Positions 1-64,000 of a stretch of 64,000 bases of DNA are shown here, piece by piece. The stretch's first letter is position 1. Each line of letters starts with the position of its first letter. The position numbers were made by a program, and so were the translations under genes. The notes under the pieces were generated by a model, which did not search any database, was not told where the DNA came from, and saw nothing but the letters and a program-made list of their open reading frames with translations. Origin of the DNA: Acidobacteriota bacterium (GTDB lineage Bacteria > Acidobacteriota > Blastocatellia > UBA7656); assembly GCA_040754075.1 (NCBI GenBank), contig JBFMDH010000020.1, positions 62,001-126,000 of the forward strand. The letters run 5' to 3'.

Positions 1-2
1 AA

Positions 3-281
3 TACATTTTGAAAAAAGCCGCCGAATCGTGGCTTCCGCGCAACATCATCTATCGCAAAAAAGCCGGATTTAGCGCGCCTTTGAGAGCATGGCTCAGACG
101 TGATTTGCGCGACATGGTCGAAGATTTACTTTCGGAATCGAACATCCGACGGCGCGGTTATTTCGATTACCCGGAAGTGCGCCGTTTGATTGATGCGAAC
201 CTCGCAGGTCGCGAAGACAACAGCTTGAAAGTTTTCCAACTGTTGACGCTCGAACTCTGGCACCGGGAATTTATTGATTGA
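3..281 (+). CDS. Asparagine synthase (glutamine-hydrolysing), C-terminal end, truncated by window edge
   Basis: Only the last 93 or so codons are present; the frame is open to the left edge, so the start lies outside the window. The segment carries the family's C-terminal signature: a YILKKAAESWLP stretch followed by RKKAGFSAPLRAWLR, typical of the synthetase (ATP-dependent amide transfer) domain of AsnB-like enzymes, then a helical tail ending LELWHREFID. AsnB-type proteins transfer glutamine-derived ammonia to aspartate; in clusters with methyltransferases, as here, they often belong to polysaccharide or cell-surface loci rather than asparagine supply. The stop is three bases before a heptad hairpin that leads into the next gene. 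Confidence 0.85.
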   Translation, partial: YILKKAAESWLPRNIIYRKKAGFSAPLRAWLRRDLRDMVEDLLSESNIRRRGYFDYPEVRRLIDANLAGREDNSLKVFQLLTLELWHREFID

Positions 282-283
282 TC

Positions 284-362
284 AGTCTGGAGTCGCGGGT
301 CTGGAGTCTGGAGTCTTTTGTGGCTTCGGACTCCAGACTCCAGACTCCAGACTCCAGACTCT
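284..362. repeat. Heptad-repeat hairpin, family A (GGAGTCT units)
   Basis: Left arm 284-315 is built of 7-nt units (GGAGTCG, CGGGTCT, GGAGTCT, GGAGTC). Right arm 328-362 has four perfect ACTCCAG units plus a partial one. The arms are reverse complements with a 12-nt loop. The element fills the gap from the stop codon (279-281) to the methyltransferase ATG (365). There is no U-tract and no Shine-Dalgarno between arm and ATG. Confidence 0.9.
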
Positions 363-364
363 TT

Positions 365-1249
365 ATGAATGATGAACTGAAAGCGCGGGTGCATGATTTC
401 TGGCAAGCCAACCCTTGTGGGGCGAAGTTTGCCGAAATGCAGATTGGCTCGCGCGAATTTTTTGCAGCGATTGAAGCGCACCGCTATGCGACTGAATGGC
501 ACATTCCCGAAGTCGCGCAGTTTGAAAAGTGGCGCGATAAACAGGTGCTCGAAATCGGCTGCGGGCTTGGAACCGACGCGATTAATTTTGCCCGTGCTGG
601 CGCGCATTACACCGGCGTCGATTTGACCGAACGTTCGATTGAACTGGTCGGCAGGCGATTCGCTTATGAAAATCTGAGCGGTGATTTGCGCGTCGCCGAT
701 GCTGAAAATTTGCCGTTTGCCGATAACACCTTCGATTTAATTTATTCACACGGCGTTTTGCATCACACGCCTGACACGCAAAAGGCAATCAACGAAGCGC
801 ATCGCGTCTTAAAACCCGCTGGCACGGCGATGGTGATGCTCTATCACAAAAGTTCTTACAACTATCATGTCAATATCATGTTGCTCAGACGCTTTGGCGC
901 GCGGCTTCTGGCATTTGATTGGGGCGTGCCGTTCGTTCACGCGATGACCGGCGAAGATGAAACGCGGCTTCGCGAATTGCAAGAGCTTTATCGAGGCGAT
1001 AAATCGCGAATGCTTTCCCGCGAAGAATTTTTGAATCAAAACACCGATGGCGCGGGAAACCCCTTGGCGCGCGCTTACACGCGACGCGAGGCGCTAAAAT
1101 TATTTTCGCGTTACCGTGAAGCGCGCACCGAAGCGCATTTTTTAAACAAACGCTGGATTCCTGTGTTCGGACGAATCTTGCCGCGCGGCGTTGAAACAGC
1201 GTTAGCGCATCGCATCGGCTGGCATTTGTGGATTATGGCGAAGAAGTAA
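365..1249 (+). CDS. Class I SAM-dependent methyltransferase
   Basis: 294-aa protein. The Rossmann-type SAM-binding motif I is visible at residues 61-70 (VLEIGCGLGT), with the acidic end of strand 2 in YTGVDLTERS and motif IV in FDLIYSHGVLHHTPD, placing it in the methyltransferase 11/25 type. An N-terminal FWQANPCG stretch is often seen in methyltransferases of polysaccharide or lipid loci. The frame is open upstream to 278, but that extension would translate the heptad hairpin, so ATG 365 is preferred. No Shine-Dalgarno precedes this ATG. Substrate unknown; the neighbouring asparagine synthase end suggests a surface-glycan or secondary-metabolite context. Confidence 0.85.
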   Translation: MNDELKARVHDFWQANPCGAKFAEMQIGSREFFAAIEAHRYATEWHIPEVAQFEKWRDKQVLEIGCGLGTDAINFARAGAHYTGVDLTERSIELVGRRFAYENLSGDLRVADAENLPFADNTFDLIYSHGVLHHTPDTQKAINEAHRVLKPAGTAMVMLYHKSSYNYHVNIMLLRRFGARLLAFDWGVPFVHAMTGEDETRLRELQELYRGDKSRMLSREEFLNQNTDGAGNPLARAYTRREALKLFSRYREARTEAHFLNKRWIPVFGRILPRGVETALAHRIGWHLWIMAKK

Positions 1250-1269
1250 GTGAGGAAAGCAGTCCGTAT

Positions 1270-1388
1270 TCAGGAGTCAGAATCACAAAAGTATGAAGTA
1301 TGAATGATGAAGTATGAACAGAAAGATTTTTCTATTTGTTCATCATTCATCGTTCCGCCTTCATCGTTTCTTTTATACTGACTCCTGA
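1270..1388. repeat. Heptad-repeat hairpin, family E (GATGAAG/GTATGAA units)
   Basis: An outer perfect 11-bp inverted repeat (TCAGGAGTCAG 1270-1280, CTGACTCCTGA 1378-1388) encloses 7-nt-period arms: GTATGAA, GTATGAA, TGATGAA, GTATGAA on the left and GTTCATC, ATTCATC, GTTCCGC, CTTCATC on the right. The same unit sequences recur in the hairpin at 4714-4847. The gap lies between two plus-strand genes and ends 13 bp before the ThiF start. Confidence 0.88.
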
Positions 1389-1401
1389 TTTTCACTGAGG
1401 T

Positions 1402-2433
1402 ATGTATTTGAACGAGCGATATTCACGACAAATTTTATTTGCAGGAATCGGCGAAGCGGGGCAAGCGCGACTGCTTGCATCGCGCGCCGTCATCATCGGT
1501 TGCGGGGCGCTCGGCGCGGTGCAGGCTGAAACCCTGGCACGCGCCGGTGTCGGGCACATCGTTCTGGTCGACCGCGACTTTGTCGAATCGTCCAATCTGC
1601 AACGCCAGATTATGTTTGAAGAAGCCGACGCCCGCGAGCGTTTACCGAAAGCCATCGCCGCCGCGCGTCGCATTGCCCGCGTCAATTCCGATATCGAAGT
1701 CACGCCGATGGTGACCGATATCAACTACGAAAACATCGAAGAGATTATCGCGGGCGCTGACGTGGTGCTCGACGGCACAGACAATTTCGAGACCCGCTAT
1801 TTAATTAATGATGCTTGCGTGAAAAATAAGCTTGCGTGGATTTACGGCGCGGCGGTTGGTTCTTATGGACTGACGATGACGGTTTTGCCGAAAGTAACGC
1901 CGTGCCTTCGTTGCATGCTGGAAGAGATGCCCGAACCGGGTTCGGGTCCGACCTGCGATACGGCTGGCGTAGTGATGCCGATTATCTCTATCATTGCTTC
2001 GATTCAAGCCGCAGAGGCATTAAAAATCCTCACCGACCAGAAAGATAAATTGCACCGTTCGCTGATTCGTGTTGACGTGTGGGATTTTGAAATCAACCGC
2101 ACGAATCTCGCGAATTTCGCAGGGCAAACTGAATGCCCGGTGTGCGCCGAAGACGAGTTTGAATTTTTGCAGGGCGCAGGAAGGCAGGTCGCCGTGTCGC
2201 TTTGCGGGCGCAATGCGGTGCAGATTGCCCGGTCGAAGGCGGCGAAGCTTGATTTCAAAACCCTCGCCGAACGCTTGCGACCACTGGGCGAAGTCGTGTT
2301 CAATGATTTTTTGTTGCGTTTTCGCGTCGAGGGTTACGACATCACGGTCTTTGCAGACGCCCGCAGCATTATTAAAGGCACAAACGACATCAACATCGCG
2401 CGCGGTTTGTATGCGCGATATATCGGAGTCTAA
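1402..2433 (+). CDS. ThiF/MoeB family E1-like adenylyltransferase
   Basis: 343-aa E1-like enzyme that would adenylate the C-terminal glycine of a ubiquitin-like sulfur carrier (ThiS or MoaD). The nucleotide-binding loop GCGALGA is at residues 33-39, followed by the acidic DRD and SNLQRQ signatures of the superfamily. Two CxxC pairs (C168/C171 and C245/C248) form the expected zinc site, and C185 in the GPTCDTAG stretch is near the position of the conserved cysteine loop. A C-terminal extension of about 90 residues begins VSLCGRNAVQI, a feature of some ThiF proteins. No carrier protein or thiazole gene is adjacent, so ThiF versus MoeB cannot be settled here. A GAGGT precedes the ATG at very short spacing. 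Confidence 0.85.
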   Translation: MYLNERYSRQILFAGIGEAGQARLLASRAVIIGCGALGAVQAETLARAGVGHIVLVDRDFVESSNLQRQIMFEEADARERLPKAIAAARRIARVNSDIEVTPMVTDINYENIEEIIAGADVVLDGTDNFETRYLINDACVKNKLAWIYGAAVGSYGLTMTVLPKVTPCLRCMLEEMPEPGSGPTCDTAGVVMPIISIIASIQAAEALKILTDQKDKLHRSLIRVDVWDFEINRTNLANFAGQTECPVCAEDEFEFLQGAGRQVAVSLCGRNAVQIARSKAAKLDFKTLAERLRPLGEVVFNDFLLRFRVEGYDITVFADARSIIKGTNDINIARGLYARYIGV

Positions 2434-2438
2434 AAATT

Positions 2439-2514
2439 GTGCTTCGTACTTTGTAGTTGGTTGCACAGTACAAAGCACGAAGTACAAAATCGAAGTACAA
2501 AATCGAAGTACAAA
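2439..2514. repeat. Heptad-repeat hairpin, family F (GTACAAA units)
   Basis: Left arm 2439-2455 reads GTGCTTCGTACTTTGTA. The right side runs from 2469 with GTACAAA, GCACGAA, GTACAAA and then three 13-bp direct repeats (GAAGTACAAAATC) up to the next start codon. It begins six bases after the ThiF stop and ends four bases before the ATG at 2518. Confidence 0.85.
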
Positions 2515-2517
2515 ATC

Positions 2518-3168
2518 ATGGAAGCGAAATTAAATTATTTAACCTCTTCAACCGGCGATGTTTTCGAGCAGGATTTCATCGGCGAATGCGAAGTCATCGT
2601 GCGACGCGAAGGGCATAGTCGCGCGCGGCATACGCTGACGGTTGGCAAGCGCACCATCGGACGGTTGCGCTGGATTGGCATGCGCCGGGCGGTTTACGAA
2701 GCCGATGGATTGCAATTTGACATCACGGTTTCGGCTTTCGGCAAACGCATTTCCATCGTCGCGCAGGATGACAAAGAATCGCATCTGATTGAACGTTCGC
2801 GCGCTAATCCAAATAAAGCCGGGATTCGTTTGGAGATGGCAGAAGGCGATAATTTTCGCTTGCTCAGATTTTTAGATAGTCGTCTGCGTTCGGAACAATC
2901 TTTTGTCGTCAACAAACGCTTTTATAATTCGCACCTGTTGGTCTTTCGCTTCAGTGCCCGGCATCGCTCACAAACCACTGCGCGTATTGAGGTGCAGCAT
3001 TCGATGAAATGGGAAGCGCGATTTATGCATAGGCTGTTTGCGCTCGTCTTGTGCAGAATCATTCTTGAGCGCCGCGAATCGGGCGCACAGCGCGTGCGTG
3101 TGAAAGAGAAAAAAGCGCACGGCTTTTCCAGCAGTGTGCGGGTTCGTGAACGCAAGAGGATTTATTAA
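2518..3168 (+). CDS. Conserved-type protein of unknown function
   Basis: 216-aa protein. The ATG at 2518 directly follows the heptad repeat; the frame stays open to 2437, but that part would only translate repeats. The sequence is soluble, with no signal peptide or membrane segment, and strongly basic near the end (VRVKEKKAHGFSSSVRVRERKRIY). Short beta-rich stretches (TVGKRTIGRLRWIG, LQFDITVSAFGKR) suggest a small barrel or sandwich fold. I do not recognise the family. It sits tightly between ThiF and homoserine kinase on the same strand and may be cotranscribed with them. Confidence 0.6.
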   Translation: MEAKLNYLTSSTGDVFEQDFIGECEVIVRREGHSRARHTLTVGKRTIGRLRWIGMRRAVYEADGLQFDITVSAFGKRISIVAQDDKESHLIERSRANPNKAGIRLEMAEGDNFRLLRFLDSRLRSEQSFVVNKRFYNSHLLVFRFSARHRSQTTARIEVQHSMKWEARFMHRLFALVLCRIILERRESGAQRVRVKEKKAHGFSSSVRVRERKRIY

Positions 3169-3230
3169 AAATGTTTTGCGGCAAAGCCGCCTTAATAAGA
3201 CAAGACTTTAAACAACAATTTTTTAACGTC

Positions 3231-4145
3231 ATGACACAAGCATCAACCCGCATTCGCGTTCCTTCATCCACCTCTAACTTAGGGTCGGGATTTGATTCGC
3301 TCGGACTCGCCCTGCAATTTTATTTAACTCTTGATGTCGAACCGGCTGAAGAGATGACATTTACATTTTCCGGTGAAGGCGCAGCCGAACTCAACGCTTC
3401 GACGGAAGACAATTTAATTTTTCAGGCAATGAAATTTATTGCCGCACGCGAAGGCGTCGAACTTCGCCCCGCTCGCTTTCACGTCACCAATGAAATTCCT
3501 CTGGCGCGCGGGCTTGGCTCATCGGCGGCAGCCATCATCGCGGGCTTTTCGGCGTTTGAAGTCGTCACCGGTGTACAACTTTCACAACAGAAGCTGATGG
3601 ATTACGCCACTGAGATGGAACACCACAGCGACAATGTCACGGCTGCATTGCTGGGCGCTTTCGTGGTAAGCTCTGTTGACGAGAGGGGAAAAGTTTTTGC
3701 GGCAAAAGTCGATTTTCCTGAAGCGGTTCGCGCCATCGTGGTGATTCCGAATTTCAAAGTGCGAACTGAAGAAGCGCGCCGGGTCGTCCCGTTGAATCTG
3801 TCACGCGAAGATGCGGTCTTTAATATTCAACGCGCCGCGATGTTTGTCGCAAGCGTTGCCGCCAGGCGTTATGATTTGTTTCGCGAAGCCATGCGTGACC
3901 GTTTGCATCAACCCTATCGCGCGCCGCTGGTTCCGGGACTGGCAGAGATTTTAAATCTCGAAAATGTCGAGGGGCTTTTAGGGGTGGCACTCAGCGGTTC
4001 GGGGCCGACCGTGTTCGCTCTGGCAAATGACGACTTTGAAGGCGTGAAACAGGCTCTGGTGGCGGTTTTCGCGTCACGCGGCATTGAGTGCAAAGCGCAC
4101 ATTGTGGCGGTGGATACCACAGGGCGGGTCATCACCCGGAGTTAA
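3231..4145 (+). CDS. thrB: Homoserine kinase
   Basis: 304-aa GHMP-family kinase that phosphorylates homoserine in threonine biosynthesis. The N-terminal PSSTSNLGSGFDSLG (residues 11-25) and the ATP-binding loop PLARGLGSSAAAIIAG (90-104) match homoserine kinases, and the C-terminal GVALSGSGPTVFAL is GHMP motif 3. Length fits the usual 300 or so residues. The ATG at 3231 is chosen because MTQASTRIRVP aligns with family N-termini; an upstream TTG-type start at 3171 would add 20 atypical residues. No other threonine gene is in the window. Confidence 0.92.
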   Translation: MTQASTRIRVPSSTSNLGSGFDSLGLALQFYLTLDVEPAEEMTFTFSGEGAAELNASTEDNLIFQAMKFIAAREGVELRPARFHVTNEIPLARGLGSSAAAIIAGFSAFEVVTGVQLSQQKLMDYATEMEHHSDNVTAALLGAFVVSSVDERGKVFAAKVDFPEAVRAIVVIPNFKVRTEEARRVVPLNLSREDAVFNIQRAAMFVASVAARRYDLFREAMRDRLHQPYRAPLVPGLAEILNLENVEGLLGVALSGSGPTVFALANDDFEGVKQALVAVFASRGIECKAHIVAVDTTGRVITRS

Positions 4146-4170
4146 TTTGATTTTTTAATTGGAGAAGTTT

Positions 4171-4710
4171 ATGGCTAAGAAAAAGAGTAACAAAAGTAAA
4201 TTGCCGTTGTTTGCGGGCGTCGTCATCATCGCCCTGATTGGCTTTGGCGGGTATTCATTGATGTCGAAAAAGGCGACCACCCCAAGCCTTGCGGTTTCGC
4301 CGGAACCCTTGACGGTGCAAAGCGTCTCGCAAAGCCTTGAAGCTTATCGCGGCAAAGTCGTCATCCTCGATTTATGGGCGACGTGGTGTGGACCCTGTCG
4401 CGTTGAAATACCGGATTTCATCAAATTGCAAAATCTCTATGGCCCGCAAGGTTTCGCTGTGGTCGGAGTTTCGGTTGACCCGATTGACCAGCGCGGCGGC
4501 GGTGCGGCAGCGGTCGCTCCGTTTATGAAAAACATGGGCATCAATTACAACATCTGGATGGTAACTGATATGAGTGCGCTGGGTCCTTATCAAATGGGTT
4601 CAGGCATTCCCACCACGTACATCATTGACCGCGATGGCAAAGTCGCTCAGAAATATGTTGGGGTGCGCCCTTACAACGTGTTTGAAAACGATATTAAGAA
4701 ATTGCTTTAG
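4171..4710 (+). CDS. Membrane-anchored TlpA/ResA-like thioredoxin
   Basis: 179-aa protein with a lysine-rich N-terminus and one transmembrane segment (about residues 11-30), which would hold a thioredoxin domain in the periplasm. The active site is WCGPC (C73-G-P-C76), followed later by the cis-proline stretch GSGIPTTYIID. Such proteins reduce disulfides in periplasmic targets, for example during cytochrome c maturation. GGAG at 4161-4164 is a good ribosome binding site for the ATG. It is followed directly by the hairpin that leads into murQ. Confidence 0.9.
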   Translation: MAKKKSNKSKLPLFAGVVIIALIGFGGYSLMSKKATTPSLAVSPEPLTVQSVSQSLEAYRGKVVILDLWATWCGPCRVEIPDFIKLQNLYGPQGFAVVGVSVDPIDQRGGGAAAVAPFMKNMGINYNIWMVTDMSALGPYQMGSGIPTTYIIDRDGKVAQKYVGVRPYNVFENDIKKLL

Positions 4711-4713
4711 TGA

Positions 4714-4847
4714 GGATGCAGGGGAGAAGAAACGATGAAGGCGGAACGATGAACGATGAACAGAAAGCGTTTTGCAGTTGTTCATCGTTCATCGTTCCTA
4801 CTTCATACTTTCCTTTCCCTGAATCCTGAATCCCGAATCCTGAATCC
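4714..4847. repeat. Compound heptad-repeat hairpin, families E and B
   Basis: Left side carries GATGAAG, GCGGAAC, GATGAAC, GATGAAC; right side carries GTTCATC, GTTCATC, GTTCCTA, CTTCATA. An outer pair (GGATGCAGGG 4714-4723, CCCTGAATCC 4818-4827) closes it with one mismatch. It continues as four CTGAATC-type units up to two bases before the murQ ATG. The E units also occur at 1270-1388 and the B units at 13143-13177. No Shine-Dalgarno separates it from murQ. Confidence 0.88.
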
Positions 4848-4849
4848 TT

Positions 4850-5758
4850 ATGAATCCCAAGCCTCTCACCGAACAAACCAATCCGAATACCAGAGACATC
4901 GATAGACGCTCGACCCTGGAAATCGTCAAACTCATCAACGAAGAAGACAAACAGGTCGCCGTAGCGGTTTCCCGCGTATTGCCGCAAATCGCCCGCGCCG
5001 TTGATATGATTGTTGAACGCTTGGAAAACGAAGGCAGGTTGTTTTATGTCGGCACCGGAACCAGCGGCAGGCTCGGCGTGTTGGATGCGTCGGAATGTCC
5101 GCCGACCTTTGGCGTTTCACCGGAACTGGTGATTGGCATTATCGCGGGTGGAGACACCGCTTTAAGAAATGCTGTCGAAGGCGCAGAAGACGATTTGCAT
5201 CAGGCGGCAATTGATTTGCACACCATTGGGGTTTCGGCAAAAGATGCAGTGGTTGGCATCTCTGCAAACGGCAATACGCCTTATACGCTTGGCGCGTTGG
5301 AATTCGCGCAGGAACTCGGCGCGGCGACGATTGCAATTACCTGCAACGAAGGGTCGCAGATGACGCAAATCGCCGAGGTGTCAATCGTGCCGGTGGTTGG
5401 CGCGGAAGTCATCGCCGGTTCTTCGAGAATGAAAGCCGGTACGGCGCAAAAGATGATTTTGAATATGCTCTCGACGGCGACCATGATTCGTCTGGGGTTG
5501 GTCTACAGCAACCTGATGTCGAATTTGAAAGCGACCAATGAAAAGTTGCGTCGTCGCGCCAGAGCGATACTTGCCGAAGAAATGGGTTTAAGTGAAGAAG
5601 CCGCGGCGCGCATTTTTGCTGAGGCAGGTGATGATTTGAAAATCGCTCTATTGATGACCCGCGCTAATTTGTCACGCGAAGACGCCGAAACGACTTTGCA
5701 AAAATTCAACGGCTCGGTGCGCCGGGCGTTAGATAGTTTTATATTACCGGAGAACTAA
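4850..5758 (+). CDS. murQ: N-acetylmuramic acid 6-phosphate etherase
   Basis: 302-aa SIS-domain enzyme that cleaves the lactyl ether of MurNAc-6-phosphate to GlcNAc-6-phosphate during peptidoglycan recycling. The opening LTEQTNPNTRDID and the SIS loop FYVGTGTSGRLGVLDASE (residues 66-82, with the family's catalytic glutamate at E82) are diagnostic, and GSSRMKAGTAQKMILNM matches the conserved sugar-phosphate region. NagA, which would take the next step by deacetylating GlcNAc-6-phosphate, is encoded about 1 kb downstream on the same strand. Translation start has no visible Shine-Dalgarno because the preceding bases are repeat sequence. Confidence 0.95.
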   Translation: MNPKPLTEQTNPNTRDIDRRSTLEIVKLINEEDKQVAVAVSRVLPQIARAVDMIVERLENEGRLFYVGTGTSGRLGVLDASECPPTFGVSPELVIGIIAGGDTALRNAVEGAEDDLHQAAIDLHTIGVSAKDAVVGISANGNTPYTLGALEFAQELGAATIAITCNEGSQMTQIAEVSIVPVVGAEVIAGSSRMKAGTAQKMILNMLSTATMIRLGLVYSNLMSNLKATNEKLRRRARAILAEEMGLSEEAAARIFAEAGDDLKIALLMTRANLSREDAETTLQKFNGSVRRALDSFILPEN

Positions 5759-5830
5759 CTAGCGAAGTCTTTTAATTGCTGAAATGCGAATGAAGAAAAA
5801 TATTATCCACTCATGGAATTGAACCTCATA

Positions 5831-6262
5831 ATGTCAAAAAAGCAACTCTTTATTAAAGCCATATCTTTAATTGTAGCTTTGGGGGGCGTCGGTCATTTAG
5901 CACTTGCTCATTGTGTTCAGGAGGATAAAGTTTGTTATTTTATTGTTTCAGACACAAGTGATTCGGTGATGCGTACAGTTGATATTTTGCTTGATGAAGA
6001 AGATTTTACAGAACCCAAGCTGCGTAGCTTGATGACCCAATTCAGAACGAAGTATTCGGAGCCTAATATGATTGTTATGTTGTTTTCTAAAGTGGAACGC
6101 TATAACCAATCACGAATGGGGCATGCGAGTTTGCGAACTAAAAAGACCTATGCTGAAGGGGTATTAATTTATAGAGAAAATGATCTCATTATACGATTCA
6201 AAAAGTCGTCGGAAAGCGACCTGCAAACCGTGGTAGTGCAAGGAAAAGATTCCTTCAAGTGA
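5831..6262 (+). CDS. Small exported protein of unknown function, AT-rich gene
   Basis: 143 aa from ATG 5831 (an ATG at 5813 would add six residues). The N-terminus MSKKQLFIKAISLIVALGGVGHLALA looks like a Sec signal peptide with cleavage after ALA. The mature part has two nearby cysteines (HCVQEDKVCYF) and a basic, polar C-terminus. The gene is clearly AT-richer than its neighbours, with TTA, ATA and AAA codons common, which suggests recent acquisition. No family recognised. Confidence 0.55.
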   Translation: MSKKQLFIKAISLIVALGGVGHLALAHCVQEDKVCYFIVSDTSDSVMRTVDILLDEEDFTEPKLRSLMTQFRTKYSEPNMIVMLFSKVERYNQSRMGHASLRTKKTYAEGVLIYRENDLIIRFKKSSESDLQTVVVQGKDSFK

Positions 6263-6333
6263 TAAAACTACCTTTTTATTAGAAGCAATCCCTCATACTC
6301 TGTGTTGAGATAAGCGCCGAAGAGATTTTTAGT

Positions 6334-6768
6334 ATGTCGTTATTCATCCCCTACAAAAATGGAAGCTATAAAGGCGCGGGCGTGTGGTTCGACAGCAAAC
6401 CCGCAGCAGGCAATTTCACCAGTGAATTCACGGTCATGGATGAAGGCGACACCAAAGCCCAAATAACCAGGCGCGTCTTTTTCAAAGAAGACGGTTCGCT
6501 GCTTTATGAAGAACATTCGACGGTGAGGTTCACCTTCACGCGCTTTCCGTTTTTTGAAGTCACCATCGCTTACGAAGGCAAAACGACCAGCGGACAAGGC
6601 TATCTGTTTAATAAGGTTTTTCACTACCAGATGGACGTCAGCGATGATGTGAGTATCGAAAACACCTATGTGTTTGGCGAAGACCGGGTTGAGCTATTCG
6701 GTTCATCGAGCAACAAAGGCAATCCCACGGTGTGGCACGAAACATTGAATTTCATCATGGCTGAATAG
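6334..6768 (+). CDS. Hypothetical 144-aa soluble protein
   Basis: Soluble, beta-rich sequence with alternating hydrophobic and charged residues (FTSEFTVMDEGD, TVRFTFTRFPFFEVTIAY, VSIENTYVFGEDRVELFG), compatible with a small lipocalin- or barrel-like fold. No signal peptide. Codon use is like the local average, unlike the AT-rich gene before it. It stands between murQ and nagA on the same strand with no clear functional link. I do not recognise the family. Confidence 0.55.
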   Translation: MSLFIPYKNGSYKGAGVWFDSKPAAGNFTSEFTVMDEGDTKAQITRRVFFKEDGSLLYEEHSTVRFTFTRFPFFEVTIAYEGKTTSGQGYLFNKVFHYQMDVSDDVSIENTYVFGEDRVELFGSSSNKGNPTVWHETLNFIMAE

Positions 6769-6817
6769 TCGGTCAGTACCGCCTGTCTTAGCGGACGGGT
6801 TAAATGGGTTGATAAAG

Positions 6818-8020
6818 ATGTTTCAACTGCTTTTACATAACGCCCAAATTATTCTTAAAGACCGCGTCCAACCGGGCGGCGTGTTAATTCGTGAAGGGCG
6901 CATCGCCGAGGTCTTTACCGATGCGGATACGCCTGTGGGACTCGCCGCTGATGAAAAACTTGATTTACAAAATCGCTTTCTCGCGCCCGGCTTGATTGAT
7001 GTTCACATTCACGGCTCCGCAGGCATTGATGTACAGAACGCCGACCAGCAGGGTTTAGCAAAACTTTCTCAATTTTTACTTGGTGAAGGCGTGACCGGTT
7101 ATTTTGCGACCTTTGTGCCGACCGATGATGCGGGGTATCGACGAGCCATTCAGGAAATTGAAACTTACATTGCAAATCAGGATAACGGTCAGACAAACGG
7201 CGCGCGAATTCTCGGCATACATTTTGAGGGACCTTTCGTAAGCGAAGAAAAATGCGGCGCATTACAACGCGAGCATTTCAGAACCTATGACGGAAACCCC
7301 GACACCATCCGCGTGTTCACCCATCCCACGAATTCACCGGTAATTTATAAACGATTGATGACGCTTGCGCCGGAACTGAGAGGCGGGTTGAATTTGATCA
7401 GCGAACTCACCAGCAAAGATGTTCGCTCGTTTATCGGTCACACCACCGCGCAACCTGAAATTTTAGACGCAGCGGTTCGCGCCGGCGCGCATCACATTAC
7501 TCATTTCCCCAACGCTCTTGAACCGTTGCACCATCGCAAACCCGGCATCGTCGCGTGGGGACTTTTAAATACCGAAGTGACCTTTGATTGCATTGCCGAT
7601 TTTCATCATGTTCATCCCTTGATGCTGCAACTGATGCACAAATCGAAAAGTGCAGAGCGGATGGCTTTGATTAGTGATGCCATCGCCCCTGCGGGACTCG
7701 GCGAAGGTGAATTCACGGTCTGGGGCGATAAAATCGAAGTTCTGGGCGGCATCACGGCTTTAATGGAAGGCGCAGCCAAAGGCACGATTGCGGGTTCGGT
7801 CATCACCATGCGCGACGCTTTGAAAAATATCGCGAGTTTAAATATTCCGATTTACGAAGCCTCACGTATGGCGTCATACGTTCCGGCTGTTGCGGCAGGT
7901 GTGGCTTTGAATTACGGCGCAATCGAAGCAGGCAAACGCGCCGACCTGATGGCTTTTGACGAAAATTTCACTATTGGTTTTGCAAGCCTCGGCGGCTCAA
8001 TTGCTCTCGACCAACGATAG
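6818..8020 (+). CDS. nagA: N-acetylglucosamine-6-phosphate deacetylase
   Basis: 400-aa amidohydrolase that converts GlcNAc-6-phosphate to glucosamine-6-phosphate and acetate. Metal-binding HIHG is at residues 63-66 (LIDVHIHGSAGID), HFEGPF supplies the conserved acidic ligand, and later GHTTAQ, HITHFPNAL and LISDAIAPAG match NagA signatures. ATG 6818 is preferred over an in-frame TTG at 6809. It fits with MurQ upstream as a cell-wall amino-sugar salvage pathway. The last 24 bases overlap the end of the convergent membrane-protein gene. Confidence 0.92.
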   Translation: MFQLLLHNAQIILKDRVQPGGVLIREGRIAEVFTDADTPVGLAADEKLDLQNRFLAPGLIDVHIHGSAGIDVQNADQQGLAKLSQFLLGEGVTGYFATFVPTDDAGYRRAIQEIETYIANQDNGQTNGARILGIHFEGPFVSEEKCGALQREHFRTYDGNPDTIRVFTHPTNSPVIYKRLMTLAPELRGGLNLISELTSKDVRSFIGHTTAQPEILDAAVRAGAHHITHFPNALEPLHHRKPGIVAWGLLNTEVTFDCIADFHHVHPLMLQLMHKSKSAERMALISDAIAPAGLGEGEFTVWGDKIEVLGGITALMEGAAKGTIAGSVITMRDALKNIASLNIPIYEASRMASYVPAVAAGVALNYGAIEAGKRADLMAFDENFTIGFASLGGSIALDQR

Positions 8021-8788
8021 AGCGGGGCTATCTTCCAACTCATTCTGGTCTGCCTGAACATCTGCGGCATTCCTTATTTTGAAATATTCAACGAAGGCGA
8101 TAAGCAAAAACGTCGTTCCTATCACTTCACAACTTTCTTCGATAAACCCGCGAACATTCCGTGACAGGATTACTTTTATAAAGTTCCCTTCAATCGCTTC
8201 AAACAGGATGGCAGTGCTCCAACAAAGTATCCCGGCTAGCGCAAGCAGCATGATTTTTTTGCAGCGCCAAAACGCCGCAATGAAAAAGGTGAACATCCCC
8301 AAAGCGGTTGCAATAATGAAGGGAAGTAAAACGAAAATCCAATCGCCTGCGCCTTCCTGAAAATAATTTTGCAATTGGCCTATTGGTTGGCGATTTAATA
8401 CCGCCACCAGATTTTCATGAATCTTTGCGGTCTCACTGATGGAAATTGCCATCAGCACTGCGGCAATCAATAACCAGGCGAGCCGATGCGTCCATTTCAA
8501 TTTGGTAAACGGCGAAGTTGTTCTACTGTTCAACCAGGCAACGATTGCCGCGAGAAACAAAATAGCGCTGGAGTACCAGGTGGCAAGGTTCGCCTCGTTT
8601 CGCAAATCCACTTGCTGGCTGATAAACGCCAGCAACGGTTTTTGATGTAAGGTTAGCGGCGCTGTCGCAATGGTCAACAGATAATTCAAAACGATCAGAA
8701 ATAAACTGGCGGCAATCAAGATGATAGACAACCATTTAATTTCTTTTCGCCCGAATTGAAGAATTGTTACTTGAGGATGATTTTTCAA
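7997..8788 (-). CDS. Polytopic membrane protein of unknown function
   Basis: 263 aa with about six transmembrane segments (near residues 18-40, 68-87, 103-122, 149-173, 180-200 and 220-240) and a polar, acidic C-terminal tail. No transporter or enzyme signature was recognised; conserved-looking charged residues lie in the loops (ISETAKIHENL, LFEAIEGNF). It is convergent with nagA and overlaps its 3' end by 24 bp, so both stop codons lie inside the opposite gene. Confidence 0.6.
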   Translation of the reverse strand: MKNHPQVTILQFGRKEIKWLSIILIAASLFLIVLNYLLTIATAPLTLHQKPLLAFISQQVDLRNEANLATWYSSAILFLAAIVAWLNSRTTSPFTKLKWTHRLAWLLIAAVLMAISISETAKIHENLVAVLNRQPIGQLQNYFQEGAGDWIFVLLPFIIATALGMFTFFIAAFWRCKKIMLLALAGILCWSTAILFEAIEGNFIKVILSRNVRGFIEESCEVIGTTFLLIAFVEYFKIRNAADVQADQNELEDSPALSLVESN

Positions 8789-9005
8789 TTCTTCCTACTC
8801 AAGATATAAAGTGAATGTGGGAGAATCGGTCATAGATAATCAAGAAATTCCCCCATCAACCAGACCTCGGCTATCTTAGCTAACTTTTTGCGAAAGTGAA
8901 ATTGGTTAGCCGGAATCAATCCGGGCATCAATCAATTCATCGCTCAGATGGTTCCAAAAGCCTTGATGAAAATTATGAACGCTGAACCACGAAATAAGTC
9001 GGTTA
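8789..9005. other. Intergenic stretch without a gene
   Basis: AT-rich spacer upstream of the minus-strand membrane-protein gene and next to the peptidase-gene fragment. No open frame with good coding character and no recognisable RNA was found. It presumably holds the promoter of the membrane-protein gene, but no confident -35/-10 pair stands out. Confidence 0.4.
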
Positions 9006-9115
9006 AATTATTTCCCTTCTTCATTCGGTTTTTCGCCCCAGATGTAGCGGCTTTTGTTCCATCATCTGGCGTTGTTGTTTGGGTTTGTCGATGCCGTGAC
9101 CGAAACCTTTGAAGA
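9006..9115 (-). pseudogene. Duplicated 3'-end fragment of the S9 peptidase gene
   Basis: These 110 bp match 9942-10065, the 3' end of the intact S9 peptidase gene, with a 14-bp deletion (bases corresponding to about 9988-10001) and two substitutions. The fragment encodes FKGFGHGIDKPKQQRQ and MMEQ, including the catalytic histidine region, then is frameshifted by the deletion. Similarity stops two bases beyond the peptidase stop codon on one side and four bases before the PIN-toxin stop codon on the other. It is therefore a broken copy of a gene end lying distal to the toxin-antitoxin pair. Confidence 0.88.
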
Positions 9116-9119
9116 AACC

Positions 9120-9539
9120 TCAACTCATCCAATTTTCAACTTTCAGATTTGGAATTTGTCTAAAATGTTTGACGTTTCTGGTAACTAATGTTGCCTGGCT
9201 GGCAAGGGCTATACTGGCAATCAACAAATCTGCGCGCCCGATTTTGCGATAAACAGAAACTGCGCGCAATTGATCAAAGCATTCACAGGCGGCTTGATTC
9301 AAGGGAATCACCATAAATTGCGCAAGGAATTCTTCCGTCTTATCAAGCCAATGCTGAGCGCGTAAAAGTTCCGTGCCGGTCGCGGCTTTCAAAACAAAAC
9401 TAAACCGCCCCTGCATCAATTCAATAATTGAGATGACAGTTGTTGCAATTTCATCTTCTGCAAGTTCCTGAAATTTACCAATCACCTGCGGCTGCCCGGT
9501 TTGAAGATGAGTGAGTATATCGGTGTCGAGCAGATACAT
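9120..9539 (-). CDS. PIN-domain toxin, VapC family ribonuclease
   Basis: 139-aa PIN-domain protein. The acidic metal-binding residues are present: D5 (MYLLDTDIL), E40 (SIIELMQGR) and D104 (GRADLLIASIAL), followed by the typical VTRNVKHFRQIPNLKVENW ending. VapC toxins are magnesium-dependent RNases that cut tRNA or rRNA when their antitoxin is lost. Its ATG overlaps the antitoxin stop by one base (TAATG), so the two are translationally coupled. All catalytic residues are intact, so it is probably functional. It lies between the two copies of the S9 peptidase 3' end. Confidence 0.9.
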   Translation of the reverse strand: MYLLDTDILTHLQTGQPQVIGKFQELAEDEIATTVISIIELMQGRFSFVLKAATGTELLRAQHWLDKTEEFLAQFMVIPLNQAACECFDQLRAVSVYRKIGRADLLIASIALASQATLVTRNVKHFRQIPNLKVENWMS

Positions 9540-9835
9540 TATTCATCCGTTTCAACTTCAGGTCGTCCGCGCTGTTTATAAATTTCAGTCCGCAACGCCG
9601 CCATATTTTCATCATCGGCAAACGCGCCAGCCATCTGCAAAATTCTGGCACGTTTATCTTGTGCGCGGAGCCAATCATCAATCGCCGCTTTAAGGAACCG
9701 CCAGTTCTCTTCAATTTTTCGCCCAGGAACTCGCCCTTGCGCGGCTTGCCGTTCCACAACTTCTACGGGCAATCGCAAGTAGTCAGCTACCTCTTCAAGG
9801 GTTAATACTTCGGATGCGGTTATTACTTGACTCAT
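9539..9835 (-). CDS. HTH (excisionase-type) antitoxin partner of the PIN toxin
   Basis: 98 aa. Residues about 10-57 form a MerR/excisionase-like winged helix (LTLEEVADYLRLPVEVVERQAAQGRVPGRKIEENWRF), which would bind the operon promoter; the C-terminal 35 residues (MAGAFADDENMAALRTEIYKQRG) would wrap and neutralise the PIN toxin. The gene precedes the toxin and overlaps it by one base, the usual antitoxin-first order. This HTH type is an alternative to the more common AbrB- or RHH-type VapB. The antitoxin role is inferred from context. Confidence 0.8.
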   Translation of the reverse strand: MSQVITASEVLTLEEVADYLRLPVEVVERQAAQGRVPGRKIEENWRFLKAAIDDWLRAQDKRARILQMAGAFADDENMAALRTEIYKQRGRPEVETDE

Positions 9836-9943
9836 ACTGGCTACCTCGATTTTTCTCTATCGCATTAGCGGATTTATCTTAGCATACACAAATACTCAAT
9901 TCACTTTCGATGATAAGCAAGAATCAAGCGCAACAGTGTAGAA

Positions 9944-11929
9944 TTATTTCCCTTCTTCATTCGGTTTTTCGCCCCAGATGTAGCGGCTGAACCATTCATA
10001 ATTTTGTTCCATCACCTGGCGTTGTTGTTTGGGTTTGTCGATGCCGTGACCGAAGCCTTTGAAGACTGCAAGTTTCACCGGCACGCCTTTGTCTTTCAAT
10101 GCCTGGTACAACTCATAAGCATTGGGTATGGGCACCCGTCTATCGAGTTCGCCGTGTTGAATAAGGGTCGGGGTTTGCGCGCTTTTGACATAAGAAATCG
10201 GTGAGGTTTTGCGATAAATTTCCGGGTCGTCCCAGGGCGTCGCTTTCAGGTATTGACGGGTGAACGGATGAATGTCGGTGTTGACATAGTAAGTCATCCA
10301 GTTGGAAATTCCTGCCCCTACGGATACGGCTTTGAATCTGTCGCTTGATGTGGTGATGAATGCCGAAATATAGCCGCCTTGACTCCAGCCCATCGAACCG
10401 ACGCGGTCGCGGTCAACCAAGCCTTGGGCAATCAGAAAATCGACGCCTGAGATGACATCCCAGTAATCGCCCACACCAAGGTTGCGCACATTGAGCGAAC
10501 GAAATTTTTCACCGTAACCGGCAGAACCGCGATAATTGGGGCGCAAAATCACTGCGCCTTTGGCGGCAAACATTTCAATCGGATAGGTGCGGTCGGCATT
10601 GAGCACGGGTGTATCAACGCCCGTGGGTCCACCGTGAATGACCACCAGTAAGGGATATTTTTTCGACGCATCGAAATTCGCCGGTTTGATTAATACGCCT
10701 TCGATTTCCGTGCCATCTGTCGATTTCCAGCGAATGATTTCGCGGGTGGCGAGTTTAAAATCTTTGAACTGTTCGCCCATCGCGGTGAGGCGTTTGCCTT
10801 CGAGTGGTTTCACGGCGGAGACAAAAATTTCCGGGTACTGGTTGGCAGCAGCCTGAATGAATGCCGCCTGTTTGAAATCTTTGGTGAACGATACCTGGGC
10901 GACAGTCATTTGCGATTTGCTCATTTGCTCGATGGCTTTGGTTGAGGGGTTCAAACGAAACAGCGATGCGTAGACCCGTTGTTGTGCGGAAAAATAGATG
11001 CCATCGGGTGACCAGGCAAGCATTCGCGGGATTTCATCAAAACTCGCGGATAAAGTCTGCGGCGCGCCGCCATCACTCGATACAACCGCCAGATAAGAAT
11101 TCAGGTAATAGAAAAACTCCTGCGCGTTGGCGGTTTCAAAGGCAATCTGTTTTCCATCAGGCGACCAGATGGGGTTGTTATCGGGTCCCAGGGTTTCGAC
11201 AATTTTTTTGACCGCTTTATCAGTAACCTTCAAAACATAAATATCTGCCGTATGGGATGAGCCTAAATCGGCGTCTCTGGTTGCTGAAAAAGCGATGCGC
11301 GTGGCATCGGGCGACCAGTTGAAACTGCCTACGGTAAAACTTGTGCCTTCGGTGAGGCGTTTGGCTTCCGGCGGGGTTTTGATTTCATCGGCGACATCAA
11401 TCATCCAGAGGTGTGTAAAGTTGTAATCGCTTTCGACGATTTCATACTCGCCATATTTTTCTTCGCGCTCTTTTCGAGCCTTCGATTTCGGGTCAACCAT
11501 CGTAAAAGCGATGCGCCGTCCATCGGGCGACCAACTAAAGCCATTCACACCGGTTTCAACATTGGTCAGTTGCACGGCTTCGCCGCCCACAGGTGAAATC
11601 AGATAGAGTTGGCGTTTATCGTTGCGGTCTGAAACGAAAGCGAGGCGGCGTCCGTCAGGCGACCATTGTGGCGCGGAACTCGATTTTTTCGCGTTGGTCA
11701 GTTGGAAGCGTTCGCCGGTTGCGGGGTTGGCAATCCAGATTTCGGTTTCCCAGGCATTGTCCGTCCAATTGACCTCTTGAACCTGATAAGCGATGAAACG
11801 ACCGTCGGGCGAAATGCGCGGATTTGATGCGCTTTTCATACTGAGCGATTGATCAATGGTTGGCGTTTGCGCAAAGCCCGAAAAGACCAGTGAGAAAACC
11901 AGAAGCGAAGCAGAAATCAATGTTTTCAT
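9944..11929 (-). CDS. Secreted S9-family peptidase (dipeptidyl/acylaminoacyl-peptidase type)
   Basis: 661-aa serine peptidase. Residues 1-20 form a Sec signal peptide ending FAQ, followed by a TolB/WD40-like beta-propeller with repeated WSPDG blades (for example APQWSPDGRRLAF), then an alpha/beta-hydrolase domain. The catalytic triad is readable as S516 (GWSQGG), D596 (GELDRR) and H628 (GFGHG). Such enzymes clip dipeptides or acyl-amino acids from oligopeptides in the periplasm. GAGGGATG precedes the ATG. Its last 124 bp are duplicated downstream at 9006-9115, beyond the toxin-antitoxin pair. Confidence 0.92.
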   Translation of the reverse strand: MKTLISASLLVFSLVFSGFAQTPTIDQSLSMKSASNPRISPDGRFIAYQVQEVNWTDNAWETEIWIANPATGERFQLTNAKKSSSAPQWSPDGRRLAFVSDRNDKRQLYLISPVGGEAVQLTNVETGVNGFSWSPDGRRIAFTMVDPKSKARKEREEKYGEYEIVESDYNFTHLWMIDVADEIKTPPEAKRLTEGTSFTVGSFNWSPDATRIAFSATRDADLGSSHTADIYVLKVTDKAVKKIVETLGPDNNPIWSPDGKQIAFETANAQEFFYYLNSYLAVVSSDGGAPQTLSASFDEIPRMLAWSPDGIYFSAQQRVYASLFRLNPSTKAIEQMSKSQMTVAQVSFTKDFKQAAFIQAAANQYPEIFVSAVKPLEGKRLTAMGEQFKDFKLATREIIRWKSTDGTEIEGVLIKPANFDASKKYPLLVVIHGGPTGVDTPVLNADRTYPIEMFAAKGAVILRPNYRGSAGYGEKFRSLNVRNLGVGDYWDVISGVDFLIAQGLVDRDRVGSMGWSQGGYISAFITTSSDRFKAVSVGAGISNWMTYYVNTDIHPFTRQYLKATPWDDPEIYRKTSPISYVKSAQTPTLIQHGELDRRVPIPNAYELYQALKDKGVPVKLAVFKGFGHGIDKPKQQRQVMEQNYEWFSRYIWGEKPNEEGK

Positions 11930-12117
11930 GACATCCCTCTTTGATAAGTTTCAGTTGCTGGGAGCGCAGTATAACACACTGCTGCGAACAATGAGTGGGT
12001 GAGAAAAGCCTGGTTGATGTTGCAGAAAAATTCAGAAATGTCAGGGGTTTTTCAGGTGAGTGCGGATGTTGGATAGCGTTCGGAAAGCGCTTCAAGGCGC
12101 GGTGGGCGCGCGCGCGA

Positions 12118-12429
12118 TTAATCGAGCGCCGCGATGGCTTCCTGAATTTCATTGCGGGTTTTCTGGTCGCCGGCTTTGGCAGCAACCGCGAGTCCACGTT
12201 GATAAATTTCACGCGCCTGCGCTTCGGCGTTCGTGTTAGCGAGCATTCGTCCGAGATGATAATAAGCCGCGACATAATTTTCATCGCGACGGATGACTTC
12301 CTGAAGTTGATTCATAGCGTCATTCAATTGACCGGCTTTTTCCAGTTCAAGCGCCAGCGCATAACGCGAAAACGAATCGTTCGGATCAGCGGCTAAAAAT
12401 TCTTCCAACATCTCTTTGCGGGATTTCAT
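12118..12429 (-). CDS. Small tetratricopeptide-repeat protein
   Basis: 103-aa soluble protein made almost wholly of TPR helices: SRYALALELEKAGQLNDAMNQLQEVIRRDENYVAAYYHLGRMLANTNAEAQAREIYQRGLAVAAK covers about two repeats. It probably acts as a protein-protein adaptor. It is downstream of rplS on the same strand, beyond a likely terminator, so it may be an independent unit. No partner can be named from the sequence. Confidence 0.75.
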   Translation of the reverse strand: MKSRKEMLEEFLAADPNDSFSRYALALELEKAGQLNDAMNQLQEVIRRDENYVAAYYHLGRMLANTNAEAQAREIYQRGLAVAAKAGDQKTRNEIQEAIAALD

Positions 12430-12443
12430 AACACCCTTAACTC

Positions 12444-12488
12444 CTCAAGAAAATAAAGGACACAGATGAAAATGTTCTGTGCCCTTTA
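12444..12488 (-). terminator. Intrinsic terminator downstream of rplS
   Basis: On the minus strand a 12-bp stem with one G-U pair (AAAGGGCACAGA / TCTGTGTCCTTT) and a 9-nt loop is followed by ATTTTCTT. It lies about 110 bp past the rplS stop and just before the TPR gene, so it would end the ffh-rplS operon. Confidence 0.6.
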
Positions 12489-12596
12489 CAAATTTTAAAT
12501 TTCCGGCGATTCACGCGACAACTTCGCACACTTCGCCCGCTTTAGCAAATCGCTGACTACAAATGATTGATTGTGAATCTGGCTTGAATCAATCGC

Positions 12597-13022
12597 TTAC
12601 TCGTTGGTGCTCTCGGTCGTTTCCGACGCTGCGGCAGCGGTTGCAGCTTTTGCCGCGGCTGCACCTTTTTGACCACGCACATCGAGTTCGCGAATACGCG
12701 CCGCTTTACCGCGCAGGTTACGCAGGTAATACAGTTTGGCGCGACGCACGCGACCGCGACGGATGACTTCGATTTTATCCACAACCGTGGCGTGCAAAGG
12801 GAAGATGCGCTCGACGCCAACGCCGAAACTGGTTTTGCGAACCGTGATGCTTTCGCGCACCCCCGAATGTTTGCGCGCAATGACAACGCCTTCAAAAACC
12901 TGAATTCGTTCTTTATCGCCTTCTTTAATCTTTACGTGAACGCGAATCGTATCGCCCGATTTAAAATTGGGAAGATCAGTGCGTAACTGTTTGTTCTCGA
13001 TTGATTGTACAACTAAGCTCAT
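12597..13022 (-). CDS. rplS: 50S ribosomal protein L19
   Basis: 141 aa. The core (residues 1-115) matches L19: [33 protein letters not shown] and [42 protein letters not shown]19 sits at the 30S-50S interface. A C-terminal Ala/Thr/Glu-rich tail of about 25 residues goes beyond the usual 115-aa length. GAGGAAA precedes the ATG. It is the last gene of the conserved rpsP-khpA-rimM-trmD-rplS order. Confidence 0.97.
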
Positions 13023-13069
13023 TTTTATTTCCTCGCTTTAAATAATCTCTTAAAAACCCGGTATCAATC

Positions 13070-13084
13070 GCGGTCAGTGACCGC
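13070..13084. promoter_or_regulatory. Short perfect inverted repeat between trmD and rplS
   Basis: GCGGTCAGTGACCGC is a 15-bp palindrome around a central G, 48 bp upstream of the rplS start. It could form a small hairpin in the trmD-rplS mRNA spacer and act as a processing or autoregulatory element. There is no U-tract, so a terminator is unlikely. The role is a guess. Confidence 0.3.
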
Positions 13085-13117
13085 TTGCTTTTCTAAATTT
13101 CACAACCGACAACCGGC

Positions 13118-13852
13118 TTAATTTTTACCTTGTTCTTCGCTGCCCGAACCCTGAATCCCGCATCCTGAATCCTGTTGTTCAAGCAAATCAGGGCGACGCT
13201 TGCGGGTCTTTTCAAACGCTTTGGCGCGTCGCCATTTTTCAATCTCCAGATGATGACCGCTCAGTAAAACGTCCGGCACCTTCAATCCGCGATATTCAGC
13301 CGGTCGCGTGTAATGCGGATAATCCAGCATGCCGCTGGAAAACGAATCCTGTTCGGCAGATTGTTCGCATCCGAGCGCACCGGGAAGCAAACGAGTTACG
13401 GCATCAACGACAACCATCGCCGGAATTTCGCCGCCCGACAGCACATAATCGCCGATGGATATTTCATCATCAATTAATTCGTCAACAACCCGTTCATCAA
13501 TGCCTTCGTAGCGCCCGCAAATCAAAAGCACCTGTTCAAGGCTTGCCAACTCTTCGGCAACCGCCTGCTTAAACAGTCGCCCTTGCGGCGTGAGCAACAC
13601 CACGCGGGTTTCAGGCGCGTGGTGGGTTATAGCTTCAATGGCGCGAAACAGCGGTTCGGGTTTCATCACCATCCCTGCGCCGCCGCCAAATGGGCGGTCA
13701 TCAACCATTCGGTGACGGTCGGCGGTAAAATCGCGCAGGTCGTGGATATTGATTTCCAGGAGACCTGCTTGAAGCGCCCGACGAATAATGCCAAATTCAA
13801 AGACCCCGCGAAAAATTTCAGGAAAAATCGTTATGATGTCGAACTTCATCAT
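13118..13852 (-). CDS. trmD: tRNA (guanine-37-N1)-methyltransferase
   Basis: 244-aa SPOUT methyltransferase that makes m1G37 in tRNAs reading CNN codons. Diagnostic stretches are [77 protein letters not shown] (trefoil knot) and [26 protein letters not shown]. The last 20 or so residues ([17 protein letters not shown]) are encoded by a family B heptad repeat and do not look like TrmD. Two ATGs (13852 and 13849) are possible. Upstream is heptad hairpin rather than a Shine-Dalgarno, so initiation probably depends on coupling to rimM. Confidence 0.96.
13143..13177. repeat. Heptad repeat, family B, inside the 3' end of trmD
   Basis: Five 7-nt units: CCCGAAC, CCTGAAT, CCCGCAT, CCTGAAT, CCTGTTG. 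These are the same units as before murQ at 4819-4847. No clear inverted partner arm is adjacent. The repeat is translated on the minus strand as the terminal residues of TrmD. Confidence 0.8.
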
Positions 13853-13854
13853 CT

Positions 13855-13906
13855 GATTGCGGATTGCGAATTGCGAATTCTTTTTTCAATCCGCAATCTA
13901 CAATTC
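13855..13906. repeat. Heptad-repeat hairpin, family C (GGATTGC units), rimM-trmD junction
   Basis: Left arm 13855-13879 has GATTGC, GGATTGC, GAATTGC, GAATT; right arm 13888-13906 has AATCCG, CAATCTA, CAATTCC. It starts three bases from the trmD start codon and contains the rimM stop codon (13898-13900) inside its other arm. The same units recur at 17679-17750. Confidence 0.88.
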
Positions 13907-14446
13907 CAATAAACCTTCGGGAGGATTGATGAGGATTTGTCCCCGTTCCACATCAACCTCTGTGCAAATATCTTCGACAAACGGAATCAGGATGTCGCGT
14001 TTCTCTTCGCTTTCGACAACCAGCAGTTGGGTTGCATTGGTTTGCAACAGTTCTTTAACCTGCCCGATGCGCTTGCCGTCAACCGTTATGACTTCAAGTC
14101 CAATGAGTTCGTATTCATAGAACTCGTCCGCTTCGAGGTCTATGGTGTCATCTTGAGAAATAACCAAACGACCACCCACCAGCCTTTCGGCGTCGGTCAT
14201 GGTGTCTGTACCACTGAATTTTAGAATCACCCGGTCTTTATGAAACCAGTGGTGTTCAAGTTTCAGCACCAGCCGCGACCCGTTGGGCATCACAACCGTT
14301 ACATCTTTATCTTCGAGGTCTTGAAAGCGTTCGGGAAAATCGGTCTCCAAATCACAGGCAACTTCCCCGCGAATGCCGCGAGCCTTCGCGATGCGCGCAA
14401 TCACCACATCATCATCGGCTAATTTATGAGCGGTCGCTTTCTGCAC
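13898..14446 (-). CDS. rimM: 16S rRNA processing/ribosome maturation factor
   Basis: 182-aa RimM, which binds S19 and helps mature the 30S head. The N-terminal barrel contains VVIARIAKARGIRGEVACDLETDFPERF and the PRC-barrel half contains YELIGLEVITVDGKRIGQVKELLQT, then DILIPFVEDICTEVDVERGQILINPPEGLLEL, all typical. Its last codons and stop are supplied by the heptad hairpin shared with trmD. The start overlaps the khpA stop region (14446), indicating coupled translation. Confidence 0.94.
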   Translation of the reverse strand: MQKATAHKLADDDVVIARIAKARGIRGEVACDLETDFPERFQDLEDKDVTVVMPNGSRLVLKLEHHWFHKDRVILKFSGTDTMTDAERLVGGRLVISQDDTIDLEADEFYEYELIGLEVITVDGKRIGQVKELLQTNATQLLVVESEEKRDILIPFVEDICTEVDVERGQILINPPEGLLEL

Positions 14447-14691
14447 TATTCCAAAATCTCAAGCACAAAACGCTTTTTGAGTTTCATTCCGGCTCCCCGC
14501 AATATGGTTCGCATTGCGCGAGCCGTGCGTCCCTGCTTGCCAATCACCTTTCCCAAGTCCTGTGGCGACACCCGCAGTTCCAAAACGACTGTGGCTTCGC
14601 CGTCAATCTCTTTGACCGAGACCTCTTCGGAATTATCAACTAGAGCCTTCGCTATAGTCTCAATAACATCTCTCAATGAACCATCTGCCAT
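14446..14691 (-). CDS. khpA: KH-domain RNA-binding protein
   Basis: 81-aa single KH-domain protein (YlqC type). The RNA-binding GxxG loop is in [19 protein letters not shown]. It is always found between rpsP and rimM in many bacteria and acts with KhpB as an RNA chaperone or regulator of division and cell-wall genes. End and start overlap with rimM, so the two are translationally coupled. Confidence 0.92.
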
Positions 14692-14815
14692 AACAGCTCC
14701 TCCTTCAGGTTGTGGTTTCGAGAAGTCAAAGACCCGGATAACGCGACCAAAGAAAAGCGTTCAAACATCAGCTTGCGCGTGTTCGACTACACAAGCGCAA
14801 TCGCCGGTAGCACAT

Positions 14816-15073
14816 TTACGCACTTGCTTCTGTTCCGGCTTTGGCAGTGCGTTTAATGATGCTTTGCACTGTTTCAGTCGGCTGTGCGCCGCATTTCAGC
14901 CAATAATTCACTCGTTCCAGGTCGAGTTTAATATCGGCAGGGTTGCGGCAAGGGTCATAGTAACCGATGGATTCGATAAATCGTCCGTCCCGTTTGGAAC
15001 GTTTTTCGGCAACTATGATTCTGTAAAAGGGCTTTTTCTTCGCGCCCATCCTTGTCAATTTAATCGCTAACAA
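14816..15073 (-). CDS. rpsP: 30S ribosomal protein S16
   Basis: 85 aa. [41 protein letters not shown] is the S16 signature, and [24 protein letters not shown] completes the family profile. S16 is a 30S assembly protein. It lies between ffh and khpA in the conserved order. A gap of 124 bp separates it from khpA; GGAGGTG lies just before the start. Confidence 0.97.
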
Positions 15074-15168
15074 AATGTCACCTCCGTGTGATTACAAAAA
15101 AAACTTATAATTAGATGTTTCGGTTATTCCCGCAAAATCGAACTGCGATTATACCTCAGAAGGCAAAT

Positions 15169-16599
15169 CTAACGCTTCTTTTTCTTCTTCTTGCGCTTGG
15201 TGGCTTTGCGGCGCAATCCCCCACCGAGTCCGCCAGCCATCCCGCCTGCAAGTCCACCCAAATTTCCTAAACCGCCAAGCATGCTGCCCATCCCGCCCGA
15301 AGTCATCATGCGCATCATTTTACGCATCTCCTCGTACTCATTAATCATTTGATTGACCGCCTGAACCGAGGTGCCGCTGCCGCGCGCGATACGTTTGCGC
15401 CGCGAGGCGTTGAGAATCTGATGATGGGTACGCTCTTGTGGCGTCATCGAATTGATAATGGCGTCGGTGACTTTGAGCTTGGCTTCCATTTCGGCATTCT
15501 GTTCGGGCGTCATTCTAAACCCGCCAAACAGTCCCGACGGCAGCATGTCCAGAAGTTTGTCGAAAGAACCTAGACGACGAACCTGACGAAGCTGATTGCG
15601 GAAGTCTTCGAGCGTAAACTGGTCACGCATCAATTTCTTCTGCATCTCCAGCGCTTCTTGCTCATTGATTTCGGATTGAACTTTTTCAATGAGCGAGAGG
15701 ACATCGCCCATACCTAAAATTCGCTGGGCGATGCGGTCCGGGTAAAACTGTTCAAGGGCGTCGTATTTTTCGCCGACGCCGATGAATTTAATCGGCTGCC
15801 CGGTGACTTCTTTAATCGACAGCGCCGCGCCGCCGCGCGTATCGCCGTCCATCTTGGTGAGAATGACGCCGGTCAGGTTGATGCGCTCATGAAATTGTTG
15901 CGCCGAATTAACTGCGTCCTGACCGGTCATCGAATCGGCGATGAACAGAATTTCATTGGGCTGGGTTTCCTGCTTGATGCGATCAAGCTCGGTCATCAAC
16001 TCTTCATCAATGTGAAGACGACCCGCCGTGTCAATTAATAAAGTGTCGTAGCCGACCAGCTGACATTCGCGCATCGCCTGGCGGACGAGTTCAAGCGGGT
16101 CGGTGATTTCCGGCAGCCGCAAGACCGGTTGTTTGATGGCATCGGCGATGATCGCAAGTTGTTCGCGGGCTGCCGGACGATAGACGTCAACTGACAGAAG
16201 CAGCGGGCGGCGATTCTGGGTTTCGGCTAACAGTTTGGCAAGTTTTCCTGTGGTTGTGGTTTTGCCGGAACCTTGAAGTCCGACAATCATAATCACGTTT
16301 GGTGTGCGTTTGGTGAAAATGATTTGCGTCGACGTGCCGCCAAGCATTTCGACCATTGCATCGTAAACAATTTTGACAACCTGCTGTTCGGGCGACAGCG
16401 AACCAAGCACATCTTGACCGAGGGCTTTTTCTTTCACCCGGTCAATAAAGCTCTTGACGACTTTGTAATTGACGTCGGCTTCCAAAAGCGCAATGCGAAT
16501 TTCACGCATGGCGGCTTCGATGTGAGCCTCTGTGAGTCGCCCCTGCCCGCGCAGGTCTTTTATTACTTTTCTTAACTTGTCCGAAAGCGCTTCAAACAT
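15169..16599 (-). CDS. ffh: Signal recognition particle protein Ffh
   Basis: 476-aa SRP GTPase that binds 4.5S RNA and signal sequences and targets ribosomes to the membrane. N domain residues 1-90; G domain with GLQGSGKTTTTGKLAKLL, DVYRPAAREQL, LLIDTAGRLHIDEELM and TKMDGDTRGGAALS; then the methionine-rich M domain (LLDMLPSGLFGGF, RRKRIARGSGTSVQAVNQMI). The tail is unusually glycine/methionine-rich and ends with a lysine/arginine cluster. First gene of the minus-strand translation operon, with a strong promoter in the divergent region upstream. Confidence 0.97.
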   Translation of the reverse strand: MFEALSDKLRKVIKDLRGQGRLTEAHIEAAMREIRIALLEADVNYKVVKSFIDRVKEKALGQDVLGSLSPEQQVVKIVYDAMVEMLGGTSTQIIFTKRTPNVIMIVGLQGSGKTTTTGKLAKLLAETQNRRPLLLSVDVYRPAAREQLAIIADAIKQPVLRLPEITDPLELVRQAMRECQLVGYDTLLIDTAGRLHIDEELMTELDRIKQETQPNEILFIADSMTGQDAVNSAQQFHERINLTGVILTKMDGDTRGGAALSIKEVTGQPIKFIGVGEKYDALEQFYPDRIAQRILGMGDVLSLIEKVQSEINEQEALEMQKKLMRDQFTLEDFRNQLRQVRRLGSFDKLLDMLPSGLFGGFRMTPEQNAEMEAKLKVTDAIINSMTPQERTHHQILNASRRKRIARGSGTSVQAVNQMINEYEEMRKMMRMMTSGGMGSMLGGLGNLGGLAGGMAGGLGGGLRRKATKRKKKKKKR

Positions 16600-16629
16600 G
16601 ACACTACCCGCCTATAAAGACAAACAGTT

Positions 16630-16658
16630 AGGGTATATGCCGCGTTGTCATCTGTCAA
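16630..16658 (-). promoter_or_regulatory. Promoter for the ffh operon
   Basis: On the minus strand TTGACA (16658-16653), a 17-bp spacer and TACCCT (16635-16630) form a good housekeeping-type promoter, about 30 bp upstream of the ffh ATG. Confidence 0.6.
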
Positions 16659-16671
16659 GAAAAGATGTGAC

Positions 16672-16701
16672 TTGACAATAACAATGCTGGTTTCGTATCC
16701 T
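16672..16701 (+). promoter_or_regulatory. Promoter for rplM-rpsI
   Basis: TTGACA (16672-16677), an 18-bp spacer and TATCCT (16696-16701), 41 bp upstream of the rplM ATG. The two -35 boxes of the divergent promoters are only 13 bp apart, so polymerase binding may be mutually influenced. Confidence 0.6.
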
Positions 16702-16742
16702 GTCAGTTCGTTTTCTTTAAGGATAAATAGAGGATTCGCATC

Positions 16743-17177
16743 ATGGCAACATATATACCGAGTGGCAAGAATCTTGAGCAGACTCGCAAATGGCATTTGA
16801 TCGACGCCAACGGCAAAACTGTCGGTCGCCTGGCTTCGGAAGCTGCGAAATTGCTTATGGGTAAACACAAACCGAGTTTCACCCCGTTCATTGATGTCGG
16901 GGATCATGTGGTCATCATCAATGCCGACAAGGTGGTCTTTACCGGCAATAAACTGCAAGACAAAGTTTATCGTCATCACACGGGTTGGCCCGGTGGACTC
17001 AAAGAAGTGACGGCGCAAAAACAGATGCAGATTCATCCGGAGCGCGTATTGGAAGCCGCCATCAAAGGTATGCTTCCGAAAAATACGATTGGTCGTCACA
17101 TGGGCAAAAAACTGAAAGTTTATGTCGGCACAGACCATCCGCATCAAGCGCAGCAACCGGAACCTTATCAAGTCTAG
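16743..17177 (+). CDS. rplM: 50S ribosomal protein L13
   Basis: 144 aa. Typical L13 stretches are [71 protein letters not shown] and [36 protein letters not shown]. An early 50S assembly protein. AGAGG lies nine or so bases before the ATG. It is followed by rpsI, the near-universal partner. Confidence 0.97.
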
Positions 17178-17280
17178 TTCAACCCCGTTGATTTAAGTGA
17201 GCCAGTAGCCCCGTTTTCGCGTTCAAGGCTTTTGCCAAAAGCATTTTAGGAAGAGACGCTATTTCATAGGAGATTTAATA

Positions 17281-17676
17281 GTGGCAGATACGACGTACAA
17301 TTATGGAACCGGTCGGCGCAAAAGCGCGACCGCGCGGGTTTATATCAAACCCGGCAGCGGTGACATCACCGTAAACAAACGCAAGTTTGAAGAGTATTTC
17401 CCGAATGAAATGCATCGGATGATTATTCGTCAACCGTTGCACCTTACGGATACCGCCGCGAAATTCGACATTCTCGTCAATGTCGATGGCGGGGGCATGT
17501 CCGGTCAGGCAGGTGCCGTGCGTCACGGCATCACCCGCGCCTTGATGGAACTCAACCCGGAACTTCGCGGACGTTTGAAAAAAGCCGGTTTCGTCACCCG
17601 CGACCCGCGTGCGAAAGAGCGCAAGAAATACGGACAAAAGGGCGCTCGCAAACGCTTCCAGTTCTCGAAACGCTAA
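17281..17676 (+). CDS. rpsI: 30S ribosomal protein S9
   Basis: 131 aa. [29 protein letters not shown] at the N-terminus and the basic tail [27 protein letters not shown], which reaches the P-site tRNA anticodon stem, identify S9. Start is GTG at 17281, preceded by AGGAG. The stop is followed directly by a family C heptad hairpin. Confidence 0.97.
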
Positions 17677-17678
17677 TC

Positions 17679-17750
17679 AAATTGCGGATTGCAAATTGCG
17701 GATTGTAGAAATCTGTTTGCACTCCGAATTCTGCAATCCGCAATTGATAA
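17679..17750. repeat. Heptad-repeat hairpin, family C (GGATTGC units)
   Basis: Left arm 17679-17710 has AAATTGC, GGATTGC, AAATTGC, GGATTGT; right arm 17729-17750 has TGCAATC, CGCAATT, GATAATT. It starts two bases after the rpsI stop. Here the next gene (rpsB) begins 85 bp further on and keeps its own Shine-Dalgarno. Units match those at 13855-13906. Confidence 0.88.
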
Positions 17751-17835
17751 TTCCATTGCCAGCTTTTGTGATTGGTTGTTCCAACCGGAACGCAGGCTGG
17801 TGAGTACATAAACCAATTTTCGTAGGAGGATAGTT

Positions 17836-18804
17836 TTGGCTACAACAGTAACGATGAAAGAACTGCTTGAAGCCGGTGTTCACTTCGGACATCAGGTCAG
17901 GCGGTGGAACCCGAAAATGAAAGAATACATTTTCGGTGAACGCAACGGCATTTACATTATTGACCTGCAAAAAACTCAGAAACTTTTCAAAGACGCAGTC
18001 AAATTCGTTTCGCAAATCGCGATGGATGGCAAATCCTTCATGTTTGTCGGCACCAAACGTCAGGCACAAGACGCCGTTGAAGAAGAAGCGAAACGCTGCA
18101 ACCAATATTATGTTAATCAACGCTGGCTCGGTGGTCTGCTGACAAACTTCCAGACCGTACAGAAATCAATTCAAAAGATGAAAGACATCGAAGCCATGCG
18201 CGAAGATGGACGTTACGATTCCATCACCAAAAAAGAACGTCTGCAATATGACCGCGAACACGAATCCTTGAGCAAAAATCTTTCCGGTATTCGCGATATG
18301 AAACGCTTGCCGGACGTGATTTTTATCATTGATTCAAATAAAGAAGAGATTGCCGTCGCCGAAGCCAACAAACTTGGCATTCCGGTGGTCGCCATCGTTG
18401 ATACCAACTGCAATCCCGATGGCATTGATTACATCGTGCCGGGAAATGATGACGCCTTGAGAGCGGTTCGGTTGTTCGCTTCAAAAATGGCGGATGCCAT
18501 CATCGAAGGTCAGCAGATTGCCAAAGAGGGCGCTGCCGATGTTCCCGAAGAAGAAGCGGCGGCAGATGCTGACGCTGGGCAAAGCGATGCGCCGAGACGT
18601 GACCGCAAGAACCGACGCAAAGGCGGAGTTCGCACCACCTATGTTCCGCCTGATGCCCCACCGATTCCCGAAGTCGCTGCGGCAATTGACACCGTGGCTC
18701 CGGTTCAGGCTGAAGCCGCAACTGCAGCGGCAGGTGATGCGCCCGCCGCAGAGGCTGCACCCGCAGCAAGCGAACCGGCACCGAGCGCGGAAGCCTCTGA
18801 ATAA
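17836..18804 (+). CDS. rpsB: 30S ribosomal protein S2 with long Ala/Pro/Glu tail
   Basis: 322 aa. The core (residues 1-230) is standard S2: [41 protein letters not shown] and [26 protein letters not shown]. The final 90 or so residues form a low-complexity tail: acidic, then a basic [11 protein letters not shown] patch, then Ala/Pro/Glu repeats. Family members are usually 230-260 aa. Start is TTG at 17836 with a strong TAGGAGGA just upstream. The 85-bp leader between hairpin and start has short inverted repeats (GTTCC/GGAAC) that could take part in autoregulation, but this is weak. Confidence 0.96.
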
Positions 18805-18827
18805 CTTCATCAGTCAGGATGACATCA

Positions 18828-18862
18828 AAAGGCGGAAGATTCATCCTTCCGCCTTTCGTTTA
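18828..18862 (+). terminator. Terminator or attenuator between rpsB and tsf
   Basis: Perfect 11-bp stem AAAGGCGGAAG / CTTCCGCCTTT with a 7-nt loop, followed by CGTTTATAA. The U-tract is short, so partial readthrough into tsf is likely. Confidence 0.65.
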
Positions 18863-18909
18863 TAACAACCATTCAACAAAGATTTTTACAAGAGAGGTAG
18901 GTATTATAA

Positions 18910-19584
18910 ATGTCAAACGCAATTTCACCGGCAGCAATTAAAGCATTAAGAGAAAAGACCGGCGCAGGCATGATGGAATGTAAATCGGCGCTTACCGAAG
19001 CCGGAGGCAACGAAGAAAAAGCCATCGAGGTGTTGCGCAAACGCGGACTCGCCACGGCAGCGAAAAAATCGGGTCGCGCCGCCGCCGAAGGCTTAGTGGA
19101 TTCTTACATTCACGCGGGCGGAAAAATCGGCGTGTTGGTTGAAATCAACTGCGAAACCGATTTCGTGGCGCGCGGCGAAGAGTTCCGCAATTTCGTTCAT
19201 GATGTCGCCATGCACATCACGGCTTCGGAACCGCGCTTCGTCAGCAAAGAAGAGGTGCCCGAAGAGGTGTTGGTGAAAGAACGTGAAATCGCCCTCGCTG
19301 CCGCCAAAGCCGACCCGAAAAACGCCAACAAACCTGAACAGGTTTTTGAAAAAATCGTCGAAGGCAGAATCAATAAGTTCTATCAGGAAGCCTGTCTGCT
19401 CGAACAACCTTATGTCAAAGACCAGGACATCACGGTTGGCAATCTGGTGACGCAAATGACCCAAAAGACCGGCGAGAACGTCAAGATTCGCCGCTTTGTG
19501 CGTTTCAAAATGGGCGAAGGTCTCGAAAAGCGATCATCCGATTTGGGCGCCGAAGTGCAGGAGTTGCTCGGCGGCAACGAATAA
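18910..19584 (+). CDS. tsf: Translation elongation factor Ts
   Basis: 224 aa. The N-terminal [51 protein letters not shown] is the EF-Ts UBA-like module with its signature; [30 protein letters not shown] follows. The protein is shorter than the 280-aa E. coli type and resembles the compact EF-Ts of Thermus, with only one core subdomain. It recycles EF-Tu-GDP. AAGAGAGGTAGG precedes the ATG. Confidence 0.96.
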
Positions 19585-19599
19585 TTCAGGTTTCTTAAA

Positions 19600-19627
19600 A
19601 GCCTCTCCTCGTGAGAGGCTTTTTTTT
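19600..19627 (+). terminator. Rho-independent terminator after tsf
   Basis: AGCCTCTC / GAGAGGCT stem, 5-nt loop, then eight T residues. Strong terminator 15 bp after the tsf stop. Confidence 0.92.
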
Positions 19628-19645
19628 GTAAGGTGAAACAAAAAG

Positions 19646-20386
19646 ATGTCAGAATCAACACCCAGCCCCACAGCGATTTATAAACGAGTCCTGTTAAAAA
19701 TTTCCGGTGAAGCCTTGATGGGCGACCGCGGCTACGGCATTGACCCGGATACCATTAACCGCATTGCTGGTGAAATCCGAGAAGTTCACGCGCTCAACGT
19801 TGAAGTTGCCATCGTCGTTGGCGGCGGCAATATCTTTCGCGGCGTGGCGCTTTCCACCAAAGGCATGGATAGAGCTTCTGCCGATTACATGGGAATGCTT
19901 GCGACCGTGATGAACTCGCTCGCGTTGCAGGACGCGCTCGAAAAACAGGCAGTTTTCACGCGGGTGATGACGGCGATTGAAATGCACCAGATTGCCGAAC
20001 CCTTCATACGTCGCCGCGCCATTCGTCATGTGGAAAAAGGTCGCGTAGTAATTTTTGCCGCCGGCACCGGCAATCCCTATTTCACGACGGATTCTGCCGC
20101 CGCGCTTCGCGCTTTGGAAATTCGCGCCGATGCGATTTTGAAAGCTACGAAAGTTGATGGCATCTATACCGCAGACCCGACCAAAGACCCGACGGCGACC
20201 ATGTTTGACCGCCTGACTTACATGGACGTCATTCAACGCGATTTGAAAGTGATGGATACCTCAGCCATCAGCTTGTGTCGTGAACGCAATTTGCCGATTC
20301 ATGTTTTCAACCTTTATAAAGCGGGCAACATTGCGCGCGTCGTGAAGGGCGAAAAAATCGGCACGATTGTTTGCGCTTACGAATAA
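19646..20386 (+). CDS. pyrH: Uridylate kinase (UMP kinase)
   Basis: 246-aa amino-acid-kinase-fold UMP kinase. Motifs: [95 protein letters not shown]. It makes UDP for pyrimidine nucleotide synthesis. Classic position between tsf and frr. The ATG is at 19646 just past the tsf terminator. Confidence 0.97.
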
Positions 20387-20459
20387 GTTTCGCAAAGCTT
20401 GCATTATTTACTGGCAAAATTCAAAATCTTAATCCTGAATTCAACCGTTGGAGATATTT

Positions 20460-21020
20460 ATGGAAGCTAAAGACATCATCAATGATGCTCGCAAACGAAT
20501 GGATAGCGCAGTTGAAGATGCACGCAAGAAACTGGCAGCCGTCCGCACCGGTCGCGCTTCGGTTAATTTACTCGACAACGTGACCATTGAATATTACGGT
20601 GCCACCATGCCGCTCAATCAGGTGGCGACGATTCACGCGCCCGAACCGACCATGCTCACGGTTGCGCCTTTCGACCCAACCCAACTGAACGGTATCGAAA
20701 AAGCCTTGCGCGCTTCGGATTTGGGACTCAATCCGTCAAATGACGGCAAATTGATTCGCGTGCCGATTCCGCCGCTCACCGAAGAACGCCGTAAACAGAT
20801 GGTGAAAGTGGTTCACGAAGTCGCCGAAGAACATCGCACAGCTATTCGCAATGTGCGTCGCGATGCTAATGACCATTTGAAAAAGCTCTTAAAAGACAAA
20901 GCGATTTCTGAAGATAATGAGCGTGATGCGCTCGATCAGGTGCAAAAACTCACAGACCTGCACATCACCAAAATCAACGAAGTCGCCACCCAGAAAGAAA
21001 AAGACATTCTGACCGTTTAA
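20460..21020 (+). CDS. frr: Ribosome recycling factor
   Basis: 186 aa. [50 protein letters not shown] and [36 protein letters not shown] are diagnostic of RRF, which splits post-termination ribosomes with EF-G. ATG 20460 is chosen because [10 protein letters not shown] matches the family start and GGAGAT lies just upstream; an in-frame TTG at 20448 is less likely. Followed by a terminator. Confidence 0.97.
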
Positions 21021-21056
21021 GCGGTAAACCTTTTGCTGATTCATCACCTTCGCCAG

Positions 21057-21096
21057 GCAGAGGGACTTTTGCAGGTCTCTCTGCTTTTTCATTTTT
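21057..21096 (+). terminator. Rho-independent terminator after frr
   Basis: Stem GCAGAGGGAC / GTCTCTCTGC (one G-U pair), 8-nt loop, then TTTTTCATTTTTT. Ends the rplM-frr region. Confidence 0.85.
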
Positions 21097-21311
21097 TCAC
21101 TCTCGACCCGGAAAGTTGCGAAAAATTTAACCGACTTGTTGCCCATCATTTTAACTTGGGGTTGCGCGACCAGCCGGTTTTCGCTCTAATACCAATGGTT
21201 CATTTCAGGAGCAGCCTGTGGGCTTCCTCCTCCGCTCCAGAGCAAAAACAGTTCCAGTCACGGCGCTAGTGGCGGTGGCTTGCCTATTCCACATAAGGCG
21301 GAAGATTGAAG

Positions 21312-22703
21312 ATGAATCAATACGACCTCATTGTCATCGGTTCGGGACCGGCGGGACAGCGCGCCGCCATTCAAGGCGCAAAAATCGGGAAACGGGTCGC
21401 TCTGGTTGAAAAACGCGAAGTCGTCGGAGGTGCCTGCATCAATACCGGAACGATTCCCAGTAAAACCATGCGTGAAGCGGTCATGCATTTGTCCGGTTAT
21501 AGCTATCACGGCATCTATGGAATGAATTATCGCGTGAAAGAAAAAATTACCGTCGGCGATCTCTCTTTCCGTGTTCAACAAGTCATTAAAACCGAAATCG
21601 ACATTATCAACGCGCAACTATCGCGCAACGGTATTGATATGCTCACCGGCAGCGCGAGTTTTGTAGACCCACATCGTTTGCGGGTTGAAAATTCTCGCGG
21701 ACAAGCTGAATACACCGCCGATTTCATTATCATTGCCACCGGCACGAAGCCCGCCGAATCCACCAAAGTCCCGATTAACGGCAGAAACATTATCAACAGT
21801 GACCAGATTTATTGTTTGCCGGAAATCCCTAAAACTTTAATCATCGTTGGCGGCGGCGTGATTGGCGTCGAATACGCTTCGATGTTCGCGGTGCTCGGGT
21901 CGCGGGTGATTCTCGTCGAAAAGCAGGGTCGGTTATTGAATTTTGCCGACCAGGAAATGATTGAGGCATTGTGTTATCACCTGCGCGACAACCGCGTGAC
22001 CTTGCGCCTCAATGAAGAAGTGGAAAGCGTCGAAGAAAATCCTGATGGCACAGTGGTCGCCAATCTCAAAAGCAAGAAAAAAATATCCGGTGATGCGTTG
22101 CTGTATTCGGTCGGTCGACAAGGCAACACGGAAGATTTGCATCTCGCCGCCGCCGGACTTGAAGCGGACGAGCGCGGGCGCATCAGCGTCAATGAAAATT
22201 ATCAAACCGCGCAAGCTCACCTTTATGCAGTGGGCGACATCATCGGCTTTCCGCAACTCGCGTCGGTTTCGATGGAACAGGGCAGGCTTTCGGTCGGTCA
22301 CGCCTTTAATATCAAATTGCAAAGCGACCCGGCGAATTACCCTTATGGTATTTATGCGATTCCCGAAATTTCTTTCGTCGGCAAAACCGAAGAACAACTC
22401 ACCGATGAAGACGTGCCCTATGAAGTCGGAGTCGCTTATTATCGCGAGATTGCGCGCGGGCAAATTCGCGGCGATACCACCGGACGTTTGAAAATTATTT
22501 TTCATCGTGAAACCAGAGAAATACTGGGCGTTCACATTATCGGCGAAGGCGCAGCCGAACTGTTGCACATCGGACAGGCGGTTATGACATTGCGCGGCAC
22601 CGTCGATTATTTCGTCAACACCGTATTCAACTACCCGACGCTTGCCGAATGTTACAAAGCCGCCGCCTTTAACGGCATCAATAAACTGGCGCGCTTTGCC
22701 TGA
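21312..22703 (+). CDS. sthA: Soluble pyridine nucleotide transhydrogenase (Si-specific)
   Basis: 463-aa FAD flavoprotein of the pyridine nucleotide-disulfide oxidoreductase fold: FAD motif VIGSGPAGQRAA at the N-terminus, NAD(P) motif IIVGGGVIGVEYASMF, second FAD motif HLYAVGDIIG. The redox-active CxxxxC of lipoamide dehydrogenase is absent: the loop reads ACINTGTIPSKT, with C42 but threonine at 47. The C-terminal FNYPTLAECYK lacks the catalytic His-Glu of lipoamide dehydrogenase. Both changes point to SthA, which balances NADPH and NADH. ATG 21312 gives the canonical N-terminus; the in-frame TTG at 21306 adds only two residues. Confidence 0.9.
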   Translation: MNQYDLIVIGSGPAGQRAAIQGAKIGKRVALVEKREVVGGACINTGTIPSKTMREAVMHLSGYSYHGIYGMNYRVKEKITVGDLSFRVQQVIKTEIDIINAQLSRNGIDMLTGSASFVDPHRLRVENSRGQAEYTADFIIIATGTKPAESTKVPINGRNIINSDQIYCLPEIPKTLIIVGGGVIGVEYASMFAVLGSRVILVEKQGRLLNFADQEMIEALCYHLRDNRVTLRLNEEVESVEENPDGTVVANLKSKKKISGDALLYSVGRQGNTEDLHLAAAGLEADERGRISVNENYQTAQAHLYAVGDIIGFPQLASVSMEQGRLSVGHAFNIKLQSDPANYPYGIYAIPEISFVGKTEEQLTDEDVPYEVGVAYYREIARGQIRGDTTGRLKIIFHRETREILGVHIIGEGAAELLHIGQAVMTLRGTVDYFVNTVFNYPTLAECYKAAAFNGINKLARFA

Positions 22704-22739
22704 GATTAGGCGTTCGCTTTTTTGAAGAGAGGTCAGCTT

Positions 22740-23636
22740 ATGCCATTAGCGATTGGCGTTCTGGCAGCCGAAAATATTGTTGCCGGGCTTGTAGAGAATG
22801 ACCAACTGGTCGGCTCGATTCATACCTATCCCGAAGCCAGTCATCGCAGAGATATATTTGAAGGTTTACCTACCGAAGACATCGTGCAGAAAATTTTCGA
22901 GCAAATCGAAGCGGTGCGCGGCGGGCAAGAGATTGCCGCCGTCGGTCTTGGATTTCCGGGTTTTATTCAAAACGATGTCGTACAAGAATGCCCGAACATT
23001 CCCCAGGTCAAAGGATATAATATTTGCGCCTTGCTCACAGCGGCTTTGCGTGACGCCAAGCTCAACACCAAGGTCTCGCTACTCAATGATGCGGATGCGA
23101 TTGCCGCAGGCATCGCCGTCGAACAAGGCGAGGTTGGCAAATTGATTCGCATCTGGTTTTTAGGCAATGGCGTCGGTTGCGGACATTATCCGCTGATTGG
23201 AGAGGTCATGGAAGAAGGTCACATGGTTGTGACCCTCGACCCGAAAGAAAACTTTTGCGGCTGCGGCGGCATCGGTCACCTCGAAGGCATTATGGGCTAT
23301 CGCGCCATGCGTCTCAGATTTTTAGACCTCGAACCTGAAGAAGTTTTCGCAGAAGCTCAGCAGGGCGATGAACGTTGCGTCGAGTTTGTAAAACTCTGGC
23401 ATCGCGCGCTGGCGGCGGCAACCGCATCCAGCATTCATATGTATGGCGCGGGTAAATTTTATATTTCCGGTCCTAACGCAAAATTCGTGAGCGTCAATTT
23501 ACTGCAAGAATATTTGTATGAAATGGTGAAGATGAGTTCGTTGCAGGGCAGTTCGTTTGAAACCGTCTCGACGACCGAAGAGATTGCCATCATCGGTGCA
23601 GCCCATAGCGCATTGCTGGCAAATGGTCAGGTTTGA
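22740..23636 (+). CDS. ROK-family protein (sugar kinase-like)
   Basis: 298 aa. Actin-like ATPase fold of ROK proteins: LNDADAIAAGIA supplies the catalytic aspartate region, and NFCGCGGIGHLEGIMGYRAM corresponds to the ROK zinc motif. The usual third zinc cysteine (GCLE in glucokinases) is replaced by histidine (GHLE), and the N-terminal phosphate loop is degenerate (IGVLAAENIVAGLV rather than DxGGTK). It may bind or phosphorylate a sugar, or be a catalytically altered member. It begins 37 bp after sthA with a GAGAGGTC ribosome binding site, so the two are likely cotranscribed. Confidence 0.7.
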   Translation: MPLAIGVLAAENIVAGLVENDQLVGSIHTYPEASHRRDIFEGLPTEDIVQKIFEQIEAVRGGQEIAAVGLGFPGFIQNDVVQECPNIPQVKGYNICALLTAALRDAKLNTKVSLLNDADAIAAGIAVEQGEVGKLIRIWFLGNGVGCGHYPLIGEVMEEGHMVVTLDPKENFCGCGGIGHLEGIMGYRAMRLRFLDLEPEEVFAEAQQGDERCVEFVKLWHRALAAATASSIHMYGAGKFYISGPNAKFVSVNLLQEYLYEMVKMSSLQGSSFETVSTTEEIAIIGAAHSALLANGQV

Positions 23637-23748
23637 ATAGTAGCGGCGAAAGCGTAAAACGTTTTTTTTACCTTCAAATTGATGCCGAACGGCAAACTAC
23701 AGTTTCAAAGCCTGGTGGAGATTTTTATTTGACGTTCAACTGATTGGC

Positions 23749-24168
23749 TTACTCAATAACAATTTTGCGCTCTGACTCGTTCAAATATTCGATATGAATT
23801 TTAATCGCCCCTTCGGGCACATAGCCTAAACGTTCAGCCCATTCAATCAACACAACCGCAGCAGGCTTTTCAAGAATTTCTTCCAGTCCAAGCCCGACGC
23901 ACGCCTGTTCATCAAGCCTGTACAAATCAATATGAAAAAGCCGTAGCCGCCCTTCGTGTTCATTGATTAAGGTAAATGACGGACTCGTTACATCCACAGG
24001 GTCAATGCCAAGTCCCGCAGCCAAGCCTTTCGCAAAAACCGTTTTGCCTGCGCCGAGGTCGCCGCTTAGCAGAACAATCGCTCGCCGGTTAATTTGTTCG
24101 CCGAGGCGTTCGCCAAGCGCAAAAGTCTCTTCTTCGCCATGCGTGATGATTTCACCTGTGATATTCAT
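23749..24168 (-). CDS. tsaE: tRNA threonylcarbamoyladenosine biosynthesis ATPase
   Basis: 139 aa. The Walker A motif LLSGDLGAGKTVFAKGLAAGLG, VTSPSFTLINEHEG, LFHIDLYRLDE and VVLIEWAERLG are the classic TsaE set. The ATPase supports the TsaBD complex that makes t6A37 in ANN-decoding tRNAs. Convergent with the ROK gene. Length is at the short end but complete. Confidence 0.93.
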   Translation of the reverse strand: MNITGEIITHGEEETFALGERLGEQINRRAIVLLSGDLGAGKTVFAKGLAAGLGIDPVDVTSPSFTLINEHEGRLRLFHIDLYRLDEQACVGLGLEEILEKPAAVVLIEWAERLGYVPEGAIKIHIEYLNESERKIVIE

Positions 24169-24264
24169 TGGTCACTTGATAATAAACTTTTTGTTAATCG
24201 GCTGTCATACTGTAGGCTTGAAAAAATTCGTCAATCGACTGTCGGTTGAAAGGAGACGCTGCGA

Positions 24265-25158
24265 GTGATTAAACATCTCTTGGGAATCTATCTCCTGCTG
24301 GTATCCGTTGTTTGCATCATTTTGCCATCTACGCAAGGCGCGCATTTCATATCCGGGCAACGAAAGCCATCACCGAACCTGCGCTGCACTCAGGCGGCAT
24401 TGGATTCAATCATCGAAATGCCCGAACTGGAATACGAGTGCATCGGTAACGAAGAAGACGATTTAAAAAGTTTGGAACGCCGCAAGGCAATGCAGGAATA
24501 TTTGCAAGCGATTGAATCAAACTTCGCCGACAAAGCCTGGTGGGCGACATCGGTTGAACAGTTAAATGCCTGCGCCATTGCCAAAGAAGCGCGTGCCTTA
24601 ACTAAAAGTGAAGGCGATGATTTCGAGATGAATATTCATTTGTATGGCGATGGACAAACGCGACTGGTTTCTGTCGTTGACCCTTGCATCCATTACAGCT
24701 ACAGCACACTCAATACCTATATTTTAGAGCGCGTCGGTGAACAGGTTTTCGCCACTCAAATTTTAAACGCTTATTACACGCGCATTGACGCAGCACTAGC
24801 TTTGGATGTGGCTGAACATCAGGGTGAGCGATTGCTGTTTGTCACCACCAACACCTCAGATGGAATGATGCCGCCGGATTTATTTACGACCTTCAAGGTT
24901 TACACCATCAACTCACGCACGCATCGCGCCGTGCCGAAAAAAATTTTTAAAGAGAATAGCAAATTGACTAATGAATTCCGCTTTGACCAATATCTGTTTA
25001 CCGGTAGAGACGCTCATTTAGCCAATCGCTGGCAACCGCCTAAAATCATTTTGAATAGAAGCCTTGCGCCGCGTTTTTATGTTTACACACCGCGCAAACA
25101 TCGCCTCGTGCGCGAGACGTATATCTGGAAAGGTCGGTATTATGAATTTGCCGGATAA
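24265..25158 (+). CDS. Exported protein of unknown function
   Basis: 297 aa starting at GTG 24265, with AAAGGAGA about 12 bp upstream. Residues 1-25 form a signal peptide (LLGIYLLLVSVVCIILPSTQGA). The mature part has four or five cysteines (RCTQ, YECIG, NACA, DPCIH), which may form disulfides in the periplasm. The C-terminus is basic and aromatic. No family recognised. Divergent from tsaE. Confidence 0.55.
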   Translation: MIKHLLGIYLLLVSVVCIILPSTQGAHFISGQRKPSPNLRCTQAALDSIIEMPELEYECIGNEEDDLKSLERRKAMQEYLQAIESNFADKAWWATSVEQLNACAIAKEARALTKSEGDDFEMNIHLYGDGQTRLVSVVDPCIHYSYSTLNTYILERVGEQVFATQILNAYYTRIDAALALDVAEHQGERLLFVTTNTSDGMMPPDLFTTFKVYTINSRTHRAVPKKIFKENSKLTNEFRFDQYLFTGRDAHLANRWQPPKIILNRSLAPRFYVYTPRKHRLVRETYIWKGRYYEFAG

Positions 25159-25218
25159 ACGATGATTCAAATAATTCAATACCAGCTTTGGCAATCAATC
25201 TTTTATGATACATATGTC

Positions 25219-25698
25219 TTAATAAGACCCAGGTCGTTCAATGCGGAACATATAGCAGCCATAGCCCAGATTTCGCGCGTGCAGGTAAGCAATCTCTGAG
25301 TTCGTAAACATTTCGGCAATAACCTCTTCTACCTGTCGCGCTCTTACCGCTTGTGCATCAACAATCCGGTCTTCAGCGTTGTAGGCGCGAAGTACCACCT
25401 CTCTACGAGGAAATTCGGGCGGATAGTTATTTATATCCGCATAAGGCTCGCACGACCGCTCGTGAATAAAAACCGGTCCAACCTCTGCATAGGGCTGTCT
25501 GGATAGAAACGGTTGGTGCGCCATGAGAATGACCCCTTCATCCGGTTGCGACAGTTTGAGACAGACACGGCACTGGTGTCGTTCACCATCGCGGAGCACC
25601 GCTAGTAAATTATCAAAGACATCACGCTGCGACTCGCGTGCTTTAGTTGCTACCTCGGAGGGTATAGAAATGATTTTAAACTTGTCGTTGGTTGTCAT
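25219..25698 (-). CDS. DUF1203-type protein
   Basis: 159 aa. The order of motifs matches DUF1203: HQCRVCLKLSQPDEGVILMAHQPF, YAEVGPVFIHERSCEPY, FPRREVVLRAYNAEDRIVDAQAV and a C-terminal EIAYLHARNLGYGCYMFRIER. The family is common in proteobacteria and soil bacteria, with no known function. Cytosolic, no signal peptide. Confidence 0.8.
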   Translation of the reverse strand: MTTNDKFKIISIPSEVATKARESQRDVFDNLLAVLRDGERHQCRVCLKLSQPDEGVILMAHQPFLSRQPYAEVGPVFIHERSCEPYADINNYPPEFPRREVVLRAYNAEDRIVDAQAVRARQVEEVIAEMFTNSEIAYLHARNLGYGCYMFRIERPGSY

Positions 25699-25892
25699 AA
25701 TGCATCAAGCATAGTCAGATGCAGGAAAAATGTCTGGCTGAAAACGGACACCTCATTTCAGTCGAGTGGGCGGTTAGAAGTTACTCGGTTCAACAGTCGC
25801 TTTTGCACTAAGCGAAGCCACTTTTTTATGCGCTGAATAACCGGTAGACTGGAACCGTAGAAAGGAATTTTTAATACCTGTTCCAACGGTTT

Positions 25893-25913
25893 AAAGCAGA
25901 AAGCAGAAAGCAA
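25893..25913. repeat. Short single-arm heptad repeat (AAAGCAG units)
   Basis: AAAGCAG, AAAGCAG, AAAGCAA in tandem, ending seven bases before the acetyltransferase ATG. No complementary arm is found nearby. Period and location resemble the two-armed elements. Confidence 0.6.
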
Positions 25914-25919
25914 CCCAAG

Positions 25920-26420
25920 ATGATTATTCTCCAGACCGAGCGATTAAATTTGCGGCAACTGACGATTGATGATGGTGAGTTCATCGTTGAACTTCTCAAT
26001 CAGCCTTCATTCATTCAAAACATCGGCGACCGGGGCGTGAGAACGCTGGATGATGCCCACCAGTATATTTTGACGGGGCCGGTGGCGAGTTACGAAAAAT
26101 TTGGTTTCGGGCTATATCTCGTAGAGCTAAGAGAATCCGCCACTGCCATTGGGCTTTGCGGGCTTTTGAAGCGAGAAGCGCTGGACGATGTCGATATCGG
26201 TTATGCGTATCTGCCCGCGCATTGGGGAAAAGGTTACGCTTTTGAAGCGGCATCGGCAGTTTTAAATTACGGGAAAAATATGCATGGGTTAAATCGCGTT
26301 GTCGCGGTGGTCAGCCCTGATAATTACGGTTCAATCAAGGTGCTGGAAAAACTCGGATTGAAGTTTGAACGAATGGTGCAATTGGTCGACGGTGAAGCAG
26401 AGGTTAAATTGTTTGCCTGA
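25920..26420 (+). CDS. GNAT-family N-acetyltransferase (RimJ/RimL type)
   Basis: 166 aa. TERLNLRQLTIDD at the start and the acetyl-CoA loop YLPAHWGKGYAFEAASAVLNYG, then NRVVAVVSPDNYGSIKVLEKLGLKFE, are typical of the RimJ/RimL-like GNAT group that acetylates protein N-termini or small molecules. Substrate unknown. The start codon follows a short heptad repeat with no Shine-Dalgarno. Confidence 0.85.
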   Translation: MIILQTERLNLRQLTIDDGEFIVELLNQPSFIQNIGDRGVRTLDDAHQYILTGPVASYEKFGFGLYLVELRESATAIGLCGLLKREALDDVDIGYAYLPAHWGKGYAFEAASAVLNYGKNMHGLNRVVAVVSPDNYGSIKVLEKLGLKFERMVQLVDGEAEVKLFA

Positions 26421-26620
26421 TGAATAAACAAATCAGTGAAGGTTTGTGGAATTCTCTAATGGAAAACCTTCCGTCCGCTTTTCACTGTGGAGAGCTATTC
26501 CCGGATCGGGAAATTCAATTTGATGAGTAAAGCGGTGGTTTTTCCGTATCAACCTTTTCTATTCACCAAATCTTTCTGTATCAATTTTCTACTCATCCCT
26601 GCAAAATCGCTCAGCAACCT

Positions 26621-28213
26621 TTAAGGCTTTTCTGCTTCGCCGCCAACGGCAATAAACGCCTCGCCAAGATGCGCGGTGATGTCTGAGGCAATCATCGCTC
26701 GTGTACCGAAACGCGCAGCCGCAAGGTCGCCCGCCAGTCCGTGCAGATAAACTGCCGCCAGGGTTGCGCCAAGCGCATCTGTGGTTTTTTGCGCGATGAG
26801 TCCGGCAAGAATGCCTGTAAGCACATCGCCGGTGCCGCCCGTCGCCATCCCTGCATTGCCTGTCGGATTCACATAAACCTCACCGTCAGGCGCGGCAATC
26901 AATGTCCGACTGCCCTTTAGAACTAAAATGACTTGATGCTGAGTGGCAAAATCTCTGGCAATTTCAAGGCGATGATCAACGACTTCTTTAGCAGATATGC
27001 CCGCGAGCCTTGCCATCTCGCCCGCATGCGGTGTGAGAATTAATGGCAAATCCGCGCTCCCTTGCAAATGCTCCGCCCAACCGACGAGCGCGTTCAAGCC
27101 ATCGGCATCAATCACAACTGGGCGCTGTCTCTGGGTTATCAATTCGCGGACAAATTCAACGGTTGACGATTCATTTGAGCCAAGCCCCGGACCAATCGCC
27201 AACACATCGCGTTCGGCGGCGAGCGCCAGGGCATTTTTGAGCGCGTCAAGCGAAACCGTTCCCGAATAGGTTTCGGCAAGCGGTTCGGTCATACATTCGA
27301 TAATCGCCTGCGAAGCGACTGCGGTTTGCGCTGATGCGGCGGTTGCGATGGTCACCAACCCCGTGCCGGCGCGCATCGCCGATGCGCCCGCAAGACAGGC
27401 TGCGCCGGTTTTACCGCGCGAACCTGCGATGATTAAAACTTTACCGGCATCGCCTTTGTGCGCAATGGACGTGCGCCGCGAAGACGCAAGCCAGGCTTCA
27501 ATCATTCCTCGTTCGACTAAATTTAAATTCGCGCCCGATGAATTAATGAGCGAGGCAGGCGAGCCAATCGGTGCAACAACTAACGCACCATTATTTTCTG
27601 AAGCGGGCGGCAAAAGGTTGGCAATTTTTGGAGCGGTAAAGGTAACGGTTAAATCTGCGCGCACTGCCGCGCCAATCAAATCGAATGAATCGGAATTGAG
27701 TCCCGATGGAATATCTACAGCAATGACCGGTTTTTGTTGATTCAAAAACTTGATGGCGTGTTCAAAGAGTCCCGTCGCCGGACGAGTCAAACCGGTTCCG
27801 AAAATGGCATCGAAAAACAAATCAAAAGTTTCAGCGGTTGCATATTGCGTGAACGCTTCTTCGCTTTGAATTTCAATGAATGTGAAATCATCAGCGCCTT
27901 GTGCCAGAAGTTTTGCCGCGTCGAAATTCGTTCGCGCATCGCCTTTGGTATCTTCGATGCGACCGAGCAACAGCCCAACTATTGCACAACCTTTGGTGTG
28001 TAACAAACGGGCTATGGTTGCGCCGTCGCCGCCATTGTTACCCTTACCGCAAATTACGAGTGCGCGTTTGCCCTGCGCCACACCGAATTTTTTTTCTACT
28101 GCTTCAACAATTCGCGTCGCGGCGTTTTCCATCAGCAATATACTGGGAATCGCATAACGCTCCGTTGTCAGGCGATCAACTTCACGCATCTCGGCGGCTG
28201 TGAGTATCTTCAT
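26621..28213 (-). CDS. nnr: Bifunctional NAD(P)H-hydrate epimerase/dehydratase
   Basis: 530-aa fusion. N-terminal epimerase half (residues 1-215): MKILTAAEMREVDRLTTERYAIPSILLMENAA and the phosphate loop VICGKGNNGGDGATIARLLH. C-terminal ADP-dependent dehydratase half (about 225-525): KVLIIAGSRGKTGAACLAGASAMRAGTGLVTIA, VLAIGPGLG, LTPHAGEMARLAG, NPTGNAGMATGGTGDVLTGILAGL. The enzyme repairs hydrated NADH and NADPH. ATG 28213 is chosen since MKILTAAEM is the family start; the longer frame to 28372 would add 53 residues without similarity to it. Confidence 0.94.
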   Translation of the reverse strand: MKILTAAEMREVDRLTTERYAIPSILLMENAATRIVEAVEKKFGVAQGKRALVICGKGNNGGDGATIARLLHTKGCAIVGLLLGRIEDTKGDARTNFDAAKLLAQGADDFTFIEIQSEEAFTQYATAETFDLFFDAIFGTGLTRPATGLFEHAIKFLNQQKPVIAVDIPSGLNSDSFDLIGAAVRADLTVTFTAPKIANLLPPASENNGALVVAPIGSPASLINSSGANLNLVERGMIEAWLASSRRTSIAHKGDAGKVLIIAGSRGKTGAACLAGASAMRAGTGLVTIATAASAQTAVASQAIIECMTEPLAETYSGTVSLDALKNALALAAERDVLAIGPGLGSNESSTVEFVRELITQRQRPVVIDADGLNALVGWAEHLQGSADLPLILTPHAGEMARLAGISAKEVVDHRLEIARDFATQHQVILVLKGSRTLIAAPDGEVYVNPTGNAGMATGGTGDVLTGILAGLIAQKTTDALGATLAAVYLHGLAGDLAAARFGTRAMIASDITAHLGEAFIAVGGEAEKP

Positions 28214-28473
28214 CAAGGCGATGATAGGCGAGTCCTGGAATCGTGTCAAAGCAGCAAGCTTTACCAGATTCACCGAACCTTGATAGACAAAAAATCGAGC
28301 AACCTGAAATTGCTTCACAGTCGGTGAACCGACCGAAAATTTTTGTAAAATTCTCAAGAAACAATGTTTCATACTTGCAACGTAAAAAATTTCGTGATAC
28401 AGTGTTGCGCGTTTGAAACAAGCGCCCAGCCCAGTAGCCCCACGGTCTAAGGTTTTTAACAGGAGAGTGAGCG

Positions 28474-28932
28474 ATGGAAATGACTGTCTTGAAAAAAAAT
28501 GCCGATGAAAAAGTCAGCTTCCAGATTCTCGTTCGTGCCACGCCTGAACGGGTTTATGATGCAATGGCGACCCGTGAAGGATTAAACGGCTGGTTTACGG
28601 CTGATTCACTCATCGAAGCGCCAGATGGAAAACTCTTTTTGCGCTGGGAAAATTGGGGCGTTGAACATTACACAGGTGAAAGTCACGGTAAGGTTTTGGA
28701 AGCCCGTCGCGGCAAGCGTTTTGCCTTCAAATGGCCCGTCGATATTGGCAATTATCTCACCACAGTTGAAATCGATTTTGAACCGGCAAACGAAGGAACT
28801 ATCGTTCGTTTAATCGAATACGGTTATGAAGAGAACGCCGACAAATTGCAGAACATGTTAAACCGCGCAGGTGGCTGGGGCGAAGCTTTGACCTTGATGA
28901 AATTTTATGTCGAACATGGTTTAACCTACTGA
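28474..28932 (+). CDS. SRPBCC/AHSA1-family protein
   Basis: 152 aa. The START-like fold is indicated by FQILVRATPERVYDAMATREGLNGWFTAD, GESHGKVLEARRGKRFAFKWP and the C-terminal helix NMLNRAGGWGEALTLMKFYVEHG. Members bind hydrophobic ligands or act as stress-response activators. First of a co-directional set of SRPBCC and VOC genes. Confidence 0.85.
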   Translation: MEMTVLKKNADEKVSFQILVRATPERVYDAMATREGLNGWFTADSLIEAPDGKLFLRWENWGVEHYTGESHGKVLEARRGKRFAFKWPVDIGNYLTTVEIDFEPANEGTIVRLIEYGYEENADKLQNMLNRAGGWGEALTLMKFYVEHGLTY

Positions 28933-29004
28933 CTCTCGCAATCATTTTTTTGAAGGCTCAATCAGCTAAGCAATATTTATCGACCAGATTTCCCAAAGGA
29001 TGTT

Positions 29005-29793
29005 ATGAATAACGAAACCAATCTCACAAAATCCATTCCGGTGCTTGCAGCACTAGACCTCGCAAAAACGCTTGAATTTTATGCCGAACGATTGAAGTTT
29101 ACGCCGCACATTCAGACGAACGATTACGCAGGCGTAAAGCGCGACGGCATCGAGATTCATTTCTGGTTATGCAATGACCGGCACATTGCCGAAAACACCG
29201 GCTGCCGCATTCAAGTCACAAACGTTGAACCCCTCTATGCCGAATATCAAGCCGCCGAAGTCATTCATCCGAACGGCGCGCTTGCGGAAAAACCCTGGGG
29301 CTTTCGGGAATTTGCCATCAGCGATTGCAATGGCAATTTAATCACCTTTGCGGAGCCACTTGAAAAAGTGGATGCAAAAATCGAAACCGGCGATAGTGAA
29401 TCAACGGCTCGATGTGTGACCGGCATTGGCGGCATATTTTTCAAGGCACAGGACGAAGTCAAACTTCGCGAGTGGTACAAGACTCATCTGGGCATCAAGC
29501 TTGAAAGTTTTGGCGGTTCCATGTTCGAGTGGCGCGATGCCGTACACACGGAACGCAAAGGCACGACCATCTGGTCAATTTTTTCACACGACACGCAGTA
29601 CCTAAACCCCAGCACCAAGCCTTTCATGATTAATTACCGGGTCGAAAATCTCGATGCCGTTTTAGCTTATTTACGCAGCGCAGGTGTCGAAGTTGATGAC
29701 CGTATCGAAGACAGTGAATTCGGTCGTTTCGGTTGGGCGATGGATATCGAAGGCAACCGTTTGGAACTTTGGCAACCGCCTGAAGGTTTATAA
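29005..29793 (+). CDS. Two-domain VOC (glyoxalase/bleomycin-resistance fold) protein
   Basis: 262 aa with two VOC modules. The first (residues about 8-115, IPVLAALDLAKTLEFYAERLKF) resembles bleomycin-resistance proteins; the second (about 130-258) has the paired motifs FFKAQDEVKLREWYKTHLGIKLE and WAMDIEGNRLELWQPP. VOC proteins are metal-dependent lyases or dioxygenases, or antibiotic-binding proteins. Function not predictable further. Confidence 0.85.
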   Translation: MNNETNLTKSIPVLAALDLAKTLEFYAERLKFTPHIQTNDYAGVKRDGIEIHFWLCNDRHIAENTGCRIQVTNVEPLYAEYQAAEVIHPNGALAEKPWGFREFAISDCNGNLITFAEPLEKVDAKIETGDSESTARCVTGIGGIFFKAQDEVKLREWYKTHLGIKLESFGGSMFEWRDAVHTERKGTTIWSIFSHDTQYLNPSTKPFMINYRVENLDAVLAYLRSAGVEVDDRIEDSEFGRFGWAMDIEGNRLELWQPPEGL

Positions 29794-29914
29794 CCCCTGA
29801 ACCAGGTAGCCCGACAGTCTGATGAAGCAGGGTTCAACTCATCAGACAGTCATTGAGTGAGCAGGAAAATCTAACCCAATAATTTAAAAAAATTTCTGAA
29901 CAGGAGAAACCACT

Positions 29915-30298
29915 ATGCCAAGAGTTATTCATTTTGAAATTCACAGCGAAGACCCTGAGCGTGCCATCAACTTTTATCAAAACCTTTTCGGCTGGCAATT
30001 CCACCGTTGGGAAGGTCCCTGGGATTATTGGCTAATCTCTACCGGCGACAGCGATAAACCCGGCATCAATGGCGGCTTGATGCGCCGACAAGGAACCATC
30101 GACGGACAAAGCGTAATCGCTTATGTCTGCACCGTCGATATTGAATCGGTTGATGAAGCGGTTGAAAAGGCACTGAGTTTTGGCGGACAACTCGCTTTGC
30201 CGAAACAGGAAATTCCCGGTGTCGGCTTTCTCGCTTACTGCAAAGACACCGAAGGTAATATTTTCGGCATGATGCAGGACACTTCGCAGGCAAAATAA
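29915..30298 (+). CDS. VOC-family protein
   Basis: 127-aa single VOC domain: VIHFEIHSEDPERAINFYQNLFGWQFHRWEGP at the start and VGFLAYCKDTEGNIFGMMQDTSQAK at the end, including the C-terminal conserved EGN. Preceded by AGGAGA. Part of the SRPBCC/VOC cluster. Confidence 0.87.
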   Translation: MPRVIHFEIHSEDPERAINFYQNLFGWQFHRWEGPWDYWLISTGDSDKPGINGGLMRRQGTIDGQSVIAYVCTVDIESVDEAVEKALSFGGQLALPKQEIPGVGFLAYCKDTEGNIFGMMQDTSQAK

Positions 30299-30471
30299 GT
30301 AACAAGGCAAATGTAAAAAGTGAAAAGCGCGTTTGTCGTGCCAATCCGCCGCTATTGAAGTTGTCTGAGGCGTTCCACAACCAGCGCCGGCAATTGGCAG
30401 TTCGACAAACTGCGATACGCAATCATTGGCTTTTCACTAAGCCTTGCCGTAAACAGAAAGGAAAAACAGCG

Positions 30472-30954
30472 ATGCAATTCACCTATAATCTGCAAATCAA
30501 CGCGCCGATTCAAAAGGTTTTCGCGCTGGTCGATGATGAACAAAATCTCAAACTGTGGATGGACGGACTCGAAGAAACGATTTATCCCGAAAGCCTCAAT
30601 CGCCAAAATCCGGTCGGCACGAAATTCAAACAGCGCATACGCGAAGGTCGTCGTATCGCCGAATATGACGGCGAAGTGTTGGTTTATGAAAATCCCACGC
30701 ATCTGGCAATCATCATCGGCAATCAACAATTCACCATGCAGGTCGATTACCGCTTCAGCGCAAAAGGCGAATGGACGTGGTTGGATTATTCGGCAACAAT
30801 GGTCGGCGGCAATTTCTTCATGAAACTGTTTGCCAAACTTTTTGCGCCACTGACGCGCCGCATTCTTGATCGCCAGATGCGCAAGTTGAAAGAGGTCGCC
30901 GAAAACAGTTCACCTTATCAAATGCACAGCAATGCGTTTGCCGCAGCCAAATAA
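30472..30954 (+). CDS. SRPBCC-family protein
   Basis: 160 aa. MQFTYNLQINAPIQKVFALVDDEQNLKLWMDGLEET is the SRPBCC N-terminal strand/helix; a long C-terminal helix FFMKLFAKLFAPLTRRILDRQMRKLKEVAE follows. A polyketide-cyclase/ligand-binding type of unknown substrate. ATG 30472 is preferred; the frame opens further upstream but has no coding character there. Confidence 0.82.
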   Translation: MQFTYNLQINAPIQKVFALVDDEQNLKLWMDGLEETIYPESLNRQNPVGTKFKQRIREGRRIAEYDGEVLVYENPTHLAIIIGNQQFTMQVDYRFSAKGEWTWLDYSATMVGGNFFMKLFAKLFAPLTRRILDRQMRKLKEVAENSSPYQMHSNAFAAAK

Positions 30955-30992
30955 AAGCAAACCAAAAACCGGTTAACAAGGAGAGACACACC

Positions 30993-31361
30993 ATGATTTC
31001 ACAGGTCAAAATCGTCAGCATTACCGTCAAAGATCAGGATCGCGCTTTGGCGTTTTACACAGAAAAACTCGGCTTCAAAGTCGTAACCGATGCGCCGATG
31101 GGGGCAAGCGGTCGCTGGATTGAAGTCGCTACCCCCGCAGGCGACACCCGCGTCGCCCTGCTTTTGCCGCATAGCGAAGATGACAAAGTCGGCGGCTTTT
31201 CAAACGTTATTTTTTCGAGCGCCGACGTGCGAAAAACCTATGCCGAATTGCAGGAACGCGGCGTCGAATTCGTAGAACCGCCAACTGAACAAAGCTGGGG
31301 AACCTACGCGGTTTTCGTCGATGTGGATGGCAACCGTTTCGTCATCGGCACCGAAAATTAA
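30993..31361 (+). CDS. VOC-family protein (glyoxalase type)
   Basis: 122-aa single VOC domain: VKIVSITVKDQDRALAFYTEKLGFKVVTDAPMG, then SSADVRKTYAELQERGVEF and TYAVFVDVDGNRFVIGTEN. AAGGAGAG precedes the ATG. Last of the cluster before a likely terminator. Confidence 0.88.
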   Translation: MISQVKIVSITVKDQDRALAFYTEKLGFKVVTDAPMGASGRWIEVATPAGDTRVALLLPHSEDDKVGGFSNVIFSSADVRKTYAELQERGVEFVEPPTEQSWGTYAVFVDVDGNRFVIGTEN

Positions 31362-31364
31362 TCC

Positions 31365-31401
31365 AAAACGAGCGGTGGAATAAAGGTTCGCCGCTCGTTT
31401 T
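31365..31401 (+). terminator. Likely terminator after the VOC cluster
   Basis: Perfect 11-bp inverted repeat AAAACGAGCGG / CCGCTCGTTTT with a 15-nt loop, four bases past the VOC stop. The T-run is part of the stem, so it may be weak or bidirectional. Confidence 0.55.
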
Positions 31402-31422
31402 CACATTCACGGAGGAATTGAC

Positions 31423-31833
31423 ATGATACGAAGCATCCTTGCTGTCATCGCCGGAAGCGTCACCTGGATGATTACCGCGCTTGGCACCGACCAGTTGATT
31501 TTAAATTTTTTCCCGCACTGGTTTACCGCCGAAGGCAAGACCGACAAGATCGGCGTGTTACTGCTGATGATGTTATACAGTTTGTCTTTTTCGGTTCTTG
31601 GTGGTTTTGTGACCGGTATCCTGGCGAAGCGTGATGAACTCAAACACGCCTTTTTTCTAGGGCTTTTGCAATTTGCAATGGGGTTGATGGCGACGATTCA
31701 ATTCTGGGATATGGCGCCAATCTGGTATCACATTATTTTTATGGGCTTGCTGATTCCGGCAAATATGTTCGGTGGATGGTTAAGGGCGAAACAGCAAAGC
31801 CAGAAATCGCAAACTCGATTGCGATTGGCTTGA
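31423..31833 (+). CDS. Small integral membrane protein of unknown function
   Basis: 136 aa with four hydrophobic segments (about 3-24, 44-67, 76-95 and 100-122) and a basic C-terminal tail. GGAGG lies upstream of the ATG. No family recognised. It follows the VOC cluster on the same strand but after a probable terminator. Confidence 0.65.
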   Translation: MIRSILAVIAGSVTWMITALGTDQLILNFFPHWFTAEGKTDKIGVLLLMMLYSLSFSVLGGFVTGILAKRDELKHAFFLGLLQFAMGLMATIQFWDMAPIWYHIIFMGLLIPANMFGGWLRAKQQSQKSQTRLRLA

Positions 31834-32059
31834 AGCACACCGAAGCTTTCATTGTCGATTAACGAGGCACATTCGATATGAATCGTTGAACCAGCGGTCT
31901 TTGACAGCGAGGATAGAAATCAATCGACTGAAGGGCTGAATCACAAAGACTAAAAATCATTTTGTGGGGCGTTGCGTTTTGGTAAACCAAGGGCGAGAAC
32001 AAGTGTTTTCACGCAACGCTCTGCCCATCAAACGCTATCAAACTACCCCTTCAATTCAT

Positions 32060-34189
32060 TTATTCGATAATTAAATTCAACCACGCATCTACTATCACAT
32101 TTTGACGCGCCGGAATCAGTGTCGTCGAACTGTATTCGGTGACAATCGCTGGTCCTTTAAAGGTCGCGCCCGCTTGCAAACTGTCGCGCTCATAAACCGG
32201 CACCTCGCTTGCGCGGTCGCTGAGAAACACTTTCGCCTGGTAAACCGGCACCGGCTTAAATGATTTTTTCACTATTGATTTTCTCAGTTTCGGTTTATTG
32301 GTCACGCCTGTGGCTTTCAAACGAAGGGATACAATTTCCGTCGGGCGCGTTTCATCCGCATAACCGTAACGCTCTTGATGCAATGCATGAAACCTTTGCA
32401 CAAACCGCTCATGCCAATTTACATCTATCTCAAAAGATTGCCCGACGTAGCGCATCGCAACGGCACGAACCAACCGCTGTTGGTCTTTTGCGAAACCTTC
32501 TCGTAGTAAATCTTTTTGCGCGTCGCGTTCAAGCGCCACAAATTCACTTTCAATTTTTGCCTTCTTGAGGGTTGCGGTTTTCATCATCACGGTACGCGAA
32601 TAATCTTTCACGACATCACCGAGCAACACCCCAAGCGCCGAAAGTGTACCGGGCGAACGCGGAATGATAACCCGGGAAATTCTGAGCGCCGCCGCCAAAT
32701 CACAAACATGCAAACCACCTGCGCCGCCAAAACTCACCAGCGAAAATAGTCGCGGGTCTTGCCCGCGTTCAACCGAAACCTTGCGAAGCGCGCCTTCCAT
32801 ATTGGCATTCGCCACGCGCACCACACCAAGGGCGGCGCGTTCAACGGAAACTCGTTCGCGACTCACCTTCGACATTTCGCTTGCGAGTTTCGCTAAATAA
32901 AATCGCGCCCGCTCAATATCCAATTTCATCTCGCCACCCAGAAGTCCGCCGCCTGCAAATCTCCCCAATACCAGATTGGCGTCCGTGACGGTCACGGCTT
33001 CCCCTTTGCCGTAACACGCGGGACCCGGGTCTGCGCCTGCCGATTCGGGACCGACGCGCAAAGCGCCCGCTTCATCCAATCGCGCAATCGAACCGCCGCC
33101 CGCGCCCACCGTATGAATGTCAATGAGAGGAACCGCCACCGGCAAACCGGCTACCATAGCCTCATTCGTGGTTCCGGCTTCATTGCGACACAGCGCCACA
33201 TCCGTCGATGTCCCGCCCATATCAAAGGTGATGAGGTCGGAAAATCCTGCGGCTTTGCAGACGCGCAAAGCGCCGACCACGCCACCCGCAGGACCCGACA
33301 AAATCGCCCGCACAGGCTCACTCGCCGCCGTCGATGCGGAAACCGACCCGCCATTTGATTGCATCACTCGTAGGGAAGTCCGGAGTCCGGAGTCTGGCGT
33401 CTGGAGTCTTTGACTTCGAGACCTATGTTGCTGATTCGCTTTTGAACGAATCGAATTTGAATTTATATTCGCAAAACTTTCTGTGTTCAGTGGCGCGCCG
33501 ACTTCAGATTCCAGACTTAGGACTCCAGACTCTAATGATTGCAGATATTTCGACATCTTCGGCACTAAATAGGCGTTGATGGCAACCGTCGAGGTGCGTT
33601 CGTATTCGCGATATTCGGGCAGGATTTTATATGAGAGCGAAACCGGAATGTGAAGCTTTGCCAAAGCCTCGGCGATTTGTTGTTCGTGCGCCGGGTTAGC
33701 AAATGAAAAGAGTAAACAGACGGCAATGGATTCGGCGGAACTTCGCTTGATGTTTGCGATGATTTTTTTTAGTTGCGATTGATTGAGTTTGGTGAGCACC
33801 GTGCCATCGGGCGCAAGGCGTTCTTCAATGCCAAAACGGAGTTCGCGGGCGATGAGCGGCGCAGGTCGTGTCACGAGAAAATTATAAATTTCGGGACGCG
33901 CCTGCCTGCCGATTTCAATGACATCTTCAAAACCCGCTGTGGTTATAAGCGCCGCGCGCGCGCCCTTGCGTTCAAGCAGGGCATTAGTTGCCACGGTGGT
34001 GCCATGAACGATTTCACCTGGCAACTTGCCGGTCTCTGCAAGCACGCGATGAATTCCCGCAAGGATCGCTTCTGCGGGGTTATCTGGCGTTGAAGCAATT
34101 TTAAAAGCATCGATGGTTGCGCCATGCGTGATGACAAAATCAGTGAAGGTGCCGCCCGTATCTATGCCGATTCGGATTTGCTCGACCAA
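32060..34189 (-). CDS. Hydantoinase/oxoprolinase family protein (HyuA-like) with repeat insertion
   Basis: 709-aa ATP-dependent amidohydrolase of the HyuA/5-oxoprolinase A type: IRIGIDTGGTFTDFV at the N-terminus, HGTTVATNALLERKGARAALITTAGFEDV, FDMGGTSTDVAL, GGGSIARLDEAGALRVGPESAGADPGPACYG. Residues about 219-271 are encoded by a family A heptad hairpin and read SLESGVLSLESE through LQTPDSGLRTS; in relatives a short linker precedes LRVMQSNGG at this point. The insertion keeps the frame. The start appears to be TTG with AAGAGAAG before it. No hyuB partner is in the window, so the enzyme is an orphan subunit here. Confidence 0.85.
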   Translation of the reverse strand: MVEQIRIGIDTGGTFTDFVITHGATIDAFKIASTPDNPAEAILAGIHRVLAETGKLPGEIVHGTTVATNALLERKGARAALITTAGFEDVIEIGRQARPEIYNFLVTRPAPLIARELRFGIEERLAPDGTVLTKLNQSQLKKIIANIKRSSAESIAVCLLFSFANPAHEQQIAEALAKLHIPVSLSYKILPEYREYERTSTVAINAYLVPKMSKYLQSLESGVLSLESEVGAPLNTESFANINSNSIRSKANQQHRSRSQRLQTPDSGLRTSLRVMQSNGGSVSASTAASEPVRAILSGPAGGVVGALRVCKAAGFSDLITFDMGGTSTDVALCRNEAGTTNEAMVAGLPVAVPLIDIHTVGAGGGSIARLDEAGALRVGPESAGADPGPACYGKGEAVTVTDANLVLGRFAGGGLLGGEMKLDIERARFYLAKLASEMSKVSRERVSVERAALGVVRVANANMEGALRKVSVERGQDPRLFSLVSFGGAGGLHVCDLAAALRISRVIIPRSPGTLSALGVLLGDVVKDYSRTVMMKTATLKKAKIESEFVALERDAQKDLLREGFAKDQQRLVRAVAMRYVGQSFEIDVNWHERFVQRFHALHQERYGYADETRPTEIVSLRLKATGVTNKPKLRKSIVKKSFKPVPVYQAKVFLSDRASEVPVYERDSLQAGATFKGPAIVTEYSSTTLIPARQNVIVDAWLNLIIE
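33376..33533. repeat. Family A heptad-repeat hairpin inserted in frame inside the HyuA-like gene
   Basis: Left arm 33376-33409: GTCCGGA, GTCCGGA, GTCTGGC, GTCTGGA, GTCT. Right arm 33500-33533: ACTTCAG, ATTCCAG, ACTTAGG, ACTCCAG, ACTCT. The loop of about 90 bp is AT-rich. Both arms and loop stay open in the gene's frame. Units match those at 284-362 and 35950-36073. Confidence 0.9.
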
Positions 34190-34201
34190 TGCGCTTCTCT
34201 T

Positions 34202-34657
34202 TTAAGGAATGATTATTGATGATGCCATTTTATCGATGCTGACCAACTCAACATTAAAAAACAAGGTTTCTCCGGCAAGCAAATGATTGGCGTCAATGGT
34301 TACTTCATCGCCTTCGATGTCAATCACCCGAACCGGAATCGCTTCGCCCGACGGCAATTGAATATCGAACGCCATACCGAGCACCGGCGTCACGTTTGGC
34401 GGAAAAGCCGCCGTCGGAATCACTTTGACCAGTTCTTCATGATATTGCCCGTAAGCCTGGTCGGGGGGAATAACAATTTCTTTTGTATCGCCAATTGCCA
34501 TCCCGACTGCGCCCGATTCAAATCCCGGAATTACTTCGTGTGCGCCGACTGTAAAACTGAGCGGCGCGCCGCCTTGTGATGAGTCAAACACCGTTCCATC
34601 ATCGAGCTTTCCTGTGTAATGCACCGAAATGGTGTCGCCTTCTTTGACTTGTGACAT
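34202..34657 (-). CDS. FKBP-type peptidyl-prolyl isomerase, SlyD-like
   Basis: 151 aa. FKBP half-domain VKEGDTISVHYTGKLDDGTVFDSSQGGAPLSFTVGAHEVIPGFESGAVGMAIGDTKEIVIPPDQAYG, then an inserted-flap region and IDANHLLAGETLFFNVELVSI, the SlyD arrangement. It lacks the His/Cys-rich metal tail of E. coli SlyD. A cytosolic foldase and chaperone. Just upstream of the HyuA-like gene, 12 bp apart. Confidence 0.9.
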   Translation of the reverse strand: MSQVKEGDTISVHYTGKLDDGTVFDSSQGGAPLSFTVGAHEVIPGFESGAVGMAIGDTKEIVIPPDQAYGQYHEELVKVIPTAAFPPNVTPVLGMAFDIQLPSGEAIPVRVIDIEGDEVTIDANHLLAGETLFFNVELVSIDKMASSIIIP

Positions 34658-34859
34658 GATTTCTCCTTCGCTGGATAATGTGTGAATGTTTGCGGCATAT
34701 CACTTTTGAAATAATCAAATTTTTAGCCGCTCGATGCTTAATAAAACACCATAGCATACCGTTATCGCATTCGTCAGGCGGTTTTGTCTTTGACTTTCTT
34801 GGCAGGGATATTGAAACCGCGTTACGATTGCTTCGTTGAACTTTTCAAGAGGATTTCGG

Positions 34860-35942
34860 ATGTTCAAATTCAACATAGCCATTTTACTTTTCGCGGTTCT
34901 ATTTTTTGCGAGTCAGGTCCAAGCGCAAGACCCGCAAGACGAACCGATAAAACTGAAAAGCGATCTGGTGATGGTCACGGCATCGGTCATTGACCGTACC
35001 GGTCGGGTAATGAAATCGCTCAAAGCCGATGACTTCACGATTTACGAAGACGGCGTTAAACAACGCATCGAACATTTCGCGTCAACCGCCGAGCCGTTCA
35101 CCTTGATGTTGCTGTTAGACCTGTCGGGTTCGACGCAAAACGATTTGGCATTAATCAAACAGGCGGCTAAAAATTTCATCGCTGAACTGCGCGCACAGGA
35201 TAAAGTCGCGGTGATCATCTTCAGCGGTGAAGTTGAGTTGATTGCCGATTTCAAAGATTCGCGCGAGTCGGTCTTGCAAGCCATTGAAAAACTCGCGCCG
35301 GTCAGTTCACCGGAAGGTTACCGTTTCAGCGCCAAAACCGGCACCTCGTTTTATGACGCAATGTTTTTAGCCGTCGAAGACAGCCCGATGAAAACCATCG
35401 AAGGGCGCAAGGCAATTGTCTGTATGTCGGATGGCGTCGATTCGACCAGCAAGATGGATTACGCAGACATCTCGCAGTTGGTGGAAAAATCCGAAGCGTC
35501 GGTCTACTTTCTCGAACTCAATACCGAAGCCGCGACGCTTGCCAATTTACTCAAAGATAAAGCTGACCCTGCGTATTTGAATTTTTCGCCAGGTCAAATC
35601 AATCGCTACTATGATGAATATGCGCCCGAAGCGATGGAAAAACATCTGCCGCGTGATTTGCTTCCCAAAGAAGAGAAAGAAAAAATCAACATAGGTTTGT
35701 ATAAAATTGCGCGGCGCGATATGAAAGAACTCGCCGAACGCACAGGCGGACGCGAATACCCGGTGCGCACCTTGAATGATTTATCGGGCGTTTACAAACA
35801 GGTTGCTGACGATTTGCGCGCGCAGTATTCCATCGGCTATTACCCAACCAATGATAAACACGATAGCACCTGGCGAGCCATCAAAGTCGAATCGAAAAAA
35901 GGCGGCACAGTTCGCGCCCGCAGCGGTTACTGGGCGAAATAG
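34860..35942 (+). CDS. VWFA-related protein of the acidobacterial type
   Basis: 360 aa. Signal peptide 1-22 (ending QVQA), then a beta-rich domain (KLKSDLVMVTASVIDRTGRVMKSLKADDFTIYEDGVKQRIEHF) and a von Willebrand A domain with MIDAS residues DLSGST (87-92). This arrangement matches the VWFA-related domain expanded in Acidobacteria (the TIGR03436 type). Probably a periplasmic or surface adhesion/scaffold protein. The stop is followed by a family A hairpin into the next gene. Confidence 0.9.
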   Translation: MFKFNIAILLFAVLFFASQVQAQDPQDEPIKLKSDLVMVTASVIDRTGRVMKSLKADDFTIYEDGVKQRIEHFASTAEPFTLMLLLDLSGSTQNDLALIKQAAKNFIAELRAQDKVAVIIFSGEVELIADFKDSRESVLQAIEKLAPVSSPEGYRFSAKTGTSFYDAMFLAVEDSPMKTIEGRKAIVCMSDGVDSTSKMDYADISQLVEKSEASVYFLELNTEAATLANLLKDKADPAYLNFSPGQINRYYDEYAPEAMEKHLPRDLLPKEEKEKINIGLYKIARRDMKELAERTGGREYPVRTLNDLSGVYKQVADDLRAQYSIGYYPTNDKHDSTWRAIKVESKKGGTVRARSGYWAK

Positions 35943-35949
35943 AAATAAA

Positions 35950-36073
35950 AGTCTGGAGTCCGGAGTCCGGTGTCTGGGGTCAGAAATCGAGCAACGAATT
36001 TTTCATCGTCGCAGTTATAAGCCCTCTGGATTTAATCGCGGACACTGAACTCCAGACTTCAGACACCGGACTT
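35950..36073. repeat. Heptad-repeat hairpin, family A
   Basis: Left arm 35950-35982: GTCTGGA, GTCCGGA, GTCCGGT, GTCTGGG, GTCA. Right arm 36046-36073: TGAACTCCAG, ACTTCAG, ACACCGG, ACTT. Spans from seven bases after a stop codon to three bases before the next ATG (36077). Loop about 63 bp. No Shine-Dalgarno at the downstream start. Confidence 0.9.
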
Positions 36074-36076
36074 CTT

Positions 36077-37033
36077 ATGCTACTACTTCGAGAACACCAC
36101 ATCACCGAATTATTAGATATGCAAACGGCGCTTGAAGCGGTTGAAAGCGTTTTGCGCAATCAAGCCGAAGGCAAAGCCACCAATCGCCCGCGCTCGCGAG
36201 TTGCCATGCCGACTTCGCAGTTGCACGTTTTGTCGGCAGGCGATAGAAAGCAGAAAATTTACGGCTTGAAAACTTACACGGCATCGCGCAAAGGCGCGCG
36301 CTTTCTCGTCTTGCTTTACGAATCGGAGACCGGCGATTTGCTGGCGATGATGGAAGCCGACAAGCTCGGACAGATGCGCACCGGCGCGGCATCGGGCGTG
36401 GCAACCAAATACCTGGCGCGCGAGGATGCCGACACGGTTGGCATTTACGGAACCGGATGGCAGGCAGAAAGTCAGCTTGCGGCGGTCTGCGCCGTTAGAA
36501 AAATCAAATCGGTTAAAGCCTATAGTCGCAAACCGGAAAACCGGCGGGCATTCGCTGAAAAGATGTCTGCCGAGCTTGGCGTTGAAGTCATTCCGGTTGA
36601 AAAGCCCGCAGACGCGGCGCTCGGTCAATCCATCATCATCACGATTACCTCGGGGCGCGAACCTGTCTTGCTTGGTGAATGGCTCAGTGAAGGCGCGCAC
36701 ATCAATGCCGCAGGGTCGAACTTTTTATCGAAAGCTGAAATTGATACGGAAGCGGTGCGTCGCGCCAACCTCATCGCGGTTGATTCCATCGAGCAATCGA
36801 AAATCGAAGCGGGCGATTTGCTGCCGGCAATCGAACGCGGCGTGATTAGCTGGGACGCCGTTACGGAACTCGGGCACCTCATTGCCGGTCACATCAAAGG
36901 GCGAAACGATGAGCGAGACATCACCCTGTTTAAATCCAACGGCATCGCTCTTGAAGATATTTCCACGGCGCTTCGCGTTTATCAGTTGGCAAAAGCGCGC
37001 GGCATCGGCGAAGAAATCAGATTATGGCAATAG
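36077..37033 (+). CDS. Ornithine cyclodeaminase/mu-crystallin family protein
   Basis: 318 aa. MLLLREHHITELLDMQTALEAVESVL, KIYGLKTYT, LGQMRTGAASGVATKYLAREDADTVGIYGTGWQAESQLAAV (Rossmann loop) and INAAGSNFLSKAEID mark the family. Members catalyse NAD-linked reactions on ornithine, alanine, lysine-derived imines or similar. Substrate cannot be fixed. The start has no Shine-Dalgarno; it abuts the heptad hairpin. Confidence 0.85.
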   Translation: MLLLREHHITELLDMQTALEAVESVLRNQAEGKATNRPRSRVAMPTSQLHVLSAGDRKQKIYGLKTYTASRKGARFLVLLYESETGDLLAMMEADKLGQMRTGAASGVATKYLAREDADTVGIYGTGWQAESQLAAVCAVRKIKSVKAYSRKPENRRAFAEKMSAELGVEVIPVEKPADAALGQSIIITITSGREPVLLGEWLSEGAHINAAGSNFLSKAEIDTEAVRRANLIAVDSIEQSKIEAGDLLPAIERGVISWDAVTELGHLIAGHIKGRNDERDITLFKSNGIALEDISTALRVYQLAKARGIGEEIRLWQ

Positions 37034-37084
37034 TTTATTGAAAAGTTTGGAAATTCAAATTGATAAGGCCTCTCCTCATTTGAG

Positions 37085-37921
37085 ATGAAATCGGATAAGC
37101 GCGATAGCCCGTTGCACCTGGTGTCGGTATCGTTTTCGGATACCGAGATACTTGAAATGTTTCATCAGGATGCGGACGCTGCCTGGCGGATTTTCATTGA
37201 CCGCCATGCCGATACCATCTTTTCCTCACTGCGCTATCTCGGATTCGATTATGACCAGGCAATGGACAGATTCATCTACATTTGCGAAAAACTTTGCGAA
37301 GATGATTTTCGCCGGTTAAAAGGGGTGCGGTATGCGGGTACGCATGGCGATTTGATTCCCTGGCTCAGGCAAGTAGTTAAAAATCTTTCCATCAATTGGG
37401 TGTGGTCTCAAGAGGGCAGAAAACGCCTGTTGAAACCCATCAAACAATTACCGGCGCGTGACCAACGAATTTTTGAACTGTATTTCTGGAAAGGTCTGTT
37501 GCCTTCGGCAATCCAGGAAGAGTTGCAGCGTGAACAAGCGATTGAACTGGTCGAAGTGATGGAAGCGTTGGAAAGAATTTTTGCCGCATTAAGCCAGAAA
37601 AAACTCTGGCGATTATTGAGTAATCTGGCGCGACAGCGCGGCGTCGTATCGCTTGAGGAAAACGAGAGCGAAAGCGGCATCGGCATTCAACCGGTTTTCG
37701 CCGGTGCCAGCCCCGAAGAAGCGTTGATATACAAAGAAACGCAGGAACATTTGGATCAGGCGTTGACAAAACTGACGGCAAGAGAACGACTGACGATTCA
37801 ATTGCGCTTTGAGGACTGTAGAACCCATCAAGATATAGCCGAGTTGCTACAGATCAGTGACCGTGAAGTCAAAAGCTGTCTGAGGGGCGCGTTGAAAAAA
37901 CTTGCGACAGCGTTGAAGTAA
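37085..37921 (+). CDS. Sigma-70 family RNA polymerase sigma factor
   Basis: 278 aa. An N-terminal region-2-like domain (about residues 25-110, WRIFIDRHADTIFSSLRYLGFDYDQAMDRF, then HGDLIPWLRQVVKNLSINW) and a C-terminal region 4 helix-turn-helix (about 232-272, LTARERLTIQLRFEDCRTHQDIAELLQISDREVKSCLRGALKKLA). A middle region with a second HTH-like stretch (LPARDQRIFELYFWKGLLPSAIQEEL) separates them, longer than a plain ECF factor. The next gene is a zinc-finger anti-sigma factor, so this is probably a signal-responsive sigma factor for the CHAT locus. Confidence 0.85.
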   Translation: MKSDKRDSPLHLVSVSFSDTEILEMFHQDADAAWRIFIDRHADTIFSSLRYLGFDYDQAMDRFIYICEKLCEDDFRRLKGVRYAGTHGDLIPWLRQVVKNLSINWVWSQEGRKRLLKPIKQLPARDQRIFELYFWKGLLPSAIQEELQREQAIELVEVMEALERIFAALSQKKLWRLLSNLARQRGVVSLEENESESGIGIQPVFAGASPEEALIYKETQEHLDQALTKLTARERLTIQLRFEDCRTHQDIAELLQISDREVKSCLRGALKKLATALK

Positions 37922-37958
37922 TTCGTTTTTGTCTGTTGATGATTAACAGGGTGATTTT

Positions 37959-38633
37959 ATGTCTGGCAACCAATGTTTAACGAAAGCGGAATTGCGGAAT
38001 TTTCTTGCAGGCGCAGGTTCGCCCGCAATCCGCGAAACCATCGAACAGCATTTGAGTTTATGTGGCGGGTGTCGTCAATTGCTGGTCGCGCAACAGGAGT
38101 TGTCGAAAGTTCCCCCTGATGAACTGCGCGCTCCCGAATGGTTAAAAGCGCAAGCGCAAGTTTTACCGAATAAAAAAAATCGATTTGCTGCGATCTGGTC
38201 AGGGGATTGGCGACGCGGGTTGGCAGTGGCGGCATCGTTGATTGTGATTATGGGCTTAGCGTGGTTCTTTATTCTTCGCCCGACTCATCAACCCGCGTCG
38301 CCGCAAGAGACTTGGCGGCAAGAAGCGTCGTTACTCGCTTCTCCGTTGCTGCTTGCCCCCGTCAACGGAGCGGTTGTCCACACCACAACCATCGAATTTC
38401 AATGGTCTGAAGTTGAAGGCGCAGACCATTATCTGTTTACCCTCTTAAATGATAAAGGCGACATCCTGTTCCAATCCACGACCCGCGAAGGCAAGTTGCG
38501 CTTGTCAACAACCGAAGCCGCGCTACGAGACGCGCAGGTTTATTACTGGTATGTCGGGGCGAAATCGGCGTTTGGCATGACCGCAGAATCGCCGGTCGGC
38601 AAATTTACTCTGACAATTGAACGCGAAAACTGA
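37959..38633 (+). CDS. Zinc-finger transmembrane anti-sigma factor
   Basis: 224 aa. The N-terminal cytosolic domain has the HxxxCxxC motif in EQHLSLCGGC, typical of ZAS anti-sigma factors. One membrane segment follows (about residues 84-106, LAVAASLIVIMGLAWFFIL). The periplasmic part is fibronectin/beta-sandwich-like (FQWSEVEGADHYLFTLLNDKG, VYYWYVGAKSAFG). It would hold the upstream sigma factor inactive until a signal arrives. Only 9 bp separate it from the CHAT gene. Confidence 0.85.
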   Translation: MSGNQCLTKAELRNFLAGAGSPAIRETIEQHLSLCGGCRQLLVAQQELSKVPPDELRAPEWLKAQAQVLPNKKNRFAAIWSGDWRRGLAVAASLIVIMGLAWFFILRPTHQPASPQETWRQEASLLASPLLLAPVNGAVVHTTTIEFQWSEVEGADHYLFTLLNDKGDILFQSTTREGKLRLSTTEAALRDAQVYYWYVGAKSAFGMTAESPVGKFTLTIEREN

Positions 38634-38642
38634 GAGGCAAAA

Positions 38643-41570
38643 TTGGCACATTGGCGCGATACCCTAAGGCGCTTGCGATTGCGGAAAAAATCGGTTTTCC
38701 GCATAGCCGGACTCTGTGTTGCGCTCATTCTGCTTACCGCAATCGCTTTAACTTTGCGCGCTCCGGTGAGCGTTTTCTTTTTCAATCGCGGACTGCAAGC
38801 CAAACGCCTTTGGCAGCTTGATGTCGCCATCAGCCATTTCAATAGAGCTTTGAGCCTTAATCAAAATTTCTCAGCCGCCCGACTTGAAAAAGCTTTGTGC
38901 CTGCAACAGCGAGGCAATTTTATCGAAGCGCGACAGACCTTGGCGGCGTTCGCGCCCGAAGCCCTCGAAGACCCCGCTTTACAGGCGCGTTGGTTGAATG
39001 CCCTGGGCGTCAACTATTTCAATACCGGTGAAGCCGAAGCGGCAATTGAAAGTCAGGCGCGCAGTCTGGCATTGGCGCAAGAATTGGCTGACCGCCAATT
39101 GATCGCTCAGATACTGATAGATTGGGGGCGGGTAATCTATCACCTCAAAGGCGAACCGCAACAGGCGTTGGACTATTTAACTCAGGCGCTGGAAATGGGT
39201 CGCGCCCTCAATGACGAACTCATAGAGGCTGACGCCTTGCGCAACATCGGCGCGGTTAAATGGTGGTTTCAAGGCGAACTCGAAAATCCCCTGACCACCT
39301 ACTACGAACCGGCTCTGCAAATTTACTGGCGGCATAATCAGTTGCGCGGCACCGCTATTACGCTTTGCAACATCTCGTTGATTCATCTCTACAAGGGAGA
39401 CTTTTTTGAATTTCTAAAATTGCAAAACGAGAGCCTCGAACTCAAACGGCGCATCGGCGACTGGGCGGGATTATGCGATTCCTATGCATTTCTCGGTCAG
39501 GCATACAATGATTGGGGCAATCCGAGAAAAGCCAGTGAATTTTATTCGCAGAGTATTGCTTTGAGTCGGGCAGGCGGCTACAAACTGATTCCTGCTGAAG
39601 AAGCTTTGATTGCCGCCATCTCTCTGCAAACCGGCGATTACGCGCAAACTTTGGAATTGCTCAACCGCGTTCTGGAAAGCGAAGACCAAAAATCCTTAGT
39701 TTATAAATATACGGTCGCGCGCATCGGTTATGCCCATTTGTTAAACGGCGATGTCGAAGCCGCGAAAACCTATCTGGAGCGGGCGCTGGCAATCGGACGC
39801 GCCGCCGGCTCAAGCGATGAGCGCTTTGTTGTGACCCTTATCTCTTTGCTGGGCGAGTGTCACTTGAAACTTGGCAATTTAGCAGAGGCATCTGCTTTGG
39901 TTGAAGAAGCTGACCGCTTCACCCTCACGGAACTTGAGGAAGGTCGGTCAATTAACCTGACGGTGTTAAAAGCCCAGCTAATGAATCAGCAGCAGCGTCG
40001 TCGCGAAGCGCTCAATTATTTAACCGAAGCTGCCGAGATTGACGCGCGGATTTTCAGAACCTCAGATGCCTTGCCGGTTGTCGGACAAAATCAACACACT
40101 TACGATGTCATCTTCAATCTGCTGCTTGAATCCACAACGGCGTCCAAAATAACGCCTCAACCGTACTCAGCCGAAGAACTGACATTTCGTTTTCTTGAAC
40201 AGTTGCGTTACCGCTCGCTGAAAAATTTTGTCAGACAGATGAGCGGCAGAAAAACCAATGCTCCATTGCAAAGTCGCGAAGAACAGCAAGCCGTCTTGAA
40301 AATCCGGCGACTGGCGGAAAAGCTAAAACGCGAAGCCAGCGCCGCGCTACGGCAAGAACTCTATAAGGCTTATGGCGAATACGAAGACCTGTTGTTGCAA
40401 AACGAACTCAACAATCCGCAATATCGCTTGCTACGCGAAGCCAAACCCCTGACCTTGAAAGAAGTTCGTCAAAGTCTGGATGAAAAAACCGCACTGCTAC
40501 AGTACTTCTTTATCGGCAATCGCACCTATGCGTTAGTGATTACCCGCGCCGCCGTTCGCGCGCTGCAATTACCGATTACCAAAGTCAATCTCTCTGCCAA
40601 AATCAGATTGTTTCGCGCCCTGTTGCTCAGTGATTCGCCTACGCAACCTTCAATGCCGCAACTTGCGGCAGATGATTGGCAACCGGTAGCCATAGATTTG
40701 CGTCAAGCGTTGATTACGCCGATTGAACAAACCGGACAGCTTGCCGACACCACTCGTTTGGGATTGATTCCTTTCGGCGCTATGCATGATCTGCCGTTTG
40801 CGGCGTTGCTGCGCATGGATAACCGGCATCAGCAATTTTTGATTGAAGATTACACCCTGTTTCAAACACCGACCGGCTCCTTTTTAGCTGACGCCTTGCA
40901 GCGCGCGCCAACGCAAAAATTGCCGCAGAGTTTGACAATGCTCAGTTTCGGACTCAATGAAACCGATGAACCGGAATTGCTGCCGCTTGCCTATGCCGCT
41001 CAGGAAGCGGAAGCGGTCGCGCAAATTTTTCAGGGTGAAACGCGCATCGGCAAGGCGGCAACCGAGAGTGAACTGGCGCAACTTGCGCCCCATTTCAAGT
41101 ATCTGCACTTAGCCACACACGCGGTCTCTGAACCCCAAATGCCGCTGCTATCCAGGCTTAAATTACACAGCTCGCCTGATAGCGACGGCAATTTGACGGT
41201 GAAAGAAATTTTTGAACTGGGATTGCAAGCCGAACTGGTTACGCTGGGCGCTTGCCAAACCGGACAGAGTTTTTCTGCAAGCGGCAATGAATTTGCCGAT
41301 GGCGACCGCATCGGGCTGATTGATGCGTTTTTGCGCGCCGGAGCCAACAGCGTTTTTGCCAGTCTGCTGCCCGTCAGTGACCGACCGACCGCCGAATTTA
41401 TGAAAACCTTTTATCAAAATCTCCGCTCGCTTGATAAAGCCGAAGCTCTGGCGCAAACCCAAAGAGCCATGCTCAAAGGCAACCTCACGGTGGTTGAAAA
41501 TCACGGCAATCGCCCGCTCACCCACCCGCGTTACTGGTCGCCGTTTATCCTGGTCGGCAATTATCGCTGA
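38643..41570 (+). CDS. Membrane-anchored TPR-CHAT protein
   Basis: 975 aa, starting at TTG 38643 with GAGAGG upstream. One membrane segment (about 19-40), then some ten TPR-type helical pairs (about 45-450), then a C-terminal CHAT caspase-like domain (about 600-975). The catalytic dyad is visible as H826 (LHLATHAVSE) and C871 (VTLGACQTG). CHAT proteases with TPRs are known in bacterial immune and signalling systems and as separase relatives, but many genomic copies have unknown targets. It is the third gene of a sigma/anti-sigma/CHAT unit. Confidence 0.88.
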   Translation: MAHWRDTLRRLRLRKKSVFRIAGLCVALILLTAIALTLRAPVSVFFFNRGLQAKRLWQLDVAISHFNRALSLNQNFSAARLEKALCLQQRGNFIEARQTLAAFAPEALEDPALQARWLNALGVNYFNTGEAEAAIESQARSLALAQELADRQLIAQILIDWGRVIYHLKGEPQQALDYLTQALEMGRALNDELIEADALRNIGAVKWWFQGELENPLTTYYEPALQIYWRHNQLRGTAITLCNISLIHLYKGDFFEFLKLQNESLELKRRIGDWAGLCDSYAFLGQAYNDWGNPRKASEFYSQSIALSRAGGYKLIPAEEALIAAISLQTGDYAQTLELLNRVLESEDQKSLVYKYTVARIGYAHLLNGDVEAAKTYLERALAIGRAAGSSDERFVVTLISLLGECHLKLGNLAEASALVEEADRFTLTELEEGRSINLTVLKAQLMNQQQRRREALNYLTEAAEIDARIFRTSDALPVVGQNQHTYDVIFNLLLESTTASKITPQPYSAEELTFRFLEQLRYRSLKNFVRQMSGRKTNAPLQSREEQQAVLKIRRLAEKLKREASAALRQELYKAYGEYEDLLLQNELNNPQYRLLREAKPLTLKEVRQSLDEKTALLQYFFIGNRTYALVITRAAVRALQLPITKVNLSAKIRLFRALLLSDSPTQPSMPQLAADDWQPVAIDLRQALITPIEQTGQLADTTRLGLIPFGAMHDLPFAALLRMDNRHQQFLIEDYTLFQTPTGSFLADALQRAPTQKLPQSLTMLSFGLNETDEPELLPLAYAAQEAEAVAQIFQGETRIGKAATESELAQLAPHFKYLHLATHAVSEPQMPLLSRLKLHSSPDSDGNLTVKEIFELGLQAELVTLGACQTGQSFSASGNEFADGDRIGLIDAFLRAGANSVFASLLPVSDRPTAEFMKTFYQNLRSLDKAEALAQTQRAMLKGNLTVVENHGNRPLTHPRYWSPFILVGNYR

Positions 41571-41671
41571 AATTTTTCTCAATCCGTCATCGCAAAAATC
41601 ATAATGTCTGTTGAAACTTAGTGGACAACATTTTCAGAAATCTCTCCGAAAGCAGGACGGAAGGCGAAATC

Positions 41672-42043
41672 ATGCGCGTCTCGATTTTAACCTTTTTGCT
41701 CGGCGGTTTGCTGTTTGCGGCAACCTCGCTGACTGCATTTGAGCAGTCTTTCAGAGTGCGCGCGGGAAATTCCGTTTTTAGCGAAAGGACAACGATAAGC
41801 ATTGCCATTGATGGCGAAGATTGCGCCTGCGCTACCGCGCCAACAAAAGCGCAGGCTGACGCTCAAGGATACGCAACCGTGCTTATCAAAGCGGATTGTG
41901 TGACCGTAGATACGACGAAGTGTCGGGCAACGGCTTGGGCGGAAGCAATGGCAGGAGGCAAGCTTACAAGGTTTACCGGAAGCGCCCGACTGGTGGCAAC
42001 CTCTAGTGGAATTTATATCAGCACGGTCGTGCTGACGCCTTAA
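41672..42043 (+). CDS. Small exported protein of the CHAT locus
   Basis: 123 aa from ATG 41672, with GGAAGG ahead. Signal peptide MRVSILTFLLGGLLFAATSLTA, then a mature beta-rich domain with four cysteines (EDCACAT, KADC, TKCRA) that may form two disulfides. An Ig/transthyretin-like fold is possible. No family recognised. Its role is inferred only from position. Confidence 0.55.
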   Translation: MRVSILTFLLGGLLFAATSLTAFEQSFRVRAGNSVFSERTTISIAIDGEDCACATAPTKAQADAQGYATVLIKADCVTVDTTKCRATAWAEAMAGGKLTRFTGSARLVATSSGIYISTVVLTP

Positions 42044-42239
42044 AAACTTTTTTTTCTCGTTCTGCCAAATCGTAAAAAATGTCTGTTGTAGGTAAGTGAA
42101 ACCTGGATTGCTCTCTCTAAAACTATCGGTAGCGATGTGCCTGTAAAGTTTCGTCCGGTCGGATGCGACAATGCGGTTTGGCAATCCACGCCATCGTTAT
42201 CGTGCAAATCAATCTGACAGGTAAAGGAGAATCGAAATC

Positions 42240-42611
42240 ATGAGTAAAAAACCGCTCGCTGGTTTCATTACCATCAGCCTAATTTTTTTGAGCGTCAGCG
42301 CCAGTTATGCATTTTTCAGCGGCACCGCTACAGCCACCGGCACGAATGAAAATTTAGATACTGCAAAATACGCAGAGATTATTGAAAAACGAGGGACGGG
42401 CGGGTTGGAGATTCTGGGCGTCGAAATCAAAAATAAATTCGGTCGCGTGAAAAACAACAGTTGGCGGGTCGTGGAAGGAAAGACCAGTTCCTCGCCAACC
42501 CTGGAATTCACCCCGCCACTGGAAAAAGATGATTATGTCCATATCGATTTAAAAACCGGAAACGGCGGCGACCACGGTTATCTCGACCTGAAATTCACCA
42601 ATAAGTTGTGA
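42240..42611 (+). CDS. Small exported protein of unknown function
   Basis: 123 aa. Signal peptide MSKKPLAGFITISLIFLSVSASYA, then a polar, glycine-rich mature region (FFSGTATATGTNENLDTAKYAE, TGNGGDHGYLDLKFTNKL), no cysteines. AAAGGAGAA precedes the ATG. Not recognised. Confidence 0.55.
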   Translation: MSKKPLAGFITISLIFLSVSASYAFFSGTATATGTNENLDTAKYAEIIEKRGTGGLEILGVEIKNKFGRVKNNSWRVVEGKTSSSPTLEFTPPLEKDDYVHIDLKTGNGGDHGYLDLKFTNKL

Positions 42612-42700
42612 GGAGAAACAACTGCGGAGTTGTGCGGCGCTTCATCGCCGGCGGCTCCGCAATTTGCAATAACCGGTTGTTCACCCAAAGAGGAGAATTC

Positions 42701-43150
42701 ATGAAAAAGATTGGTATCAGCATTTTGGGAATCTTGTGCTTTTCAACACTCGGCTTTGCCTTGAGCCTTGACCTGCAACAGGATATTGACCGGCTCGAAA
42801 GAGCCATCAGTTATGCGCGCACTGCCATAGCCTATTGCGCCGACCAACTTGATAAGTTACAACCGCCACCCGTCAATGCCTCCGAAGAGGAACGCAAAAA
42901 TTTCGAGGAGACCTTAAAACAACTCGAAAGGTGTATCTTCCAAGCTCAGGAACGGCTCGATAATCTTAAAAAGCAGTTAGCCGAGTTGTTAAGCAGGCTG
43001 CCGACTATCGAACAGCAACCGCACCGAGAAGACCCTGAAATTCGCAGGCTGCGCGAGCGCCTCAAAGAAGCGCAAAAACAACTCGAAGAAGACCAGAAAA
43101 AGATAGATGCCTTGAAAGCGAAAGTTGAAAAACTTCTGAATCCGCGCTGA
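42701..43150 (+). CDS. Exported coiled-coil protein
   Basis: 149 aa. Signal peptide MKKIGISILGILCFSTLGFA followed by almost continuous helix with heptad spacing: LDLQQDIDRLERAISYARTAIAYCADQLDKL, then ETLKQLERCIFQAQERLDNLKKQLAELLSRL and RRLRERLKEAQKQLEEDQKKIDALKAKVEKLL. It would form a long coiled coil in the periplasm or envelope. Two cysteines (in AYCAD and ERCIF) could crosslink chains. AGAGGAG lies ahead of the ATG. Confidence 0.7.
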   Translation: MKKIGISILGILCFSTLGFALSLDLQQDIDRLERAISYARTAIAYCADQLDKLQPPPVNASEEERKNFEETLKQLERCIFQAQERLDNLKKQLAELLSRLPTIEQQPHREDPEIRRLRERLKEAQKQLEEDQKKIDALKAKVEKLLNPR

Positions 43151-43191
43151 CGACACTCTACCTGACTCCATCTAAGGATTATCACCGAGCT

Positions 43192-44868
43192 ATGAAATCG
43201 AAATACTTTTTAGCAATTCTCTGCGTCGCGTTCACCGGTTGTTTCGTTCAAAGTGCGCCGGTTGCGGATTTATCTTCTGAGGCTGGTTCACGCGAAGCGA
43301 AAAATCAACCATCCGGTGAAATGTCGCCGGCAATCGTAGCTTTCGGACAAGCGAAAAAAGCCGATGGCATCTATATCATTTTTGACGCTTCGGGTTCGAT
43401 GGCGGCACAACTGCCCGATAAGACCAGCAAGATTCAAGTTGCCAAACAGGTCTTGAAGGATTTCGTCGCGCGCCCATTCGCGGGGTATGAATTGGCGCTA
43501 CGGGTTTATGGACATCGTAATAAAGAAGACTGTACGGATTCACAATTACTGATTCCATTTAACTCGCCGGACAAAGTGGTCGCCGAACTGGACAAGCAGA
43601 TAAACCGCATCAACGCCCTTGGCAGAACCCCGATCACCTACAGCCTTACGCAAGCGTTGCAGGATTTCGGTGACCGCAATGGTGAAATCATCCTCATCAG
43701 TGATGGCATTGAGTCATGCCAGGCAGACCCTTGCGCGCTGGTTCGGGAATGGAAAAACCAAAATGTAAAAATCCGCGTTCACGTCGTCGGCTTCGGGCTT
43801 GCAAGCAAAGAGAAAGAAACCCTCAGATGTATATCCGAAGCCGCGGGCACCGCCTACCACGATGCCCACTCGGCAACGGCGCTGGCTGCTGAATTGGTCA
43901 AGATTCAGCAAGAAACTGTCGCCGCTTCCTTGATTTTGCAGGGCGTTGATTCGTCGGGCAAAAGCATTGCGGTAAGCGGCATACTGGCGCGCGCTGGCAA
44001 GGAAATTTACAAGGTCAGCAGCGAACACCACAACACCGTGCAAGCAGGCGCCTATCTGTTGACGGCTGGCGTGCTGACGCAAAACGGCAACCTCTACAAA
44101 CCAACCATACAAAAAGTTGAAATGCGTGACAGCGAACCGACACTTATCAAAGTTATGGCGGCAATCCCCCCGTCGGTTCGTGCCCGTTTTATCAACCGAG
44201 GTGAAACGCAAAGCGGCTCGCTCATTCACGCTTATCAAAACGGAAAAGTGGTTTTCAGTTTTCGTCCGACTGATGAAGTTTACCTCGATGAAGGCACTTA
44301 TGAATTTCGCGCCCGTCCCAATGCGGCGAATGATTTGTCGGTAAGCGAAACCTTTGCCGCCGGAGACCATAAGGAAATCGTTTTTGGTATGACCCACACC
44401 GTTAAAGTAACCGTGAAGATGGTTGCTTCCGGTTCGGGCGAGTGGTTTCGTGAAAATTACGAACTCTGGCAAAACGGTGAAAAGAAATATGTCATTCACG
44501 TGGTAAACGGCGCGACGGTTATTCCCGGCGTCTATGATGTGGTTTTACCTAACCGTCTGGCTGCCTACACCAAGAAGAGCACTGTCATAACCGAAGAAAA
44601 AGTTCAGCATTTCGACATCTCCGTTCCCGTCGGTTATGTGACATTCATTTATCAAAAAGCCGATGGCAGCCCGGATAAAAACGACCGATGTTTTGTCGCT
44701 CGAATGGGCGGCAATGAAAATATTTTCAGACACGCGGGGGTGAAATATCCGTTTACCGCCGGGCGATACAGGGTTAGCGGATGGCAGCAAAAGGGCGATT
44801 ACAACCCGATCATTTTTGAAGTACACGAAGGTCAAGAGCAAACGGTTGTCCTGCGCGCTAAAAAATGA
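43192..44868 (+). CDS. VWA-domain lipoprotein-like protein
   Basis: 558 aa. N-terminus MKSKYFLAILCVAFTGC has a lipobox-like end at C17. A von Willebrand A domain follows (about 58-235) with MIDAS residues DASGSM at 65-70. The second half is made of beta-sandwich repeats (about 250-558) without recognised domains. An outer-membrane or periplasmic VWA protein next to a coiled-coil and a CsgG protein suggests an envelope assembly or surveillance complex. Confidence 0.8.
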   Translation: MKSKYFLAILCVAFTGCFVQSAPVADLSSEAGSREAKNQPSGEMSPAIVAFGQAKKADGIYIIFDASGSMAAQLPDKTSKIQVAKQVLKDFVARPFAGYELALRVYGHRNKEDCTDSQLLIPFNSPDKVVAELDKQINRINALGRTPITYSLTQALQDFGDRNGEIILISDGIESCQADPCALVREWKNQNVKIRVHVVGFGLASKEKETLRCISEAAGTAYHDAHSATALAAELVKIQQETVAASLILQGVDSSGKSIAVSGILARAGKEIYKVSSEHHNTVQAGAYLLTAGVLTQNGNLYKPTIQKVEMRDSEPTLIKVMAAIPPSVRARFINRGETQSGSLIHAYQNGKVVFSFRPTDEVYLDEGTYEFRARPNAANDLSVSETFAAGDHKEIVFGMTHTVKVTVKMVASGSGEWFRENYELWQNGEKKYVIHVVNGATVIPGVYDVVLPNRLAAYTKKSTVITEEKVQHFDISVPVGYVTFIYQKADGSPDKNDRCFVARMGGNENIFRHAGVKYPFTAGRYRVSGWQQKGDYNPIIFEVHEGQEQTVVLRAKK

Positions 44869-44899
44869 ATGCGCCGCAGAAAATTTCCTTGGAGGTAAA

Positions 44900-45916
44900 A
44901 TGTTACGCTTCACTGGTCATAAACGATTCCCTTTGCAAGTTCTGCCGATTTGGTTTTCATTCTTTTTGATTTCGCCAACTCAGGCAATTGCCTTGAGACA
45001 ACAACCCAACCTGACTTATGCGCCGAAACTGCGCATTGCCGTGGTGGATTTTTCAGGCTCAGCATTCAAAGAGACCACGCAAAGAGACCGCAATTCGCGC
45101 ACGACCACTGTGAGTTTACCGGCACCTGCCGAATTCGCATTGGGGCTTACGGAGATGCTGACTACCGAATTGTTGAACACCGGCAGATTCATTATCACCG
45201 AACGCGCCAAAGTCAGGGAGGTGTTAGGCGAACAGGATTTCGGGGCTTCCGGCAGAGTCAATAAAGAAACGGCTGCCGCAAAAGGTAAAATCATCGGCGC
45301 GGAATTGCTCATCACCGGCGACATTACCGAATTCACTTATAATCGTTCAAGTCTTGGCGGCACCTTTAAACCTTTAAAGATTCTCAAAGCGCAATCCGAA
45401 CGGGTCACGGCGATGGTCGCGCTCGATATTCGCTTGATAGATGCGACAACCGGCGAAGTCACCTTCGCGCATCGCTCGGAGGGCAAAGCCGCTATGACCG
45501 GCGTGAGCGCCGATTTAACCCGTAATCATCAGGAGTTCAGCATTTCATCCTACGAAAACACGCCTCTCGGTCAAGCTTCACGAGAAGCGATTGAAGGCGC
45601 TTTGACAGCAATCATCGCGCAAATCAAAAAGACGCCTTGGGCAGGGCGGGTGATCGATGTGCGTAACGATTTGGTCTATATCAACGTGGGTGCGGACTTT
45701 GGTATCCGTGCCGGTATGGAGTTCGATATTTACGAACCGCAAGACCCGCTGATTGACCCAACCACAGGCAAAACGCTGGGAACTCCGGATAGAAAAATGG
45801 CCACCATCAAAATCGTCACGGTTGAAGAGAAATACTCGGTTGCTGAGGTTCTCACAGGCGAAGGCATCAAACGCAATCATCTGGTGCGCTTCAAAGGGCA
45901 ACCGCAAAAACCGTAA
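44900..45916 (+). CDS. CsgG/HfaB-family protein
   Basis: 338 aa from ATG 44900 (GGAGG at 44891-44895). Signal-like N-terminus (LQVLPIWFSFFLISPTQAIA), then a CsgG core: KLRIAVVDFSGSAF, LGLTEMLTTELLNTGRFIITERAKVREVLGEQDF, AAAKGKIIGAELLITGDITEF, VALDIRLIDATTGEV, ending with a FlgT-like module (VRNDLVYINVGADFGIRAGMEFDIYEP). CsgG proteins form outer-membrane export pores for curli; many relatives are of unknown role. No lipobox cysteine is present and no curli subunit gene is nearby. Confidence 0.82.
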   Translation: MLRFTGHKRFPLQVLPIWFSFFLISPTQAIALRQQPNLTYAPKLRIAVVDFSGSAFKETTQRDRNSRTTTVSLPAPAEFALGLTEMLTTELLNTGRFIITERAKVREVLGEQDFGASGRVNKETAAAKGKIIGAELLITGDITEFTYNRSSLGGTFKPLKILKAQSERVTAMVALDIRLIDATTGEVTFAHRSEGKAAMTGVSADLTRNHQEFSISSYENTPLGQASREAIEGALTAIIAQIKKTPWAGRVIDVRNDLVYINVGADFGIRAGMEFDIYEPQDPLIDPTTGKTLGTPDRKMATIKIVTVEEKYSVAEVLTGEGIKRNHLVRFKGQPQKP

Positions 45917-45996
45917 ATTTATGGGCGATTTTAAGAAAAATCGTCTGGCTCTCACCCCTGACCTCTTCTGTCGGCACGCAACAGATAGATAAAAAT

Positions 45997-46031
45997 GCCG
46001 ACCGCTTTGGGACATTCGATAAGCGGTCGGC
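45997..46031 (-). terminator. Terminator of the aceB-aceA operon
   Basis: Perfect 11-bp stem GCCGACCGCTT / AAGCGGTCGGC with a 13-nt loop. On the minus strand it is followed by CATTTTTATC, about 70 bp past the aceA stop. On the plus strand no T-run follows, but it may also stop transcripts from the csgG-like gene. Confidence 0.65.
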
Positions 46032-46099
46032 GGGTTGTGGCTGCAACGGAAACTCGGTTGAAAAAATAACCAGCGGGGGTTTAAAACCTGATTGCAAAT

Positions 46100-47404
46100 T
46101 TAAGCGGCGGCTTCTTCAGCTTCTTCATCAAATTGTTCTTCTTCGGTTGAACCTTTCAACGCGGCGGTTGAAATTTGACCGCCGGCGATGGTTTGCGCCA
46201 AGGTGTCGAAATATCCTGTGCCGACAAACGTCTGATGTTTGGTGGCGCGATAACCATATTTTTCCGAATCAAATTCCTGCTCCTGCAAATGCGCATAAGC
46301 GGTCATGCCGCTTTCTTTGTAGCCGCGCGCCAGTTCAAACATTCCGAAGTTAAGCGAATGAAATCCGGCAAGCGTGACGAATTGAAATTTGTAGCCCATT
46401 GCGCCGAGTTCGCGCTGGAATTTTGCAATCGTCGCTTCATCAAGCTTTTTTTTCCAGTTAAACGATGGCGAGCAATTGTAGGCGAGCAGTTTGTCCGGAT
46501 GTTCGCGCAAGATGGCTTCGGCAAACCGGCGGGCTTCTTCGAGGTTCGGCTCAGAGGTTTCGCACCAAATCATATCGGCGTAAGGCGCATAAGCCAGCCC
46601 GCGAGCGATTGCCGAATCGAGTCCACCACGCACATCGAAAAATCCTTCACTGGTTCGACTGCCGGTTAAAAACTCGCGGTCGCGTTCATCAATATCGCTG
46701 GTTAAAAGGTTCGCGCCGTTGGCATCGGTTCGCGCTACCAGCACGGTCGGCACCCCGCAAACATCTGCTGCGAGTCTTGCGGCGGCGAGCTTTTGAATGA
46801 AATCGCAAGTTGGCACCAGAACTTTTCCACCCATATGCCCGCACTTTTTCGCGGATGCCAGTTGGTCTTCAAAATGCACCCCCGCTGCGCCGGCTTCAAT
46901 CATCGCTTTCATGAGTTCAAAGGCGTTGAGGTTGCCGCCAAACCCGGCTTCGGCGTCAGCTACAATCGGCGCAAACCAGTAGGTGTCGGATTTCCCATCA
47001 GTTGATTGAATCTGGTCGGCGCGTTGCAAGGCACTGTTGATGCGACGCACCAGATTGGGAACGCTATCCACAGGATAAAGACTCTGGTCGGGATAGGTTT
47101 GCCAACTGCTGTTGGCGTCGGCTGCGACTTGCCAGCCGCTCACATAAATCGCTTTGAGTCCAACCTGCACCTGTTGCACGGCTTGCCCGCCGGTGAGCGC
47201 GCCAAGCGCGTTGATGTAATTTTCGGTGTGCAGCAATTTCCAGAGTCTTTCGGCACCGATTTCTGCAAGCGTATGTTTAATGGTGATGGAGCCGCGCAAT
47301 TTCACTACATCATTTGCGGTGTAATCGCGCCTGATGTTTTTCCAGCGGCTGTCGGTTCGCCAGGAATGTGCAATTGTTAAGGCAGTATTGCCATCGAAGT
47401 TCAT
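46100..47404 (-). CDS. aceA: Isocitrate lyase
   Basis: 434 aa. The active-site loop [13 protein letters not shown] is at residues 186-198; other signatures are [40 protein letters not shown] and [15 protein letters not shown]. It splits isocitrate to glyoxylate and succinate, letting the cell grow on acetate or fatty acids. Lies 59 bp downstream of aceB on the same strand, so an aceBA operon is likely. The C-terminus is acidic ([14 protein letters not shown]). Confidence 0.97.
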
Positions 47405-47463
47405 AACGGGAAAGCCTCCTGAATATTTTTATTTTGAAATTTGCAAACCTTAGGGAGTTTGCC

Positions 47464-49014
47464 TTAAATGGGATTAAATTCGCCGCGCGCAATCATCTCT
47501 TCGCTGATGCGTCGCGCCTGAACATATTTTTCAATCGTTGCTTCGTCTGTATTCGCGGGGAGTTCTCTGATAATTCGATTCAACTCTTCATCAAACAATT
47601 CGCTGACCAGTTCCGGCGTGTGACGAATCGCTTTGCCCTCATCATCAACAATTTTGACTGTGTCGCGATGCAAGATGCGTTGCGCAATCATCAAGCGATA
47701 GATGCGGTCGGTGGCGAGGTCTTCCATATAACCGTCAAGCAGACTTGCGCCTTTGCCGTTCAATACCCCATTGCGATAGCGAATCACCGTGCGCACGGCG
47801 GCGCGTGTACCGGCAAGCGTCTGTTTGCCAATGCCTTTTGCCACAGGGCGCAAATCCGGGTGCGCATCAACATTGGGTTTTCGCGCATTGATTTGATTGG
47901 GAAAAGGAAACTCCGCGACGGCGATTTCATTCTGGTCCGGGTGTCCGGTCCACGCGCCGTCCATCAAACAACTTGCTTCATTGCGCTTGTCCTGTGCCAA
48001 AACTTTCAAAGCGCGTGCATTGAGTTCCGCATCCGTGCGGCTTGGATAAAGCGCGGTCATGCCGCCAATCGCCAGCAGTCCATGTTTATGACAGGTTTCA
48101 ACCAGAGATTCGCGCAGGCGTTGAAAAAAAGCGATGTCGTGGGGAATGGTATTTCTATCAGGCAACACCCATTCGGGATTTTGCAAATTGAAATGAATCA
48201 GGCTCGCCATGTAATCCCAACGCCCCAGATTTAAACCCAGTATATGATCGCGCAAATTGAAGAGGAACTCTTCCATTTCATAAGCCATCGGGTGCGATTC
48301 CACCAGCGCCATGCACTTGATGTAATCAGCCGGTAAACCTCTGGCTCCGGCTAACGTTTGAAAAAGGTCGCGCCACCACCGGGCTTCTTCTGCGGATTCC
48401 GATTTCGGGATATAAAACGCCAGCGGGTGTTTTAATTTCGCGGGGTCGATTTCAAAAACGAGGCGCGCTGCATCAAAAAGCGAAGCCGACATCAATTCGT
48501 CAGGGTCTGGGAAAAGTCCAGCTTGATTGAGGTGCAAGCCGCGAACTCTCAACCAGATGACCGTGCGGCTTTCTTTAATGGCGACGGTTTGGTTGCGCTT
48601 ACTGTCAAAATAGGTGAGGGTGCCGTCCAGAGCTTTAAAGATATTTGCAAAGCCGAGCAAGAGGTTATCCCAGGTGTTTGCCATCGAATCTTCGAGGTCG
48701 AGCATGACGCCGGGCGCGCCCGAATTCAACATCTTGACCACGAGTTCGCTGTCATCGGCGGGACCGGTCATTTGATTGCGTTGATCGTTGCACCACTTGG
48801 GCAATGCGATTTGCCAATCAGAGGTTCGCGCTTGGGAGAGAGGAGGATAATCGGGCAATTCACCCTGATGCGCGCGGGCAAGCACTTCACTGCGGTTTGC
48901 CGCAAGTCGCTGCTGACGCGGGGTAAACTCGCGATGAAGCGGCAATAAAAATTCCAGAAATCCGTTCGGCAGTCCAATGCCGCCCGGAGCGCAATTGATT
49001 CGTTTATCTGCCAT
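47464..49014 (-). CDS. aceB: Malate synthase A
   Basis: 516 aa from ATG 49014, preceded by AAGGAAGG. Motifs: LPKWCNDQRNQMTGP, GAPGVMLDLEDSMANTWDNLLLG, IWLRVRGLHLNQAG, IKCMALVESHPMAYEMEEFLFNLRDHILGLNLGRWDY and MDGAWTGHPDQ near the catalytic aspartate. It condenses glyoxylate with acetyl-CoA to malate. Transcribed with aceA and divergent from the IclR-type regulator, with palindromic sites between. Confidence 0.97.
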   Translation of the reverse strand: MADKRINCAPGGIGLPNGFLEFLLPLHREFTPRQQRLAANRSEVLARAHQGELPDYPPLSQARTSDWQIALPKWCNDQRNQMTGPADDSELVVKMLNSGAPGVMLDLEDSMANTWDNLLLGFANIFKALDGTLTYFDSKRNQTVAIKESRTVIWLRVRGLHLNQAGLFPDPDELMSASLFDAARLVFEIDPAKLKHPLAFYIPKSESAEEARWWRDLFQTLAGARGLPADYIKCMALVESHPMAYEMEEFLFNLRDHILGLNLGRWDYMASLIHFNLQNPEWVLPDRNTIPHDIAFFQRLRESLVETCHKHGLLAIGGMTALYPSRTDAELNARALKVLAQDKRNEASCLMDGAWTGHPDQNEIAVAEFPFPNQINARKPNVDAHPDLRPVAKGIGKQTLAGTRAAVRTVIRYRNGVLNGKGASLLDGYMEDLATDRIYRLMIAQRILHRDTVKIVDDEGKAIRHTPELVSELFDEELNRIIRELPANTDEATIEKYVQARRISEEMIARGEFNPI

Positions 49015-49105
49015 AACCCTTCCTTTACTGCCGGAGCCTTGTTTGGTATCAAGCCGCTTTGGCAATCAGGCTTTGCTCATTTGCAAAATTTATAATCTGA
49101 TAAGC

Positions 49106-49123
49106 TGTTCAATATACCGAACA
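49106..49123. promoter_or_regulatory. Palindromic operator site 1 (TGTTC-N8-GAACA)
   Basis: TGTTCAATATACCGAACA: perfect 5-bp half-sites spaced by eight bases, in the aceB-iclR divergent region, 92 bp upstream of the aceB start. Matches a second site at 49194-49211. Likely bound by the adjacent IclR-family protein. Confidence 0.7.
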
Positions 49124-49193
49124 AGTAGATAACATTTTGAACGGGTAAAAATATACCGTACAGACCGGGGCAAATCTACAACTTTTTTCGAGT

Positions 49194-49211
49194 TGTTCAA
49201 CATATCGAACA
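49194..49211. promoter_or_regulatory. Palindromic operator site 2 (TGTTC-N8-GAACA)
   Basis: TGTTCAACATATCGAACA, the same half-sites and spacing as site 1, 88 bp away, between aceB and the regulator gene. A degenerate relative, TGTTC-N8-GACAA, lies at 49269-49286, close to the regulator start, and would allow autoregulation. Confidence 0.7.
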
Positions 49212-49302
49212 AAAATTCAAAATATGGTCTACCGCCTTTTGTAAACGGCGATGAACGGCTAAAATCTTTGTTCGGCTTATGGACAAATAAACGGAGGTGA
49301 TA

Positions 49303-50085
49303 ATGAAAACAGAAGAGACCTCGTCAACGGCGATTGAACGGACGATGGCGATATTTGAAGCGATTGCGGCGCGTAAAAGCGGATTGACGCTTTCGGATAT
49401 CTGCCGCCAGTTGGAGATTCCCAAAAGTTCCGCAAGTTACCTGTTAAGAACCTTGAAAAATCTCGGCTATTTAAATCTTGACCAGGCGACCGGAAAATAT
49501 CGACTGGGACTGAAAGTGATGAGTCTGGGGCAGCGCGTCGAGATTGGCACCGATGTTAAAGAGGCGGCATTGCCGGTCATTCAAAAAGTGGTTGAAAAAA
49601 CCAACCTCACGGCGCATCTTGCGGTTCTCGACCACGGCGAAGCGGTCTATATCGCCAAGGTCGAACCGCGCAGTTTCATCCGCATGGATACCTGGGTCGG
49701 CAAACGTATGCAGGTCAACTCAACGGGGGTTGGCAAAGCCATTGCGGCATATCTTTCACCTGCTGAAGTCGAAGCCATCATTAAACAACACGGTTTGAAA
49801 AAACGTACGGTGAAAACCATCACCGTACAAAGTAGTTTCTTGCGCGAACTCGACAAGGTGCGCGCCAAAGGCTACGCGATTGACGATGAGGAAAACAGTT
49901 TGGGCGCGAGGTGTGTGGCTGTACCGGTTTTTGATAGCTTGGGAAATGCGGTTGCGGCAATCGGCGTAAGCGGCACCACGGCACAGGTGAATAAAGCCTC
50001 GATTACAAAAATCGTCGAACTGGTTAAAGATGCCGCCGAAAAAGCTTCCGCCAAATTGGGTTATCATACCTCGGTTACAGGATAG
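49303..50085 (+). CDS. IclR-family transcriptional regulator
   Basis: 260 aa. Winged HTH at the N-terminus (TAIERTMAIFEAIAARKSGLTLSDICRQLEIPKSSASYLLRTLKNLGYL), then the IclR effector domain (YRLGLKVMSLGQRVEIG through VNSTGVGKAIAAYL and AIDDEENSLGARCVAVPVFDSLGNAVAAIGVSG). Divergent from aceBA, the classic IclR target in enterobacteria, with matching palindromes in the spacer. GGAGG precedes the ATG. Effector likely glyoxylate- or pyruvate-like but not shown by sequence. Confidence 0.92.
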   Translation: MKTEETSSTAIERTMAIFEAIAARKSGLTLSDICRQLEIPKSSASYLLRTLKNLGYLNLDQATGKYRLGLKVMSLGQRVEIGTDVKEAALPVIQKVVEKTNLTAHLAVLDHGEAVYIAKVEPRSFIRMDTWVGKRMQVNSTGVGKAIAAYLSPAEVEAIIKQHGLKKRTVKTITVQSSFLRELDKVRAKGYAIDDEENSLGARCVAVPVFDSLGNAVAAIGVSGTTAQVNKASITKIVELVKDAAEKASAKLGYHTSVTG

Positions 50086-50199
50086 GGTTATTCAACCGGC
50101 GTTTTCCAGCGGCAAAAATCTCTGTAGGCTTTACAATCCGTGATTGCGAATTCAAACTATCAAAGCGCACAAGGCAAATAAATTTATAGGCTTTATTTT

Positions 50200-51225
50200 A
50201 TGGTGAGAAATTTATTCTTCAGTTTTTTTATTGTGACCTTTTTTCTGGTAAGCGCACTGGCGCAAGCGCCGCTCTATAGCGACATTCTGATTGATACCGC
50301 AAAAGCGCAGAGTTTTGATGAGCGTTTGGGCACAGACGACGGCGCGGCGATGGCGCTACTCTTTGGCGCGAATATGCGCGGCAATCTTGAACTCTGTGAT
50401 TGTAATGTGCCGCGCGGCGGATTGGCGCGACGCATCGGTTATATCGAAGCCTTCAAAAACAAATTTAAAGAAACCCCTGTGCTCAATGTTGATGTCGGTC
50501 AATTCTGGTACAACAGTGAAACCCAAACCCCTTATATCGTGCTGCAAAACGAACAGGTGGCGCAGGCGTACAGTTTTTGGGGATTGGATGTGATCAATCT
50601 CGGACGCTATGATTTGCTGTTTGCCAATCGCCTGCTGGGGCGTGATGGCATCAAGGAAAGAACGGCTAAATTATCCATGCTCAAGAATCTGGTCAGCGCC
50701 AATGGAGTGTTTGCAGACAACGTCGCGCCGCCAGCCCCTTACCTGATTAAAGAGGTGCGGGGAGCAAGAATCAAGGGCGCAAAAAAATCTTTGCGAATCG
50801 GCTTTCTCGGTTTAGCCGAACCTCTCAGGGTGGGTTCGGGGATGATGGATGCGACGGTGAAAAGTATGTTTGAAACGGCGCGCCGTTATCTTCCGCAACT
50901 AAGAAAAAGCTGCGATGTGCTGGTCATACTGGCACATGCTGAAATGGCTGCGGCGATGCAACTGGCTAACGAAAATCCGCAAGCCGACATTGTGATTGCG
51001 GGCAATGCCGAAGGGTTATTCAAACCCCGTCAAGTTGGCAAGACTATTGTTTTAAGCGCCGCGCCGGGGAATATGCAGCAAGGCGATTTGCGGTTGTATT
51101 TGTCAGCCGATGGAAAAATCAGTTACAAGTATCGCTCGACGGATTTAGATTCACTTGTGCCTTCCGACCCCACGGCGCTGGCTTTTACTCAGGAAGCATC
51201 TGCCGAACTGTTCAAACTCAAATAG
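50200..51225 (+). CDS. Exported 5'-nucleotidase/metallophosphatase-like protein
   Basis: 341 aa. Signal peptide ends LAQA. The stretch GNLELCDCNVPRGGLARRIGYIEAFK resembles the N-terminal motif of periplasmic UshA-type phosphatases with a CxC pair; LGRYDLLFA, LVILAHAEMAAAMQLA and DIVIAGNAEGL follow the same order. Classical metal-binding DxH and GNHE motifs are not visible, so it may have lost catalysis. The lytic transglycosylase follows after 19 bp. Confidence 0.65.
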   Translation: MVRNLFFSFFIVTFFLVSALAQAPLYSDILIDTAKAQSFDERLGTDDGAAMALLFGANMRGNLELCDCNVPRGGLARRIGYIEAFKNKFKETPVLNVDVGQFWYNSETQTPYIVLQNEQVAQAYSFWGLDVINLGRYDLLFANRLLGRDGIKERTAKLSMLKNLVSANGVFADNVAPPAPYLIKEVRGARIKGAKKSLRIGFLGLAEPLRVGSGMMDATVKSMFETARRYLPQLRKSCDVLVILAHAEMAAAMQLANENPQADIVIAGNAEGLFKPRQVGKTIVLSAAPGNMQQGDLRLYLSADGKISYKYRSTDLDSLVPSDPTALAFTQEASAELFKLK

Positions 51226-51244
51226 GTCGCGAGTACGCCCCACG

Positions 51245-51859
51245 ATGTTTCGCAAAATATTGATCGCTCTGGTTGTGCTGATAGTCATTGCAATCGCTGT
51301 GGCTTTCAGCCTTTTTTATTATCGCACCCATCGTTATGACAAACTGATTGCCGAAATCTCTCCGAAATATCAACTCGAACCCGAACTCGTCAAAGCGGTA
51401 ATTTACGAAGAGTCGTTTTTCGATGCCGAAGCCCGCAGTTCGCAAAATGCCATAGGTCTGATGCAGGTCACCTCGATAGCGGTTCAGGAATGGATTGATT
51501 CGACCCATTCGCGCAACCTCTCAGACGCGCTTTCCAACATTACCGACCAGTATAAAAATCAGCGCGACCCGCAACTTGAAAAAGCGCTCATCAATCCGCA
51601 AATCAATATGCACATCGGTTGCTGGTATCTGCAAAATCTGCTGAATCGCTACCGCAATAAATCGGCAACCCTTGCGGTGGCGCTTGCGGCATACAATGCC
51701 GGTCCCTCGAATGTTGACCGCTGGGCAAATGACGCGGAGCTTACCAAACTCTCGCAGACAGATTTCATCGAACGGATTGAATTTCCGGTCACCCGCAATT
51801 ATGTAAAAAAGATCATCGAACGCTACAGCAACTATAAACAAGCCAAGGCGTTTAAATAA
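51245..51859 (+). CDS. Lytic transglycosylase (SLT domain)
   Basis: 204 aa. One N-terminal membrane anchor (about 4-27), then a goose-lysozyme-like SLT domain: VKAVIYEESFFDAEARSSQNAIGLMQVTSIAV (catalytic glutamate in YEES), INMHIGCWYLQNLLNRYRN and ALAAYNAGPSNVDRW. It cleaves peptidoglycan glycan strands to anhydro-MurNAc products. These would feed MurQ and NagA, encoded far upstream. Confidence 0.92.
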   Translation: MFRKILIALVVLIVIAIAVAFSLFYYRTHRYDKLIAEISPKYQLEPELVKAVIYEESFFDAEARSSQNAIGLMQVTSIAVQEWIDSTHSRNLSDALSNITDQYKNQRDPQLEKALINPQINMHIGCWYLQNLLNRYRNKSATLAVALAAYNAGPSNVDRWANDAELTKLSQTDFIERIEFPVTRNYVKKIIERYSNYKQAKAFK

Positions 51860-52127
51860 CTCATCTATCCGAATAGGCAGTGAGATTTTTTCCTCAATCT
51901 TCTGAAAAACTTCCGACGTTTGCCCTTTTCCTCAAATGAAAAGTTACGGTGATTGATAAAAATTCCGGTTGCACAGAGGTTTTCAGATTTATCAAAAACT
52001 AAATCCAAGCAAAATCAGCCCGTCAGGCTGAGCAACTCCCAAAACGATTTATCAATTGCCGGTTTGCCCCCAAACTTTTCAGGTTTAACCGGTTTCACTG
52101 ATTTGCAGTGAAATAGTGAAGGTACTT

Positions 52128-52346
52128 ATGCCCCAGTGGGATGGAACTGAAAGACGGGTTTCCTCAGACCGTCGTTTAGAAGAACGCCGCAGGTCTATGC
52201 GCTATACCCTCGGCACATTGATTGTTATCGACAATGTGACCTGGATTGATACCGAAGGCACTGACCGGCGACGTTATATTCGCCGTCGCGAAGACCGCGA
52301 ACGCATCGCTAAATTGATTCTCGAAGACCTGGAATTACCGGGTTGA
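52128..52346 (+). CDS. Small charged protein of unknown function
   Basis: 72 aa from ATG 52128 (an in-frame GTG lies at 52116). Very arginine/glutamate-rich: WDGTERRVSSDRRLEERRRSMRY, then YTLGTLIVIDNVTWIDTEGTDRRRYIRRREDRERIAKLILEDLEL. The GTERR..DRR pattern occurs near the start of some signalling proteins but the family is not recognised. No signal peptide. Confidence 0.5.
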   Translation: MPQWDGTERRVSSDRRLEERRRSMRYTLGTLIVIDNVTWIDTEGTDRRRYIRRREDRERIAKLILEDLELPG

Positions 52347-52640
52347 TTGAACTCAATGCCCGCTATCATCTTTTCACTTAATCTATATGCCCGGTCAGCG
52401 TCTGCAATCACCCGCGCTTCATTCCATACTGCAAGAATCTCAAAATTAAAATCTGTCGGGCGTTTGAATCAAAAATTTTCGTTATTGTGAAACCCTCATC
52501 GCCTTTATCTTTCGACTGCTTGAAACCAGTCCCTCGCGTACAACCAACGCCAACCGCACCAATCAGTTTCTCGCGTTGACAATCACCCATCGAAGACAGA
52601 AACTTGCCAGTATCACTTCACGTCAACAAAGGAGCGTGCC

Positions 52641-54515
52641 ATGAAAACCCTTGCGAGTTTCGTAAGTTTTGTATTGATGCTTGCCGTCTTTTTCGCTTCG
52701 ACGATTACTCCCGAAGCGGAAACTTTTCGTCCGGTGGTGCGTGGCAAACGCGGTGCAGTTGCTGCCGGTCAGCCGCTATCCGCAGAAGCCGGGATGCGTC
52801 TTTTGCAACAAGGCGGCAATGCCATTGATGCAGGATGCGCGGCGATGCTTGCCGCCTCGGTGATTGAGTTTTCGCATTTTTCATTTGGTGGTGAAGTGCC
52901 GATTATTATTAAACCGTCAAAAGGAGCGCCGGCGGTTATCAATGGGCAGGGCACCGCACCGAAACTGGCAACCCGCGAGTTTTTTATCGAACGACAAAAG
53001 CGCGGTGAGCGTGAAGAGTGTCCGGTTTATCGCGGCGCGCCGGAATACGTTTCTATCAACGACGGCGGCGCACAACCCGGCGTGATTCCCTCATCGGGAA
53101 TTTTACCGGCAACCGTTCCAGCCGTACTCGACGCGGCGATTGTCGCGCTTGACCGCTTCGGCACCAAGTCGCTTGCAGAGGTGATGCAACCGGCAATCGA
53201 ACTCGCCGATGGGTTTCCGATTGATGAACTCAGAGTGAGTTACATCGAACGCACGCGCAAAATTTTTGAACGTTGGGAAACCAGCAGAAAAATTTTTCTG
53301 CCGAATGGTCGCGTACCGAAAGTGGGCGAGATATTTTCGCAACCAGACCTCGCCAAAACTTTGCGGGCGATTGTTGCTGCCGGTGAGCGCGTAAAAACCA
53401 AAGGCAGACATAGTAGTTTGATGGCGGCGCGTGACTATTTCTACAAAGGCGCGATTGCCAAACGGATTTCGGATTTTTCAGAAAAGCAGGGCGGCTTGAT
53501 TCGCGCCGCTGATTTCGCAGCCTTCCATGCCAAAGTCGAACAGCCAACAAAAACCAGCTATCGCGGTTATGAAATTTATAAAACCGGATTCTGGGCGCAA
53601 GGTCCTGCGATGCTTGAAACCTTGAACATTCTCGAAGGCTTTGACCTCCGCGCCCACAAACACAATTCGCCCGATTATATTCATACTTTGGTTGAAGCGA
53701 TGAAACTGGGATTTGCCGACCGCGATAAATTTTATGGCGACCCCGATTTTGTCAAAGTTCCCGCCGAAGCGTTGTTATCGAAAGACTATGCGACGCTCAG
53801 GCGCAATTTGATTGATGCTGGTAAGGCTTCGATGGAACAGCGCCCCGGCGACCCTGTGAATAAAGCGCCGCTACTCAACAGCCCGCAACCACAACTGACA
53901 GGCGAATCGAAAGTGCCGGAAGCCGAACGCGCCAACGATACCACTTGTGTGAATGTGATTGATAAAGATGGCAATGTCTTTTCAGCGACGCCATCGGGGG
54001 CGTGGCTTCCGGCGGTTATCGCTGGCGATACGGGCGTGTTGATGGGACAGCGAATGCAATCGTTTTTACTCGAAGCCGGGCATCCCAATGTTTTGGAGCC
54101 GGGTAAACGCCCGCGCATTACGCTCACGCCAACGCTGGTGATGAAAGACGGAAAACCTTTCCTGGCGTTATCAACGCCGGGAGGTGACAACCAAGACCAG
54201 ACGCTTCTACAAGTGTTATTGAACATCATCGAATTTGGCATGAATGTGCAGGAAGCCGTCGAAGCGCCGCGCTTTCAAAGCCTGCATCTGGTGAGTTCGT
54301 TCGATGACCATCGCTTCAATCCGGGACAACTCAAACTCGAAGACCGCATCAGCAAAGAAATTTTAGTGAACCTGCAAGCACGCGGTCACCAAGTCGAAGC
54401 CGTGGGCGCGTGGGCAAATGCCTCTGCGCCAACCGTGGTGATGTTCCGTCTGGATGCCAACGTCATCGAAGCCGGAGCCGACCCGCGACGCGGGCGTTAT
54501 GCAATTGCCTGGTAA
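52641..54515 (+). CDS. ggt: Gamma-glutamyltranspeptidase-family protein
   Basis: 624 aa. Signal peptide 1-27. The large-subunit region contains AVAAGQPLSAEAGMRLLQQGGNAIDAGCAAMLAASV. The autocleavage nucleophile threonine lies in ANDTTCVNVIDKDGNVFSATPS, and PRITLTPTLVMKDGKPFLALSTPGGDNQDQTLLQVLLNIIEFGMNVQEAVEAPRF closes the small subunit. Members hydrolyse or transfer gamma-glutamyl groups from glutathione in the periplasm. The TTC in place of TTH at the nucleophile suggests a divergent subfamily. AAGGAG precedes the ATG. Confidence 0.88.
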   Translation: MKTLASFVSFVLMLAVFFASTITPEAETFRPVVRGKRGAVAAGQPLSAEAGMRLLQQGGNAIDAGCAAMLAASVIEFSHFSFGGEVPIIIKPSKGAPAVINGQGTAPKLATREFFIERQKRGEREECPVYRGAPEYVSINDGGAQPGVIPSSGILPATVPAVLDAAIVALDRFGTKSLAEVMQPAIELADGFPIDELRVSYIERTRKIFERWETSRKIFLPNGRVPKVGEIFSQPDLAKTLRAIVAAGERVKTKGRHSSLMAARDYFYKGAIAKRISDFSEKQGGLIRAADFAAFHAKVEQPTKTSYRGYEIYKTGFWAQGPAMLETLNILEGFDLRAHKHNSPDYIHTLVEAMKLGFADRDKFYGDPDFVKVPAEALLSKDYATLRRNLIDAGKASMEQRPGDPVNKAPLLNSPQPQLTGESKVPEAERANDTTCVNVIDKDGNVFSATPSGAWLPAVIAGDTGVLMGQRMQSFLLEAGHPNVLEPGKRPRITLTPTLVMKDGKPFLALSTPGGDNQDQTLLQVLLNIIEFGMNVQEAVEAPRFQSLHLVSSFDDHRFNPGQLKLEDRISKEILVNLQARGHQVEAVGAWANASAPTVVMFRLDANVIEAGADPRRGRYAIAW

Positions 54516-54660
54516 TTCGGTAGTCGGTAGTCAGTAGCCGGTAGCCAGTAAAAATTTGTGTTTGTCCAAAAGCTGTACTATTACGGCTTTTATAGTAACC
54601 AGATTTTTTCATAGCGAACCAACTACCAACTACCGACTACTGACCACCGGCTACCGATTA
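54511..54660. repeat. Heptad-repeat hairpin, family D (TCGGTAG units)
   Basis: Left arm 54511-54549: TCGGTAG, TCGGTAG, TCAGTAG, CCGGTAG, CCAGTAA, beginning at the ggt stop codon. Right arm 54618-54660: CCAACTA, CCAACTA, CCGACTA, CTGACCA, CCGGCTA, CCGATTA; its last A is the A of the histidine-kinase ATG. The same units recur at 63377-63465. Confidence 0.92.
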
Positions 54661-56729
54661 TGTCTTTTCTTTCTATTCTCAAATTGGTCGGGTTTGCAAC
54701 AGGCGCGGCGTTGCATGTTTACATCACCTGGTTGATTTGGAAAAGACGTTTAGGGTCAAAGCAAACCCTCACCCAATATGAACGCACCTTCGTGGTTCTC
54801 GGCATTTGTTTAAGCATCTGGTTTGTCGGCAACCTGTCAATCACGCTTCACGAATTGCTGCTCGGGCGCAATACCTTCCCCGAAGGGCTTCGCATCTGGA
54901 ACACCCTGACGATGACCGGCGTAGCGCTTTTGCCTGCGGCGCTCCTTCACGCGCACATCGCTTTTTACGCGCTCATCGATAACTACAAAAAAATTACCGC
55001 GCGGCAGGTGCGATGGTCTGCCATTCTGGTTTACCTGCCGATGCTGTTTTTGCCGCTGGCGATTTACCTGGTAAACAAAGGCGCGTATGACCCCTTCTTA
55101 ATCAAACTCCGCAAACTGTTGCTCCCTTATTCCATCTGGTATCTGCTGACGCTGTGGACGTGCGCAGCGATTGATTGGGTGATTGCCCGAAAACTCGATG
55201 AACGGGCGACTCGCGAACGCCAGTTTTTTAAACGCCTCGCCGTGCAGTTCGTTTTCAACGGGGCGTTTGAATTTATCGCCGTCGGCATTCGTCGGGTTGA
55301 ACCGGGCGACATCTTCTGGGTGTCGTATATGTTGCTCTCGCTGCTTCCGACATTCCTGGTTGCCTATCACATCTATCGCTACAAAATCATCGACATCGCC
55401 ATCAAAGACAGCATCGTTTACGCTTCATCGGCGGTGGTTTTTATCGTGATTTATGTTTACGGCATTCGTCAGTTGGGACAATTTCTTGTCGAACGCTACA
55501 ACCGTCCGGGTTATGTGATCGAAGCGATTTTGATTCTAGGCATCTTTGCCCTTGCGGGACCTTTTGTGCGTTTCATGGATCGAACCGTGCGCGGGCTTTT
55601 TACCCAGGAGATTGAGCTTTATCGTGATGTCGTGCGACAGGTCACTAGAGGCGCGGAAGGGTTCGGAGAACTCTCATCGCTTTTGCATTATGTTGAAGAA
55701 ACCATTCGGCGCGGGCTTGAACTCACCGACGTAAAAATTTTTGTGATTGAGAAAGCCGCAGCCGACAGCCCGGAACAAAGACTTGCTACCAAAATGCAGG
55801 AATGGCAAAGCGATTTTGTTGAAAATGACGAAGACGTTGCGGCGCTCAAAGCCAATGCGGTTTATGCGCTAAAACGCGAAGGCAATCTGATAGGGCTTCT
55901 CGCTATCGCCGCCGAGCCGCACACCCTGACTTCGGAAAAACGTGCCCTGCTCGATGTGCTGGCGGGGCAGGTCGCGGTTGAAGTTGAAACCGGGTTATTG
56001 ATTGAAGAAAAGATTCGCCTTGAGCGCGAACTGGCAAACCGTGAACGCCTGGCAACCCTTGGACAGATGGCAACGACCATCGCGCACGAGGTGAAAAATC
56101 CGCTCTCATCGATTAAATCCATCGCCCAGGTGATGCGCGAAGAAGACGAATTGAAAAATTATGATCGCGATTTGCAAATCATCGTCAGCGAAATTGACCG
56201 CCTCAATCACACGGTTTCGCAGTTATTATCGTTCGCAAGACCAGGACGCGCCGACACTGAACCCGTATCGCTTACGGAACTCATCAGCGCAACAGTTGCG
56301 CTGTTTAGCAAAGAAGCCCATGAGCGCGGCGTTAATTTAACCGCGCAGGTTGCAGACGAACAGTTGCTCAGTGGTACGCAAGCCGCTGCGCTTCGTGAAG
56401 TCATCGGCAACCTGATATTGAATGCGATTCAAGCGACCGAATCAGGCGGGGCGGTTACGGTAGAAGCGAAACTCGCAAGCGACAACCCAACGAATGGGAA
56501 AAATAAAAAGCAATTAGCCATCAGCATTCGCGATACCGGTTCCGGCATTTCTATAGAAGAGCAGCAGCGCGTCTTCGAGCCATTTTATACGACGAAATCA
56601 CGCGGCACCGGATTAGGGCTTGCCATCGTGCAACGCCGTATTGTCGAACTCGGTGGCGCTGTTGAACTCCTCAGCCCGGTTATGGATAATCACGGCACCG
56701 AGTTTCGCTTGCGCGTACCGGTTGAATAA
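54660..56729 (+). CDS. Membrane sensor histidine kinase with GAF-like domain
   Basis: 689 aa. The first half has about seven to nine hydrophobic segments (for example near 7-28, 40-65, 80-103, 118-140, 157-178, 222-243, 257-276 and 290-308), then a GAF-like region (about 325-455), the H-box MATTIAHEVKNPLSSIKSIAQVM and an ATPase domain with N box (NLILNAIQATE), G1 (ISIRDTGSGI) and GTGLGLAIV. It senses a membrane signal and phosphorylates an unseen response regulator. The start codon overlaps the hairpin; no Shine-Dalgarno. Confidence 0.9.
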   Translation: MSFLSILKLVGFATGAALHVYITWLIWKRRLGSKQTLTQYERTFVVLGICLSIWFVGNLSITLHELLLGRNTFPEGLRIWNTLTMTGVALLPAALLHAHIAFYALIDNYKKITARQVRWSAILVYLPMLFLPLAIYLVNKGAYDPFLIKLRKLLLPYSIWYLLTLWTCAAIDWVIARKLDERATRERQFFKRLAVQFVFNGAFEFIAVGIRRVEPGDIFWVSYMLLSLLPTFLVAYHIYRYKIIDIAIKDSIVYASSAVVFIVIYVYGIRQLGQFLVERYNRPGYVIEAILILGIFALAGPFVRFMDRTVRGLFTQEIELYRDVVRQVTRGAEGFGELSSLLHYVEETIRRGLELTDVKIFVIEKAAADSPEQRLATKMQEWQSDFVENDEDVAALKANAVYALKREGNLIGLLAIAAEPHTLTSEKRALLDVLAGQVAVEVETGLLIEEKIRLERELANRERLATLGQMATTIAHEVKNPLSSIKSIAQVMREEDELKNYDRDLQIIVSEIDRLNHTVSQLLSFARPGRADTEPVSLTELISATVALFSKEAHERGVNLTAQVADEQLLSGTQAAALREVIGNLILNAIQATESGGAVTVEAKLASDNPTNGKNKKQLAISIRDTGSGISIEEQQRVFEPFYTTKSRGTGLGLAIVQRRIVELGGAVELLSPVMDNHGTEFRLRVPVE

Positions 56730-56945
56730 AAAATCACGAACCTTTTCTGCGATGATTAAGTATGGTTTTGACATCAAAAAGAGATTAAGTATAATCCTGG
56801 CTGTCAGAAAAATTTTACAGTTTTCCTCTTGCACCCCTTGAGCCAGGTGAATTCATTGGCTCTGAGCGGAAATTCAGTGAGCAGCTTTGCAAAGCCAGTT
56901 GCAAGACTGTCAAAAACAAAATAAATTACGAAAGCTGATGTGAGT
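56730..56945. other. Intergenic stretch without a gene
   Basis: Spacer between the kinase and the 20-bp tandem array. It is AT-rich with no coding character and no strong promoter or terminator seen. With the array it makes a 423-bp gap up to the AraC-type gene. Confidence 0.4.
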
Positions 56946-57085
56946 CGGCTTCAACCATCTTTCGTTGGCTTCAACCATCTTTCGTTGGCTTCAACCATCT
57001 TTCGTTGGCTTCAACCATCTTTCGTTGGCTTCAACCATCTTTCGTTGGCTTCAACCATCTTTCGTTGGCTTCACCGTCATTTGTC
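56946..57085 (+). repeat. 20-bp tandem repeat array, seven units
   Basis: Six near-perfect copies of TGGCTTCAACCATCTTTCGT (56946-57065; first copy starts with C) and a degenerate seventh (57066-57085). The copies have no spacers, so it is not CRISPR. It lies 68 bp before the AraC-type ATG and is open in that gene's frame. Confidence 0.95.
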
Positions 57086-57152
57086 GGTGAAGGAGAGCGG
57101 GGTAAAGAAAATTAAAATCTCACGAGCATTTTTAGTGGAGAAGGTAGAAACC

Positions 57153-57512
57153 ATGGATAAACGAATCGCGGCAGCGATAGATTACATCAGCGAGAATATC
57201 CATCAACAACTTTCAGTGGATGAAATCGCTCATCACGTCAATTTATCTTCTTCACGATTGCGTCATTTATTCAAAAATGAAACCGGCGAAAGTATCTACC
57301 ACTATATCAGGCGGCTTAGGATGGAAGCCGCAAGAGAACTTTTAGAAACCTCTTTTCTCACAACCAAACAAGTGATGTGTAAAGTTGGCATCAATGACGA
57401 AAGCCGTTTCACGCGCGACTTCAAAAGTTTGTTCGGTTGTTCACCCGGTTGCCATCGGGCTTCCTGCAAATCTACAAGCGACCAAAGAAAAGTCAAAATC
57501 GCCAATAAATAG
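57153..57512 (+). CDS. AraC-type helix-turn-helix protein (DNA-binding domain only)
   Basis: 120 aa from ATG 57153. Two HTH motifs of the AraC/XylS domain are visible: LSVDEIAHHVNLSSSRLRHLFKNETGESIYHYIRRLRMEAARELLETS and LTTKQVMCKVGINDESRFTRDFKSLFGCSPGCHRASC. There is no N-terminal ligand domain. The frame stays open upstream to GTG 56940, where the 20-bp array would encode a 71-residue repeat peptide; this longer form is possible but less likely. Probably regulates the following peptide operon, 113 bp downstream. Confidence 0.8.
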   Translation: MDKRIAAAIDYISENIHQQLSVDEIAHHVNLSSSRLRHLFKNETGESIYHYIRRLRMEAARELLETSFLTTKQVMCKVGINDESRFTRDFKSLFGCSPGCHRASCKSTSDQRKVKIANK

Positions 57513-57625
57513 TCGCTTTCGCCTATTGTCTTGCAAACGCTATTCGCAGTAGAGTGTGGGCAAGTTCAATATTGTTTGGCAAGGATAAGTTGATTCAATC
57601 TATCAACCTTGAAGGAGGATAATCC

Positions 57626-57868
57626 ATGAAAGACAAACTGAAATTCGTTCTTTCCCTAATTCTGTTGCTTTCCTCAATCCTGATGACCTTCACACAAAGT
57701 ACAAAAGGAGCGGCTTGTCCTTTGGAAAGTTGTGGAGCTAGAAGTGATCGACAATGTTGGTGTTGCGTTTTGCAGTCTGAAAATAGCGACAGTACCTCTT
57801 GCACTTACCACAATGACAATGTTTATTGTCGTCAGGATAGTGGAGGATGCGGAGGAGATTTGGAGTAG
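57626..57868 (+). CDS. Cysteine-rich secreted peptide 1
   Basis: 80 aa with GAAGGAGG upstream. Signal peptide about 1-29 (VLSLILLLSSILMTFTQSTKGA). The mature part has eight cysteines (C31, C36, C44, C46, C47, C59, C68, C75) with the pattern C-x4-C-x9-CC-VLQSE-x-CTYHND-x3-C. It is a paralogue of the next gene, with two extra cysteines, so perhaps four disulfides. Size and pattern resemble bacteriocin-like or protease-inhibitor-like peptides, but no family is recognised. Confidence 0.8.
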   Translation: MKDKLKFVLSLILLLSSILMTFTQSTKGAACPLESCGARSDRQCWCCVLQSENSDSTSCTYHNDNVYCRQDSGGCGGDLE

Positions 57869-57963
57869 TTACTTCAAGCAAATGCCGAAGGTGAAGCACA
57901 TCATAAGGCGTGCTATCTACAAGTTCAAATTCTTGAGTTTGAGCTTAGTTGCAAGGAGCATTT

Positions 57964-58182
57964 ATGAAGACTAATTTGAAATTCTCAATCGCTGTAACAG
58001 CGTTCATTTTTTCTTTAATATTCACTCAGGTTGTTGCTGGGGCAGGGTGCCAGTCAGAATCCTGTACACCTAGAAGTGACGGGCGTACCTGGTGTTGTTC
58101 ACTTCAAAGTGAAGGAAGCGGCACTTGCACTTACCACAACGATACCAGTCATTGCTATAAGCAAGGCGGTGATGAGGAGTAA
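57964..58182 (+). CDS. Cysteine-rich secreted peptide 2
   Basis: 72 aa from ATG 57964 with AAGGAG ahead. Signal peptide about 1-26. Six cysteines (C29, C34, C44, C45, C55, C64) line up with six of the eight in peptide 1, sharing the WCC, LQSE and CTYHND blocks. The acidic tail GGDEE follows. The pair looks like a tandem duplication that diverged. Function unknown; periplasmic or secreted disulfide-bonded peptide. Confidence 0.8.
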   Translation: MKTNLKFSIAVTAFIFSLIFTQVVAGAGCQSESCTPRSDGRTWCCSLQSEGSGTCTYHNDTSHCYKQGGDEE

Positions 58183-58292
58183 AGAAAAATTAAGTTCGCT
58201 TGATTGGCGAATATTGTGTGAGTCGTTCATCGTTTTTCTCGCTACGTAGCTTTCCACAAACAACGCAAGTTGGGCGGTTTTCAAGGAGTTGT

Positions 58293-60203
58293 ATGAAAGC
58301 GTTCTGCTGCAAAATTCTTTCAACTATTCTGCTTATCAGCTTGCTTCAAAGCTTAGGGTTGGCATGGCAGAAGCAAGAGACTTCTCAAGCCACCAAAGAT
58401 AAAGCTTCTTCTCCTAAACAAGGCGCGGCGGAAGACAAACCAATTGACGTTATTCAAGAGCAAAAGTCGGCTGAAAAGAAGTTGCTGGAAAGAGTCTTTT
58501 ATATTCTTGATGGGCTGGCTAATTCCAAAGAGATTGAAGACAAATTAGAAGCCGCCCATATGAAAGCTGACATCGCCGCCTTGGTTTGTGATTATGGCAA
58601 TAAACCCAAAGCCGTTGAAGTACTCAAAAAAAGTCTGACGGATATAGCGGAAGAGATTGCCAATCCAGATAGACAGAAGCAAGCTGATTCATCAAAAATC
58701 CAAGAATTAACCATTCGGGTGGCTGACACCGGCTGTAAATGCGATCCCTCACTTAGAAGCTGGTTTGTGAAAGAATTGGAGCGTTTGCGCAACCTCAAAA
58801 CTAAACCGAATGACGATAAGGCTGAAGACGAAGCGCCCGTAGTCGCAGAAGAGACTTGGGGAACCAAACCTTCAATGCGACGGCAAATCGCCGCAGATAT
58901 ATTGACGCAGGCAGCGCATGAAAAAATCGCGGGCGGAAAGCTTGATGAAGCCAGGCAATTGTTATCTCAATCGCTCAACTACTGTCTGAGTGTTCCATTC
59001 ATTACAGCCTTGATCAGATTAAAAGAGAATCAGGCAGATGTCGCCTCTAATCTTTATTTTAAGGCTTCGCGAATTGTGCAAGTTATGCCATCGGGTGCCG
59101 AAGTAGGTGCCTTAAACTTTGGCTTAAAACCCCTGTTTGGCATCCGCATCGGGCAAGAATCTCCTCCTTTGGATAAGCAACCAATCATTGAAACCTATTT
59201 GCTGGCGGTGAGCGCGCTCATCAACTGTCCACAATCATCTTTAGCTGCAAAATCACCAGATATTTTGAGGATGGTTAAAGATAGCTTGCCTTTGTATGCG
59301 ACATTTCAACCGGCAATGCATCCACAAATCGAATTATGGGTCGCGGAGGGCATGAAACATTTGCCCGCTAATGAACGGAGCGCGGTTGAGCAAGTCCCCT
59401 TCGCCCCGCAATCATTGGAACAGCAAGTTTCAAAACTTGAGGATATTGCCTATAAATCTGCTGATGAAAAAGAACGCGACCTGGCTTACGCTTCTATTGC
59501 CTCTACCTACATCACCCAGGCGAAACTTGAAGCAGCGTTCAAATTCATTTCCCGAATTGCCGATATAAATCTCAAGAATGAGTTGCTTGATGAAATGAGG
59601 TATAAACGGATGTCCTTTGAGTTGAGCAAGGCTACCGAACTGCTTCCGATATATCTTGATATATCAAGCGTCTCATCCCTGACGCTGAGGGTGAAGTTAT
59701 ATATGCAATTGGGACAGGTTGCAGCAAAAAAAGATTCGTTTCTGGCGCATCAGGCTTTGGATGAAGCTGCGCGACTGACCAACGAGAATGTCGGACTATC
59801 AGCAACTCACTCACACTTTTTATTTGGCATTGCCAGTTTATATTCGGAGTTCGATTCAATCAGAGCTTTTGAGGTTCTCAGCAATGCGGTTAAATCCGTC
59901 AGCAAGCATCAAGACCAGCCGGCGAGCAAATGGGGACACGCGATTGCCGAAGTAGCCATCGTGAAATTTGATTCCGCGTGGCGGTTTTCAAGAACCGTAT
60001 TTGATGACCCGAATCAGTATAAGAAGCCATATGACCTTTCAGCGTTCAGGAAATTATCATCAATAGATATTGACCGAGTGTTATTGATTGCCGATTACCT
60101 TGAAGACAAACCTCTCCAAGCAAACGCAAAATACGAAGTGTGCGCCGGAATCTTGCTCTTCGCAAAAGCGAAAAAGGAGAAGTCGGCAAATACTTCTCAA
60201 TAA
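58293..60203 (+). CDS. Large exported helical-repeat protein of the peptide operon
   Basis: 636 aa from ATG 58293 (AAGGAG at 58283-58288). Signal peptide 1-24 (ending LGLAW). A charged linker follows (KQETSQATKDKASSPKQ), then helical repeats of TPR-like or solenoid type (DEARQLLSQSLNYC, ERDLAYASIASTYITQAKLEAAFKFISRIADINLKNELL, RAFEVLSNAVKSV). A CKCDPS pair occurs near residue 146. No enzyme motif seen. It may be a periplasmic scaffold or receptor for the small peptides. Less GC-rich than the core genes. Confidence 0.7.
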   Translation: MKAFCCKILSTILLISLLQSLGLAWQKQETSQATKDKASSPKQGAAEDKPIDVIQEQKSAEKKLLERVFYILDGLANSKEIEDKLEAAHMKADIAALVCDYGNKPKAVEVLKKSLTDIAEEIANPDRQKQADSSKIQELTIRVADTGCKCDPSLRSWFVKELERLRNLKTKPNDDKAEDEAPVVAEETWGTKPSMRRQIAADILTQAAHEKIAGGKLDEARQLLSQSLNYCLSVPFITALIRLKENQADVASNLYFKASRIVQVMPSGAEVGALNFGLKPLFGIRIGQESPPLDKQPIIETYLLAVSALINCPQSSLAAKSPDILRMVKDSLPLYATFQPAMHPQIELWVAEGMKHLPANERSAVEQVPFAPQSLEQQVSKLEDIAYKSADEKERDLAYASIASTYITQAKLEAAFKFISRIADINLKNELLDEMRYKRMSFELSKATELLPIYLDISSVSSLTLRVKLYMQLGQVAAKKDSFLAHQALDEAARLTNENVGLSATHSHFLFGIASLYSEFDSIRAFEVLSNAVKSVSKHQDQPASKWGHAIAEVAIVKFDSAWRFSRTVFDDPNQYKKPYDLSAFRKLSSIDIDRVLLIADYLEDKPLQANAKYEVCAGILLFAKAKKEKSANTSQ

Positions 60204-60217
60204 GGGGAAGTCAAAAG

Positions 60218-60718
60218 ATGCCAAGCAAGAACGATATTAAAAACGCCCTCGCGTGGATAATGATTAGCACGTCCCTGGGTTTAATGGTCTATAACACCGT
60301 ACTCTACAGTAAAACTCGAACCATCCCTGAAAAGCCTAAGCCAGAAATACCAAACGGTACAAATCTATCTGGGCTTCAGTTGAAACGCCCGAATGGGGAA
60401 AGCTTTGTTATTCCGGCAACTGGCAAATGCTTGATTGCTTTTTTGACTGTTGGTTGTGGCGCTTGTGAACAACAAGTTGAGCCGCTTAATCAAGTTGTTG
60501 AAGCAAAGCCGTATGTCAAAGTGTTGGGAGTTTTTTCAGAAAGCGCCAATAAAGTAGCTTCATTTGAATTATCATCCGCTCCAAAGTTCATCTATCTGAT
60601 GGATTATGAAGGTCAGCTAAGAGGGCAAATTAATTTGACGACATTTCCCCAAACCGTAGAAATCAATGACGGATTCGTTACACGAAGCTGGGTAGGACTC
60701 CAAAAGTCCTTCGATTAA
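60218..60718 (+). CDS. Membrane-anchored thioredoxin-like protein
   Basis: 166 aa from ATG 60218 with AAGGGGAAG ahead. One membrane segment at about residues 10-30, then a thioredoxin fold in the periplasm: KCLIAFLTVGCGACEQQVEPLNQVV, with the redox pair C-G-A-C, and a cis-proline region LTTFPQTVEINDG. It would reduce, oxidise or isomerise disulfides in the cysteine-rich peptides encoded upstream in the same operon. Confidence 0.82.
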   Translation: MPSKNDIKNALAWIMISTSLGLMVYNTVLYSKTRTIPEKPKPEIPNGTNLSGLQLKRPNGESFVIPATGKCLIAFLTVGCGACEQQVEPLNQVVEAKPYVKVLGVFSESANKVASFELSSAPKFIYLMDYEGQLRGQINLTTFPQTVEINDGFVTRSWVGLQKSFD

Positions 60719-60835
60719 TATACTGGAAACCTGATGTCTGGGTACACTTTATTTTCGATGTTCAACGAGGCGTGATTTAGTTCTCATTCTATTTTTCTTC
60801 TCACCATTTTTGAAACACGACCCGACCCCCATAAT

Positions 60836-62068
60836 TCAACCACGGTGTTTTGCATAAAATCTAAGCGTCAAGGTACAGGCTGACCAGACAAGCGCCGTCA
60901 TCGCCATCAGCGACCAGCCATAATATTGAATAACGAATGACCAGCGCCCGAAAACGCTGGCGATCATCCACACCAGCAAAAACGTCAGCGCCGCAAGTCT
61001 GCGCGCCCAACGCAAGTGATTGAGAAAGCGTATGCGGTTTAACTCGCGCTCTAAAAATTCATCATCGCCAATCAGTCGTTGATAGTAACGCGCTTCACGC
61101 TGGGCGACTTTAGAAAGCGCCGTGTCATGGCTTGCCGAAGCGGCATTGTAAAAATGCGCGACATGGGCGAGTTTGCCATCACGCAAAGCGATCTCGGCAA
61201 GTCCGACATTGGCGCGAAAGCGCGACGGGTCAAATTCCAGAACGCGACGAAAACATTCCGAGGCGCGTTTGTAATCCAATCGCTCGAAAAAGACTTCACC
61301 GATGCGCTCAAGCAAATCGGGTTCGGTCTGCGCCAGTTTTGAAGCAAGGCGCAAACAGGCATCCGAACGCTGAATCATTTTCTGGTCGCGTTGCGCGTTC
61401 GAGCGCAGAAAGCGCGACATTTCGTACAGCAAGGCAGGATTGCGCGGCTCTTTTTCATAAGCGAGATTGAAATAGCTGGCGGCTTGCGAGAGTTTGCCTG
61501 CAAGTCTTAGAGCGTTGCCAAAACGCCTGAGCAACGAAGTCGGCATGCTTTCGATTTCCTGTTTGAGCAACGGAAAATTTTTAATCGTCGCGCCGGTTTC
61601 CAGGTATTCAAACAGTTCAAAGGAACGCGGGTCGAGCTTTTGTGTGCCGGTCGCTTTGAATAACGCTTTGATAAACGGAATAAAGGTCGAGCGATGCGAA
61701 CGCAGCAACACTTCAAAGCCCGCGCCGCTCACCCGCGTGTGATAAGTGACGCGACTGTCGCCATCGGAAAATCCGAAGGTGATGGTTTCCGTAGTGATGG
61801 CTTCGATATTCTCGACCGAAAGTTGTCGGCGAATTCTAAAAAGCACGGCAAGCGACCAAGCTAACGCGCCTTTGTGAGTGATGGTATTGCCATCAAATTC
61901 GATGCGGTCAAACAAAGCCACTAAAACAACCAGCGGAACCATCGCCCAACAAATGATAGATGACCAGATCAACCCGTTACCGAGCAGCGTTGAGCCTGCA
62001 GTCAGAGCAACGGCAGCCGTTAGCGCGTAAGGCAGATAACCGGGTCTGATGGTCTGTACATCGTTCAT
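60836..62068 (-). CDS. TPR-containing membrane protein
   Basis: 410 aa. Two N-terminal membrane segments (about 13-50), a beta-rich PH-like region (about 53-125, FDGNTITHKGALAWSLAVLFRIRRQLSVENIEAITTETITFGF), TPR-type helices (about 180-325, SQAASYFNLAYEKEPRNPALLYEMSRFL and YKRASECFRRVLEFDPSRFRANVGLAEIAL), then two C-terminal membrane segments (about 355-405). GGAG precedes the ATG. Function unknown. Confidence 0.7.
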   Translation of the reverse strand: MNDVQTIRPGYLPYALTAAVALTAGSTLLGNGLIWSSIICWAMVPLVVLVALFDRIEFDGNTITHKGALAWSLAVLFRIRRQLSVENIEAITTETITFGFSDGDSRVTYHTRVSGAGFEVLLRSHRSTFIPFIKALFKATGTQKLDPRSFELFEYLETGATIKNFPLLKQEIESMPTSLLRRFGNALRLAGKLSQAASYFNLAYEKEPRNPALLYEMSRFLRSNAQRDQKMIQRSDACLRLASKLAQTEPDLLERIGEVFFERLDYKRASECFRRVLEFDPSRFRANVGLAEIALRDGKLAHVAHFYNAASASHDTALSKVAQREARYYQRLIGDDEFLERELNRIRFLNHLRWARRLAALTFLLVWMIASVFGRWSFVIQYYGWSLMAMTALVWSACTLTLRFYAKHRG

Positions 62069-62141
62069 GGAACTCCATTTTATTTGCGATTAATTTGCGG
62101 GGCAATATTAAGATGGGGATGGCTTTTGCCGAGAAACCTTA

Positions 62142-62264
62142 ACCGGGATGACAGGATTTACAAGATAAAAGTCGCGGAATAAATCCCTAAAAACCTCATT
62201 TCATTTTCGACTATTTACTGTTTCGATTTTGCCATCCTGTTTATCCTGCCTATCCCTGTTTAAA
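62142..62264. repeat. Intergenic inverted repeat with 9-nt units
   Basis: Left arm about 62142-62170 contains GGATGACA, GGATTTACA, AGATAAAA; right arm 62233-62261 reads as GGATAGGCA, GGATAAACA, GGATG on the other strand. The arms pair imperfectly around a loop of about 65 bp. It begins three bases after the hydrolase stop; the next gene (start 62068) keeps its own ribosome binding site. Confidence 0.7.
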
Positions 62265-62266
62265 TC

Positions 62267-63370
62267 TTAAAACCATTTCAAGTCGGCGGCTTTGACTTGC
62301 AGGTCGTGGTCAATCACGGCGCGCAGTTTCAAATCAAAGCGCACATCGCGCAGATTCACGGTGTAGCCTTGTTCGGTTTCTTCGACGCCGGCAACCGTGT
62401 AACGGGCAAAATTCATAAATGTCCGGGTGCGCGAATTATTCCTGAGCGCGTTAATGAGTTCGGGTTTGAGTATGGGCGCTTCCACCCATTCCGATTTGCC
62501 GCCGTTGAGATTGATATAACAGGAATAGGTCGTCTCTGTGGTTGCGGCTACGGCATTCCACACATAAGGGTTTGCGGGTGTAGGCCAGGCGGCAACCGAT
62601 GTGACCCCTTCGGCTGGCAGATTATTGCGCGTCTGTTCGACTGCTGTGTTGTGCGCCATAAACATCGACAAATAATAAATGCCCAGCGCCAGCAGTGAAT
62701 AGCGCGCCAGGCGTTCACCCCTTTCGCCCCAACGACGAATCGCGCCGAATAAAATAATCAAGAGTCCCGCAAACCAGATAATGCGAATCGTCAGGGAAAT
62801 CGTCAGCGGAAATCTCGCAGACGGTTCCTGCAAGGCAAACCCCATGATGAGCGAGAGCAGGATGCCAATTGCCAGCCAGATGAAAATTCTTGCCGAGCTA
62901 TTGGTCGTCAGCCACACCAGCGCGGAACCCAGAATCAACCAAATCCACGGATCAACCACGAAAATGAAATCGCCGTAAAACCAGCGGTCGCTGAACGGCA
63001 AAAGCGGGCGCACGCCGTAATTGTTCGTATAATCGAGAAAGATGTGCAGCAATCCGCCCAGATAAGCCAGCCAGAAAATTCTCAGCGGTTTAATCGGTCT
63101 TCTGAACGGGTCATGGCGCAAGCGAAAGCGTTTGTCGAGAAAGACCAGAATTAAAGTTAAGAAGGCGGCAAGCGCCGCAACGCCTGTGAAAGAATGGGTG
63201 ATGCCACGATGAGTTTCCAAATCCTCGAATGTGCCGCGAAAGCGCATGAGAAAATCAATATCGGGCATATTGGAAGCGATCAGAAGTGTCGTCGTCGCAA
63301 GTGGGGTAGCGCGTTCAAGACCCGCTTTGGCTAAGGTAAGCCCAAAGAGTGTATGCGTGAAATTTTCCAT
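62267..63370 (-). CDS. Membrane-bound metal-dependent hydrolase, YdjM type
   Basis: 367 aa. N-terminal MENFTHTLFGLTLAKAG, ASNMPDIDFL and THRGITHSF carry the histidine/aspartate pattern of the YdjM-like family; about eight membrane segments follow, then a soluble C-terminal region of about 120 residues. It may hydrolyse or sense a membrane lipid; the E. coli relative was linked to the SOS regulon. Its start has no Shine-Dalgarno because a family D hairpin abuts it. Confidence 0.78.
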   Translation of the reverse strand: MENFTHTLFGLTLAKAGLERATPLATTTLLIASNMPDIDFLMRFRGTFEDLETHRGITHSFTGVAALAAFLTLILVFLDKRFRLRHDPFRRPIKPLRIFWLAYLGGLLHIFLDYTNNYGVRPLLPFSDRWFYGDFIFVVDPWIWLILGSALVWLTTNSSARIFIWLAIGILLSLIMGFALQEPSARFPLTISLTIRIIWFAGLLIILFGAIRRWGERGERLARYSLLALGIYYLSMFMAHNTAVEQTRNNLPAEGVTSVAAWPTPANPYVWNAVAATTETTYSCYINLNGGKSEWVEAPILKPELINALRNNSRTRTFMNFARYTVAGVEETEQGYTVNLRDVRFDLKLRAVIDHDLQVKAADLKWF

Positions 63371-63376
63371 TGTAAA

Positions 63377-63465
63377 TCAGTCATCGGTAGCCATTAGCTG
63401 GTAGTCGGTTGTTGGCGCTTAATAAGGTTTAACCGACTACCGACTACCGATTACCGGCTACTGAT
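63377..63465. repeat. Heptad-repeat hairpin, family D
   Basis: Left arm 63377-63410: CAGTCAT, CGGTAGC, CATTAGC, TGGTAGT, CGGTT. Right arm 63431-63465: AACCGACTA, CCGACTA, CCGATTA, CCGGCTA, CTGATG. It fills the gap from one base after the upstream gene's stop (63467 side) to seven bases before the hydrolase ATG. Matches units at 54511-54660. Confidence 0.9.
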
Positions 63466-63466
63466 G

Positions 63467-64000
63467 TTAAGGAATTGCATTAGCCAACGGGTTAGGCGCT
63501 GGGAGTTCTTTAATTTTATCCGGCGCAAGAGCTGAAAGGCGTTTTTCAGCTTCTGAACCGCTGGTGGTCACGCGGCTGATCTTTGCTGCCTCATAATAGG
63601 CTGCCACAGCCTTTTCCGTGTCACCGGCTTTTTCATAAGCGCGACCCAGCCCCGTCTGCACAGTCTGTGCAGGAACGTTGGTCGATTTAAGCAACTTCTC
63701 ATAAATCGAAATCGCGGTTTGCGTATCGCCGACGACCACGGCATTTTCAGCAAGCGCCAATTGCGCCAGATCCGTTGTCGGTTGTTCGTTTTTATCAACC
63801 GCTTTCTTTAACAATTCAACGCCTTTGTCGCGATTGATGCGCAGATAGGAAACGCCCGCGTAATAATTGGCGACGGCTCCGAAGGTGCCTGAATAATCAC
63901 TTGCCAGTTGTTCAAAGGCTTGCGCAGATTCCTGCCATTTCTGATTTTCGTCCGTGTAATAGACGCCGGTTTGTGAAGTCACGCCGGTCGGGTCGATAAC
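63467..64000 (-). CDS. Tetratricopeptide-repeat protein, 5'-truncated by window edge
   Basis: Open to the right edge (VIDPTGVTSQTGVYYTDE reads in from outside), so at least 177 residues and the start is missing. TPR-type helices: AQAFEQLASDYSGTFGAVANYYAGVSYLRINRDKGVELLKKAVDK, DTQTAISIYEKLLKS, GRAYEKAGDTEKAVAAYYEAAKI. Resembles YfgM-like or Tol-Pal-associated TPR proteins that assist periplasmic folding, but the N-terminal anchor is not visible. Confidence 0.75.
   Translation of the reverse strand, partial: VIDPTGVTSQTGVYYTDENQKWQESAQAFEQLASDYSGTFGAVANYYAGVSYLRINRDKGVELLKKAVDKNEQPTTDLAQLALAENAVVVGDTQTAISIYEKLLKSTNVPAQTVQTGLGRAYEKAGDTEKAVAAYYEAAKISRVTTSGSEAEKRLSALAPDKIKELPAPNPLANAIP

What the first reader, a model, noticed from the sequence alone, without database searches (positions are those of the whole stretch)
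57153..60718. Candidate new system: paired cysteine-rich secreted peptides with a large exported protein and a thioredoxin-like partner
Seen: AraC-type HTH protein, then four tightly spaced genes with good ribosome binding sites: two paralogous Sec-exported peptides sharing C-x4-C..CC-xLQSE..CTYHND-x3-C, a 636-aa exported helical protein, and a membrane-anchored CGAC thioredoxin-like protein. The region is AT-richer than core genes. Inference: the oxidoreductase folds the peptides, the large protein binds or exports them, and the HTH protein controls them. They could be toxins, inhibitors or signals.
Basis: partly seen in the sequence, partly recalled or inferred. Interest (0 to 1): 0.78.

Follow-up and report, generated by a model that had tools for sequence, protein, structure and literature searches.

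The report
Thioredoxin-paired cysteine-rich secreted peptide module
A bacterium of the phylum Acidobacteriota carries a gene set for two small secreted cysteine-rich peptides, a dedicated disulfide enzyme and a large exported helical protein; the same kind of set, with very different peptides each time, recurs across its class, which points to an undescribed family of secreted peptide systems whose purpose is still unknown.

Summary
In detail: an AraC-type HTH gene, two paralogous Sec-exported Cys-rich peptides (8 and 6 Cys), a 636-aa exported helical protein (BIG) and a membrane-anchored CGAC thioredoxin-like protein (Trx) lie on one strand at 57153-60718. It is not a local curiosity. BIG, a family without a Pfam entry, is in 140/162 Blastocatellia genomes and 0/265 genomes of other Acidobacteriota classes. 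Of 147 BIG genes, 17/21 with an adjacent Trx also have a Cys-rich secreted peptide, against 7/126 without one (Fisher p=2e-13). Held-out test: of 21 further Trx genes, 17 have such a peptide on the same strand, 2 on the opposite strand. The peptides are hypervariable, mostly acidic (median -3) and carry an even number of Cys in 41/45 cases. Four other Trx/peptide loci also have a short AraC-type gene upstream. Trx is ResA/StoA-like; one locus adds MauE. Best reading: a dedicated envelope oxidoreductase folds hypervariable secreted disulfide peptides that work with an alpha-solenoid partner. The module is well supported; its role (antagonism, inhibitor, signal) is not shown. Closest known logic: PedC/pediocin, MauD/MauE, Streptomyces MauE/MauD candidate RiPP clusters. 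The window's own peptide type was found only in its own genome.

The parts
56768..56795 (+). sigma-70-like promoter TTGACA-16-TATAAT (12/12) between the upstream histidine kinase and the HTH gene
   Evidence: consensus match only, about 360 bp upstream of the HTH start
56947..57073 (.). perfect tandem repeat, 20-bp unit x 6.3, between promoter-like site and HTH gene; possible regulatory array
   Evidence: 100% matches; function unknown
57153..57512 (+). stand-alone AraC-type HTH regulator (119 aa, no ligand-binding domain)
   Evidence: HTH_18 E=1.1e-21; similar short AraC-type genes lie upstream in loci L269, L270, L274, L279; an AraC-type ORF also precedes the peptide in L053
57626..57868 (+). 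Sec-exported Cys-rich peptide 1 (80 aa; 8 Cys)
57964..58182 (+). Sec-exported Cys-rich peptide 2 (72 aa; 6 Cys), paralogue of peptide 1
58293..60203 (+). BIG: 636-aa exported all-helical (alpha-solenoid-like) protein, multi-copy family restricted to Blastocatellia in the genomes searched
60218..60718 (+). Trx: 166-aa membrane-anchored thioredoxin-like protein with CGAC and cis-Pro (TFPQ)

Best explanation
This is one instance of a recurrent three-part envelope module of Blastocatellia. Shown by sequence and genome comparison: a Sec-exported, mostly acidic peptide (mature about 40-75 aa, usually 4, 6, 8 or 10 Cys) is encoded together with a membrane-anchored ResA/StoA-like thioredoxin, and often with an exported helical-repeat protein (BIG) or, in other loci, a different ~500-aa exported protein; a short AraC-type gene lies upstream of some copies. 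Inferred: the peptides cross the inner membrane through Sec, the dedicated Trx sets their disulfides in the periplasm (as oxidase or isomerase, in one locus with MauE), and BIG, a periplasmic or secreted solenoid, binds the folded peptides as chaperone, receptor, anchor or immunity-type partner. The hypervariability of the peptide core, the several divergent peptides in some loci and the repeated gain or loss of the association with BIG suggest that the peptides are secreted recognition molecules that diversify fast, most likely acting in interactions with other cells (inhibitor- or bacteriocin-like, not cationic-lytic).
For: Independent linkage: a profile of one peptide type (II) gave strong hits in 7 of 162 class genomes, all directly upstream of a BIG gene. 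Among 147 BIG genes, peptide presence is 17/21 with an adjacent Trx and 7/126 without, Fisher p=2e-13. Held-out: 21 Trx genes in 20 further loci, 17 with a >=4-Cys secreted peptide on the same strand within 2 kb versus 2 on the opposite strand; with >=6 Cys 16 versus 0; random positions 10%. The module label needs at least 12 changes on the BIG tree counting only well-supported branches. Even Cys number in 41/45 non-redundant peptides, p=5e-9; median net charge -3. Trx fold ResA/StoA/DsbE; MauE (PF07291, E=2.5e-23) beside Trx and peptide in L283. AraC-type genes upstream in L269, L270, L274, L279. The Trx-peptide pair also occurs outside the class. PedC, a CxxC Trx-like protein of the pediocin operon, raises pediocin potency (PMC4919988).
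Against: No biochemical evidence. Most BIG paralogues (about 116 of 147) have neither peptide nor Trx nearby, so BIG has other, perhaps older, functions. Six modules use another large protein instead of BIG. In L232 the Trx has lost the second Cys of its CxxC. The window's own peptide type has no relative outside its genome in 396 phylum genomes, and the closest BIG orthologue (L040, 39%) has a truncated Trx and no peptide, so the claim for the window rests on architecture. ResA and StoA, among the nearest solved relatives, act as reductases as far as I know (own knowledge). Parity, Fisher and held-out counts ignore relatedness; the peptide list was partly hand-curated.
Confidence: 0.58

Rival explanations
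1. The peptides are redox- or metal-handling envelope proteins: their cysteines bind metal or carry electrons, and the Trx keeps them reduced, as ResA/CcmG do for apo-cytochromes. BIG is a scaffold.
For: Nearest solved relatives of the Trx are ResA, StoA and CcmG/DsbE. Many CxC/CxxC/CC pairs in the peptides.
Against: No metal-ligand or CxxCH motif shared across peptide types; the even number of cysteines with otherwise free sequence is typical of disulfide scaffolds; no cytochrome, copper or Fe-S maturation genes stood out among recurrent neighbours of the modules.
Confidence: 0.15
2. The peptides are cell-cell signals or secreted regulators, sensed with the help of BIG as receptor and linked to the AraC-type gene or to M56-type systems near some BIG genes.
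For: A short AraC-type gene lies upstream in the window operon and in L269, L270, L274, L279; M56/BlaR1-like and BlaI-like genes next to some BIG genes; several divergent peptides in some loci.
Against: Most Trx/peptide loci fetched showed no AraC-type gene; the AraC-type protein has no sensor domain; the M56 neighbours were seen at BIG genes without peptides.
Confidence: 0.15
3. MauA-like case: the peptides are small disulfide-laced subunits of an envelope enzyme, with Trx/MauE as maturation factors and a beta-propeller-like protein or BIG as the large subunit.
For: MauE next to Trx and peptide in L283; Trx-like, beta-propeller-like, peptide and BIG genes in a row in L054 and L130.
Against: Peptide cores are far too variable for an enzyme subunit; no methylamine dehydrogenase subunit genes noticed; MauE seen in one locus only.
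Confidence: 0.08
4. The cluster is an accident: unrelated genes that happen to lie next to each other in an AT-richer island.
For: The window's peptide type is found in one genome only; the closest BIG orthologue lacks peptides.
Against: Recurrent, statistically strong co-occurrence of the same three components in separate loci.
Confidence: 0.04

Closest known systems
Bacteriocin operons with a dedicated thiol-disulfide oxidoreductase (PedC of pediocin PA-1, BdbA of sublancin 168, BlpGst; PMC4919988)
   Same: Cys-containing secreted peptide encoded with a CxxC thioredoxin-fold protein that improves its activity.
   Different: Here the peptides use Sec-type signals, lack the YGNGV box and double-Gly leader, are mostly acidic and hypervariable; no bacteriocin exporter in the operon; a large helical partner is added; activity unknown.
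MauD/MauE of methylamine dehydrogenase maturation (Paracoccus)
   Same: Trx-like plus MauE pair beside a cysteine-rich small exported protein; seen in related locus L283.
   Different: The window has no MauE and no methylamine dehydrogenase subunits; peptides are hypervariable.
Streptomyces MauE/MauD candidate RiPP families of decRiPPter (PMC7794033)
   Same: mauE (and in one case mauD) homologues next to a precursor with at least 8 Cys.
   Different: Other phylum; no BIG-type partner reported in the passage read; not compared at sequence level here.
Bacterial cis-defensins, CS-alpha-beta fold (PMC11561630; one from Acidobacteria)
   Same: Small secreted peptides with three or more disulfides and variable loops.
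   Different: Neither window peptide fits the defensin cysteine pattern; the paper's text does not mention thioredoxin or oxidoreductase.
ResA/StoA/TlpA-type membrane-anchored thioredoxins
   Same: Fold, N-terminal anchor, CxxC, cis-Pro.
   Different: Genetically tied to Cys-rich secreted peptides.

Membership tests
ResA/StoA/TlpA-type thioredoxins | Thioredoxin fold | tested here: met
   AF2 pLDDT 90; Foldseek E=7e-10 to DsbE, 2e-9 to ResA
ResA/StoA/TlpA-type thioredoxins | CxxC, cis-Pro and N-terminal membrane anchor | tested here: met
   CGAC, TFPQ, helix 4-32
Disulfide bacteriocin with dedicated oxidoreductase (pediocin type) | YGNGV box or double-Gly leader | tested here: not met
   patterns on 44 peptides: none; Sec-type N-termini instead
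Disulfide bacteriocin with dedicated oxidoreductase (pediocin type) | Adjacent CxxC thioredoxin-like gene | tested here: met
Disulfide bacteriocin with dedicated oxidoreductase (pediocin type) | Growth inhibition of other bacteria | not testable with these tools
   needs experiment; acidic charge makes a cationic lytic mode unlikely
MauD/MauE-MauA maturation | MauE partner (PF07291) | tested here: not met
   no MauE-like ORF in the window operon; present only in related locus L283
Bacterial CS-alpha-beta defensins | C-C-x3-C-...-C-x-C framework | tested here: not met
   pattern fails for both window peptides; 1 of 44 related peptides matches
NVEALA / DUF6520 small exported peptides | Pfam profile match above cut-off | tested here: not met
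   DUF6520 15.9 bits vs cut-off 25.4 for peptide 1; no NVEALA match
TPR / alpha-solenoid proteins (BIG) | Known repeat family profile above cut-off | tested here: not met
   best TPR_8 13.5 bits vs 25.7
TPR / alpha-solenoid proteins (BIG) | All-helical repeat fold | tested here: inconclusive
   AF2 all-helical, pLDDT 78; only generic solenoid matches with low TM-scores
Known anti-phage defence system | PADLOC profile match | tested here: not met
   none for window proteins or one LARGE2 protein
Streptomyces MauE/MauD candidate RiPP families | Sequence relation of precursors | not tested
   precursor sequences are in a supplement that was not available

The most novel reading that the evidence does not exclude
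Acidobacteriota have a phylum-level secreted peptide arsenal or recognition code: hypervariable disulfide-rich peptides, each set folded by its own dedicated membrane thioredoxin, and in Blastocatellia captured or displayed by a class-specific helical-repeat protein family; a categorically new kind of peptide system rather than a bacteriocin variant.
Probability: 0.35. Interest if true: 0.85.

Novelty: new variant of a known kind. Interest (0 to 1): 0.68.

Why it matters
It gives a sequence handle (the Trx profile, alignment A6) to find many otherwise invisible, hypervariable secreted peptides in a major phylum of mostly uncultured bacteria, and it puts a context on a class-specific large protein family that has no annotation. 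If the peptides act on other cells, this is an untapped source of stable disulfide scaffolds; if they are signals or inhibitors, it opens envelope biology in bacteria that are hard to grow.

Tried and rejected
Peptide search in the genome-contig collection found no relatives, and a search with the two-sequence BIG alignment found only the L040 orthologue record. Single-peptide search of 58 relatives gave only chance hits (L007 checked and discarded). Pfam, NCBIfam and PADLOC gave no family for peptides or BIG. Foldseek for BIG gave only generic helical-repeat matches. The ~500-aa second partner (LARGE2) is not detectably related to BIG (hhalign probability 9%). MauE occurs next to the Trx in one fetched locus only. 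Literature searches for this module in Blastocatellia and for NVEALA gave nothing. An accidental cluster was rejected on co-occurrence.
Full report
1. Observation. The two peptides share M-K-x2-L-K-F at the start and C-x4-C ... CC-x-LQSE ... CTYHND-x3-C in the mature part, 51% identical; the mature parts carry 8 and 6 Cys and net charges of -5 and -4. The genes are 42-45% GC against 51-52% for both flanking genes. The window lies in a 7.58-Mb genome that belongs to the class Blastocatellia, judged by the title of the record holding the closest BIG orthologue, from a genome of the same family ('Blastocatellia bacterium', L134 = G005:C235).

2. The peptides alone say little. In the own genome there are only these two copies. 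No relative above chance was found in 396 genomes of the phylum. No Pfam or NCBIfam family fits.

3. The large protein opens the system. BIG has no Pfam family, but a profile finds it in 140 of 162 genomes of the class, often in several copies, and in none of the 265 genomes from other classes in a phylum sample, against 24 of 32 class members there. AlphaFold2 gives an all-helical, solenoid-like protein (pLDDT 78); solved-structure matches are generic helical repeats.

4. Peptides next to BIG elsewhere. Reading the neighbourhoods of BIG genes showed other Sec-exported Cys-rich peptides directly upstream in other families of the class. One type (II: C-x-DLxxC ... GC-x-I-x-C-x2-G ... C) was then searched by profile without reference to BIG: the strong hits in seven genomes out of 162 (G002, G014, G018, G022, G026, G034, G145) all lie directly upstream of a BIG gene on the same strand; the copies in G022 and G034 are interrupted. 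In L054 and L130, from different families, the order is Trx-like gene, beta-propeller-like gene, peptide, BIG.

5. The thioredoxin is the second key. TlpA-like genes abut BIG in about 16 further loci, nearly all of which also hold a Cys-rich secreted peptide of yet another sequence type. Over 147 BIG genes: with Trx 17 of 21 have a peptide, without Trx 7 of 126 (Fisher p=2e-13; opposite-strand background 6 of 147). A held-out test used a profile of 15 such Trx (A6) to find new Trx genes; 20 further loci were fetched and the 21 Trx genes in them tested: 17 have a peptide with at least 4 Cys on the same strand within 2 kb, 2 on the opposite strand; with at least 6 Cys 16 versus 0; random positions give 10%. 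Six of these loci have BIG, six others a different ~500-aa exported protein (LARGE2) right after the Trx. Loci L269 and L270 have a short AraC-type gene, peptide(s), one extra ~230-257-aa gene, Trx and BIG, close to the window's AraC, peptides, BIG, Trx; L274 and L279 have AraC-type gene, peptide(s), Trx, LARGE2. Outside the class, eight Trx relatives still have a Cys-rich secreted peptide within 1.5 kb, without BIG, so the Trx-peptide pair is the wider core and BIG the class-specific partner.

6. What the parts do. The window's Trx has a membrane anchor, CGAC and cis-Pro and models as a ResA/StoA/DsbE fold (pLDDT 90). The catalogue of 45 non-redundant peptides has an even number of cysteines in 41 cases (p=5e-9) and a median net charge of -3 (35 negative, 6 positive). 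Even counts are expected if all cysteines pair with each other. In L283 a MauE protein (E=2.5e-23) sits between the Trx and the peptide; MauE has been speculated to help form disulfides in methylamine dehydrogenase (as summarised in PMC7794033). Eight peptides share an S-x2-QL/QQL motif just before the presumed cleavage site, a conserved leader on a variable core. On the BIG tree the module label needs 17 changes, at least 12 by well-supported branches alone (shuffled mean 28), so it is clustered but was gained or lost many times (quick tree, several long branches).

7. Inference and limits. Steps shown: existence, export-type N-termini, Trx fold, linkage. Steps inferred: disulfide formation by this Trx, binding by BIG, control by the AraC-type protein, a role toward other cells. 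Against over-reading: most BIG copies are not in modules; the nearest orthologous locus (L040) has a BIG at 39% identity, a Trx cut after its anchor and no peptide; the linkage tests ignore relatedness, and signal peptides were judged by a simple hydrophobicity rule, with part of the list hand-curated.

8. Comparison and novelty. The working logic resembles PedC with pediocin, where a CxxC Trx-like protein raises the potency of a disulfide bacteriocin (PMC4919988), MauD/MauE, and three Streptomyces candidate RiPP families with MauE (one also with MauD) and precursors of at least 8 Cys (PMC7794033). Defining features of these groups that could be tested were not met in the window (pediocin box, double-Gly leader, MauE, defensin framework). 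No paper describing this module was found in the held library. I therefore call it a new variant of a known kind (dedicated oxidoreductase plus disulfide peptide) with a new class-specific partner, and leave open that it is categorically new.

Noticed in passing
window 56947-57073: Perfect 20-bp tandem repeat (GGCTTCAACCATCTTTCGTT x 6.3) between a 12/12 sigma-70-like site and the HTH gene; may be a regulatory array or a recent slippage expansion.
   Followed up: partly
L274 5237-6781, L275 4630-6126, L279 4728-6251, L280 5054-6475, L281 2596-4095, L282 4818-6458: A second large exported protein family (~500 aa, no Pfam match for the three tested) replaces BIG directly after the Trx in six Trx/peptide loci.
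   Followed up: partly
L054 9154-11237 and L130 7188-9220: Trx-like plus beta-propeller-like genes precede peptide and BIG; reminiscent of Bacteroidota neighbourhoods with 6-bladed propellers and small exported peptides (from memory, untested).
   Followed up: no
L283 3397-3870: MauE (PF07291) overlapping the Trx gene and followed by a Cys-rich peptide.
   Followed up: partly
L152 780-1514: Trx with a C-terminal Cys-containing extension (SSCGYCIRDGLVYSVGAVIKIGNHRWRCNEGGQW), perhaps a Trx-peptide fusion.
   Followed up: no
L043 8611-11440, L057 8586-11153: BIG genes without peptides downstream of M56/BlaR1-like genes (with a BlaI-like gene in L043), suggesting another role of BIG.
   Followed up: no
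L232, L268, L269, L270: A ~220-260-aa exported protein (motif like 'NRLAPELYSEKLTLRITLMNLPGA') lies upstream of the Trx in several modules; a possible fourth component.
   Followed up: no
L040 8228-8485: The Trx of the closest BIG orthologue is cut after its membrane anchor and the peptides are missing: probably a decaying module.
   Followed up: yes
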